Of a stretch of DNA of 42,374 nt, positions 1-42,374 are shown piece by piece; position 1 is the first letter of the stretch, and the number at the start of each line of letters is the position of its first letter. Under the pieces are notes generated by a model, which had not been told where the DNA came from, did no database searches, and saw only the letters and a list, made by a program, of their open reading frames with translations. A program made the position numbers and the translations under genes. The DNA comes from Thermostichus vulcanus str. 'Rupite' (GTDB lineage Bacteria > Cyanobacteriota > Cyanobacteriia > Thermostichales > Thermostichaceae), in assembly GCF_022848905.1 (NCBI RefSeq), contig NZ_JAFIRA010000036.1, positions 1 through 42,374 of the forward strand, read 5' to 3'.

Positions 1-271
1 TTTGGTTGTTGACCTCTGGCCAGAACACTTTGAAGTGCTTGACCCGCTGGCCGGCTTTCCCCTTCAGGACACGAATCACCTGGTTGGAGAGGGCCGACTT
101 GAGTGGTGTCACCACTTTGGCGGTTGTTAATGCTTTTCGTTCCTTCGGACTGATGCGGAGCAGTTCGTTTGCCAGTTCGGTTGTCGCACAAACCGTCTGG
201 GCAAACATCTCTGCTTTGACCGCATTGAGGTCAAGAAACTTGAGCTTGAGTGTGGTGGTGACCCGTTTCAT
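1..271 (-). CDS. tnpB: RNA-guided nuclease TnpB, N-terminal part (runs off the window)
   Basis: The ATG complement is at 269-271 and the reading frame stays open to base 1. The first 90 residues match those of the complete TnpB encoded at 12207-13403, except for Ala in place of Asn in the MFAQTV/MFNQTV segment. TnpB proteins are RuvC-fold nucleases guided by an RNA made from the right end of their own element. Only the N-terminal domain is visible here, so catalytic residues and activity cannot be judged. The closeness to the other copy suggests recent movement or gene conversion. Confidence 0.8.
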   Translation of the reverse strand, partial: MKRVTTTLKLKFLDLNAVKAEMFAQTVCATTELANELLRISPKERKALTTAKVVTPLKSALSNQVIRVLKGKAGQRVKHFKVFWPEVNNQ

Positions 272-366
272 GGGGACTATTGTATGTACTATTTCTGTTG
301 CTGAATAAATTCAGCCTGTGCGCTTATATCCCCCGGTTAGAAACCGGGGGCTTTACGCTGCTTTTC
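1..366 (-). mobile_element. IS200/IS605-type element with tnpB, partial (left end inside window)
   Basis: The stretch is almost identical to 13133-13498 of the second copy at a constant offset of 13132, with only a handful of substitutions. Read on the minus strand, the element starts right after a TTAC at 367-370. It carries a G/C hairpin (331-351), then the perfect inverted repeat GCTGAAT-AA-ATTCAGC (about 299-314), then the tnpB start. The other end lies outside the window. There is no tnpA between the left end and tnpB, so this is a tnpB-only element. Confidence 0.85.
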
Positions 367-551
367 GTAAAGTGGCGGTCGCTCTCACAGCCTCAGATCA
401 CACAGCACCCTCCTATAGGGATCCACTTGAGTGGTTTGCAGATATGCAGGGGCCAAGAAGGGATGGAATGGCTATAACCTGTAACAACAGAGGCATTCAA
501 AATCTTCAACTGAGGCCCAGCGTTCTACCGGCGCAAAGTGAGCAATTGGCC

Positions 552-1382
552 ATGAGCAGCAACTGGGACAACTTCCGCAAAAACCTAGGGGAGTGGCATG
601 GATCCTTTACCAGCGTCATGCCGACAGGGGAGCTAGGCCCTTCTGTGCCCTCTATCCTGGTGCTGGAAGATGTGGAAGGGGGGCGGCGGGTGCGCTTTCA
701 GCTGCGGCGGTTTGCCCAAGGACTGGATGCGCCCCCCACCAGTCAATTGGAGCAGGAATACAGCAGCATTGGCCACCTGAATGTCTTTTTTCCCAACGGG
801 ACTTTTTCTAAGGGATCCCTGCAGGTGGCTCCTTTTGCCGAGTTTGGGGCAGAGTATGGTTTTGTGCAGGGCAATCGCCGCCTACGGTTTGTCCAACTCT
901 ATGACAAAGACCAGCACTTGCAGTCCATGACGCTGATCCGGGAGTTTCGCGCTGGCACTGATGCCCAGGAGCAACCGCCGCTGACGGTGGAGCAGCTGTT
1001 AGGAGAATGGCAGGGCACTGCTTACACTGTCTATGCCGATGGGCGACCTTCTACGGAAGTGACAACCCACCTGCGCATCCAGCAGGAGGGGAACCAGCTT
1101 TTCTACCACGCTGCCTGGGCAGGGCAAGAGCTGCAAGGTACAGCGGTTATCGACGGGTGCTGCCTACACTTCCAGGACACAGACCCGCCTAAGCAGTTGC
1201 TCTTGTTACCCGATGGCACCTCCAGCCTGACACCGTTGCAGATCTCCTTCCGCCACCCCTTCTCAGTCGAAGTAGGCTGGCTGTGGGCCAAAGGACGGCG
1301 GCAGCGTGTCATCCGTTCCTACGGAGAGCGGGGGGAATGGGTGAGCGCCACCCTAGTGGTGGAGTCCTGCCTGCATCCGTAG
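552..1382 (+). CDS. DUF3598 family protein
   Basis: The 276-residue product starts MSSNWDNFRKNLGEWHGSF and has a second similar block starting LLGEWQGTAYTVYADG near residue 150. This two-lobed, beta-rich pattern is that of the DUF3598 family, found in cyanobacteria and plastid lineages and with no agreed function. It has no signal peptide or membrane segment. The frame is open upstream to 318, but that part overlaps the insertion-sequence end and does not look like protein, so ATG 552 is preferred. The stop at 1380-1382 lies just before the glycosyltransferase, suggesting co-transcription. The IS end 185 bp upstream may have displaced the native promoter. Confidence 0.75.
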   Translation: MSSNWDNFRKNLGEWHGSFTSVMPTGELGPSVPSILVLEDVEGGRRVRFQLRRFAQGLDAPPTSQLEQEYSSIGHLNVFFPNGTFSKGSLQVAPFAEFGAEYGFVQGNRRLRFVQLYDKDQHLQSMTLIREFRAGTDAQEQPPLTVEQLLGEWQGTAYTVYADGRPSTEVTTHLRIQQEGNQLFYHAAWAGQELQGTAVIDGCCLHFQDTDPPKQLLLLPDGTSSLTPLQISFRHPFSVEVGWLWAKGRRQRVIRSYGERGEWVSATLVVESCLHP

Positions 1383-1411
1383 AAATGGAACCCAAATCTC
1401 CATCTCCCTGC

Positions 1412-2521
1412 ATGACTCAGCCACGTCGCTATCTGTTCCTTTCTACCCCTGTTGGGCCTCTGGGATCCGGGGCGGGGGGTGGGGTGGAACTGAATCTTGC
1501 CAATTTAACTCGCACTTTGATGGCCAGGGGGTACCAGATGCGGGTGTTGGCGCCGCAGGGATCCTGCATTGCCGGCTTGCCACCGACTGTGATTGAACCA
1601 GTGGCAGGTTTACCCCCTCGGTATGCCCAAAGCCAAAGGCGGGATGCGCCGGTGCAGATTGATACCCCCTCGCTGTTGGCCCATCTCTGGCAACGGGCGG
1701 CCCAAATGCAGGATGATTTTGACCTGATTGTGAACTGGAGCTACGACTGGCTCTCCTTTTATCTGACGGATTTTTTCCGTACCCCCGTCGCCCACATCAT
1801 CAGCATGGGATCCCTTAATAACGCTGTGGATCAAGCTCTAGAACACATTGCCCAAACCTACCCCGATCGGCTGGCGGTGCATTCCCGTGCCCAGGGGCAA
1901 ACCTTTGCCTTTGCTCAGGCGGGGATGCTAGAGGGCCGGGATCCCTTTGTCTATTTGCCGTGCGGGGTGGATCTACAGCAGTATGACTTTGTCCCCCACG
2001 GCAAGGGATCCCTGGCTTGGGTGGGCCGCATTGCCCCGGAGAAAGGCTTGGAAGATTGTGCCGCCCTCTCGGAAAAGACCGGGATCCCGGTGGTGATCTT
2101 GGGCCATCTCCAGGATCCGGCCTATTGGCAGCAAATCCAGGCTAACTATCCCCAAGCGCAACTGGATTACCGCGGGTTTTTGCCCACCCGCCACATGCAG
2201 CAAATCTTGGGCCAGTGCTCGGCTTTGGTCATGACCCCCAAGTGGATCGAAGCCTTTGGTATGGTGGCGGTAGAAGCCTTAGCCTGTGGCGTACCTGTAA
2301 TCACCTATCGCCGTGGCGGGCCGGCAGAAATTGTCAGGGATGGCGAAACCGGCTGGGTGGTGGATCCCGATGATGTGCCGGCTCTCGTCGATGCTGTGGG
2401 TCGCCTGGATCGCATCGACAGGCACCACTGCCGCCAACGGGCTGAGCAGCACTATTCTCTGAACGTGATGGCGGAACGGTTTCTGGCCTGGGATAGGCAA
2501 ATTTGCAGGGATCCCGTTTAG
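1412..2521 (+). CDS. Glycosyltransferase family 4, probable UDP-glucose:tetrahydrobiopterin glucosyltransferase
   Basis: The 369-residue product opens with RRYLFLSTPVGPLGSGAGGG, the glycine-rich N-terminal signature of cyanobacterial pteridine glucosyltransferases, followed by VELNLANLTR. The C-terminal half has the GT4 donor-site motif with two glutamates seven residues apart (WIEAFGMVAVEAL) and then ACGVPVI. The family transfers glucose from UDP-glucose to tetrahydrobiopterin in the cytoplasm, giving the glycosylated pterin typical of cyanobacteria. The same frame has an in-frame ATG at 1385, three bases after the preceding stop. ATG 1412 is chosen because homology begins just after it. Other GT4 acceptors cannot be excluded. 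Confidence 0.75.
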   Translation: MTQPRRYLFLSTPVGPLGSGAGGGVELNLANLTRTLMARGYQMRVLAPQGSCIAGLPPTVIEPVAGLPPRYAQSQRRDAPVQIDTPSLLAHLWQRAAQMQDDFDLIVNWSYDWLSFYLTDFFRTPVAHIISMGSLNNAVDQALEHIAQTYPDRLAVHSRAQGQTFAFAQAGMLEGRDPFVYLPCGVDLQQYDFVPHGKGSLAWVGRIAPEKGLEDCAALSEKTGIPVVILGHLQDPAYWQQIQANYPQAQLDYRGFLPTRHMQQILGQCSALVMTPKWIEAFGMVAVEALACGVPVITYRRGGPAEIVRDGETGWVVDPDDVPALVDAVGRLDRIDRHHCRQRAEQHYSLNVMAERFLAWDRQICRDPV

Positions 2522-2569
2522 CTGTTTGGCCTCAGTTTGGGGTGGTCATGCCCCCCTCCGGGTTGTCTG

Positions 2570-2635
2570 TAGGACGAGAGGCGTTGGCGCAGCCTGTTGG
2601 AGACAGACGCGCTAGCGTATGGCGCAAAGGGCTGT
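2570..2635. repeat. Cyanobacterial-type interspersed palindromic repeat
   Basis: The gap between the glycosyltransferase and the convergent transaldolase holds a run of GCG-rich mini-palindromes: GGCGTTGGCGC, CTGT-TGGAG-ACAG and ACGCGCTAGCGT. This style of small interspersed repeat is common in filamentous and some unicellular cyanobacteria. No coding potential is seen. It could form structured RNA at the 3' ends of both flanking genes. Confidence 0.4.
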
Positions 2636-2644
2636 ACTTCCTAC

Positions 2645-3823
2645 TTATCTTTTTAAGTAGACGGCTGCCCCTAACCCTACCAACATCTCTTCAGGGGTGA
2701 TTTTGCCGTCCTGATTGGCATCAAGGGCATCAAACACGCGATCTGCTCCCATCCATTCCTCGCGGGTGATGAAGCCATCTCCATCTAGGTCATAGACGCG
2801 AAATACATCCTGGGCAGCGTGGGTGACGATTTCTCTGTTGCCCTCTAGCTTGTGTAGCCGTTCGGTGAGCAGGTTCTCCAGAGCAACCAACGCTTTGGAA
2901 AAGCCCTGGATCCCTTCTTCCAGTTTTTCGGCAGCCATGCGATTTTCGCTATGCATTTGATCGAAGGTTGCCTTGTCGATCACCAGACGGGGAATATCCA
3001 AACTTCGGGCTTTTTCCGGATCCAGTTTGCGCACTAACTCCCCTTCGGTATTTTGTAGCTCTGTCAGTAGGGCAGGGGAAATGGTGAGCAGATCGCAACC
3101 GGCCAACTCTATGATTTCACCGATGTTGCGGAAGCTGGCCCCCATCACCTCCGTTTGGAAACCAAATTTGCGGAAGTAGTTGTAGATCTGCGTAACGGAG
3201 AGCACACCCGGATCCTCGGCAGGCGGATAGCTCTCCCTGCCGGTATTTTTCTTGTACCAGTCCAAAATTCGGCCCACGAAGGGTGAAATCAGCTTAACGC
3301 CTGCTTCTGCACAAGCAATGGCTTGGTGCAGCCCAAACAACAGGGTAAGGTTGCAGTGGATCCCTTCTTTTTCGAGGATCTCGGCAGCCCGAATCCCTTC
3401 CCAGGTGGAGGCGATCTTAATCAAAACTCGACTGGGATCCGCTCCAGCAGCTTTGTACTGCTCGATGAGATAGCGGGCTTTGGCCACAGTGGCTTCGGTG
3501 TCGTAGGAGAGGCGGGCATCGACTTCTGTGGAGACTCGCCCGGGAATAATGGACAAGATGCGTAAACCAAAGGCAACCGCCAATTGATCGATGGCGCGGG
3601 AGACCACCGTTTGCGCTTCAGCTTGGGATCCCACTTCCTGACGGGCTTTGAGCAAGGTTTCATCCACGATGCTCTGATACTGAGGCATTTGGGCTGCAGC
3701 CGTGATCAGAGAGGGGTTGGTGGTGGCATCCCGTGGCTTAAAACTCTCGATGGCGTTGATATCGCCTGTATCGGCGACCACGACAGTCATCTGCCGCAAC
3801 TGCTCCAGTAAGCTCTTGCTCAT
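2645..3823 (-). CDS. tal: Transaldolase with C-terminal EF-hand pair
   Basis: The 392-residue product opens [20 protein letters not shown] and shows the TalB-type barrel motifs DATTNPSL (near residue 32), VLIKIAST with the Schiff-base lysine (near 136) and NLTLLF. It moves a dihydroxyacetone unit between sugar phosphates in the pentose phosphate pathway. The last 60 residues are an addition of about the usual cyanobacterial size: two EF-hand loops, [12 protein letters not shown] (about 345-356) and [12 protein letters not shown] (about 368-379), both with good calcium-ligand spacing. Calcium control of this enzyme is inferred, not shown. The start ATG is preceded by AGGAGCCGGAC on the minus strand, a good ribosome site. 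The gene is convergent with the glycosyltransferase. Confidence 0.93.
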
Positions 3824-4208
3824 GTCCGGCTCCTTGGGATTGCGCTACGCGCCACTTTGGCGACCTTAATTCAGTTCTACTCCTTTTCGTCAGGGATCCC
3901 GGCAGACGTGAGATTGTCTTAATTGTCTGGATAGGTTGGAGGGTCTAGGGTAAGTTTTTTGACGCTTTGCCGCAATAAACCTAACCCCAAGCCACCATTC
4001 TCTAGGCTTCCGGTTGGCAGGGATCCCGTTTGTCGTGTAGAAATGTGAAGGATTGCTTAAATCAAGCCCCTGAAAGGTTCACAAAATCAACCGTCAGAGT
4101 TTGAACCATTTGCCCAGGGGAGTAGTCAAACCCAATAGGTTTGCCGTTTTTGTGGATCTGGGTTCCTGACACGGGCAATGATCGTCAGCAAGTCGGTGGT
4201 GAGTGGCG
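3824..4208. other. Intergenic region between divergent transaldolase and efflux genes
   Basis: The 385 bp should hold the divergent promoters of the transaldolase and the efflux operon. It contains two GGGATCCC palindromes (about 3895 and 4020). No RNA gene, repeat array or convincing open frame is seen. Confidence 0.5.
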
Positions 4209-5495
4209 ATGCGGTATTCTCAAACCCCCAAGGGCTCCGGGCTACGCAGTTTAGCCAGCGGGATCGGTCGAGCTTGTGCCACGGGCCTGTTGTGGGTGGT
4301 GTTGCAGCCGAATTGGGCTTTGGCTCAGCGTCCGGTGGGAGGTCAGGGGGGAGCCGCTCGCCCTGTATCGGTGGATGTGGCGATGGCTCAAGCGGGATCC
4401 CTGAGTGCTGATTTTCGCTACACCGGCACCACTCAGCCCCTGCGACAAGCGACGCTGCGGACTCGCACGGAAGGGCTGCTGTTGGAGTTATCGGTGGATG
4501 TCGGGGATCCCGTCACCCAGGGGCAAGTCCTGGGGCAATTGGATCCCACCCTGTTGCAAGCCGCCTTGATCCAGGCCCAAGCTCAGCTAGCCAGCCAAGA
4601 ATCGCAGGTGGCCCAAGCCCAGGCGCAACTGAGTAGTGCCCGCACCCAGGTGGAGCAGGCCCGCGTCAATTGGATGCAACAACAGGCGGATGCCGAACGA
4701 CTGGGGCAACTGGCCAGCGAAGGAGCTGTCTCAGCCCAACAGGCGGAACAAGCCCGCACTGCCGCCAACACTGCCGAACAAGCGCTGCGTTCTGCCGAGG
4801 AACAGGTGCGTACCCAAGAACAAGCGGTGATCGCGGCCCAGCGCCAGGTGGAAGCGCAGGGATCCTTGGTGGCCCAAGCCCAAGAACGACTTTCTTATAC
4901 CCAACTGCTGGCTCCCCTGAGTGGGGTGGTCTTGGCGCGGCAGGCGGATCCAGGTACCTTTTTGAACTCCGGGGCTGATGTGCTGACGGTGGCAGATTTT
5001 AGCCAGGTCAGAGTCGAGTTTCTCCTTTCCGAGTTGGAACTGGGTCGGGTGCAGCCGGGACAAGCGATTCAAGTGGAGTTGGATGCCTTTCCCGGTCAAC
5101 GTTTTTCCGGCCAGATTACCCGCATTTCCCCAGCGGCAGATCCGCAAGCGCGTTTGGTGCCGATCGAGGTGGTGATCCCCAATCCAAGTGGGCGAATCGG
5201 CAGTGGCCTCTTGGCGCGGGTGCAGTTGAGCCTGGCGGAAGATCAGCCGGTGATCGTGCCCGAAAGTGCGATTCAGCAACACCAGGGATCCCCTGTGGTG
5301 TTTGGGGTGGAACGACAAGGGGAGTCGGTACGGGTGATAGCCCGTCCGGTGCAACTGGGAGAACGGCGGGATGGCCAGGTAGAGGTTTTATCGGGGTTGG
5401 AGGTGGGGGATCCCTTTGTGGTGCGCAGCTCTGCCCCTCTGCAGGATGGCCAAGAAGTACAGCTGAGTGTGATCTCTGAAATGCAAGGGAGCTAA
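4209..5495 (+). CDS. RND efflux periplasmic adaptor (membrane fusion protein, HlyD/AcrA type)
   Basis: The product is about 428 residues. A signal-type hydrophobic stretch (ATGLLWVVLQPNWALAQ) ends near residue 40. A lipoyl/beta-barrel half follows (LRTRTEGLLLELSVDVGDPV), then a long Ala/Gln-rich alpha-helical hairpin (about residues 115-215). The second lipoyl half (APLSGVVLARQADPG) and the barrel and membrane-proximal domains complete the chain. It bridges the inner-membrane pump encoded next to an outer-membrane channel. The start could be GTG 4203 or ATG 4209, which differ by two codons. Three bases separate its stop from the pump gene. No TolC-type gene lies in the window. Confidence 0.88.
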   Translation: MRYSQTPKGSGLRSLASGIGRACATGLLWVVLQPNWALAQRPVGGQGGAARPVSVDVAMAQAGSLSADFRYTGTTQPLRQATLRTRTEGLLLELSVDVGDPVTQGQVLGQLDPTLLQAALIQAQAQLASQESQVAQAQAQLSSARTQVEQARVNWMQQQADAERLGQLASEGAVSAQQAEQARTAANTAEQALRSAEEQVRTQEQAVIAAQRQVEAQGSLVAQAQERLSYTQLLAPLSGVVLARQADPGTFLNSGADVLTVADFSQVRVEFLLSELELGRVQPGQAIQVELDAFPGQRFSGQITRISPAADPQARLVPIEVVIPNPSGRIGSGLLARVQLSLAEDQPVIVPESAIQQHQGSPVVFGVERQGESVRVIARPVQLGERRDGQVEVLSGLEVGDPFVVRSSAPLQDGQEVQLSVISEMQGS

Positions 5496-5498
5496 ACC

Positions 5499-8400
5499 AT
5501 GGTTCAACCCAGAGGCGGGCTAAGCGTGAGTGGGCTGGCCATTCGCCGCCACATTGGCACCCTGATGTTGGCTTCGGCGGTGATCGTCATGGGCTTCTAC
5601 TTTGTCACCCGCTTGCCGGTGGATCTGCTGCCTTCGATTGTTTATCCTCGCATTGGGGTGCGGGTAGATGTAGCCGGAGTAACACCCGAGGTGGCGATTG
5701 ACGAGATTACCCGCCCTTTAGAAGAATCTCTCGCCACGGTGGAAGGTGTGGAACAGATCTACTCCACCACCCGCGAAGGGCAGGTACGGGTCGATCTGTA
5801 CTTTGCCCCAGGAGGCAACATCGATCAAGCCTTGAACGACACCACAGCGGCGGTGAACCGAGCCAGGGGGCGACTCCCGGATGAAGTTTCCGCTCCGACG
5901 GTCTTTAAGTTTGATCCTTCTCAGTTGCCCGTTTACGAGTTTGCCCTGAACTCACCCGGCTTGTCAGGGGTGGAGCTGCGCCGCTTTGCGGAGGAAGAAT
6001 TGGCCCGCGATCTGGGAGTGGTGCCGGGGGTCGCCACAGTGGATGTGGCCGGAGGCATTACCGAAGAAGTGCAGGTGGATTTGGATCTGGAGCGGATGCA
6101 AGCCTTGGGGCTGGGCCTGACGGATGTGTTGAGCCAGGTACAAGCCCGTAACCAAGATATTTCCGGGGGACGTATCCGGGGGGAAGTCTTTGAATCTTTA
6201 ACCCGTACAGTAGGACGGTTTCGTAGCCCAGAAGACATTCAGGCTTTGCGCTTCAATACCCCCAATGGCGCGACCGTCCGCTTAACGGATTTTGCCACCG
6301 TGGCGGTGCGTCCTGCTGCCGAAGGGGTACGGGTGACCCTAAATGGGGAGCCGGCAGTGCGTTTGAGTATTCAAAAACAACCGGATGCCAACACGATTAC
6401 GGTGGTAGAAGGGATCCGTCGTCGCCTCGACCAACTGCGGGCTACGGGTATTATTCCCCCTGAGATGACCCTCACCCCCACCAGTGATGAATCCCGCTTT
6501 ATTCGCAGCTCCATTCAAAATGTGGCCACTGCCGGCCTGAGCGGGGCAGCCTTGGCGGGGATTGCGGTGCTGCTGTTTTTGGGATCCCTGCGACAAACCC
6601 TCATCGTGGTGATCGCCATTCCCCTGGCTACTCTAACGGCGATTGTGCTGATGGGCCTGTTTGGTCTCTCCATCAACATCATCAGTCTAGGGGGCTTGGC
6701 CCTCGGAGTGGGGATCGTGGTGGATAACGCCATTGTGATGTTGGAAAACATTGCAAAAGGGGTGGAAGGGATCCCGCGGGAGAACGGCAACGCCCAGTGG
6801 TTTGAACAACGGGTGATCGATCAGGCGGAGCAGAGCAGCCGCCAGCTGGAGTCGGCCCTGTTGGCTTCTACGGCCACCAACTTGGTGTCGGTCTTACCCT
6901 TTTTGCTGATTGGCGGCTTTGTGTCTTTGATCTTTAACGAGTTGATCCTGACCATCAGTTTTGCAGTGGCCGGATCCCTGGTGGTGGGCTTGACGGTGGT
7001 GCCGATGCTCACCTCTCGTCTGCTCACGATTCGCCGCAGCAGTGGATTGAAACAATTCGGGTTGTGGCAATGGTTTGAGCAGGGGGTAATCGGGGGGACT
7101 TATGCCTATCAACGGTTGCTGGGTCGCTTGTTGTTGCGACCTGGGTTGTTGGTCCTGGTTGCTTTCCTGCTCTTAGGAGGTGGCAGCTATTGGATGGCCG
7201 GGCAACTGAATCAGGAGCTTCTGCCCCGCATCAGCACCGGCCAGGTGAACCTGTTCGCCAACTTTGCTCCTGGCACCACCCTGGAGACCAACCGCCGCAT
7301 CATGCAGGAGGTGGATCGCATCCTGTTGGAGCAACCGGAGGTGGAGTACGTCTTCACCACAGCGGGGGGATCCGCTTTTGGGGGCAGCACTTTTGAAAAT
7401 CCGCTGCGGGGTACCAGCAACATCACCCTCAAACCAGGGACTGAGGTGGGCCCAGTTGTGGATCGGCTCAATGGGCTAATGAACCGGCTTAATTTGGTGG
7501 GATCCCGGATTCGAGTTTCCCCCGGCAGTGTACGCGGTCTGTCCACCCGCAATTCGGCGGTGAATGCCGAGGTGGATGTGGTGTTGCAGGGGGAGGATAC
7601 GGAAGCCTTGCAACAGGCCAGTCGCATGGCACTGCAGGCTTTGGATGAACAGGCGACCCTCTCTACGTTCCGCCCCGATGCGGATGACAACCAGCCGGAG
7701 GTGCAAATCTGGCCGGATTGGGAACGGGCTACCCCGCTGCGCCTGAGCACCCAAGATATGGGTCGGGTGGTGCAAACGGCGGTACAAGGTTCCGTGCCCA
7801 CCCAGTTGCAACTGGGAAACCGCCTCATGGATGTACGGGTACAGTTGGGATCCGGCGGCATTACCCAACCCTCGCAACTGGAGCGATTGCCCCTGTTTGT
7901 ACAAAACGGTCAGCCGGTGCGTTTGGGGGATGTAGCCCGGTTGCAAAGGGCGGAAGCACCGGGAGAAATTCGCCGCATCAACCAACGGCAGGTGGCGATC
8001 TTGAATGGCAGCCTCACCGCTGGGGCCACCCAAAGTGCCGCGATCGCCGAAGTGGATGAGATTCTATCGGGGTTGGAATGGCCGGCTGGGGTGACTCGCT
8101 TGCCCAGTGAAGCCCTGGCCACCAACCGGGAGCTGCGCAACAATTTGCTCCTGCTCGGATCCCTGGCGGCTTTTCTGGTGTTTGTGGTGATGGCGGTGCA
8201 ATACAACTCCCTCATCGACCCCCTAGTGATCATGCTGACGGTGCCCTTAGCCCTTTCCGGGGGCATTTTGGGCTTGTTGATCACCAACACCTCCGTTGGG
8301 GCCACTGTGCTGGTGGGGGCGGTGCTACTGGTGGGGATCGTGGTCAACAACGCCATTTTGATGGTGGAGCTGGCCAACCAACTGCGGGAGGAGCAGGGCC

Positions 8401-8705
8401 TCGATTATCGCAGTGCCATTCTGAATGCCGCCCCACAACGCCTGCGCCCGATTTTGATGACGACGGTGACAACGGTGCTGGGTCTGTTCCCTTTGGCTTT
8501 GGGCTTGGGAGAGGGATCCGAGTTGCTACAACCGCTGGGGGTGGTGGTGTTTTCCGGCCTGTCGCTGGCGACGCTGCTAACGCTGTTCGTGATCCCCTGC
8601 TTCTATGTCCTTCTGCATGGCATGGGGAGAAAAACCAAACCTCCAACCTTCCCCGACCTACCCACCCTGGAATCCCCGGCTTTGCCCCTAACCCGACACC
8701 AGTAG
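5499..8705 (+). CDS. RND efflux pump, inner-membrane subunit (AcrB/HAE-type)
   Basis: The product is 1068 residues, standard for the family, with two homologous halves. Each half has one leading membrane helix (LMLASAVIVMGFYF in the first), a large periplasmic porter domain and a cluster of membrane helices. In TM4 the relay segment reads GIVVDNAIVML, keeping the first of the two AcrB aspartates and replacing the second by Asn. In TM10 the segment is GIVVNNAILMVE, with Asn where AcrB has the relay lysine. This variant is common in HAE-type pumps outside the classical drug exporters. The ribosome site AGGGAG sits inside the end of the adaptor gene, so the two are translated as a unit. The substrate is unknown. 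Confidence 0.92.
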   Translation: MVQPRGGLSVSGLAIRRHIGTLMLASAVIVMGFYFVTRLPVDLLPSIVYPRIGVRVDVAGVTPEVAIDEITRPLEESLATVEGVEQIYSTTREGQVRVDLYFAPGGNIDQALNDTTAAVNRARGRLPDEVSAPTVFKFDPSQLPVYEFALNSPGLSGVELRRFAEEELARDLGVVPGVATVDVAGGITEEVQVDLDLERMQALGLGLTDVLSQVQARNQDISGGRIRGEVFESLTRTVGRFRSPEDIQALRFNTPNGATVRLTDFATVAVRPAAEGVRVTLNGEPAVRLSIQKQPDANTITVVEGIRRRLDQLRATGIIPPEMTLTPTSDESRFIRSSIQNVATAGLSGAALAGIAVLLFLGSLRQTLIVVIAIPLATLTAIVLMGLFGLSINIISLGGLALGVGIVVDNAIVMLENIAKGVEGIPRENGNAQWFEQRVIDQAEQSSRQLESALLASTATNLVSVLPFLLIGGFVSLIFNELILTISFAVAGSLVVGLTVVPMLTSRLLTIRRSSGLKQFGLWQWFEQGVIGGTYAYQRLLGRLLLRPGLLVLVAFLLLGGGSYWMAGQLNQELLPRISTGQVNLFANFAPGTTLETNRRIMQEVDRILLEQPEVEYVFTTAGGSAFGGSTFENPLRGTSNITLKPGTEVGPVVDRLNGLMNRLNLVGSRIRVSPGSVRGLSTRNSAVNAEVDVVLQGEDTEALQQASRMALQALDEQATLSTFRPDADDNQPEVQIWPDWERATPLRLSTQDMGRVVQTAVQGSVPTQLQLGNRLMDVRVQLGSGGITQPSQLERLPLFVQNGQPVRLGDVARLQRAEAPGEIRRINQRQVAILNGSLTAGATQSAAIAEVDEILSGLEWPAGVTRLPSEALATNRELRNNLLLLGSLAAFLVFVVMAVQYNSLIDPLVIMLTVPLALSGGILGLLITNTSVGATVLVGAVLLVGIVVNNAILMVELANQLREEQGLDYRSAILNAAPQRLRPILMTTVTTVLGLFPLALGLGEGSELLQPLGVVVFSGLSLATLLTLFVIPCFYVLLHGMGRKTKPPTFPDLPTLESPALPLTRHQ

Positions 8706-8715
8706 CCGCTTTTGC

Positions 8716-9084
8716 TCACCCCACTTTGGGATTGCGCACCAGGCTTAACCCTTGGGCAAGCGGCTGAGCTTGGGTTTCTAAGGACTCCGTCCCGCTGTCG
8801 CTTAAGCGCTGCGTAGCAACAACGCGAGCGGTTGGGTCTGGCACCAAGCGCAGCGGGGATCCAAAGTGGCCAATGGCAACGGTGTTGTTGAGGGTTTCGA
8901 TCTGGCGGATGGATCCCTGACGTAAGCAACGATGCAGGCGGCGCAGCAAGAACAGGTCGGCTTCGGAGCACTCATCTTTGAACAGCATCACATTCAGCTC
9001 GTGTTCCTGAGCGGAGGTGAGCAGCCCGGTCATCATGGCGGATTGAATGATTTGCTGCACAGTCATGGTCTTAGCCTCATTCAT
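8716..9084 (-). CDS. Small cyanobacterial protein of unknown function
   Basis: The 122-residue product begins MNEAKTMTVQQIIQSAMMTG and then LLTSAQEHELNVMLF. The pattern resembles short helical cyanobacterial proteins with a tandem helix-turn arrangement, none with a known function. A clear ribosome site (AGGAAG) precedes the ATG. The C-terminal third is likely altered: codons around 8780-8805 come from a GGAC-TCC-GTCC hairpin repeat, giving the segment SDSGTESLETQ. The gene ends ten bases from the convergent pump gene. Confidence 0.6.
   Translation of the reverse strand: MNEAKTMTVQQIIQSAMMTGLLTSAQEHELNVMLFKDECSEADLFLLRRLHRCLRQGSIRQIETLNNTVAIGHFGSPLRLVPDPTARVVATQRLSDSGTESLETQAQPLAQGLSLVRNPKVG
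8780..8806 (+). repeat. Double-hairpin repeat copy (GGAC-TCC-GTCC type)
   Basis: The first hairpin (8782-8792) has the invariant TCC loop. The second part, CGCTGTCGCTTAAGCG, is a decayed form of the usual CGC-N4-GCG. It lies inside the coding sequence of the small protein on the minus strand, near its C-terminus. Confidence 0.6.
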
Positions 9085-9548
9085 AGTTTCTTCCTGTATT
9101 TATTCTCGACAAATCGCCCGCTTATTTACTCCGCTGAATAGCGGATCGGATGTACGCACTTTGCCTATCTTTTCTACGCTCCGTGGAGAGTAGTTTTTGA
9201 GGTATAAATCGGTGCTTTTTTGGGCTGGGGGCCAGTGGCTTGATTTCTAGATTCCTTGCTTTATAAGGGTTTCCGAAGCTGTTGCGGAATGGATAAGCGA
9301 TTTAGCGTAGAGGGATCCGACATTTACCGCAGTGTGAAATTAGACCCATAAATTTGTTATTTGAACCTACAAAAGAGCTGATCATTCCATGTTTTCCGAG
9401 CTGTTGTTTGAGGTTGTTGACTTACATCTGTGGCGGTACGGAACTAGGAAGCAATTTCCATCACCGACAAATGGCGTAGAGATACCTGAGATTTTGCGCA
9501 GAACGGCGCTGTGTTAGGGTGAGGCCGTCCTGTTTTTTACGGTTGCTT
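9085..9548. other. Intergenic region upstream of the Coa1-like gene
   Basis: This 464-bp stretch is lower in G+C than its neighbours. It separates two divergent small genes and presumably holds their promoters. One GGGATCC-type palindrome lies at about 9312. A 42-codon frame (9389-9517) is open but has no ribosome site or recognisable sequence. No RNA gene is evident. Confidence 0.4.
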
Positions 9549-10073
9549 GTGTCAGAAAGTCCTCAAAAGGCAGGATGTGCTGCCCCGCTGCGCTGTTGTG
9601 GCTGTGGGTGTCTGGGGGCGCTGGCGGTGCTGAGCCTGGGGCTGGCGGGAGTGGGGTTCTTGTTCTGGAATGGGATCCGCGCTTCCGGGGCCTTTCGCAG
9701 CTATCAGTTGGCGGTTGAAGCGCTGAAGCAAGACGCAGCAGTGGTGGAACGGCTGGGGGAACCCTTAAGACCGGGATGGCTGTCTCAGCTTCGCTTCCAG
9801 GAGAGCGAAGAGGCCGGTTGGGTGTGTCTTTCCTTTTTGATCACTGGATCACAGCGGACGGGGGAGGTGGCTGTGGAGTCGGAACGGGGCATGGCCGGAA
9901 AGGACTCCGTCCCGCGAGCGCGAACGGAATGGCAGTTGCGAGATTTACAGGTGAGGGTGGATGGGGATCCCAACCCGATTCAGGTGGTAGGCCCCGATGG
10001 GCGGGAATCCCGGTGTGAGGGGGAGGAATCCGAGCCTGAAGCCTTACCCCTGCCGCCGGAAACCGAGGTATAG
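9549..10073 (+). CDS. Coa1-like (cytochrome oxidase assembly factor 1 family) membrane protein
   Basis: A short Cys-rich lead is followed by a membrane helix (GALAVLSLGLAGVGFLFW). The soluble domain contains YQLAVEALKQDAAVVERLGEP and LRPGWL, the pattern of Coa1-domain proteins: a helix ending in a conserved LG-P, then beta-strands. Bacterial members are membrane-anchored, and a role in oxidase assembly is known only for the mitochondrial namesake. The beta region carries an in-frame insert, GKDSVPRARTEW, encoded by a GGAC-TCC-GTCC hairpin repeat (9902-9926). GTG 9549 gives the typical short N-terminus; GTG 9519 is the alternative. Confidence 0.6.
   Translation: MSESPQKAGCAAPLRCCGCGCLGALAVLSLGLAGVGFLFWNGIRASGAFRSYQLAVEALKQDAAVVERLGEPLRPGWLSQLRFQESEEAGWVCLSFLITGSQRTGEVAVESERGMAGKDSVPRARTEWQLRDLQVRVDGDPNPIQVVGPDGRESRCEGEESEPEALPLPPETEV
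9901..9926 (+). repeat. Double-hairpin repeat copy inside the Coa1-like gene
   Basis: GGAC-TCC-GTCC (9902-9912) is followed by CGC-GAGC-GCG-A. The insert keeps the reading frame and adds about nine residues within the beta-domain of the host protein. Confidence 0.65.
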
Positions 10074-10144
10074 AGCAGCTGTGCAGGCTGAGTTTGAGCA
10101 GGTAGAGATAGAGGTAGAGTAGGTCAGTTTCGGCCTTGGAGCCT

Positions 10145-11677
10145 ATGCGGTCGGTTCCTTATGTGCGCTTGCTGCTGTTGTTGGCACTGCTGGCTTTTTT
10201 CACGGGCCTGCTGGTTTGGCTGATTCAATCTTTTCTGGACTTGTACTACGCCACCCGCTACCACCCAATTTTGGGGGGGCTGTTGATCGCGGTGCTGGTG
10301 CTGCTGTTGCTGGTGTTTTTGGCGGCTTCCCTCTACTACCTTTTCCTGTTTCGTCGCCACCCAAGTGAGAAAGCCTCTGAAGGATCCCAACGACCAGCGT
10401 TGCCGGAAAATGCGGCGGATAAACGCCTGGTCACCCAGCAAAATCTGGCGCAGCTGGAAGCGCAAATGGCCCAGATTCAGGATCAGGTGGCCCGAGCAGC
10501 GCTGGCAGAACGGTCGGCTTTGCTGGCCAAACATCTGGCTCAGCCCCAGCTTAAGGTCGTGGTTTTTGGCACTGGGTCGGCCGGCAAGACCTCTTTGGTG
10601 AATGCGTTGCTGGGGCGGCGGGCGGGGGCGGTGGGGGCCACCCTAGGCACCACAGAGGCGGCCACCCTGTACGAGTGGAGCTTGCCGGGGATCCCGGAGC
10701 CGGTTCAGATCATGGATTGCCCTGGCATTTTGGAGATTGGCCCGGCGGGGGTGATGCGGGAAAGTGAGGCCCGTGCGCAAGCGGAAGCCGCCGATTTGTT
10801 GCTGGTGGTGGTGGATGGGGATTTGCGCCAGTCAGAGGTGGATCCCTTGCGGCAGTTGATCGCCCTCGGCAAGCGGGCCCTGCTGATTTTCAACAAAATC
10901 GACCGTTATACCCCCGAAGAACAGCAGATCCTGTTGCAGCGCCTGCGGGAACGGGTTGCTCCTCTGATTTCACCGCAGGATGTGTTGATGGCTTGTGCCG
11001 CCCCGGCCCCTATCCAAGTGGGATCCCAAACCTGGCGACCGGAGGCGGATGTGGCTGTGGTGAAGGATCGCATTCAGGCGGTGCTCTACGCAGAAGGGGG
11101 ATCCCTGGCTTTGGACAATGCGCTGTTGCAATCGCAGCAGTTGGGCGAAACGGCAAAGCGGATCATCCAGGCTCAGTTGCGTCAACAGGCGGAACAGGTG
11201 ATCGATCGCTTTCAGTGGATTGTGACAGGCGTGGTGTTTGCCAACCCGATTCCGGCGGTGGATTTATTGGCAATTGCGGCAATCAACGCCCAGATGGTGG
11301 TGGAACTGGGATCCGTCTACGGCTGCCAAATGAACCTGCAACAGGGGCGGGAACTGGCCCTCTCCTTGGCCAAAACCTTGGCCAGCTTAGGGCTAGTGGA
11401 AGGGGCTATCCAACTAACCACCGGGATTTTGGCAACCGTTGCCGAAGTGAGCGTGGTGGGGTTTCTGGTCACCGCCCCGATTCAAGCCGCCAGTGCTGGC
11501 TACCTCACCCGTATTGCTGGAAAAAGTTTCATCGAGTATTTCCAGCGCAACCAAACCTGGGGAGAAGGCGGTATGCAAGCCGTGGTCAAGGCGCAAGTGC
11601 AAAGCACTCAAAAATCCGGCTGGCTGCAAGACTTTGTTCGAGAGGCTTCTAAGCGTATTTTTTTCCAGAAGGATTAG
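10145..11677 (+). CDS. Membrane-anchored GTPase with C-terminal DUF697 domain
   Basis: The product is about 510 residues. Two N-terminal membrane helices (roughly residues 5-28 and 42-68) are followed by a Gln/Ala-rich helical linker. An Era-like GTPase domain then shows GTGSAGKTSL (P-loop), DCPG (G3) and NKID (G4). The C-terminal part (VFANPIPAVDLLAIAAINAQM and following) is the hydrophobic DUF697 domain found behind GTPases of this type. Such proteins sit on the inner or thylakoid membrane; their role is not settled. ATG 10145 is chosen over an upstream TTG at 10136. Confidence 0.82.
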   Translation: MRSVPYVRLLLLLALLAFFTGLLVWLIQSFLDLYYATRYHPILGGLLIAVLVLLLLVFLAASLYYLFLFRRHPSEKASEGSQRPALPENAADKRLVTQQNLAQLEAQMAQIQDQVARAALAERSALLAKHLAQPQLKVVVFGTGSAGKTSLVNALLGRRAGAVGATLGTTEAATLYEWSLPGIPEPVQIMDCPGILEIGPAGVMRESEARAQAEAADLLLVVVDGDLRQSEVDPLRQLIALGKRALLIFNKIDRYTPEEQQILLQRLRERVAPLISPQDVLMACAAPAPIQVGSQTWRPEADVAVVKDRIQAVLYAEGGSLALDNALLQSQQLGETAKRIIQAQLRQQAEQVIDRFQWIVTGVVFANPIPAVDLLAIAAINAQMVVELGSVYGCQMNLQQGRELALSLAKTLASLGLVEGAIQLTTGILATVAEVSVVGFLVTAPIQAASAGYLTRIAGKSFIEYFQRNQTWGEGGMQAVVKAQVQSTQKSGWLQDFVREASKRIFFQKD

Positions 11678-11735
11678 AGGAGAGGGTTGAGGGGGCCATT
11701 TGGACAAGCCTGAGCCAAGGGATCCCTAGGGGCTG

Positions 11736-12053
11736 TCACGAGTGGTTGCTCACAGCAATGTCCGTCGGCATAAAAGCCAGCTCCATCTGGGCCACATAGT
11801 CGGCATAGCTGAGCACCGGCACCGTATCCCAGTCTGCTAAGCCATGCATACACTTCGACCACTGAATGAAGGCGGCAGGATAGCTATACACCAAGCTGGG
11901 ATCCTGCAAAACCTCTTTGGGCAGGGGAGGAATAGACTTGAGCACCGCCAAAAGAGCTGGGGGCTTGTGGAGAACCACGCGCGCAGCTTCAATCTGCTCC
12001 GGGGAAACCTTAAACTTAGCGGCAATAAACGAGATTACCCTAGAAATTTTCAT
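11736..12053 (-). CDS. Hypothetical protein, 105 residues
   Basis: The product starts MKISRVISFIAAKFKVSPEQ and continues with helical, Pro-containing sequence (VVLHKPPALLAVLKSIPPLP, then SYPAAFIQWSKCMHGLADWD). No membrane segment, metal motif or known domain is recognised. Amphipathic helices and lack of low complexity favour a real gene. It is convergent with the GTPase gene, and the intact tnpB element lies about 115 bp upstream of its start. Confidence 0.5.
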   Translation of the reverse strand: MKISRVISFIAAKFKVSPEQIEAARVVLHKPPALLAVLKSIPPLPKEVLQDPSLVYSYPAAFIQWSKCMHGLADWDTVPVLSYADYVAQMELAFMPTDIAVSNHS

Positions 12054-12167
12054 CGCTCAACACCAACCTTACTTAAGGTATAGAGTGCCCCAGAGTCTAG
12101 GGGCGGACTTCAGGGATCCTACGGAGCTTGGGAAATTTGAGAACTCAACCCCTTCGCCGAAGACATA

Positions 12168-13498
12168 TTGACACTCCCCCGGTTAGAAACCGGGGGATTC
12201 TCCCTTCTAGCCCCTTGCAACCTTAGACTGCAAGGTATTCATGGAGTTCAGGGGATTGCCAACTACCCCATCCCCTGAGCCGACCCTACCTATTACGGGC
12301 AGGGCTTCTTTTAGACTCAAAGGACACGAAAACCCGTCCCACTGGGCAATGTTCATTGCGGCATTCCAGTCGGCATCACAGCAATACCCGTCCTGCCCGG
12401 TGAACAAATGCCCACTCCTTTTCCCAATGGCCTCCGGCCCTGCGGAGCAGATCAATCCTGTCCTGTGGTCGGTTTTGGATGTGTAGGCAGCAGGGCGCTT
12501 GTGTAGAGTTCTACCTGCCATTTCCAGCTTGTAGGCAACCTTCCACTCCAGGTCGTAGTACGACCAGGTATGGCGCGATTTCCCGGCATCCGAACGCGCC
12601 TTCTGGCTCTGTCTGGATTGGCGGATACCTGAGAGGTCTTCCATCCACACATCTGCATTTACCGCATTGGCAAACCGTACAATGCGACGGCTAACGGTGT
12701 GGTTGACCGCCCTCATCCACCGGGCTTCTTTGCGCTCCAGTCGCTTGAGTGCTCGGTATTTACCCGCCTGTTGCAACTGGGCACGACGCTTCTGGAAACG
12801 ACGACGACGATAGGCTACCTCTCCACCCCCAAAAAACACCGCCCGACCCCAACGGGTGGCCGCCACTGCCAAACGGTTCTGCCCCCGGTCAACACCCAGT
12901 CGCTCCGTACTCTTCACTTCGGGAACTTCCCAAGTGATAGATACAACCGCGTACCAACAGCCCCGTAGCTTCATGAGTTTCAAGGTTCCCCGTTCACAAT
13001 CCTGTTCGGCCAGGATGCGCTCAAGACGCTCGGCATAGTAGGAACTGCTAACCTCAAGGGGAACCCGCTTGTCACCCTGAATTGTGGGAAAACTCACCGA
13101 GTAGGTGCTACCTACTTTGTGCAGCTTCCAGTTTTGGTTGTTGACCTCTGGCCAGAACACTTTGAAGTGTTTGACCCGCTGGCCGGCTTTCCCCTTCAGG
13201 ACACGAATCACCTGGTTGGAGAGGGCCGACTTGAGTGGTGTCACCACTTTGGCGGTTGTCAAGGCTTTTCGTTCCTTCGGACTGATGCGGAGCAGTTCGT
13301 TTGCCAGTTCGGTTGTCGCACAAACCGTCTGGTTAAACATCTCTGCTTTGACCGCATTGAGGTCAAGAAACTTGAGCTTGAGTGTGGTGGTGACCCGTTT
13401 CATGGGGACTATTGTATGTACTATTTCTGTTGCTGAATAAATTCAGCCTGTGCGCTTATATCCCCCGGTTAGAAACCGGGGGCTTTACGCTGCTTTTC
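12168..13498 (-). mobile_element. IS200/IS605-type element with tnpB only, complete
   Basis: Both ends can be set from the sequence. On the minus strand the left end follows TTAC (complement of 13499-13502) and begins GAAAAGCAGCG. The right end finishes GGGGGAGTGTCAA at 12168. Each end has the same G/C hairpin with an A/T loop (about 13461-13482 and 12177-12198), and the left end has the extra GCTGAAT-AA-ATTCAGC palindrome. The element is 1331 bp, has no terminal inverted repeats and causes no target duplication, as expected of single-strand transposition. It lacks tnpA, so it would need a helper transposase. Confidence 0.88.
12207..13403 (-). CDS. tnpB: RNA-guided nuclease TnpB without an obvious zinc ribbon
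   Basis: The 398-residue product shows the RuvC residues: Asp in RLGVDRGQNRLAV, Glu in VWMEDLSGIRQ and Asp in CDADWNAAMNI. Between the last two, where most TnpBs have two CxxC pairs, this protein reads YTSKTDHRTGLICS, then GKRSGHLF, with no matching cysteines. It therefore belongs to a zinc-ribbon-less branch or has lost the ribbon. The family cuts DNA with a guide RNA made from the element's right end. The gene ends 39 bp before that end, so the guide RNA must overlap the 3' coding part. Confidence 0.9.
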   Translation of the reverse strand: MKRVTTTLKLKFLDLNAVKAEMFNQTVCATTELANELLRISPKERKALTTAKVVTPLKSALSNQVIRVLKGKAGQRVKHFKVFWPEVNNQNWKLHKVGSTYSVSFPTIQGDKRVPLEVSSSYYAERLERILAEQDCERGTLKLMKLRGCWYAVVSITWEVPEVKSTERLGVDRGQNRLAVAATRWGRAVFFGGGEVAYRRRRFQKRRAQLQQAGKYRALKRLERKEARWMRAVNHTVSRRIVRFANAVNADVWMEDLSGIRQSRQSQKARSDAGKSRHTWSYYDLEWKVAYKLEMAGRTLHKRPAAYTSKTDHRTGLICSAGPEAIGKRSGHLFTGQDGYCCDADWNAAMNIAQWDGFSCPLSLKEALPVIGRVGSGDGVVGNPLNSMNTLQSKVARG

Positions 13499-13612
13499 GT
13501 AAACTACCCGACGCTGACCCTAGCGGGTACAGCGCAGGCTTTCAGTAGCCCTCCAGTTATCTGGCAAGATAACCAGGAACCTCCAGGGCGGTTTACAAGC
13601 GCCCCCAATGCT

Positions 13613-13638
13613 TGGTCGCGCCAGCGGTGCGGAGCACG
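13613..13638 (-). repeat. Double-hairpin repeat copy (GTGC-TCC-GCAC type)
   Basis: On the minus strand GTGC-TCC-GCAC (13637 to 13627) is followed by CGC-TGGC-GCG-A. It differs from the folC array unit by about two bases in 25. It lies in the decayed tnpB. Confidence 0.65.
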
Positions 13639-13716
13639 AATGTTCTTGGCTCCGTTGAAATCCGCATCCCCATGCCAACCACAATGCCCACACTGGAACT
13701 GCTTACCCCTCCGGTG

Positions 13717-13739
13717 GCGCTCCGCGCCGTGCGGAGCAC
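13717..13739. repeat. Inverted pair of hairpin-repeat stems
   Basis: GCGC-TCC-GCGC (13717-13727) abuts GTGC-GGA-GCAC (13729-13739), the loop being TCC on the other strand. The reverse complement of this composite is identical to the end of the folC array (16195-16218). Confidence 0.65.
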
Positions 13740-14220
13740 GATACGACTGGTCAGGATCAGGATGAATGTGCAGGCAGCGGTGACAGGTTTGGCTGGTGTA
13801 CCTAGGGTCCACAAACACAACCTTGACCCCAGACCTCAATGCCTTGTAGCAGATAAACAACCTCAACTGGTGGAACGCCCAACTGTTGCTGCGTCTGCGT
13901 TCCGTCTTATTGCGAGGCTGTTGATTCACCCGTTCCCGGATCCCGGTCAAATCTTCCAGTGCAACACTGGCAGAAAGGGCTTCGGCGGTAGCAACAATAA
14001 CCCTCCGCATCGTCCTCCGGACGACCCAGAGGGTCATTGAGGATCTTCTCTGGCGTGTTCTGGTTCACCCAGTTCAGCGCTTGCCCAAAAGCATCCAAGG
14101 TCGCATCCAGTTTTGCGGCTTGGGACTCGGACACCTTGAGCTTACAGGAGATATTCAGGACTTGATTCATAGTCCCATTGTATCTCATCAGAGAGAGGTT
14201 GTTCGTATATCCAATGAAGC

Positions 14221-14410
14221 TCAGACCACCTGCTGAGGCGAGGTGGTGGTGTCGGTGCTAACCTGTAACTCCCTGATGAGTCCACAGGTCACACAAACCA
14301 GCCCAGCTTCTAGGCGAACGTCCAGAGCTTTTGCTGGAACGTTCCTCACTCTCCTTTCAGCACGTGAGCTTAAGCATCCCTCTGGCAGCGATATTGTGAG
14401 TGCCATTCAG
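14221..14410 (-). pseudogene. Remnant of a TnpB C-terminus
   Basis: On the minus strand a short frame reads DLNGTHNIAARGMLKLTC and then a stop. This resembles the DxNAAxNI block with the last RuvC aspartate, followed by the usual ARGMLKL tail. The frame is closed immediately upstream, so only this scrap survives. It is likely a third, older tnpB. Confidence 0.4.
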
Positions 14411-14414
14411 GTCT

Positions 14415-14600
14415 GCCGAATATCGCTACACTTGCGCTCGTTTTACTGGAAGCCAGTTTTTGGGAAGCGTGGATACAGCTGCTGGTAGAGCCAGTTTGGA
14501 CGTGCTCAAGCAATACATTGAGGAGCAGGGATATGACACTCGCGGAGCGGTGCGGAGCACCCTTAACCGAAGGGCTGTTGGCGGCCTCCGCTTTCGCTGC
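14415..14600 (+). pseudogene. Remnant of a TnpA (Y1 transposase) C-terminus, frameshifted
   Basis: One frame reads SFYWKPVFGKRGYSC, the next reads TAAGRASLDVLKQYIEEQG. Together they match the C-terminal part of IS200-type TnpA, whose last helix carries the catalytic tyrosine (here in KQYIEEQ). A frameshift near 14476 separates them. A hairpin repeat at 14550-14560 follows the tyrosine helix. The opposite orientation to the neighbouring TnpB scrap fits a decayed IS605-type element. Confidence 0.5.
14538..14560 (-). repeat. Double-hairpin repeat copy
   Basis: On the minus strand GTGC-TCC-GCAC (14560-14550) is followed by CGCTCCGCGAG. It has the same loop and stem as the folC units, with a variant second part. 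Confidence 0.55.
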
Positions 14601-14847
14601 ACCTGCCTTACCTTGACCCCATCCTGCTAGAGCGAGGATGAGGAGTGCGGCAAAGTTCGGTCAAACCTGAGATTCCTGAGATTGATGTCCGATACCAATC
14701 TACCCTCGCCCCTCCTGCAATCTTAACTGGATTCCCTGTGGATTCCTTGGCCCACCCCAACCTGTATGGAGGGAACTGGATGCCAGTACCCTCCCAGCTT
14801 ACAAAGTTTGTACCAGGCGGGATGGAGGCTACAGCGTCTTTCAGTCC

Positions 14848-16371
14848 CTACCGGGCGAGATCCCATCTCAAGCACTCCTGCATCACCTGACCCAATAGGT
14901 ACAGGGATCCACACAGCACAGGTGGTGGAGCTGTGGAAGCCTCAGGGCAAGAAAGCTGGGTCAGAAAAGCCGATAGATCCGGCAGCGCTTGTACATGGGT
15001 GAGGTAGGGTTGTCGCTCTCGGGCCAGTTGCGCCAGTTGCTCAGGATCCATGCCGGAATGACCCGCAATAGGCAGCGTAAAGAGGCGATCTCCTGGGCGG
15101 AGCAAGGTGCTCAAAATGCCGGAGACATCCTTGGTGCTCAAGATGCCGATGTACCAGGTGAGGGGGCCGGGCTGTGTCTCATCTAAGTAGCGGCGTAAAG
15201 CTTGGGCGGCGGGCAAATTGTGGGCTCCATCCATCAGCAATACCTGGGATCCGATCTGCACCCGCTGCAGACGCCCCGGCCAACGGGTGAGGTCAAACCC
15301 TTTTTTCACCGCAGCATCCGGGATCGACCAGCCCTGTTGTCGCAACCTTTCCACAATCCCCAGCGCCACCGCCCCATTGATCAGTTGCACATCTCCGGTC
15401 AAGGGCAAGCAGAGGGATAATCCCTGCCAGCGGACGGTTTGCGGGCCAACCCACTCCAAAGGCTGAACCACCTGAACCGGGATCCCCAAGGCTTCGGCCT
15501 TAGCCTGGATCACCGCCATTACCTCAGGGGTTTGTGGCGCACACACCAAGGGGATCCCTGGCTTGAGGATACCGGCTTTTTCAGAAGCAATTTGGGGCAG
15601 GCTGTTGCCCAGACGCTGCCAGTGATCCCAGCCAATCGAGGTAATCGCCGTAACAATCGGATCGATCCCGGCATTGGTGGCATCCAGCCGTCCCCCTAGC
15701 CCCACCTCCAGCACCACGACCTCTACCGCTTGCTGGCGAAAATACAACCAGGCGGCAGCGGTGACGACTTCAAACTGGGTGGGGGAAGGCTCGTCGGGGG
15801 GGTAGGACTGCAAGGTGTCGCGCACCTGTGCCAAGGACTGGCTCCAATCTTCGGTGGAGATGTACTCCCCCCTGAGCCAAATGCGCTCCCGCCAATGCAC
15901 CAAATGGGGAGAAGTATACCGACCGACACGATAGCCCGCTGCCCACAAGACATGGCTAACCCAAGCACAGACGGATCCCTTGCCGTTTGTCCCCGCCACA
16001 TGGATCACTGGGATCCCGGCCTGGGGTTGCCCCAATCGTTGCAACAACACCTGCATCCGCTCCAGGCTGAGATCCACCCCAAAGTGGCCCAGTGACTCCA
16101 GAAAGCCCGGCCAATCCCAATTGTGCTCCGCACCGCTGACGCGACTGTGCTCCGCACCGCTGACGCGACTGTGCTCCGCACCGCTGACGCGACTGTGCTC
16201 CGCACGGCGCGGAGCGCCATCGAACCCGTCAGCACCGGCAGGGATCCCGTTCGGTGTGGGCGCGAGAACGGGGAATAGAGGCAGATCATTTTGGCTCAAG
16301 CTCATCCACTCCAGCCCATGCAAAAACAAATTCAAAACAAGTGCCCAGATTCTGCTAGGCACGGCTCCCAT
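14848..16371 (-). CDS. folC: Bifunctional folylpolyglutamate/dihydrofolate synthase
   Basis: The 507-residue product has the Mur-ligase-like ATP site HVAGTNGKGSV (about residue 127), then RYTSPHL, VVLEVGLGGRLDATN, EKAGILKPG and the C-terminal LLMDGAHNLPAA. It adds glutamate to dihydropteroate and folates in the cytoplasm. The N-terminus is unusually long. About 25 residues of it form a tandem octapeptide (AEHSRVSG three times, then AEH) encoded by 24-bp hairpin repeats (16119-16218). ATG 16371 has AGAGG five bases upstream; ATG 16305 (MSLSQNDL) is a possible internal start. Both starts include the repeats. Confidence 0.92.
   Translation of the reverse strand: MGAVPSRIWALVLNLFLHGLEWMSLSQNDLPLFPVLAPTPNGIPAGADGFDGAPRRAEHSRVSGAEHSRVSGAEHSRVSGAEHNWDWPGFLESLGHFGVDLSLERMQVLLQRLGQPQAGIPVIHVAGTNGKGSVCAWVSHVLWAAGYRVGRYTSPHLVHWRERIWLRGEYISTEDWSQSLAQVRDTLQSYPPDEPSPTQFEVVTAAAWLYFRQQAVEVVVLEVGLGGRLDATNAGIDPIVTAITSIGWDHWQRLGNSLPQIASEKAGILKPGIPLVCAPQTPEVMAVIQAKAEALGIPVQVVQPLEWVGPQTVRWQGLSLCLPLTGDVQLINGAVALGIVERLRQQGWSIPDAAVKKGFDLTRWPGRLQRVQIGSQVLLMDGAHNLPAAQALRRYLDETQPGPLTWYIGILSTKDVSGILSTLLRPGDRLFTLPIAGHSGMDPEQLAQLARERQPYLTHVQALPDLSAFLTQLSCPEASTAPPPVLCGSLYLLGQVMQECLRWDLAR
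16123..16218 (+). repeat. Tandem 24-bp hairpin-repeat array inside folC
   Basis: GTGC-TCC-GCAC begins at 16123, 16147, 16171 and 16195, an exact period of 24. The first three are each followed by CGC-TGAC-GCG-ACT. The fourth runs into an inverted GCGC-GGA-GCGC (16207-16217). Because 24 is a multiple of three, folC stays in frame. Confidence 0.9.
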
Positions 16372-16422
16372 TCTGGCCTCTGTTGAGGTTAGCTGGTGGA
16401 CTGAGTGCAGCTAGCTAGGGGG

Positions 16423-18003
16423 CTAGAGATTGACCACAAAGGCATCCCGGATCCCCGGTTGCTTCAGGACTTCCTCGATGATCCCATCTGGCAGCGGATC
16501 GTCTAGGCTGAGCACCATCACCGCTTCACCGCGAATCAACTTGCGACCCACCTGCATACTGGCAATATTGACGTTGTAGGCCCCCAGCAGCGTCCCAATG
16601 CGCCCAATGATCCCCGGCATATCGCGGTGCAGCGTCATCAGCATGTTGGCAGAGGGTGGTACGTTAATCGGGAACTCATCGATCTGGGTGACCCGCACCT
16701 CCCGTTCGCCAATCAGCGCCCCAGAAACGGAGCGGATTCCATTGGGGCCATGGGCGGTCAACATCAGGGATCCCGAATAATCCTTGAGGGCCGGATCCCG
16801 AGTTTCCACCACCCGAATGCCCCGTTCCTTAGCCTCGATGGAGGCGTTGACATAGTTGACCCGCTCCCGCAAAGCAAGGGTGAGCAACCCCTTCAGCGCC
16901 GCGACGATAATCGGCTGGCCATCTTTTTCTGCTAGATCCCCCTGCAGGCGAATCTCCAGCTGGCTGACCCGATCCCCCGCCAACTGCCCAACCAAATTGC
17001 CCAAGGTTTCCGCCAAGTCCAGGTAGGGCTTGAGGTTTTGCAGCACTTCTGCTTGCAAACCGGGGATATTCACAGCCGAACGCGCTGGTAACCCCAACAA
17101 CACATCCCGGATTTGTTCGGCCACATCGATGGCTACATTCACCTGGGCTTCTTCGGTGGAGGCTCCTAGGTGGGGGGTGAGTAACACTTCCTTACCCAAA
17201 GTAAAGAGGGGCGACTCTTCGAGAGGTTCGGAGGCAAATACATCTAAGGCTGCCCCGGCAATTTGACCGGAGACAATGGCTTCGTACAGGGCTTGCTCGT
17301 CGATTAACCCACCACGGGCACAGTTGATCAAGCGAGCGGTTGGCTTCATCAGGCTGAAGGTTTCGGCATTGAAGAGGTGGGTGGTCTCGGGGGTTTTGGG
17401 AATGTGCAGAGTGATGTAGTCCGATTCTTGCACCAAGGTTTTGAAATCCACCAGGCGTACCCCCAGTTGCTCCGCTCGCTCCATGGCGAGGTAGGGGTCA
17501 AAAGCCAGCAACTTCATGCCCATGGCTTTGGCAATCTGGGCTACGTGGGATCCAATGCGGCCCAGCCCAACAATCCCCAGCGTTTTTTTATAAACTTCCA
17601 CCCCGACAAACTCTTGCCGCTTCCACAAACCGGATTTCAGCGAAGCATTGGCATCCGGTATGTGGCGAGAGAGGGCCATCATCAGGGCGATAGCATGTTC
17701 GGCAGCCGCAATGGTATTGCCTTCCGGAGAGTTTACGACGAGGATCCCGGCCTTAGTAGCTGCAGGCACGTCAATGTTGTCTACCCCCACCCCAGCCCGA
17801 CCAATGATTTTTAAGCGGGTGCCTGCCTCGATCACTTCCCGCGTGACCCGCGTACCGGAGCGCACCATGATGGCATCGTAGTTGGGAATGGCCGCAATCA
17901 ACTGCTCGGGGGTGAGTTGCGTTTGCACCTCCACCTGGGCCACCTGGGAGAGAATATCAATTCCAGCCTGATCGATGGGATCCGTGACGATAACTTTGGG
18001 CAT
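16423..18003 (-). CDS. serA: D-3-phosphoglycerate dehydrogenase
   Basis: The 526-residue product is of the long three-domain type. The NAD-binding site is LGIVGLGRIGSHVAQ (near residue 145). The catalytic Arg lies in INCARGGLIDE and the His in LTPHLGAST. An intervening domain and a C-terminal ACT domain follow (MLMTLHRDMPGIIGRIGTLL). It oxidises 3-phosphoglycerate to phosphohydroxypyruvate, the first step of serine synthesis; the ACT domain usually binds serine. ATG 18003 (MPKVIVTDP) is chosen over a TTG two codons upstream. It is upstream of folC on the same strand, 51 bp apart. Confidence 0.95.
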   Translation of the reverse strand: MPKVIVTDPIDQAGIDILSQVAQVEVQTQLTPEQLIAAIPNYDAIMVRSGTRVTREVIEAGTRLKIIGRAGVGVDNIDVPAATKAGILVVNSPEGNTIAAAEHAIALMMALSRHIPDANASLKSGLWKRQEFVGVEVYKKTLGIVGLGRIGSHVAQIAKAMGMKLLAFDPYLAMERAEQLGVRLVDFKTLVQESDYITLHIPKTPETTHLFNAETFSLMKPTARLINCARGGLIDEQALYEAIVSGQIAGAALDVFASEPLEESPLFTLGKEVLLTPHLGASTEEAQVNVAIDVAEQIRDVLLGLPARSAVNIPGLQAEVLQNLKPYLDLAETLGNLVGQLAGDRVSQLEIRLQGDLAEKDGQPIIVAALKGLLTLALRERVNYVNASIEAKERGIRVVETRDPALKDYSGSLMLTAHGPNGIRSVSGALIGEREVRVTQIDEFPINVPPSANMLMTLHRDMPGIIGRIGTLLGAYNVNIASMQVGRKLIRGEAVMVLSLDDPLPDGIIEEVLKQPGIRDAFVVNL

Positions 18004-18266
18004 GAGCAACGCTAGCCTAATGGAATATGGAATGCAGAAAAAAGGGTCAATGAAGGTAACCCAGCAGCCTTAGTTGAGGTGGATCCCACCCACAACCAGC
18101 GCAGCACACTTTAATTTACCGCGAAATTGACTAGGCTCCAGTCGATGAAAGTTCCCCAGCTAGGTTCGGGCGCGATTTCCAGGATCCTCTTGAGCCACCG
18201 ATCCAGCCTCCTGCTTTTGGGGTAACGGGTTGCGTGAGTGAATAAACAGGAGAGGATCCCTCCAGC

Positions 18267-18500
18267 CTATTGGGATCCCACCGCAGCCAGATATTTCCCG
18301 TCAATCAAAAAGATGCCATTGGCAAACTGTACACTGTAGGTGCCCAGTGGCCGTCGTTGTAACACTACCCCTTGTTCATGGAGTTGGATCAGATTGGCCG
18401 AACGCAGCATCGGCATCGGGTCAGCCGTTTTCAGAAACGGGGGCATCTCCACCACCTGTACGGTTGCCCCCACTGGAAGCAATCTTTGCACCTCTGTCAT
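18267..18500 (-). CDS. sipA: SipA-type regulator of histidine kinase NblS (DUF3148)
   Basis: The 77-residue, SH3-like beta protein has VGATVQVVEMPPFLKTADPM and MLRSANLIQLHEQGVVLQRR, then FANGIFLIDGKYL, the signature of the cyanobacterial DUF3148/SipA family. SipA binds the ATP-binding domain of the kinase NblS (Hik33) and stimulates autophosphorylation, so it is expected to tune the high-light and nutrient-stress response. A ribosome site (AGGA) precedes the ATG. It is 263 bp from serA on the same strand. Neither nblS nor its response regulator gene is recognised in the window. Confidence 0.82.
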   Translation of the reverse strand: MTEVQRLLPVGATVQVVEMPPFLKTADPMPMLRSANLIQLHEQGVVLQRRPLGTYSVQFANGIFLIDGKYLAAVGSQ

Positions 18501-19059
18501 AAGCGGGATCCTTTATCTCCGTTGTCCTTAGCTTAACCGAGGTAAAGAATTATAAAACTTCCAGCCCTTGTGCCCAGTGTCCCGAGGGGATCCCAAGTAT
18601 CCCAATCTTGGAGGCAATGGAACTCAAATCCTTATCCAGCCAGCCATGGGTCGTCCCAAGGGATCCCGCTCTCCGAGGAGAGGATGTAAACTTTTTATCA
18701 GCAAGCGAGGTTTTTTGGCTCAAAGGGGTAACGTCTTGTCAAGGCTAGGTAGCTTCTCGGAAGAGAAAAAATTGACAACCCCATAAGATGCTGTCAATCC
18801 GGCATAAACCTGCTATCATTCCGTGACTCCTGATAAGATTTTTTGGTGTCTGTTGATACAGAAACTTTCGTTAGCTCGGCCATTCAAGGGTTTGACGGGT
18901 TGCAGAGCTTCCCATCGAAGACTTGATAGCTGCTCCAGGGGCTGATCCACCCGCCGGATCTTTGCCGAATATCTTGAAGAGTGTTAAGAATAGTTACATA
19001 AACTTGCTGTCTTCTCAGCTTTTTTTCTTCATCCCTGACTGTAGTTTCCGAAAACGACC
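18501..19059. other. Long intergenic region between sipA and the DUF2949-mazG pair
   Basis: The 559 bp separate divergent genes. There are GGGATCCC-type sites near 18587 and 18660, an A-rich stretch at 18764-18771 and a good sigma-70-like promoter at 18791-18819. That promoter is some 240 bp upstream of the next start, leaving room for a long leader or a small RNA. A 72-codon open frame (18568-18786) lacks a ribosome site and looks random. Confidence 0.4.
18791..18819 (+). promoter_or_regulatory. Candidate promoter with extended -10
   Basis: CTGTCA (18791-18796) and TATCAT (18814-18819) are separated by 17 bp, with TG one base before the -10 box (extended -10). A TTGACA at 18772-18777 lies nearby but has no good partner. 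The promoter would give a leader of about 230 nt for the DUF2949-mazG pair, or a separate small RNA. Confidence 0.35.
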
Positions 19060-19281
19060 ATGCTAGATCCGATTCCCCCGCCTGCCCTTGAGGAATATTT
19101 ATTGGAAACGGGTATTATCGACCGTTCCCAACTAAGCCTCGCTAAGAAATTGCAGCATCGCCAACAGGGGCCGTTGCTGATGATCCTTTTGGAGCTGAGT
19201 TTTATCGATCTCGAACAGCTCAGCCGCCTTTTGGATTTGGGCCGCACCTACCCTTTTGACCATGCTGCAAACGCTGGATAG
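19060..19281 (+). CDS. DUF2949 family protein
   Basis: The 73-residue product has a short N-terminal helix (LEEYLLETGIIDRSQLSLAK) and the family core GPLLMILLELSFIDLEQLSRLLDL. DUF2949 proteins are small, cyanobacterial and of unknown role. The last 20 bases overlap the start of mazG, implying coupled translation. Confidence 0.72.
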   Translation: MLDPIPPPALEEYLLETGIIDRSQLSLAKKLQHRQQGPLLMILLELSFIDLEQLSRLLDLGRTYPFDHAANAG

Positions 19282-20356
19282 CCTTCAGCCCGGCTGGCCA
19301 AAACATCTGGCGCAGTGGTGTATCACTGGGCGGGGATCCCTGTTGCTGAAAAGGTGTGGGGAAGGGGATCCGGCTGAGTTGCGGGAAGTCCTGCAGACTG
19401 TTTGTGCTTCCGGGCAATCTTTAACCTTGCTAGCGGAGGATCTGGAGGTGGTGGCCGGCCCACTGACGTTACAAAGCTGGGATCCGCAAAGCACAGGCCA
19501 TTTTACCCATCTCTACCTGGAACGTTCCGCCTCTGCCCAACACATGAGCCGTTTGGCTGCGATTGTCGCTCAGTTGCGTGCCCCCACAGGATGTCCCTGG
19601 GATCAGGCTCAAACCCCTGAATCCCTGACCCCCTACATTCTGGAAGAAGCCTATGAGACGGTAGCGGCCATTCGCGCCGGGGATCCCGCTGCCATTGCTG
19701 ATGAATTGGGGGATTTGTTGTTGCAGGTGGTGTTGCAATCTCAGATTTCTGCCGAACAGGGGCAGTTTGATTTGGAAACGGTGGCGGCAGCAATTGCCGA
19801 TAAGTTGATCCGGCGTCACCCGCATGTGTTTGGGGAGGCTGCGATTGCTGATCTGCCAGAGCTACACCGCACTTGGGAAGACATCAAGCAAACAGAACAA
19901 CCGGATCAAACCCTCGGCCAAAAACTCCTGCACTATGCCCAAAGTTTGCCCCCCCTGATGGCTGCCCTGAAAATCTCCCGCAAAGTGGTCGGGGCAGGGT
20001 TTGAGTGGCCGGATGTGGAAGGGATCTGGGCCAAGATCCGAGAAGAAGAAGCGGAGTTGCGCCAAGAACTGGAGCGGGCTACGCCGGATCCGGCTCGCCA
20101 ATCGGCGGAACTGGGGGATCTCCTTTTTGCGCTAGTCAACTTGGGTCGTTGGTATGAGCTGGATGCCGCCCAAGCCCTGACGGAAACCAACCTGCGCTTT
20201 GCCCGTCGTTTCTTGTGCATGGAAGAGCTGGCGCGGGAACAAGCTGAACACACTGAATCGGAGCCACCCAACAACGGCTCTACACCCCACCTGAAAGGCC
20301 GTACTCTGCAGGAGCTGGAAGCCCTTTGGCAACAGGCGAAGCAACAGCATCCCTAA
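19262..20356 (+). CDS. mazG: Nucleoside triphosphate pyrophosphohydrolase MazG
   Basis: About 364 residues. The catalytic part starts near residue 97 (MSRLAAIVAQLRAPTGCPWD) and has two MazG folds. The first has EEAYE followed by DELGD, the metal ligands. The second has REEEAEL followed by AELGD. The enzyme hydrolyses (d)NTPs to the monophosphate and pyrophosphate, a housekeeping or stress role. The first 95 residues are an extra domain with no recognised motif (QTLDSLQPGWPKHLAQWC, LTLLAEDLEVVAGPLTL); it is not the tetrapyrrole-methylase domain fused to some MazG proteins. ATG 19262 is preferred over TTG 19256. Confidence 0.9.
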   Translation: MLQTLDSLQPGWPKHLAQWCITGRGSLLLKRCGEGDPAELREVLQTVCASGQSLTLLAEDLEVVAGPLTLQSWDPQSTGHFTHLYLERSASAQHMSRLAAIVAQLRAPTGCPWDQAQTPESLTPYILEEAYETVAAIRAGDPAAIADELGDLLLQVVLQSQISAEQGQFDLETVAAAIADKLIRRHPHVFGEAAIADLPELHRTWEDIKQTEQPDQTLGQKLLHYAQSLPPLMAALKISRKVVGAGFEWPDVEGIWAKIREEEAELRQELERATPDPARQSAELGDLLFALVNLGRWYELDAAQALTETNLRFARRFLCMEELAREQAEHTESEPPNNGSTPHLKGRTLQELEALWQQAKQQHP

Positions 20357-20470
20357 TCTTTTCCAACCCAAAAAAGCACAGGTCAACTCCTGATTGCCCT
20401 AGCTACACGCCCCACCTCGAAGGATGCGCCCTGGCTGTGGGGATGGAATTTCTCCCGGATACGGAGGGTA

Positions 20471-21397
20471 TCAACGAATTTTGCCCTCAATAAACGGCAC
20501 TTCTAACACCTTTTCATGATGGATGGGGCCATGGCCAAAGTAGCCCTCTTCGCCAAACAGCTCGCCATGATCTGCCGTAACCGTGATGTAGGTGTTGGGG
20601 GGCACCAAATCAAACAGTTGCTCGAAAATCCCATCCAAGTAACGCACCGCCTCAATTTGTCGTTGGCGTAACTCTTCCAATTGAGTCGAATCAAAAAAGG
20701 GGATCCCTTCCTCTGTTGGTTCATCCAAGCGCTTCAACACCCCATTCACCCCCGAAATGCGCGGCCACAGGCTGGGATCCTGATCCGGCAGGGCATAGGG
20801 ATAGTGAGTTTCCCCCACATTCAACAGATAAAAACTGGGGCGATCCGGCTCGAAGTGCAACTGCTCCACCATCGCGGCCATGTCGTTGTGTTGCGGCATC
20901 AGGTGATAAGAATCGAAATCCCGATTCAACACGGTGCTGGGATTGAGCACCGGCAAAGAAACCATTGCATGGGTTAAGTAGCCCAGTTGGTGTTTGAGCA
21001 GGGTCGGTAGATAGAGGTGGGGCAGCAGGTGCTTGAACTCGATCGGTTGTCGGGTGCCCAGCCGCTCGTTGTAGCGTAAGTAGTCCTGTTTATAATGTTC
21101 GGAGGCAAAAACCTGGGTAGGGCTGGTATGGGGCAGTAGGCCCATGAGCAAGTTGTAGTGGGAAGGAGCTGTCCAAGAGGCATAGCTCCAGCGTTTTTCC
21201 AGGGATCCCAGTTTGAGCAGGTGCTTGGGATTGGCGGCAAGCAAGCTATCGAAGCGGCAGCTATCCAGGATGATCAAAAGATAGTTGTTCTGGCCTTGGG
21301 GGGTGGGCAAAGGTGCTGGTTCAGCCAGAGGGTTGGCAAGCTCAGTAGGTTCGGTCGTCACCGCTGCAGGCGCTTTCAGCCAGTTCAAGAGTCCCAT
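20471..21397 (-). CDS. Sulfatase/alkaline phosphatase-fold hydrolase
   Basis: The 308-residue product has the family metal-binding ends: NNYLLIILDSCRFDSLL near residue 40 and TVTADHGELFGEEG near the C-terminus, with GHGPIHHEKVLEVPFI after it. The usual sulfatase CxPxR modification motif is absent; the equivalent place reads SYASWTAPSHYNLLMG, so a phosphatase or transferase activity is as likely as sulfate-ester cleavage. It has no signal peptide. It starts 13 bp inside the end of the LapA-type gene, so the two are coupled. Confidence 0.75.
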   Translation of the reverse strand: MGLLNWLKAPAAVTTEPTELANPLAEPAPLPTPQGQNNYLLIILDSCRFDSLLAANPKHLLKLGSLEKRWSYASWTAPSHYNLLMGLLPHTSPTQVFASEHYKQDYLRYNERLGTRQPIEFKHLLPHLYLPTLLKHQLGYLTHAMVSLPVLNPSTVLNRDFDSYHLMPQHNDMAAMVEQLHFEPDRPSFYLLNVGETHYPYALPDQDPSLWPRISGVNGVLKRLDEPTEEGIPFFDSTQLEELRQRQIEAVRYLDGIFEQLFDLVPPNTYITVTADHGELFGEEGYFGHGPIHHEKVLEVPFIEGKIR

Positions 21398-21891
21398 TCT
21401 TCTTCCTCGTTTGGGTAGGGCTGATCCGCAATACGCCAGTCGGGAATAGAAGCCCCGCTGTCCTCTTGCTCATAGGGAGGCTCATCCTCAGCAGGTTCGG
21501 GCCGAATTCGCTCCGGAGGCCGGTTGGCATAGGAATATCGACCTGCATAGGGATCCGGGGTATACTCCGGCTCTGGCAAATCTTGGGGTAGATAGTAGCT
21601 GGGGGGAGCCGTCTGCGATTCCAGAAAGCTGATGCGATCCATCAACTGATTTAATTTGCGGATCGCTTGCCGTTGGAACGCTTGGTCATGAAACCGCCAG
21701 GACCCTACGTACAGAAATCCCAGCCCAACACCTACCCCATAGGAAACCAGCAAGACCCACGACAGAGGGAGCGGGGCTCCCGATTGCCCAGCCAGCACCA
21801 CCGTCACCGGGGATCCCCAGTTTTGAATGAACAGAATCAGTAGAACCAGCGTCCACAGGCCTAGCAGTGCCAAGCGGATGTTTCTGAGCAT
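21385..21891 (-). CDS. LapA-domain (DUF1049) membrane protein
   Basis: The 168-residue product has two membrane helices (about residues 5-23 and 43-63), the usual LapA arrangement (LVLLILFIQNWGSPVTVVL, then LLVSYGVGVGLGFLY). A helical segment (QAIRKLNQLMDRISFLES) and an acidic, Pro/Tyr-rich cytoplasmic tail follow. LapA proteins help lipopolysaccharide assembly in proteobacteria; the cyanobacterial role is unknown. It is the first gene of the overlapping pair with the sulfatase-fold protein. Confidence 0.72.
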   Translation of the reverse strand: MLRNIRLALLGLWTLVLLILFIQNWGSPVTVVLAGQSGAPLPLSWVLLVSYGVGVGLGFLYVGSWRFHDQAFQRQAIRKLNQLMDRISFLESQTAPPSYYLPQDLPEPEYTPDPYAGRYSYANRPPERIRPEPAEDEPPYEQEDSGASIPDWRIADQPYPNEEEEWDS

Positions 21892-21962
21892 AGCCTTAAC
21901 CTCCCACCCCCTTAGGCTATCATCCCGCTCAGCGGCTCTGGGGCCGAAAACGCCATTCCTAG

Positions 21963-22139
21963 GCGGTCACTGCCCCTCTCTTCAACAAGGAGAGCAATCA
22001 CCTTCTGCTGGAGAGGGTTGTTAAGGCTGCACACAAAAGTTTGGATGTGTTGGAGCAGACGGTGGAAGATCCGACTTTGAGCTGGATGCAGAAGCTGACC
22101 GTTGAAGGGAAGATTCTGGAGCTGGTGAGTAAGGGATGA
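21963..22139 (+). pseudogene. Coding remnant without a start
   Basis: The frame from the stop at 21960 to TGA 22137-22139 reads, in its last part, HKSLDVLEQTVEDPTLSWMQ and then KLTVEGKILELVSKG, which has the look of a genuine helical protein C-terminus. There is no start codon except an internal Met. The parent family is not recognised. It may be the truncated end of a gene cut by the island. Confidence 0.3.
22001..22019 (+). repeat. 19-bp direct repeat, left copy
   Basis: CCTTCTGCTGGAGAGGGTT is repeated exactly at 23396-23414, nine bases beyond the tRNA-Val 3' end. The two copies bracket the DUF2283 module and truncated integrase. Confidence 0.75.
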
Positions 22140-22286
22140 GGATCTACACCTAAGTACAACCCTGTATAAGAATTGCAGCGTTTTCCAATTTCCAGATTCC
22201 AGGATTCTTAGGAGGTGGACTTGGAATTGGAAAGGTCAGTATATTGCATCACAGTCTGATCCGTATCATCGAGGTCTGGAAGAGGG

Positions 22287-22598
22287 GTGGAGGACTTAGT
22301 AGATTATGAGAATCGAAGGATTCGCTTAACGAGGGAGAGATTAGAGCATATTCTCGAGCATCCAGAAATGAGGGGGCTAGAATCACAAATATCTACCGTT
22401 CTCCAAAATCCTCAAATCGTCTGTCAATCAAATACAGACCCAGAGGTTAGACTGTACTATCGATATTATGCAAATACCTTGGTGGGAGAGAAATGGCTTT
22501 GCGTAGTGGTCAAGAATCTGCCTGACGATGCCTTTGTTATTACGTCCTATCTCACCGACAAAATCAAGAAGGAGACTGAATTGTGGCGCAACCTCTGA
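22287..22598 (+). CDS. Small protein upstream of a DUF2283 gene (possible toxin-like partner)
   Basis: The 103-residue product begins VDYENRRIRLTRERLEHILE and continues HPEMRGLESQISTVLQNPQI, RLYYRYYANTLVGEKWLCVVVK and FVITSYLTDKIK. Similar pairs with a DUF2283 partner recur in cyanobacteria. The order helix, HILEHPEM, then beta-strands resembles small RNase-like or BrnT-like folds, but no catalytic set is proven. It starts at GTG 22287 with GGAAGAGG upstream and overlaps the next gene by 16 bp. A role as toxin or nuclease is inference. Confidence 0.65.
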   Translation: MEDLVDYENRRIRLTRERLEHILEHPEMRGLESQISTVLQNPQIVCQSNTDPEVRLYYRYYANTLVGEKWLCVVVKNLPDDAFVITSYLTDKIKKETELWRNL

Positions 22599-22795
22599 AG
22601 ATATGGTTTGACCCTGAGGGAGATTTTCTGGAAGTTACTTTCTCCGAAGCCCCTGGATACATGAGGGAGACTGCAGACGATGCAATTCTGGAACGGGTTG
22701 ATGCTGAGGGGCATGTTATCGGGTTTTCTATCCTCCAGGTGAGTCAACTGGCAAAGAATAAACCCATAACCGCTCAGCTTGGTGCTGGACGATAG
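22583..22795 (+). CDS. DUF2283 family protein (possible antitoxin-like partner)
   Basis: The 70-residue product has KIWFDPEGDFLEVTFSEAPG and ILERVDAEGHVIGFSIL, the two beta-hairpins of the DUF2283 family (D-x-E-x-D-x-L and D-x-x-G-x-x-x-G-x-x-I). It starts with GTG 22583, eight bases after a perfect AAGGAGA inside the upstream gene, so translation is coupled. DUF2283 genes are often the second gene of a pair. Confidence 0.72.
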   Translation: MAQPLKIWFDPEGDFLEVTFSEAPGYMRETADDAILERVDAEGHVIGFSILQVSQLAKNKPITAQLGAGR

Positions 22796-22902
22796 CGCTG
22801 CTTGCCGTTGTGTATCTTTCCGTACTTAACGACGCTAGTTGAGTTGCATTCGGGGCATTGCACCATGATCATTCTTTGAAAACTTAGAAGCTATATGCTA
22901 AC

Positions 22903-23423
22903 TCAGCATGACTTGCGATGCACTAGCAGCAAGCCTTTATAGCCTTGCCAAGTGGCCTTTGTCCAAGATTTCTGTTGGGCCATCTTCAATAGCCAAACTC
23001 CATCCTCTGCCTGGGGTTTGATGGCTTTAATGTGCTGCCGAACTGGGTGGTACTTGTTGTTGAGTGTCGCAGCAGGCAGGTGCAGACTAGCGACCCATCT
23101 GTCCCAAACCGCCAGAAGAGGAGCAGATGCCTTGTGCTTGCTTCGTCCTTCTGCCAGGAGCTTCGTCGCGATGATCATCCGATCCTCAACTGTGGGGAAG
23201 TAGAACAGCCTCACCTCTTCTGCTGTAGAGAAGGGGAACTGCCCATTCTGCCGGTCTGCTCTGATTCGTTCTTCTATCGCCTTGACCTGCACTAACCGCT
23301 TCCCGTCGGTAAAAGCTCCCAGTCCATCCAAGCGGTATCGCTTGCCCTGGTGCGGGAAGGTGAGACGAATCCGTCCATTGTTGTTCTCGATAAAACCTTC
23401 TGCTGGAGAGGGTTTGAGAGATA

Positions 23424-23424
<1 letters not shown>
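22903..23424 (-). pseudogene. Truncated tyrosine-recombinase (integrase) N-terminal region
   Basis: The frame read from the tRNA-Val 3' end gives IENNNGRIRLTFPHQGKRYR, then VKAIEERIRADRQNGQF and PLLAVWDRWVASLHLPAATL. This is the layout of the arm-binding and core-binding N-terminal domains of cyanobacterial phage-type integrases. The catalytic domain (R...HxxR...Y) is entirely missing: the frame stops at 22903 after about 173 codons. No normal start codon lies between it and the tRNA. It looks like the leftover of an element that integrated at tRNA-Val. Confidence 0.6.
23396..23414 (+). repeat. 19-bp direct repeat, right copy
   Basis: It is identical to 22001-22019. It lies nine bases from the 3' end of tRNA-Val, inside the 5' part of the integrase remnant, so it is a candidate attachment-site relic. 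Confidence 0.75.
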
Positions 23425-23495
<71 letters not shown>

Positions 23496-23635
23496 CTAGC
23501 TGCTGCTCACTGGAGAGCAGGATTTCTATCCTACACGATCCTCGGCGCTGTACAGCAGGATCCAGAACTTCCACCCTGAGATAGCCGGGATCCCGTCTGC
23601 CCGCTACAGTAAAGGTCAGGGATCCAGGGGGCACT

Positions 23636-24382
23636 ATGGCCTTTTCACCAACGGAAGAAGCCATTTCTCTGCTCATTGACTTGGCGGAGCGGGGGGAAAT
23701 CGATCCTTGGGATGTGCAGGTGATCGAGGTGATCGATCGCTTCCTGTCTCGTATGGCCCCCACCAGCAGCAGTCATGATCTATCGGAATCGGGGCAGGCC
23801 CTGCTGTATGCTGCCATGCTGGTGTATCTCAAGGCGATGGCCTTGGCGGAGCCGGAACCGGAAGCGGAGGAAGCCCACGCAGACCTGATGGATGCCGGAG
23901 GGGATCCCTTGCCGGGTTGGTCTTTGGCCCAGTTGGATCGCGTTTTACAACCCAGAGCCGTTCCCCGTCTTAGCCGCACCCGACCGGTTACTCTCAAAGA
24001 ACTGATTGGCCACCTGCAAGAGCTAGAAACCCTGCTGGAACAACGGTCTGAACCCACTCCCAAACCCTTAACCCAACGGATTAGCCGCAAACAGGCGCTA
24101 TCGGCCATTACCCAACTGGCCCACCCCGAAAACCTTCTGGAAACCACCGCCGAACTGGAATCTTTGCTGGCCCAGCTGTGGCAACAGGGGTTTGCCCACA
24201 TCAGCTTTGGGGATCTCCAGCAGTACTTTCGTCAGAAAAGCTCCGTCGGATCCGTTCACCCGATTCAAATGTTTTGGTCGTTGCTCTTGATGGCCTCCCG
24301 TTCCCAGGTGGAGTTACACCAAGAAGAATTTTATGGCCCGTTGACCGTCCTACCTTGCAAACCGGGATCCCCAGTCAAGTAA
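23636..24382 (+). CDS. scpA: Segregation and condensation protein A
   Basis: The 248-residue product has the ScpA N-terminal pattern AISLLIDLAERGEIDPWDVQVIEV with DRFL, then the helix AMLVYLKAMALAEPE. The acidic middle is low in conservation, and the C-terminal winged-helix part is FAHISFGDLQQYF and PIQMFWSLLLMASRSQVELHQ. ScpA is the kleisin that bridges SMC and ScpB in chromosome segregation. Neither partner gene lies in the window. The ATG follows a GGGATCC palindrome rather than a clear ribosome site. Confidence 0.9.
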   Translation: MAFSPTEEAISLLIDLAERGEIDPWDVQVIEVIDRFLSRMAPTSSSHDLSESGQALLYAAMLVYLKAMALAEPEPEAEEAHADLMDAGGDPLPGWSLAQLDRVLQPRAVPRLSRTRPVTLKELIGHLQELETLLEQRSEPTPKPLTQRISRKQALSAITQLAHPENLLETTAELESLLAQLWQQGFAHISFGDLQQYFRQKSSVGSVHPIQMFWSLLLMASRSQVELHQEEFYGPLTVLPCKPGSPVK

Positions 24383-24438
24383 ATCCTCACCCCCAGGGAT
24401 CCCGATTTGGGTCAGTTAAATACAGAAACAACAGGGTC

Positions 24439-24909
24439 TCAGTCGTGGTTGCTTTCCCGCTGACCCTCTGAATCGTGCCGGGCACAATCCGCCCGTTTTA
24501 GGTCTTCCCCATTCAGGCGCACGGGTAGCTCGGCAGTAGCCTCCCGATCCAGGTAGAATTCCTCCAGCAGCCGTTCCCCATTCGCAGGGTCTTCGCACTC
24601 GGTGGCCAGCAGCGGGGGATTCAACAATTCAGCGGGGGGACAATCTTCGGAAATGAGCAGATCTGCCGTGCTGAGCATCCCTTTGGGAATGGTAGAGAGG
24701 CGTTGAGCTACCGCTCCAATGCTTTCTAGGCGTACCATCTCTTCCCAGGAGCAGATCTCCTCCTCATCCTCCGTTTCGTAGCGAACCAGAATAGTATCCC
24801 CTTCGATATCGAGGATCTTGGCTCGTTCCAGCCAGCGTCCCTGATCGCGCAGGTAGATCCACACATCTTTGCCTTCGCGGCTGAGTTGATAGATCCTACG
24901 ATGAAGCAC
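24439..24909 (-). CDS. DUF6679-like cyanobacterial protein
   Basis: The 156-residue product begins LHRRIYQLSREGKDVWIYLR and continues LERAKILDIEGDTILVRYET and CSWEEMVRLESIGAVAQRLS. The beta-barrel-like start and acidic middle fit a conserved cyanobacterial family, probably DUF6679, with no known function. The C-terminal third is acidic and variable. The gene is convergent with scpA (57 bp gap). A ribosome site (GAGG) precedes the ATG. Confidence 0.6.
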   Translation of the reverse strand: MLHRRIYQLSREGKDVWIYLRDQGRWLERAKILDIEGDTILVRYETEDEEEICSWEEMVRLESIGAVAQRLSTIPKGMLSTADLLISEDCPPAELLNPPLLATECEDPANGERLLEEFYLDREATAELPVRLNGEDLKRADCARHDSEGQRESNHD

Positions 24910-25111
24910 CGTCCCCTCCTGAGGTAAAAGAGCCAGGCAGAACTGTTGTTGGGGTTACCCAGTTTATCCCTCCATCTTAGCGGCTGGATCCCTAGCCTGT
25001 ACGTTGAGGTTTAGAAGCTGCGCTCCCGCAACATTGAGCAAGAACACCGTGCAAGAGCCAAGCTTGGGGGAGGATAGCTACAGAACAGCTTATTCAAAAT
25101 GTTGAAGTACC

Positions 25112-25972
25112 ATGCGCATTGCCATTGTTGGGTTGGGGTTGATTGGTGGATCCCTGGCTCTGAAGCTAACCGAACAGGGATATACCGTTTTGGGGATCAG
25201 CCGTAACCCAGCAACCTGTGAACAAGCCCTGGCGCTGGGAGCTGTGCAAGCCTGCGGAACAGAGTTGGCCCAATTGCAGAGCTTTAATCCCCAAGTGGTG
25301 CTGATTTGCACCCCATTGGAGCAGGTGTTGCCTACCCTGACGGCTCTCTTGCCCTATCTATCTGCAGAGACGGTGGTCAGCGATGTCGGTTCGGTCAAGC
25401 AACCAATTGTTGGCCCTGCCACGCAGCTATGGCCTTGGTTTGTGGGTGGACACCCGATGGCGGGAAAAACCAGCCAAGGGATCCCGTCTGCGGAAGCCGG
25501 TTTGTTTATGGGGCGGCCTTATGTGCTCACCCCGATTGCCGAAACTCGTTCCCAAGCCCTGGAGACTGTGCAGAAACTGGTGGCTGCGGTTGGGGCGGAA
25601 GCGATCTTCACGGATCCGGCTCGGCATGATCGGGCGGTAGCCTGGATTAGCCATTTGCCGGTGATGATCAGTGCCAGCTTGATCGCATCCGTCAGCCAAG
25701 AAGCAGATCCGGTGATCCTGGAATTGGCGCGCACCTTGGCGAGTAGCGGCTTTCGAGATACCAGCCGTGTCGGTGGAGGGATCCCGCAGTTGGGATTAGA
25801 GATGGCCCGCCACAACCGGCAGGCGGTGCTGGCAAACCTGCGCAGCTACCAACAACACCTACAGCAGATCAAAACCTGGATTGAGGAAGAACAATGGGAT
25901 GGGCTGAGCCAATTCCTGCAGCAAACTCAGCAGGACTGGCGGCAATTTCGAGTCAATCAACCGCAACCTTAG
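25112..25972 (+). CDS. tyrA: Prephenate/arogenate dehydrogenase
   Basis: The 286-residue product begins with the dinucleotide-binding site MRIAIVGLGLIGGSLALKL. It then has GHPMAGKTSQGIPSA, which carries the conserved GGHPMAG motif, FTDPARHDRAVAWISHLPVM with the substrate-site His, and a C-terminal helical dimer domain. It makes tyrosine by oxidative decarboxylation; cyanobacterial enzymes usually prefer arogenate and NADP. There is no fused chorismate mutase or ACT domain. Candidate preceding spacer: 202 bp from the divergent DUF6679-like gene. Confidence 0.92.
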   Translation: MRIAIVGLGLIGGSLALKLTEQGYTVLGISRNPATCEQALALGAVQACGTELAQLQSFNPQVVLICTPLEQVLPTLTALLPYLSAETVVSDVGSVKQPIVGPATQLWPWFVGGHPMAGKTSQGIPSAEAGLFMGRPYVLTPIAETRSQALETVQKLVAAVGAEAIFTDPARHDRAVAWISHLPVMISASLIASVSQEADPVILELARTLASSGFRDTSRVGGGIPQLGLEMARHNRQAVLANLRSYQQHLQQIKTWIEEEQWDGLSQFLQQTQQDWRQFRVNQPQP

Positions 25973-26091
25973 GATCTGGATCCCTTTCCCATACCAGGCG
26001 ATTTCCACAGCACTGCGCAATAGTGCCTTGCCTTTCATCACAAGTATTTTTACAGTTGAAAACAAACATTCGATTACCCTAACCCAAGCCT

Positions 26092-26835
26092 GTGAGCACC
26101 CTCCTCGCTGAAGATGATGTTCTGTACCGCCAGCATGTCCACAACCTGCTGATGCAGCATTTGCCTCAGTTTGGGCCGGTTTACACAGCCTCGAATGGCA
26201 AAGAAGCCCTGGAACTCTCTCGTCAGCATCAGCCCAGCTTCGTGTTGATGGATATTCGTATGCCGGAGATGACTGGGATCGAGGTGGCCCGTCAGGTGTG
26301 GTCGGAACGACCCAATACCCGCATTGTCTTCTGGTCCCATTTTGCCGATGAGGTCTATGTCCGTGAGCTGCATAAGATCGTGCCGCCCCAAACGGTGTAC
26401 GGTTATCTCTTGAAAAACTGCACAGATGAAAAGTTGGTCAGCGCCATTCAGGCGGTGGTGCAAGATGAGCAGTGTGTGATCGACCGCGAGGTGCGTGGGG
26501 TTGATTCCCGCTCTCAAAACAAAATTACCGGTCTGAGCGATGCCGAATACGAAGTGTTGATCGATATTGCCCTCGGTCTTACGGATCAAGCGATTGCCTC
26601 ACGGCGGTTTTTGTCCCGGCGCGGGGTAACCAATCGGCTGCGCAACCTCTACGACAAATTAGAAGTTAGCAACGACCAAATTGAGAGCGATGAATGGGGC
26701 ACAACCTTTAGTTTGCGTGCCCGTGCCATTCGTCTTGCCTTTAAACGGGGATTGATCAACGCTCAGCTATTGGACGAAGAAGAAGTGCAACTGGATCATT
26801 GGCTGAGTCGCTACCGCCTGGAGCCTTTGGATTAG
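26092..26835 (+). CDS. Two-component response regulator, NarL/LuxR-like
   Basis: The 247-residue product has a receiver domain with the acidic pair EDD (near residue 7), the phospho-acceptor Asp in FVLMDIRMPEMTG and the conserved Lys in YLLKN. The output part resembles a LuxR-type helix-turn-helix (LSDAEYEVLIDIALGLTDQA, then RRGVTNRLRNLYDKLEV), but the spacing is longer than usual and a tail of about 40 residues follows. The start is GTG 26092 without a strong ribosome site. No kinase is adjacent. Confidence 0.85.
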   Translation: MSTLLAEDDVLYRQHVHNLLMQHLPQFGPVYTASNGKEALELSRQHQPSFVLMDIRMPEMTGIEVARQVWSERPNTRIVFWSHFADEVYVRELHKIVPPQTVYGYLLKNCTDEKLVSAIQAVVQDEQCVIDREVRGVDSRSQNKITGLSDAEYEVLIDIALGLTDQAIASRRFLSRRGVTNRLRNLYDKLEVSNDQIESDEWGTTFSLRARAIRLAFKRGLINAQLLDEEEVQLDHWLSRYRLEPLD

Positions 26836-27386
26836 TAGCCGATAGGATAGAAAAGGACTTCTTTTGCAGAGCCATGCAGAGCTTTGGGTAGATGCTGGTC
26901 TGGCGACTGAGCGGGATCCTGCGAGCTGGGAAGGGCTATCGGCACCTCGATCATCCGATCCGGCGCTAGAGGAACCATTTCGGAGCGGCTGGCGGTTTCC
27001 CGTAAAGAGTTGGCAATGGACTCTTGGGTGAGCAAAAACTGCCGTTCGTTGCGCTGCATCTGCTGCCAAACTTGGTATCGCTGGCTCCACTGGCTTTGGG
27101 TGTGCACCGTCCAACTGTAGAGGCTCAGCACCGAAAACCCGGAGACAATGGCAATTCCGGTGGAGATTTGCTTCCACCAGCACAACTGCTCTAACCAGTC
27201 GGGATCGCGGCTGTCAGGATGGGCGGATTTTAGAGGTCGGGGACGACTGGCCTGACCGAAAAGGGAAGGGGTCGGGGAAGAAAGCCGTTCGCGGTGGCGG
27301 GGAGGCAAAACGGAGCTTTTGGGTCTGACAGGGAGACGACTACGGCTACGGCCCGCATCAAAAGGCTGGCTAACCATGCTGTTCAT
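26832..27386 (-). CDS. FtsL-like single-pass membrane protein downstream of rsmH
   Basis: The 184-residue product has a basic, Pro/Ser-rich cytoplasmic N-terminus (about 70 residues), one membrane helix (ISTGIAIVSGFSVLSLYSW), a helical stretch rich in Gln (QRYQVWQQMQRNERQFLL) and a C-terminal part with MVPLAPDRMIEVP. This topology and its place right after rsmH are those of FtsL, a component of the divisome, in many bacteria. No direct sequence match is claimed. The gene converges with the response regulator, overlapping it by four bases. Confidence 0.5.
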   Translation of the reverse strand: MNSMVSQPFDAGRSRSRLPVRPKSSVLPPRHRERLSSPTPSLFGQASRPRPLKSAHPDSRDPDWLEQLCWWKQISTGIAIVSGFSVLSLYSWTVHTQSQWSQRYQVWQQMQRNERQFLLTQESIANSLRETASRSEMVPLAPDRMIEVPIALPSSQDPAQSPDQHLPKALHGSAKEVLFYPIGY

Positions 27387-27543
27387 ACCTCACACACAAC
27401 CAACACACACCCAAAGGGATCCATCCAACCAACATGGCGGAGGCTCACAAACCTCTCACAAGCCTCTGCTGATTTCGATTCACTGTATCCGATCTTTCGG
27501 GGTTAAGCGCAGGTTGTCTGCTTCAATATTGGTTTAATGTGGT

Positions 27544-28458
27544 TTAATGCTGGTCTGCATCGGGGGTACGGGCAGCCACTCGCAGCTTGGCCGAACGGGC
27601 GCGGGGATTGTGCCGCATTTCCGATTCTGTGGGCTGCACAGGCTTGGGGGTGATCACTTGCCAGCGGGGATCCGTGCGAAAAGCCCACTTTACCAGACGA
27701 TCTTCCAAACTGTGAAAACTAATCACTGCCAGCCGACCGCCCGGTTTCAACCAGTTGGGGGCTTGGGCTAGCAGAGTCTCCAACACCGCTAGCTCACGGT
27801 TCACCGCAATCCGCAGCGCCTGGAAAACCCGCGTTGCCGGATGGATACGGCCTCGACGAGCCACCGGGGGAACCGCTTGCCAGATCACCTCCGCCAACTG
27901 AGTGGTGGTCAACAGGGGACGGGACTGTTCGATGCGCTGGGCAATACGCCGGGCAAACCGTTCTTCCCCATAACGGCTAAAGATATCGATTAACTCCTCC
28001 ACATCGTGATGATTCACCCAATCGGCAGCCGTCTCTTGGTCTGTGCTGGGATCCATGCGCATATCCAGCGGTCCTTCGGCGCGAAAGCTAAAGCCCCGCT
28101 CCGGTTGATCCAGTTGCGGGGAGCTCACCCCCAAATCCGCCACGATCCCATCGAACGGGATCCTTGCCCCCTGCTCATCCTGAAAGCCATGCTGTTGCAG
28201 ATCAAACTCGGCAAAATTCAGGTGCCAGAGTTTGATCCGACTGCCCTCCGAGGGGATCCCTGCCGCCACAAAACGGGCTTGGGCCGCCTCTAAAGCCACA
28301 GGATCTTGATCCAACCCCATGACTTGATCCGCTCCCTCCCGCAGCAGCGCTAACGTATGTCCACCTCCGCCTAAGGTTACATCCAAAAAAATTCCGCCCG
28401 ATTGAGGTTGCAGGTAAGCCACGACCGCCTCAGTCAAAACGGATTCATGCTGATACAA
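27544..28458 (-). CDS. rsmH: 16S rRNA (cytosine(1402)-N4)-methyltransferase
   Basis: The 304-residue product opens MYQHESVLTEAVVAYL and has the SAM-binding motif GIFLDVTLGGGGHTLALL, VADLGVSSPQLD (active-site loop), GFSFRAEGPLDMRMDP and the C-terminal VISFHSLEDRLVKW. It methylates C1402 in the decoding centre. The FtsL-like gene follows 157 bp downstream on the same strand. Confidence 0.95.
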   Translation of the reverse strand: MYQHESVLTEAVVAYLQPQSGGIFLDVTLGGGGHTLALLREGADQVMGLDQDPVALEAAQARFVAAGIPSEGSRIKLWHLNFAEFDLQQHGFQDEQGARIPFDGIVADLGVSSPQLDQPERGFSFRAEGPLDMRMDPSTDQETAADWVNHHDVEELIDIFSRYGEERFARRIAQRIEQSRPLLTTTQLAEVIWQAVPPVARRGRIHPATRVFQALRIAVNRELAVLETLLAQAPNWLKPGGRLAVISFHSLEDRLVKWAFRTDPRWQVITPKPVQPTESEMRHNPRARSAKLRVAARTPDADQH

Positions 28459-28668
28459 TTCGGCCTCCCAACAGTGCGGTTTTCAGTGTAGTCGGCAGAG
28501 GCGAGGGGGGGATCCCTATTGGGAGGAGCACCGGAAATCTCAACCTGAGGGAAACAACCAGTAGTGTTCCAAAATCTCAAAAACAGCTACCCAACACTGC
28601 TGACAGTGGCAGAGGGAATCGTTTAGGGTTTACTCTATCCGCAACATCCAAAAAAGGGGCCAGCCACC

Positions 28669-30294
28669 ATGAAAGGATTCGCTGCGACAGGTCGCCATGA
28701 CCTTTTGGTTCGTCCGGAGGGCAACAACGGCTATGCTCCCCCAGCAGGAAGGTGCAAACGGGCCATTGGGATTTGGGGGATTTTGACGGTGGTGGGTGGG
28801 ATCCTCCCCAGTACTGTTGCTGGCCAATCGGCGTTGCCTCCTGTGCCTGTGGTGCCCTCATTGGGGGAGCCGAATGACCCCGTGTTGGCCCCTTTCCCTG
28901 AGCAGGTTCCCTTGCCTGAGCCAGGGATCCCAGCCACTCCAACCGATGCAGCCCCTCTGCCTCCCCGTGAGCCGGTAGGGTTGGATCTTCGCCATTTGGT
29001 GGGTTTATTCATTAACGAGTCTTTGGATGCGGGCAGTCAGGCGGCGGCAGTCAGCTATAACGACCTTTACACCCGCCTATTGGCTCGGGGCTACGGGGAT
29101 CCACGCCCGCCGATTGAAGTGGAATACGAGCTGATACAGGAAACCCTCAAGGAGTATGGGGATCCCGTGGATCGGTTTTTGGATCCTGAGGCCTTCAAAA
29201 GCTTGCTCAATCGACCCCGTCCCCCCTTACAAGCTCAGGTGATCGCCCCCCGCATCGTTTATTTGGCGGTACCAGATCTCACCCCGGCCACCGCTCAGCA
29301 AATTCGGCAAACTCTCTACACCCAAGACTACAGCCGTGGCATCATTCTAGATTTGCGAGGTTCTGTGGGCTATGATCCCCAAGTGGTGGCAGATGTGGCT
29401 CGTCTGTTTTTGCCTCGTTCTATTCAACCGCTGCTGATTACCGAAGACCGCTTTGGGGAGCCTACTGCTTGGAATAGCGAAAATTTACCGATTGCGGCAG
29501 GGATCCCGTTGGCTGTGCTGGTGGATGGCAATACTCGTCAGGGCGCTACTCTCTTGGCCGCCCAGCTGGGATCCAGTGGCAACACCGTTGTTCTAGGGCA
29601 ACCCACCCAAGGCAGTGAACGGCAAACCAAATTCTTCGTCCTTCCTTCCGGCGCAGCAGTGGAATTGGCCGTTGCCAACTGGAAAACAGGAGATGGCCGC
29701 TCGTTGGATCAAGGCTTGGTTCCCTTACAGACAGTAGAGGGAGATGAGACCCTCTGGTTAAACGCTGGGATTGAAGCCCTAGCTGTACCACCCCGCCGCC
29801 CCACCCTGCCCCCTCGGCCCACAGTCTTTGTGCAAGAGGGTCGCATCGGTCGCTTTCAGTTGGGTATGGATACCCGTAATGTCGATACCCATTTACTGGG
29901 GAATGTCGATCAAATTTCAGCAGAATCTCGGGCAAATGTGTTTCAGCCCAACAGCGATTTGAAACTGTTTTATCTGCAGGACTATATCCTTTTTACCTAC
30001 CGCCACCCCGGTATTATCGATAGCTTTTTTGCCAACCGCATCTATACCACTCATCCCGAGGCCATGACCAGTGAAGGGATCCGCATTGGCTCTACCTATA
30101 CAGAAGTCACGGAAGTGTACGGCAAACCGGGTGAAAATGGTTACAACGAGGTCGTCCCCTATCCCCAAGGCAGCCGTGAGTACCTGCGGGATGATCGCTA
30201 TTATGTCAATTACGATGCTTTAGGCTTAGCCTTCGCCTTTGAAGTGGGATCCAACCGAGTTACCGCCATTGGTCTGTTCAAGCCGGGGAATTGA
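28669..30294 (+). CDS. Secreted S41 (C-terminal processing protease)-like protein lacking the Ser/Lys dyad
   Basis: The 541-residue product has a signal-like hydrophobic stretch (AIGIWGILTVVGGILPSTVAG), a Pro-rich linker, and then a domain matching the S41 fold: RGIILDLRGSVGYDPQVVADV, AVLVDGNTRQGATLLAAQL, VLGQPTQGSERQ and VANWKTGDGRSLDQGLVPL. In active CtpA-type enzymes the second block reads GTASASE with the nucleophile Ser, and the third reads TFGKG with the base Lys. Here these positions are Gln and Ser. The protein is therefore probably inactive. A C-terminal domain of about 145 residues (RIGRFQLGMDTRNVDTHLLG onward) follows. A lumenal or periplasmic binding role is inferred. Confidence 0.7.
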   Translation: MKGFAATGRHDLLVRPEGNNGYAPPAGRCKRAIGIWGILTVVGGILPSTVAGQSALPPVPVVPSLGEPNDPVLAPFPEQVPLPEPGIPATPTDAAPLPPREPVGLDLRHLVGLFINESLDAGSQAAAVSYNDLYTRLLARGYGDPRPPIEVEYELIQETLKEYGDPVDRFLDPEAFKSLLNRPRPPLQAQVIAPRIVYLAVPDLTPATAQQIRQTLYTQDYSRGIILDLRGSVGYDPQVVADVARLFLPRSIQPLLITEDRFGEPTAWNSENLPIAAGIPLAVLVDGNTRQGATLLAAQLGSSGNTVVLGQPTQGSERQTKFFVLPSGAAVELAVANWKTGDGRSLDQGLVPLQTVEGDETLWLNAGIEALAVPPRRPTLPPRPTVFVQEGRIGRFQLGMDTRNVDTHLLGNVDQISAESRANVFQPNSDLKLFYLQDYILFTYRHPGIIDSFFANRIYTTHPEAMTSEGIRIGSTYTEVTEVYGKPGENGYNEVVPYPQGSREYLRDDRYYVNYDALGLAFAFEVGSNRVTAIGLFKPGN

Positions 30295-30358
30295 ATCTTG
30301 AACTTGAGGTTGAGTCGATTTCTAGTCGGGAGGGTAATTGAGCAAAACTCAGCAAAAC

Positions 30359-31018
30359 TCAGGGATTCGGGGTGGGCACCTCGTCCCCTTCAGAAAGGTA
30401 CCCTACCGCCCAGATCAACCGTTGTAGAGCACTCAGCAGCACCAAAATTGCCATCAAGCCGAATAAGGCCACCATGTGTTCAGGCAACAGAAAAAACAGC
30501 CCGTAGAACAAGATCGTTTCGCTACCCTCAATCAGAGCAGCAGGCATTCTTAAGCTGGTCAATTCATCGTCCGCTGAACGACGCAGACCGTCATGACTGG
30601 CCTTTTGTCGTTTTTCCAACAACCCTGCCAAATACATCCAGGAGCAAAGGTTGATATAGAAACTGGCCAACATCAAGGCCAAAAAGGCATAGCCCAGCAG
30701 GGATCCCTGGTGAAAAGCCAATCCCAGAGGCACAACTGCGTATACCACCACATCCAGCAGCATATCCAGGTAGCCCCCCAGATCGCTTTGCCGCCGTTGC
30801 AGTCGGGCCAACGTGCCATCCAACCCATCCATGAGGCGGTTTAGCAGCCACAGACCCAACCCCCACCCGTAGGCACCCAAGGCAGCCGCCGTGCCAGAAC
30901 CCAGGCCGACTGTAAACCCAGCCAGAGTAATCGCCAGTGGATGCACCTGTTGTAGAGGGGTCTCCAGCAAGGGAGCCAACAGCCGCTCCTTCCACTGCCT
31001 AAGCACCTTATCCAGCAA
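30359..31018 (-). CDS. CDP-alcohol phosphatidyltransferase family protein
   Basis: The 219-residue membrane protein has the family motif DGLDGTLARLQRRQSDLGGY followed by LDMLLD, giving the DG..AR........G...D...D pattern with all metal-binding aspartates. About six membrane helices are present. It would attach an alcohol such as glycerol phosphate or inositol to a CDP-linked lipid; the substrate cannot be told. The start is TTG 31016-31018, decided by AAGGAG six bases upstream and the lack of a nearby ATG. Confidence 0.83.
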   Translation of the reverse strand: MLDKVLRQWKERLLAPLLETPLQQVHPLAITLAGFTVGLGSGTAAALGAYGWGLGLWLLNRLMDGLDGTLARLQRRQSDLGGYLDMLLDVVVYAVVPLGLAFHQGSLLGYAFLALMLASFYINLCSWMYLAGLLEKRQKASHDGLRRSADDELTSLRMPAALIEGSETILFYGLFFLLPEHMVALFGLMAILVLLSALQRLIWAVGYLSEGDEVPTPNP

Positions 31019-31147
31019 TGAACACTCCTTATCTCTAGGCTTCTCTATGCTGAGCAGATCTACGTTTGAATATTCATTCTTGGATCCATTTTGGAAATCA
31101 TAATCCCAGATTGTGAGAATCCGATTAGAGTTGAAACATCCCAGTTA

Positions 31148-31194
31148 GGACTCCGTCCCGCTAACGCGAGAGGACTCCGTCCCGCTTGCGCGAC
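31148..31194 (+). repeat. Two adjacent double-hairpin repeats upstream of the Rad52-like gene
   Basis: Copy 1: GGAC-TCC-GTCC (31148-31158), then CGC-TAAC-GCG-AG. Copy 2: GGAC-TCC-GTCC (31172-31182), then CGC-TTGC-GCG-AC. The period is 24 bp, as in the folC array. Confidence 0.75.
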
Positions 31195-31394
31195 CGGTAC
31201 AAGAGCTTCACTCCCCAGATACCACCATGGACTTGAATGAGAGCTACAGCAAGCTGGTGGCCCCCTTCCCCTTGGAGGTCATGGAGATCAAGCCCGGGGC
31301 CACCACTCGGGATAAGGCTCGGGCTCTGGCTATGCCTTACAGTTTTGCAAGCAAAGCCCACGTCTTTTAAGCGTGGGATGTAGCGCCGTGGAGC

Positions 31395-31790
31395 TTAGCC
31401 GCCGTCATGGGCTTCAATGTAGCGTTGAATTATCTCTGACGAAACATTCCCCGCTGACCCACAGAAATAAGAACGAGTCCACAGAGAGGGAAGCCTCAAC
31501 AGCGACGGAAACTCCTTCCTGAGCTGATGGGATGTGGCCCCCTTAATGCGGTGCATGAGCTGATAGGGCGCTATCTGGGGCGGCGCATTCAGAAACAAGT
31601 GAACGTGGTCGGGTTCCACTGCCAAGCTGACCACCTCGCAATCCAACTCCCTGGCCTTGTCGTGAATCAACGTGGTCAACCGCTCTTTAATTGAGCCAGT
31701 CAACACCTTCTTTCGGCGCTTGGAGCACCAGACGAAGTGGTAGTTAATCAGCGATACAGAGGTTCTAGTTCGGCGGTAATCTTGCCCCAT
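31395..31790 (-). CDS. tnpA: Y1 (HUH) transposase TnpA
   Basis: The 131-residue product is full length for the family. It shows the HUH motif in EPDHVHLFL (about residue 62), the sequence SLWTRSYFCGSAGN, and the catalytic Tyr in IIQRYIEAH near the C-terminus. It cuts and joins single-stranded element ends at hairpins. It is divergent from tnpB. Confidence 0.93.
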   Translation of the reverse strand: MGQDYRRTRTSVSLINYHFVWCSKRRKKVLTGSIKERLTTLIHDKARELDCEVVSLAVEPDHVHLFLNAPPQIAPYQLMHRIKGATSHQLRKEFPSLLRLPSLWTRSYFCGSAGNVSSEIIQRYIEAHDGG

Positions 31791-31832
31791 TCCCGTGCTA
31801 TGGTTGTGTTGATAGCTTCATCCTATCAACAA

Positions 31833-32939
31833 ATGTACGTCTGCGAGTTCAAAGTCAAAGCCTGCGCCGATCAGCATCAAGCAATTGATGAGGCGATCCG
31901 CACCGCCCAATTCATCCGCAACAAGTGTTTGCGGCTCTGGATGGACGTGCGCGGCACGGGCAAGGCTGAGATGAGTGCCTATTGCGCCGTCTTGGCGGCG
32001 AAGTTCCCCTTCGTTAAGACTCTGAACTCAATGGCTCGCCAAGCTAGTGCTGAGCGGGCGTGGGCGGCAGTGAGCCGCTTCTACGACAACTGCAAGAAGG
32101 GCATTCGCCCTGTGGGGCATCCCAAATTCAAGAAGGATGCCCGGTCTGTGGAGTACAAGACGACAGGGTGGAAGCTGCTAGATCCTAAGCACATCCAGTT
32201 CACGGATGGGAAAGGGATTGGCCGACTCAAGCTCATTGGTACCTGGGATTTAGCTCGGGTGCCCAAGGAACTCATTAAACGGGTGAGGCTGATGCGTAGG
32301 GCCGATGGCTACTACTGTCAGTTTTTGCTCGGCATTGAGTATCGACCCAAGGTACCCAAGACGGGCGAGGCGATTGGACTGGATGTAGGGCTAGAAAGCT
32401 TCTACACCGACTCCAGTGGCCACAAGGAGCCTAACCCTTGTTTTCTGAGGAAGGGGGAGGAGCAATTAAAGCTGCTCCAGCGGCGGGTGTCGCGCAAGCA
32501 AAAGGGGTCATCTAATCGGTGCAAGGCAAGACAACGCCTAGCCAGACACCACCTCAAGATAAGTAGAAGACGAGAAGAGCATGCCAAACGACTGGCGCGT
32601 TCCGTTATCCTGTCTAACGACTGGGTGTTCTACGAAAACTTGCAGGTACGCAATCTCATTCGCAACCACTGCTTAGCGAAAAGCATCGCTGATGCTAGCT
32701 GGTATCAGTTTCGGAAGTGGATAGAGTATTTTGCATGGAAGTTTGGCAAGGTGGCCTGGCCCGTGAATCCAGCCTACACTTCTCAAGATTGCCATCACTG
32801 TGGGAATCGAGTTGTCAAGGCATTGAGTACTCGCACCCATCGGTGTAAGTGCGGCACCGTCATCGACCGCGATGAGAATGCTGCACTCAATATCTTGAGC
32901 CGAGGTATCGAACAGTACCGGCGGGCAGCCGGAAACTAA
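31833..32939 (+). CDS. tnpB: RNA-guided nuclease TnpB
   Basis: The product is about 368 residues from ATG 31833, where homology begins (MYVCEFKVKACADQHQAIDE). It has the helix-turn-helix-like N-terminus (FIRNKCLRLWMDV). The RuvC residues are Asp in IGLDVGLESF, Glu in FYENLQVRN and Asp in DRDENAALNI. The zinc ribbon is CHHCGN with CKCG. All catalytic residues are present. ATG 31800 is an alternative start. It would use a guide RNA from the right end of the element (32940-33063). Confidence 0.92.
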   Translation: MYVCEFKVKACADQHQAIDEAIRTAQFIRNKCLRLWMDVRGTGKAEMSAYCAVLAAKFPFVKTLNSMARQASAERAWAAVSRFYDNCKKGIRPVGHPKFKKDARSVEYKTTGWKLLDPKHIQFTDGKGIGRLKLIGTWDLARVPKELIKRVRLMRRADGYYCQFLLGIEYRPKVPKTGEAIGLDVGLESFYTDSSGHKEPNPCFLRKGEEQLKLLQRRVSRKQKGSSNRCKARQRLARHHLKISRRREEHAKRLARSVILSNDWVFYENLQVRNLIRNHCLAKSIADASWYQFRKWIEYFAWKFGKVAWPVNPAYTSQDCHHCGNRVVKALSTRTHRCKCGTVIDRDENAALNILSRGIEQYRRAAGN

Positions 32940-33063
32940 ACGCTTGGGGAGATTGGGCCTCTATTCTTTCTGGCTTCGGCCTGACTGGGTAAGCTCAGTC
33001 GTTGAACCAAGAATCCCACTGGCTTCAGACGTGGGAGTGTCAAGCGGATGTGCGGGTGTATCA
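32940..33063 (+). ncRNA. Predicted TnpB guide RNA (omega RNA), scaffold plus guide
   Basis: Known TnpB systems make a structured RNA from the right end of the element whose last ~20 nt are copied from the adjacent host DNA. Here the non-coding right end (32940-33043) carries a stem CCCAC/GTGGG, and the guide would be 33044-33063. The exact 5' end may overlap tnpB. No transcription evidence is available. Confidence 0.35.
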
Positions 33064-33469
33064 GCAGGCTTTGGATGATGCGGTGGGGCCGCAGGCGTGG
33101 TAAGTGGCCTATCGCCCCTGGGAAGACAAGGCGGTGATCTGTCAACTGACGATTTTGGGCATTTCCAAAGAAGATGTGGGGGAGCTGGCGGAGGAGGGAG
33201 ACAATGCTTATACCAGCGCCATTGCCTGTGCCTTCAAACGAGCCTGTTCTGCCTTTGGCTTGGGGCGTTACATCTATGGGTTGCCTACCGTTTGGGCTGA
33301 GTATGATGCGGAGCGCCGTTCTTTTAAGGATCCCCGTAAAGTGATGGAGCAGATTTACCGTCAGGCTGGGATCCCGGTCGAAAAGCCCTCTCCCACTGGC
33401 TCAGGACACGTATCCAAGGGCTGACAGATTAAAAAGATTGGAAAAACTATAGATTGGAGAGGTCACCGT

Positions 33470-34915
33470 TTGCAGGATTGGCAGCAGATCCAACAGGCTC
33501 TCAAGCAACACTGGGGTTACGAAGCGCTGCGCCCACCTCAGGATCAGGTGATTCGTACTTTGTTGGACAAGCGAGATGCTCTGGTGGTGTTGCCGACTGG
33601 GTTCGGTAAATCCCTCTGTTTTCAGGTAACAGCTCTGCTGCAAACGGGAGTGACGTTGGTGGTCTCCCCCTTGATTGCCCTGATGGAAGACCAGGTTCAG
33701 GAGTTGTGGCAACGCAAGCTACCGGCAGCCTGTCTACACAGTGAACTGGATCCGGCCTTGCGCAAACGGGTGTTAAAAGCTTTAGAAGACAACCGCCTGC
33801 GCCTTCTCTATTTGGGGCCAGAAACCCTGTTTAGCCCGCGGGTTTGGCAGCACTTGCAACAACCCCAGGTGCGGATCAACGGCCTGATTGTGGATGAAGC
33901 CCATACGCTGGTGCATTGGGGGGGATCCTTCCGGCCCGACTACCGCCGTTTGGGGCTGCTACGCCCTGCCCTAACCTGGAAAGGGGAAGCATTTCCCATT
34001 GCGGCCTTTACCGCTACCGCCGATCCCCAAACCCAAAGTCGCCTGCAGCAGGCGTTGGATCTGCGCGACCCAGCGCGGATTGAGGTGGATCCCATCCGCC
34101 CAAACCTATCCCTGAACATTTCCATCGTCTGGAGCGTGGCGGATCGTCGCCGACAACTGCTGCGATTCCTCCAAAAAAATTCAGGGTCCGGGCTGGTGTA
34201 TGTGCGAACGCGGCGGGATGGACAAGCGTTGACAGAGTGGCTGGAGAGTCAGAACTTCCAGACAGCCACTTACCATGGTGGGCTGGATTCGGGATCCCGT
34301 CGGCAGTTGGAGCGGGCTTGGCTGCAGGGGGAGTTGCGCTTTTTGGTCTGTACCAATGCTTTCGGTATGGGCATCAACAAACCGGATGTGCGCTGGGTGC
34401 TGCATTTTCAGCCTCCTCCGGATTTGACCGATTATGTACAGGAGGTGGGGCGGGGTGGGCGGGATGGTGGCTTTTGTCGGGCCTTGATGTTGGTTTCGGA
34501 ACCCACGGGATTTTGGGATCCCAGCGATCGACAACGCAACGCCTATTTCCATCAACAGCAGCAACGGATCGAGGCTCGGGCCAGGCTTCTGCTCAAAACC
34601 TTGCCTGACCAGGGATCCTACACCAACATTCCCACCGCAGAAGACCGAGTGGCTTTGGGGGTGCTACAGGAAATGGGCTGCTTACAGTGGCAGGATCCCT
34701 TTTGCTTCCAGATCCGGCAGCGGCGCTGGCAACCCTACTCAAGACCGGATCCTTGGGAGGGAATGGCAGCCCTGATCAACACACGCGGCTGTCGCTGGCA
34801 GGTGCTATTGCAGCATTTTGGCTATCAGAATGGGAATCAGACCTGTGGAACCTGTGATAACTGTTGCCGCTCCAGCTCCTCAGGTGCAGGCATCCGGCCA
34901 TTGCGCTGGGTATGA
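33470..34915 (+). CDS. recQ: RecQ-family ATP-dependent DNA helicase
   Basis: The 481-residue product has the Walker A motif LVVLPTGFGKSLCFQV, the DEAH box LIVDEAHTLVHWG, FTATAD (motif III) and the C-terminal helicase motifs FGMGINKPDVRWVLH and QEVGRGGRDG. A partial RecQ zinc region follows (WQVLLQHFGYQ, CGTCDNC). There is no HRDC domain, so it is a short RecQ. It unwinds 3'-5' in recombination repair. It starts at TTG 33470 with GGAGAGG seven bases upstream. It directly follows the broken Rad52-like gene, with which it may once have acted. Confidence 0.88.
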   Translation: MQDWQQIQQALKQHWGYEALRPPQDQVIRTLLDKRDALVVLPTGFGKSLCFQVTALLQTGVTLVVSPLIALMEDQVQELWQRKLPAACLHSELDPALRKRVLKALEDNRLRLLYLGPETLFSPRVWQHLQQPQVRINGLIVDEAHTLVHWGGSFRPDYRRLGLLRPALTWKGEAFPIAAFTATADPQTQSRLQQALDLRDPARIEVDPIRPNLSLNISIVWSVADRRRQLLRFLQKNSGSGLVYVRTRRDGQALTEWLESQNFQTATYHGGLDSGSRRQLERAWLQGELRFLVCTNAFGMGINKPDVRWVLHFQPPPDLTDYVQEVGRGGRDGGFCRALMLVSEPTGFWDPSDRQRNAYFHQQQQRIEARARLLLKTLPDQGSYTNIPTAEDRVALGVLQEMGCLQWQDPFCFQIRQRRWQPYSRPDPWEGMAALINTRGCRWQVLLQHFGYQNGNQTCGTCDNCCRSSSSGAGIRPLRWV

Positions 34916-34944
34916 TGGTCTCCGTTTGCCTCCAACCGGCTTAG

Positions 34945-34972
34945 ATCCTTATTGTTATTAAGGATTTTTTTC
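34945..34972 (+). terminator. Rho-independent terminator after recQ
   Basis: ATCCTTA (34945-34951) pairs with TAAGGAT (34959-34965) across a 7-nt loop, followed by a run of seven T. It lies between the recQ stop and the next start, so the GH3-like gene is probably transcribed separately. Confidence 0.72.
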
Positions 34973-34979
34973 TGTTCCC

Positions 34980-36851
34980 ATGAGTATGTCTGGAGCCCCG
35001 CCACTGGAGTTTGGTCAGCCTTTATCGCTGGCACGTCAGGTGGCGCAACTGCTGGTGGTACCGGTTTCCGCCCAGTTGGGATCCCTGCATGCCCCGGTGG
35101 AAGGGAGTCCTTACCCCAGTCGAGAGCTGTTAAGAAAGCTGGTTCAAGAGGTTGGCATCGGTGGAGTTTGGCTGCGGGATGGACATGTGGCCGAGGCAAT
35201 CCTGTTGATCGAGCAGTTGCAGGACTGGGCTTCCTTACCCCTTTTGGTGGCAGTGGATGCCGGTCGAGGGCTGGCTTTGCCAGGGGCAACTTCTTTTCCT
35301 CATCCGTTGGGGCTGAGTCGGTTGGGGGCTGAAGCCGAATCTTGGGCGGAGCAGTGGGGGCGCATCACCAGCCGGGAGGCCGCGGCGATTGGCATTAACT
35401 GGTTACTCAGTCCAGTGGTGGTACCCCAGGCAGAACTTGCCGGTTTGGCTTTGGCGGAGGATCCCGCCACGGTGTTGTCTTTGGCTCGTGCTTTTGTGGG
35501 TGGCTGTGAGCAAACGGCCCTCGACATGGGCAGCGGGATCCTAACGACAGCCCGTTCTTTCCCTGGACTGGCTTCGGCGGATCCGCTGCAGGAGGGTTCT
35601 AGGTTCGGCCCTACAACACCAGACACCCCCTGGCGACCCCAGCTGACAACCCCTGTCGCCCAATTACAAGACACCCTTTGGTTGCCCGTTCGGCACCTCG
35701 TCCATCAGGTGGGGGCCATTCTGGTTTCCCATGTGGTGCTGCCGGAGTGGGATGAGCGCTGGCCCATCACCCTGCTGCCGGGACGCTTGACCCAACTGCT
35801 CCGTCAGGAGTGGGGGTTTACGGGGTTGATCGTGGTCGATGCGCTGGATCAAGGGTTTCTGGCGGAGCTAGCGGATCCCGTGACGTTGGCGGTACGGGCT
35901 TTGCAGGCGGGCGCGGATCTGATCCTTGCCCCTCCCAACCCCATCCAGGTGATGCAGGGTATCTTGGATGCCCTTCAACCGGGATCCCAAGCGCAAGGGT
36001 ATAGCGGGCAGGGATCCCTGAACCCGGCCCAGGTTGCCCAATCGGTCACGCGCATTTTGCGAGCCAAGCAGCGGACGATGGGTGGGGTCTCTGCCCTGCT
36101 CAAAGAAGTCTGGCCAGCTTTGGCAGAAACGGACTTTTCCACCGTTCCTGGGTGGATGGGAGCAACGGAACGGACGGATCCGGGCTTAAATCGGGGATCC
36201 CCCGCCGAACAGCTCAAGCCCGTGTTGTTGGGGGATCCGATCACCAAAGATTCTGCCTTGGGCAAGTTGTTTAGCGTTCGTCCCGGCTTGCCCTCTCGAT
36301 TACAAGGGGCAGAACGGTTGGGATTGCTTCTGGCTGAGGCGGATATTGCCCCCTGTCAAGCGGCGATGGCGCGGGGGGGTGTGGAAGGCGGCCAACCCCT
36401 GACTCTACCGGCAGAGCCCGGCTGGTTGAACTGGATTTGGCAGGATCTCCCCCTGAGCAGTGGCGAGCTTAATCTAGAATCTCCCGCCCTCCGCATCCCA
36501 TCGGCTTTACGCATTCCCCCCTTCTGCAGCAATGCCCTCACACCCCTACCCCTGCTGGAAGCGGCCCTGGCCAAGGCCACAGGATTGATGGTGCAATGCT
36601 TCGTCCAGGATCCCTTGCCCAACTATGTCCTGGATATGCTGCAACAGCAGCGGGAGCGGATCGCAGCGGTTGTCTTTTATGGCAGCTTGCCCCTATATCG
36701 CCGTTTGCAGGAGCAATTTCACTGGGTGAACACCGTACACAGCCTCAACCGGGATCCCTTCGCACAGGCGGAGGTGATGCGACGGTTGTTCCCCCATCTC
36801 AGCATTGCAGAGGGAGTCCATGAGGCCGGAGCAACCATTAAGAAAAAGTAA
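34980..36851 (+). CDS. Glycoside hydrolase family 3-like protein with altered catalytic loop
   Basis: The 623-residue product follows the NagZ/GH3 barrel: QVAQLLVVPV, LLVAVDAGRGLALPGAT, AAAIGINWLLSPVV, and the nucleophile-bearing strand GFTGLIVVDALDQGF. In true NagZ the middle loop reads KHFPGHG...DSH, giving the His acid/base. Here it reads TTARSFPGLASADP and no DSH follows. Hydrolase activity is therefore doubtful. A C-terminal domain of about 250 residues follows the barrel. It has no clear signal peptide. Confidence 0.7.
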   Translation: MSMSGAPPLEFGQPLSLARQVAQLLVVPVSAQLGSLHAPVEGSPYPSRELLRKLVQEVGIGGVWLRDGHVAEAILLIEQLQDWASLPLLVAVDAGRGLALPGATSFPHPLGLSRLGAEAESWAEQWGRITSREAAAIGINWLLSPVVVPQAELAGLALAEDPATVLSLARAFVGGCEQTALDMGSGILTTARSFPGLASADPLQEGSRFGPTTPDTPWRPQLTTPVAQLQDTLWLPVRHLVHQVGAILVSHVVLPEWDERWPITLLPGRLTQLLRQEWGFTGLIVVDALDQGFLAELADPVTLAVRALQAGADLILAPPNPIQVMQGILDALQPGSQAQGYSGQGSLNPAQVAQSVTRILRAKQRTMGGVSALLKEVWPALAETDFSTVPGWMGATERTDPGLNRGSPAEQLKPVLLGDPITKDSALGKLFSVRPGLPSRLQGAERLGLLLAEADIAPCQAAMARGGVEGGQPLTLPAEPGWLNWIWQDLPLSSGELNLESPALRIPSALRIPPFCSNALTPLPLLEAALAKATGLMVQCFVQDPLPNYVLDMLQQQRERIAAVVFYGSLPLYRRLQEQFHWVNTVHSLNRDPFAQAEVMRRLFPHLSIAEGVHEAGATIKKK

Positions 36852-36901
36852 ATACCGTTACAGATTGTTGGCAGGAGAGGGCTCCTGGGCTATGGTGTTG
36901 G

Positions 36902-37447
36902 TTGAAATGTAAACGTTTGAAACAGCTCCTCTCAGTATTGTCTGTGCCTCACTCCCTCTCAGACATCACCGAATCCCACAGCAGCTCGTCCTCTCCTAGC
37001 AGCCTCGTGGACTTTGGGCAAGAGCGCTTCATTTCCCACAAGAAAGCAGGGGAAAAAAACGCGACTGTCTCCGGTGGGTTTTGGGTGCAGCCCTTCTTCA
37101 GCGCTTGGGGCAGAAAATTAAGCCTGGGTTTGATCGCGTTACTGCTGCTACTGTTCTCCTGGAGCTGGTGGGGCGTAGGAGCTAAGTTGGATCCCTACAC
37201 GGAAACCGTGCTGGGGTTATCGGGCGAAGTCAGTCACGGGGCATCCCTGTTTGCCCTCAATTGCGCCGCTTGCCATGGAGAGGAAGCCGATGGCCGAGTC
37301 GGCCCCAGTTTGCGAGGCGTGAGCCGTCGCCGCTCGGAACGTTTTATCATTCAACAAGTCACCAGCGGCAATACCCCGCCAATGCCTCAGTTCCAGCCGG
37401 ATCCTCAGGAGATGGCTGATTTAATCAGCTACTTGAAAACCTTGTGA
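36902..37447 (+). CDS. cytM: Cytochrome cM
   Basis: The heme site is FALNCAACHGEEADGRVGPS, followed by LRGVSRRR. The distal Met lies in TPPMPQFQP, with the ending DLISYLKTL. The order is that of cyanobacterial CytM, a small c-type cytochrome held by an N-terminal helix (LSLGLIALLLLLFSWSWW). It is thought to modulate respiration and photosynthetic electron flow. The frame is open from TTG 36902, giving a Ser-rich lead of about 60 residues. CytM is usually near 100 residues, so GTG 37085 may be the real start. Confidence 0.8.
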   Translation: MKCKRLKQLLSVLSVPHSLSDITESHSSSSSPSSLVDFGQERFISHKKAGEKNATVSGGFWVQPFFSAWGRKLSLGLIALLLLLFSWSWWGVGAKLDPYTETVLGLSGEVSHGASLFALNCAACHGEEADGRVGPSLRGVSRRRSERFIIQQVTSGNTPPMPQFQPDPQEMADLISYLKTL

Positions 37448-37456
37448 GAGCGTTTC

Positions 37457-38125
37457 ATGGGCTTGACCCAGCAGATCATGTGCTACGCCCTCTGGCTGGG
37501 ATCCGTGTTTGCATTGGCCGAATGGCTGCGCGCCTGCAAGGTAGATGGGGAATGGGTGCGTAAGGTGATCCACATCGGGGTAGGCAACATCATCCTGCTG
37601 GCTTGGGCGTTGCAGGTGCCCCGTTGGTTGGGGGTGAGCTTCTCCCTGGTGTTTGCCAGTCTAGCGCTGCTCTCCTACCGAGTGGCGATTTTGCAAAGTT
37701 TGAATGGGGTGGGTCGGCGCAGCTTCGGCACCTGTTTTTACGCCCTTAGCATTGGTCTGTTGCTCTACTGGTTTTGGCTCCCCGAGCGGCAACTGTTCGC
37801 GGTCATCGGCATTTTGGTGATGACCTGGGCGGATGCTTTGGCGGGCTTGGTGGGTAAAACCTGGGGCCAACACCGCTACCAACTGGGATCCATTCAAAAA
37901 AGTTGGGAGGGATCCCTGACCATGTGGGGGGTGAGCAGTTTGGTGATCGGGGCAGTGTTGCTGGGGTACTTTGGCTTCTCCCCCTCTTTGCTGGGCATTA
38001 GCGTCTTGGTGGGGGGGATGGCCATGGGACTGGAGGTGTTCTCTTGGTGGGGGCTGGATAACCTCACCGTGCCCCTAGCCAGTGGTGGGCTGTGCTTTGT
38101 CTTGGTGCAAGGGCTAAATCTGTAA
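37457..38125 (+). CDS. Phytol kinase/polyprenol kinase-like membrane protein
   Basis: The 222-residue product has about six membrane helices and the family motifs RKVIHIGVGN, SFGTCFYALSIG, WADALAGLVGKTWG, QKSWEGSLTM and GLDNLTVPL. These are the motifs of the phytol/phytyl-phosphate kinase group that uses CTP, which feeds tocopherol or chlorophyll-phytol salvage. Whether it is the phytol kinase or the phosphate kinase, or acts on another lipid alcohol, cannot be told. It is 9 bp after cytM and may be co-transcribed. Confidence 0.72.
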   Translation: MGLTQQIMCYALWLGSVFALAEWLRACKVDGEWVRKVIHIGVGNIILLAWALQVPRWLGVSFSLVFASLALLSYRVAILQSLNGVGRRSFGTCFYALSIGLLLYWFWLPERQLFAVIGILVMTWADALAGLVGKTWGQHRYQLGSIQKSWEGSLTMWGVSSLVIGAVLLGYFGFSPSLLGISVLVGGMAMGLEVFSWWGLDNLTVPLASGGLCFVLVQGLNL

Positions 38126-38198
38126 CGATTGCTACAAACAAGATCTTTGCAAGGGCAGTGGGGTATAGCGTGGAAACAGTCCTCTCCTTCCCCTTGTC

Positions 38199-39482
38199 AT
38201 GCTTGCTAGCTCCACACCGACCGCTCCTTCCCCGGCTCACATTTGTCCTTATGCGCAAGCCTGTAGCTACCTGGATTGGGCCGCCCGTGAGCTGAAGTTA
38301 GATCCCGGTGTGTTGGCTATCCTGAGTACCCCGCGCAAAGTGGTGACTGTAGCGATTCCGGTGCGCCTAGACAACCAACAGATCCAGGTATTAGCAGGCC
38401 ACCGCGTCCAGCATTGCGATGTCCTTGGCCCTTACAAAGGCGGGATCCGCTATCATCCGGCGGTCACCTTGGAAGAAGTCTCGGCCCTGGCCATGCTCAT
38501 GACCTGGAAGTGCGCCCTCATGGGTATTCCCTACGGTGGGGCCAAAGGCGGGATCCCGATTGATCCCAGGCAGTATTCCATCTCTGAACTGGAGCGCATT
38601 ACCCGCCGCTACACCAGCGAACTGATCAAAGATATTGGCCCTGCCATCGATATCCCTGCCCCCGATATGGGTACCTCCGCCCGCGAAATGGCTTGGATGA
38701 TGGACACCTATTCCATGAATGTTGGCCATGCGGTGCCGGGGGTCGTTACGGGTAAACCCCTTTCCATTGGCGGATCCCGAGGGCGGGAAATGGCCACCGG
38801 GCGGGGGGTGATGATCACGGTGCGGGAAGCCTTGGCCCTGCGCGGGGGATCCCTAGCGGAGGCAACGGTGCTGATTCAAGGCTTTGGCAATGTCGGTGGG
38901 GCAGCCGCCAACCTCCTCCATCAGGCGGGGGCAAAAATCCTGGCGGTCTCCCGCGGTTCTGGTGGCCTTTACAACCCCAAGGGTCTGGATATCCCTGCTC
39001 TTAAAGCCTACATGAAGGAGCACGGGGGCAGCATGGAGGGCTTCCCTGGGGCTGAACCCATCAGCAATGCCGAGCTCCTGCTGCAAAAAGCGGATGTTCT
39101 GATCCCAGCGGCCTTGGAAAACCAAATCACCGAAGCCAATGCTGACGCAATTCAGGTCCAGATTGTGGCAGAAGCCGCCAACGGGCCAACCACGCTTGCC
39201 GCCGACCAAATTCTAGAATCGCGGGGGATCTCGGTGCTGCCGGATATTTTGACCAATGCCGGTGGCGTGGTGGTCAGCTACCTAGAGTGGGTGCAGGGGC
39301 TTTCCTACGTGTTTTGGGACGAAGAGCGAGTCAACCAAGAGATGGAGGGCCTAATGGTACGGGCCTTTGGCCGCGTTGTCCAAGAGGCTGCCGATCGGCG
39401 AGTACCGCTGCGACTAGCGGCCTATACGCTGGGGGTAGGTCGGGTTGCCCAGGCGCTCCAGGATCGCGGCCTATACCCCTAG
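38199..39482 (+). CDS. Glutamate dehydrogenase family (Glu/Leu/Phe/Val) enzyme
   Basis: The 427-residue product has GPYKGGIRYHP, MTWKCALMGIPYGGAKGGI with the catalytic Lys, DIPAPDMGTS, and the Rossmann site LIQGFGNVGGAAANLL. It also has EAANGPTT and VLPDILTNAGGVVVSY. It interconverts an amino acid and its 2-oxo acid with NAD(P). The length and Pro-rich N-terminal lead are typical of cyanobacterial glutamate dehydrogenase. A ribosome site (TCCTTCCCC region) is weak. Confidence 0.9.
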   Translation: MLASSTPTAPSPAHICPYAQACSYLDWAARELKLDPGVLAILSTPRKVVTVAIPVRLDNQQIQVLAGHRVQHCDVLGPYKGGIRYHPAVTLEEVSALAMLMTWKCALMGIPYGGAKGGIPIDPRQYSISELERITRRYTSELIKDIGPAIDIPAPDMGTSAREMAWMMDTYSMNVGHAVPGVVTGKPLSIGGSRGREMATGRGVMITVREALALRGGSLAEATVLIQGFGNVGGAAANLLHQAGAKILAVSRGSGGLYNPKGLDIPALKAYMKEHGGSMEGFPGAEPISNAELLLQKADVLIPAALENQITEANADAIQVQIVAEAANGPTTLAADQILESRGISVLPDILTNAGGVVVSYLEWVQGLSYVFWDEERVNQEMEGLMVRAFGRVVQEAADRRVPLRLAAYTLGVGRVAQALQDRGLYP

Positions 39483-39598
39483 AAAGTGAAAGCCAAAACA
39501 AGTTCTACAGATCTATGGAGTTAAGTATGGAGTTAAGCTTCCGTGAAGCCCCGCACCCTGGGGCCACGCAACGCCACAGCGAGGATCAATCCCCTTAA

Positions 39599-39964
39599 TC
39601 AAGCCCGACGGCGTTCCTGTTCCTGCTCTTCTTGCTGCTGCCATTGGCGGAGCAACTCTTTGGCTGCTTGCGGAGTGAAATAATCTAGTTCCATCAGCTT
39701 GCGGTAGGTCATCACTTGCCGCATCTCTAGGGGCATATCCGCCTTTTGGAAAAAGTAGTGGATGCGGTTGATGGAGCGCTCCATCTCAGTAAACTCTTGC
39801 TCTCGCTTGATCTGCTTTTCCTGCTTGAGCACCTCATGGGGGGCAGACATGCGGTTGTAATTCGGGATCCGCTGCGTACCGGTGGTTTTACTAGAGGCCG
39901 GAATGCGGTGGGAGCCGGTTTGTCGATGGCTGGAGTTATCTTTATTAAAAAAGAAGGAAAGCAT
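39599..39964 (-). CDS. Hypothetical cyanobacterial protein, about 120 residues
   Basis: The product begins MLSFFFNKDNSSHRQTGSHR. A basic, Ser/Thr-rich lead is followed by a charged helical half: EVLKQEKQIKREQEFTEMER, MRQVMTYRKLMELDYFTPQA and a Gln/Glu-rich end. It is probably soluble and helical, with no known domain. ATG 39964 is preceded by GAGG; TTG 39979 is an alternative. Confidence 0.5.
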   Translation of the reverse strand: MLSFFFNKDNSSHRQTGSHRIPASSKTTGTQRIPNYNRMSAPHEVLKQEKQIKREQEFTEMERSINRIHYFFQKADMPLEMRQVMTYRKLMELDYFTPQAAKELLRQWQQQEEQEQERRRA

Positions 39965-40295
39965 CGGGAAACCTCGCAAGTCGGGGTGCTGTAGTCTTGA
40001 CGGATAGGGCTTGACGGTAAATTAACAGTATCAAGTCTAGATGAAGAAGTCTGTGATCGGAATCCTTTTGGGGAAATTCCGTAGTTGCGGAGGCTCATGG
40101 GTATTTGCCCCCAGACTCTGTGGTGGAGCAGGCTCGAGAAAAGTCAAAACCGAGCTTGAGATGGATCAAGTCTACAGTGTAAATACGGAGATTGGCAGTT
40201 AATATGCCCAAAAGATGCAAAATGTTTACGTATTTTCGCTAGGAACCGCAGCTGTTCTGAGGATGTTTTCCCTAGGTTCCCTCCTCTGAGCCCTG
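39965..40295. other. Intergenic region, no feature seen
   Basis: The 331 bp between two minus-strand genes show no repeat, RNA or coding signal beyond ordinary A/T-rich patches. Confidence 0.35.
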
Positions 40296-40556
40296 TCAGA
40301 GATGAGATTCATCCCCACTGAGGAGCCAGGTCACCGAGACCCCCAGTGCTTTGGCAAAAGCGACCAATTCTTTATCGATTACCCGCCGTTTCCCCTTTTC
40401 CACCTGGCCAATCTTGACGTAGTCCAACTGCACTCCGTACTTCGCCAAGCGGCCGGCCAGCTGATCTTGGGTGAGTTGCAATCGCTCACGCACCCAGCGC
40501 ACCCGTTCCCCAATCAAATTGGCCGCGGGAGGGTGCTGGTCAGGGTTGAACTCCAT
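40296..40556 (-). CDS. XRE-family helix-turn-helix regulator
   Basis: The 86-residue product has the XRE core: VRERLQLTQDQLAGRLAKYG, then VKIGQVEKGKRRVID, followed by KELVAFAKALGVSVTWLL. It is a one-domain DNA-binding protein without a sensor domain. It is divergent from the sigma factor gene; the 358-bp gap contains repeats that might be operators. Confidence 0.82.
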   Translation of the reverse strand: MEFNPDQHPPAANLIGERVRWVRERLQLTQDQLAGRLAKYGVQLDYVKIGQVEKGKRRVIDKELVAFAKALGVSVTWLLSGDESHL

Positions 40557-40914
40557 GGGGGCGAAAGATTGTAAAGATTCTTTAGCTCAGCTGAGAGGGC
40601 CAGCGACCTACCAAATCCTGCATGATAGCCTGGGCTGGCAAGACGCATGCCTCAAATTCACGTGAACCCGCTCTGAAGTTGTGACATTGGCGTGTCTAGA
40701 TACGATCCTACAACAAGGCTTGATCGAAAATCGCTTACCGATTTTTCAGCGGACAACCCCCTTTCGATAGACACGTCATATAGACGTCATATAGATACTT
40801 CTGGAGTTGGATCCCGCTTGAGTCTCTGTCTGTTTCCAAAAAATCCCTGAGCAAAAAGAGCCGCATGATCGATTTTCGCTCGCGGCAGCAGAAGAAACTT
40901 TCCTAGACTGGTAG
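40557..40914. promoter_or_regulatory. Shared control region of the XRE and sigma factor genes
   Basis: It contains the 11-bp tandem repeat ACGTCATATAG (40773-40783 and 40784-40794) and an inverted pair CGTGTCTA (40691-40698) and TAGACACG (40768-40775). It also has a hairpin AAAATCG-CTTAC-CGATTTT (40727-40745). The clustering of three repeat types in front of a sigma gene suggests protein binding, but none is a known box. Confidence 0.4.
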
Positions 40915-42030
40915 ATGAAGTTCTCTCCTCTCCTGACCGTGGCTTTTTCGCGTCCTCATCCTGAAGTGTCCGCCTCTTCTTCTCAGGAATTTGACGATCT
41001 CTGGTCTGACTCCGGGGCTTCTCCCAATGGGCAAGGGATCCCTGTAGAGACCGATCCAGAGGCTGGTGCCAATGGATCCCGGCTGAACGAAGATGCGGTC
41101 GATCACTATCTCAACGAGATCGGTCGTGTGCCTCGCATCGATCATGCTGAAGAAATTGAACTGTCGCGGAAAATTCAGCAAAAACTCCTCATCGACCAGG
41201 CCCGCCAGGAATGGCGGGAACAAAAGGGGGAGGATCCCAGTGATGCTCAGTTGGCAGAAGCCTTGCAGATCTCTGTGCTCACTCTACGCTCCCGCATTCG
41301 GCAGGGGGAACGGGCACAACGCAAGCTGATCAACGCCAACCTACGCCTTGTGGTCAGTGTTGCCAAGAAATATCTCAATCGGGGGGTACCCTTCTTGGAT
41401 TTGATCCAGGAGGGCAACATGGGGTTAATTCGGGCCACCGAGAAGTTTAATGCCGAGCGGGGCTTTCGCTTCAGTACCTATGCCCACTGGTGGATTCGCC
41501 AGGGCATTACCCGCTGCATTGCCAACCAAGCGCGGACGATCCGCTTGCCGGTACATATGGTCGATAAGGTACGCCTGCTCAAACGCATCAGTCGTGAACT
41601 GATGAAAGCCCAAGGACGACGACCCACCGAAGTGGAGCTGGCGGAGGCTCTAGGCATCAAGGTCAAAAAATTGCGCATGATCCAGCAGGCTGCTGCTTTG
41701 CCCTTGTCCTTGGATGTGCCCGTCGGGCAGGAGGGGGAAAGCCGCCTTGGGGATCTGTTGCAAGATGAGCGCCAGGAACAACCCTTTCAAGGGATCCTCG
41801 TACAATCGATGCAGCAGGATGTACGTTCTGCTATGCAAATCCTAAAACCGATTGAGCGGCAAGTCTTGGAGTTGCGCTACGGATTGGATGGGCAACAGGC
41901 GAGAACCCTACGGGAAGTGGGGGATCATTTTAACCTGACGCGGGAGCGGATTCGGCAGATTGAGCGGGATGCGTTGCGTAAGTTACGGGTGGGGCATCCT
42001 TCGCGGGCTTTGGCCCAGTACATTCGCTAA
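40915..42030 (+). CDS. Group 2 RNA polymerase sigma factor (sigma-70 family)
   Basis: The 371-residue product has a 60-residue variable lead, region 1.2 (DAVDHYLNEIGRVPRI), and region 2 (NLRLVVSVAKKYLNRGVPFL, then RFSTYAHWWIRQGITR). Region 3 follows, then region 4 (TLREVGDHFNLTRERIRQIE). The lack of a region 1.1 and the length fit group 2 sigma factors (SigB-E type), which adjust transcription to stress, darkness or nutrients. Which one cannot be told from the sequence alone. The start ATG has a weak ribosome site. Confidence 0.88.
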   Translation: MKFSPLLTVAFSRPHPEVSASSSQEFDDLWSDSGASPNGQGIPVETDPEAGANGSRLNEDAVDHYLNEIGRVPRIDHAEEIELSRKIQQKLLIDQARQEWREQKGEDPSDAQLAEALQISVLTLRSRIRQGERAQRKLINANLRLVVSVAKKYLNRGVPFLDLIQEGNMGLIRATEKFNAERGFRFSTYAHWWIRQGITRCIANQARTIRLPVHMVDKVRLLKRISRELMKAQGRRPTEVELAEALGIKVKKLRMIQQAAALPLSLDVPVGQEGESRLGDLLQDERQEQPFQGILVQSMQQDVRSAMQILKPIERQVLELRYGLDGQQARTLREVGDHFNLTRERIRQIERDALRKLRVGHPSRALAQYIR

Positions 42031-42251
42031 GCGGTGTGGTTCAAACCTCAAAGAATCAACTCCTGCTCTGGGATTGGGATCCCCAGATCAGACTTTTCGG
42101 GGCTTAGGCTTAGACGGTCAGGGTTGGCCGTAGCCCCCTAAAATGGCAGTGAAGTTGGCTTGATGGGGATCCTCTATGCAGACCCATTCCACTCCCTCCC
42201 TCCAGCAAGAGTGCTCACCGGAACAAGCTGAGCTGTGGTTGCGTGGATTAC

Positions 42252-42374
42252 GAAAACCAGCGTAAAGCCCCCGGTTTCTAACCGGGGGATATAAGCGCAC
42301 AGGCTGAATTGATTCAGCCGTGGTGTGGGTCGTTGATGTATTCCAACACCTTTCCAACCGAATGCCGATAATGC
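42252..42374 (+). mobile_element. Left end of an IS605-type element (runs off the window)
   Basis: It follows TTAC (42248-42251) and begins GAAAACCAGCGTAAAGC, as in the other tnpB copies. It has the same G/C hairpin (about 42268-42288) and the GCTGAAT palindrome in reverse. Beyond about 42312 it differs from the tnpB-only elements, so it has a different interior. Confidence 0.78.
42314..42374 (-). CDS. Probable tnpA C-terminus (runs off the window)
   Basis: The minus-strand frame ends RHSVGKVLEYINDPHHG and a stop 62 bp inside the element end. This is the place and orientation of tnpA in the complete element at 31341-33043. The YI pair could be the tyrosine helix, but homology over so short a stretch is uncertain. 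Confidence 0.35.
   Translation of the reverse strand, partial: HYRHSVGKVLEYINDPHHG

What the first reader, a model, noticed from the sequence alone, without database searches (positions are those of the whole stretch)
31227..33424. Rad52-like gene split by an IS605-type element whose exact excision restores the frame
Seen: the 5' part ends TAC at 31340 within TTAC; the 3' part resumes GCG at 33044 right after TCAA. Joined, codon 38 (Tyr) runs into ADVRVYQQ, as expected for Rad52-type annealing proteins. A second lesion, TAA at 33101-33103, lies in the 3' part. Knowledge: TTAC/TCAA are the known IS608-type cleavage sites. Inference: excision would be scarless, but the stop shows the gene had already decayed or decayed later.
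Basis: partly seen in the sequence, partly recalled or inferred. Interest (0 to 1): 0.8.

Follow-up and report, generated by a model that had tools for sequence, protein, structure and literature searches.

The report
Cyanobacterial annealing gene split by IS608-like element
A jumping DNA element of a well-known kind has recently landed inside a phage-type DNA-annealing gene of a cyanobacterium, at exactly the site its chemistry predicts, and a relative still carries the unbroken gene; a clean but ordinary case of gene loss by an insertion sequence.

Summary
Window 31341-33043 is a 1703-bp IS200/IS605-family element of the IS605/IS608 type: a Y1 transposase TnpA (minus strand) and a TnpB with its RuvC triad kept (plus strand). 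Its ends have the complete IS608 layout: TTAC in the left flank, guide AAAG plus hairpin, guide GAAT plus hairpin, terminal TCAA. Related copies in the genus have the same ends with unrelated flanks. One of five congeneric genomes (G003) carries the uninterrupted gene, collinear with both flanks and joining exactly at Tyr38|Ala39. The in-frame TAA at 33101-33103 is CAG (Gln) there. The gene belongs to the Rad52-like/Erf-like ssDNA-annealing proteins. The 3' part still shows strong purifying selection against G003 (dN/dS about 0.07), so insertion and stop are both recent; their order cannot be told. Excision would restore the junction but give only 57 codons. TnpB, guided by the gene's own right flank, should cut the empty allele and keep the insertion in place; that is inferred from the known TnpB model. 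Ordinary: a new member of a known kind.

The parts
31227..31340 (+). 5' part of the Rad52/Erf-like annealing gene, codons 1-38 (ends TAC, Tyr38)
   Evidence: 88% aa identity to residues 1-40 of the intact G003 protein
31337..31340 (+). TTAC target / left cleavage site in the left flank
   Evidence: IS608 CL = TTAC (PMC5934647)
31341..33043 (+). IS200/IS605-family element, IS605/IS608 organisation, 1703 bp
31353..31377 (+). left end: guide AAAG (31353-31356) followed by hairpin CCCACG/CGTGGG (31357-31377)
   Evidence: same layout as IS608 GL AAAG
31395..31790 (-). tnpA, Y1 HUH transposase, 131 aa, intact; HVH motif and C-terminal Tyr present
   Evidence: PF01797 4.4e-39; IS608 TnpA 2a6m 1.3e-23
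31833..32939 (+). tnpB, RNA-guided nuclease, 368 aa from ATG 31833 (ORF open from GTG 31737), RuvC D/E/D residues kept
   Evidence: ISDra2 TnpB 8bf8 1.4e-37
33011..33043 (+). right end: guide GAAT (33011-33014), hairpin CCCAC/GTGGG (33015-33035), cleavage site TCAA (33040-33043)
   Evidence: IS608 GR GAAT, CR TCAA
33044..33424 (+). 3' part of the annealing gene, from Ala39 to the stop
   Evidence: 91-92% aa identity to G003
33044..33059 (+). expected 16-nt guide segment of the TnpB right-end RNA, i.e. the gene's own right flank (inferred by position)
   Evidence: reRNA model of PMC8612924
33101..33103 (+). in-frame TAA, codon 58; CAG (Gln) in the intact relative
33470..34915 (+). downstream neighbour, RecQ-type helicase, conserved in all six genomes of the genus (context)
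30359..31018 (-). upstream neighbour, CDP-alcohol phosphatidyltransferase, same place in G003 (context)

Best explanation
An IS200/IS605-family element of the IS608 type inserted 3' of a TTAC (codons 37-38) in a Rad52/Erf-like single-strand annealing gene and inactivated it, recently relative to the split from the nearest sequenced relative. Shown by sequence: the element, its ends, the exact junction, the intact relative and the stop. Inferred: TnpA excises and inserts the top strand as a single-stranded circle by the 'peel and paste' route, with AAAG pairing to TTAC and GAAT to TCAA, leaving no scar. Also inferred: TnpB, guided by the first ~16 bases of the gene's right flank and licensed by TTAC, cuts any emptied sister allele so that repair copies the element back. 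The gene is a pseudogene now. The TAA at codon 58 arose either before the insertion or afterwards under relaxed selection, so excision alone would not give back a full-length protein.
For: The intact, gap-free, collinear homologue joins exactly at 31340|33044. Pfam and PDB matches identify TnpA and TnpB. TTAC-AAAG-hairpin and GAAT-hairpin-TCAA match IS608. Same-family ends at unrelated sites also abut TTAC (left) or end in TCAA (right). The 3' core has dN/dS 0.066 over 114 codons against 0.14 for recQ. With 6 nonsynonymous changes seen, neutral drift over more than about 15-20% of the window lineage since the split is unlikely. No other intact copy of the gene was found in the genome. The TnpB donor-joint cutting model is from PMC8612924.
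Against: The relative's target reads CTAC, not TTAC, so the exact empty target allele was not seen. No transcript or excision data exist here. The TnpB guide RNA was not tested: no Rfam family matches. IS608 itself prefers TTAC followed by C, whereas here the following base is G. The stop rests on one assembly.
Confidence: 0.93

Rival explanations
1. The gene was already dead through the TAA stop, and the element landed in a pseudogene with no selective consequence. (This differs from the best explanation only in the order of events.)
For: The stop lies upstream of most of the conserved core, so by itself it would have killed the gene.
Against: Nothing distinguishes it from the reverse order; both lesions fall in the same short recent interval. 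The change from the relative's CAG needs two substitutions, or one from a CAA ancestor.
Confidence: 0.35
2. The insertion is a reversible switch: scarless excision turns the annealing gene on in part of the population.
For: Element ends and both proteins look intact, and IS608-type excision seals the donor precisely.
Against: The TAA leaves only 57 codons after excision. TnpB is expected to cut the emptied allele. The interrupted arrangement was not found in any other genome searched.
Confidence: 0.04
3. The 3' part (GTG 33104 to 33424, 106 aa) is still translated as a separate functional fragment.
For: The frame is open and shows low dN/dS against the relative.
Against: The fragment lacks the first 58 residues of the protein, no convincing ribosome-binding site is seen before the GTG, and low dN/dS is explained by recency.
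Confidence: 0.05

Closest known systems
IS608 (ISHp608) of Helicobacter pylori, IS200/IS605 family
   Same: Y1 TnpA and TnpB genes, insertion 3' of TTAC, TCAA right end, guides AAAG and GAAT at the foot of subterminal hairpins, no target duplication
   Different: Host and sequence differ (TnpA matches at E 1.3e-23); the base after the target is G, not the preferred C
ISDra2 of Deinococcus radiodurans (TnpA/TnpB, reRNA)
   Same: TnpB homologue with conserved RuvC residues (8bf8, E 1.4e-37)
   Different: ISDra2 uses TTGAT as target and TAM; here TTAC
Rad52/Erf-like single-strand annealing proteins (Pfam PF04098, PHROG 1097)
   Same: Intact G003 homologue matches both; homologues annotated as Erf-like or recombination proteins in phages
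   Different: The window copy is broken twice; closest relatives outside the genus are Herpetosiphon proteins at 56% identity

Membership tests
IS200/IS605 family, IS608-like | Y1 HUH transposase TnpA | tested here: met
   PF01797 E 4.4e-39; 2a6m ISHp608 transposase E 1.3e-23
IS200/IS605 family, IS608-like | TnpB with RuvC triad and zinc ribbon | tested here: met
   Cas12f1-like_TNB and OrfB_IS605; D, E, D aligned with ISDra2 TnpB
IS200/IS605 family, IS608-like | Insertion 3' of TTAC, TCAA at right end, no target duplication | tested here: met
   Junction against G003 and related copies
IS200/IS605 family, IS608-like | Subterminal hairpins with guide AAAG (left) and GAAT (right) at the 5' foot | tested here: met
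   Exact layout; hairpins predicted (left z -2.3, right weaker, z -0.9)
IS200/IS605 family, IS608-like | Active transposition and scarless excision | not testable with these tools
   Needs excision PCR or in-vitro cleavage
TnpB RNA-guided nuclease system | Right-end guide RNA ending in flank sequence; cleavage of TAM-flanked donor joint | not testable with these tools
   No Rfam match; inferred from position and PMC8612924
Rad52/Erf-like annealing protein | Match to PF04098 or an annealing-protein profile | tested here: met
   PF04098 21.0 bits vs cut-off 20.3; phrog_1097 Erf-like E 1.7e-21, both with the intact G003 homologue; window 3' fragment alone 18.2 bits, below cut-off

The most novel reading that the evidence does not exclude
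The element actively enforces loss of the gene: TnpB, programmed by the gene's own right flank (TTAC + GCGGATGTGCGGGTGT), cuts every restored allele in a multi-copy chromosome, so that an insertion into a recombination gene behaves as an intracellular gene drive until the gene decays.
Probability: 0.3. Interest if true: 0.35.

Novelty: new member of a known kind. Interest (0 to 1): 0.2.

Why it matters
It is a clean natural example of IS608-type target choice in a cyanobacterium, with an uninterrupted relative for comparison, and of an accessory (probably acquired) annealing gene being lost. It could serve as a test locus for TnpB-enforced retention, but it changes no existing picture.

Tried and rejected
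The first scan of genome contigs with the 3' fragment alone found no relative; a family profile then found Herpetosiphon and Gloeobacterales homologues. The Pfam PF04098 search over the genus finds nothing, not even the intact G003 gene, so it is not evidence of absence; the protein query was used instead. The profile search of solved structures found only designed helical proteins with non-significant domain scores, rejected as chance. Rfam gave no match to a TnpB guide RNA. Paper searches for Thermostichus insertion sequences and for precise IS605 excision in cyanobacterial genes found none. A frame-restoring intron or intein reading was rejected because the element's ends and proteins are plainly IS605-type. 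Any excision that rejoins the flanks restores the frame by construction, so frame restoration alone was not counted as evidence; the match to the uninterrupted relative was.

Full report
Observation. The window has an ATG at 31227 and 38 codons to TAC at 31338-31340, inside TTAC. A 1703-bp insert follows, ending TCAA at 33040-33043; the frame resumes GCG at 33044 and ends at 33424, with an in-frame TAA at 33101-33103. The insert carries a divergent pair: tnpA at 31395-31790 on the minus strand and tnpB on the plus strand, open from GTG 31737 with a likely ATG at 31833, ending at 32939.

The insert. TnpA is a Y1 transposase (PF01797, E 4.4e-39) and matches the solved IS608 transposase (E 1.3e-23) and two closer relatives. 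TnpB matches ISDra2 TnpB (E 1.4e-37) with the D, E and D of the RuvC site aligned. At the left end the order is TTAC, 12 bases, AAAG, hairpin CCCACG/CGTGGG; at the right end GAAT, hairpin CCCAC/GTGGG, TCAA. This is the published IS608 layout: CL TTAC, GL AAAG, GR GAAT, CR TCAA (PMC5934647). Related ends elsewhere in the genus begin right after TTAC (G002 contigs 16 and 43) or end at TCAA (G000 contig 51, G002 contig 16, G004 contigs 83 and 12) with unrelated flanks, so the boundaries do not rest on the window alone. A deletion derivative of about 0.38 kb in G002 has both ends. In the window's own genome no second near-identical copy was found; the other DNA matches are partial and at most 89% identical, and eight further Y1-transposase matches are listed there.

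The gene. G003, a genome of the same genus, carries an uninterrupted 163-aa gene between the same neighbours, a CDP-alcohol phosphatidyltransferase gene and a recQ gene. The joined window flanks align to it at 86% DNA identity with no gap at the junction. The window's TAA corresponds to CAG in G003; other homologues have Ser or Ala there. The target reads CTAC in G003 and TTAC in the window, a synonymous change in Pro37. The intact protein matches Pfam Rad52_Rad22 just over its cut-off (21.0 vs 20.3 bits) and PHROG 1097, Erf-like ssDNA annealing protein (E 1.7e-21), with homologues annotated as such in phages.

Age of the lesions. Against G003, the 114-codon core of the 3' part has 22 synonymous and 6 nonsynonymous differences (dN/dS 0.066), the 5' part 0.049 and recQ 0.14. 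A simple Poisson calculation shows that neutral drift for more than roughly 15-20% of the window lineage since the split would give more amino-acid changes than seen, for background ratios of 0.03-0.07. This is rough (short gene, equal branches assumed), but it says the gene was under selection until recently and that both lesions are young. Their order is not resolved.

Mechanism. Insertion and scarless excision follow from the known IS608 chemistry; activity was not tested here. The TnpB right-end RNA would end in the gene's right flank, and TTAC would be its licensing motif, so an emptied sister allele should be cut and the element copied back (model of PMC8612924); this is inferred. Because of the TAA, excision would give a 57-codon product, so a reversible switch is unlikely.

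Distribution. The gene was found in two of six genomes of the genus and in few other members of the class (15 of 390 genomes at E <= 0.001, most of them weak). Its nearest relatives outside the genus are Herpetosiphon (Chloroflexota) proteins at 56% identity, closer than the Gloeobacterales ones at about 38%, so horizontal acquisition is plausible. Loss of such an accessory gene by an insertion sequence is ordinary.

Verdict.

Noticed in passing
L027:5176-5667 (G003) and L060-L063: The intact annealing protein is closer to Herpetosiphon/Chloroflexota proteins (56% and 48% identity) than to other cyanobacterial ones (about 38%), suggesting transfer between phyla.
   Followed up: partly
31147-31196: A short tandem pair AGGACTCCGTCCCGCT(AA/TG)CGCGA just upstream of the gene; G003 has one unit, and a similar unit occurs in G005 (L029:565-594), so it looks like a dispersed repeat of the genus.
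   Followed up: no
L037:1501-1881 (G002 contig 16, 61679-62059): A non-autonomous deletion derivative of the same element family, about 0.38 kb, keeping both ends, with TTAC in the left flank and TCAA at the right end.
   Followed up: partly
L071, L074 (G003:C1:421387-421746, C1:2141051-2141410) and G003:C2:176235-176594: Three Y1-transposase copies in G003 with the same score, each with one in-frame TAG; a stop shared by all copies may mean spread in trans after decay.
   Followed up: no
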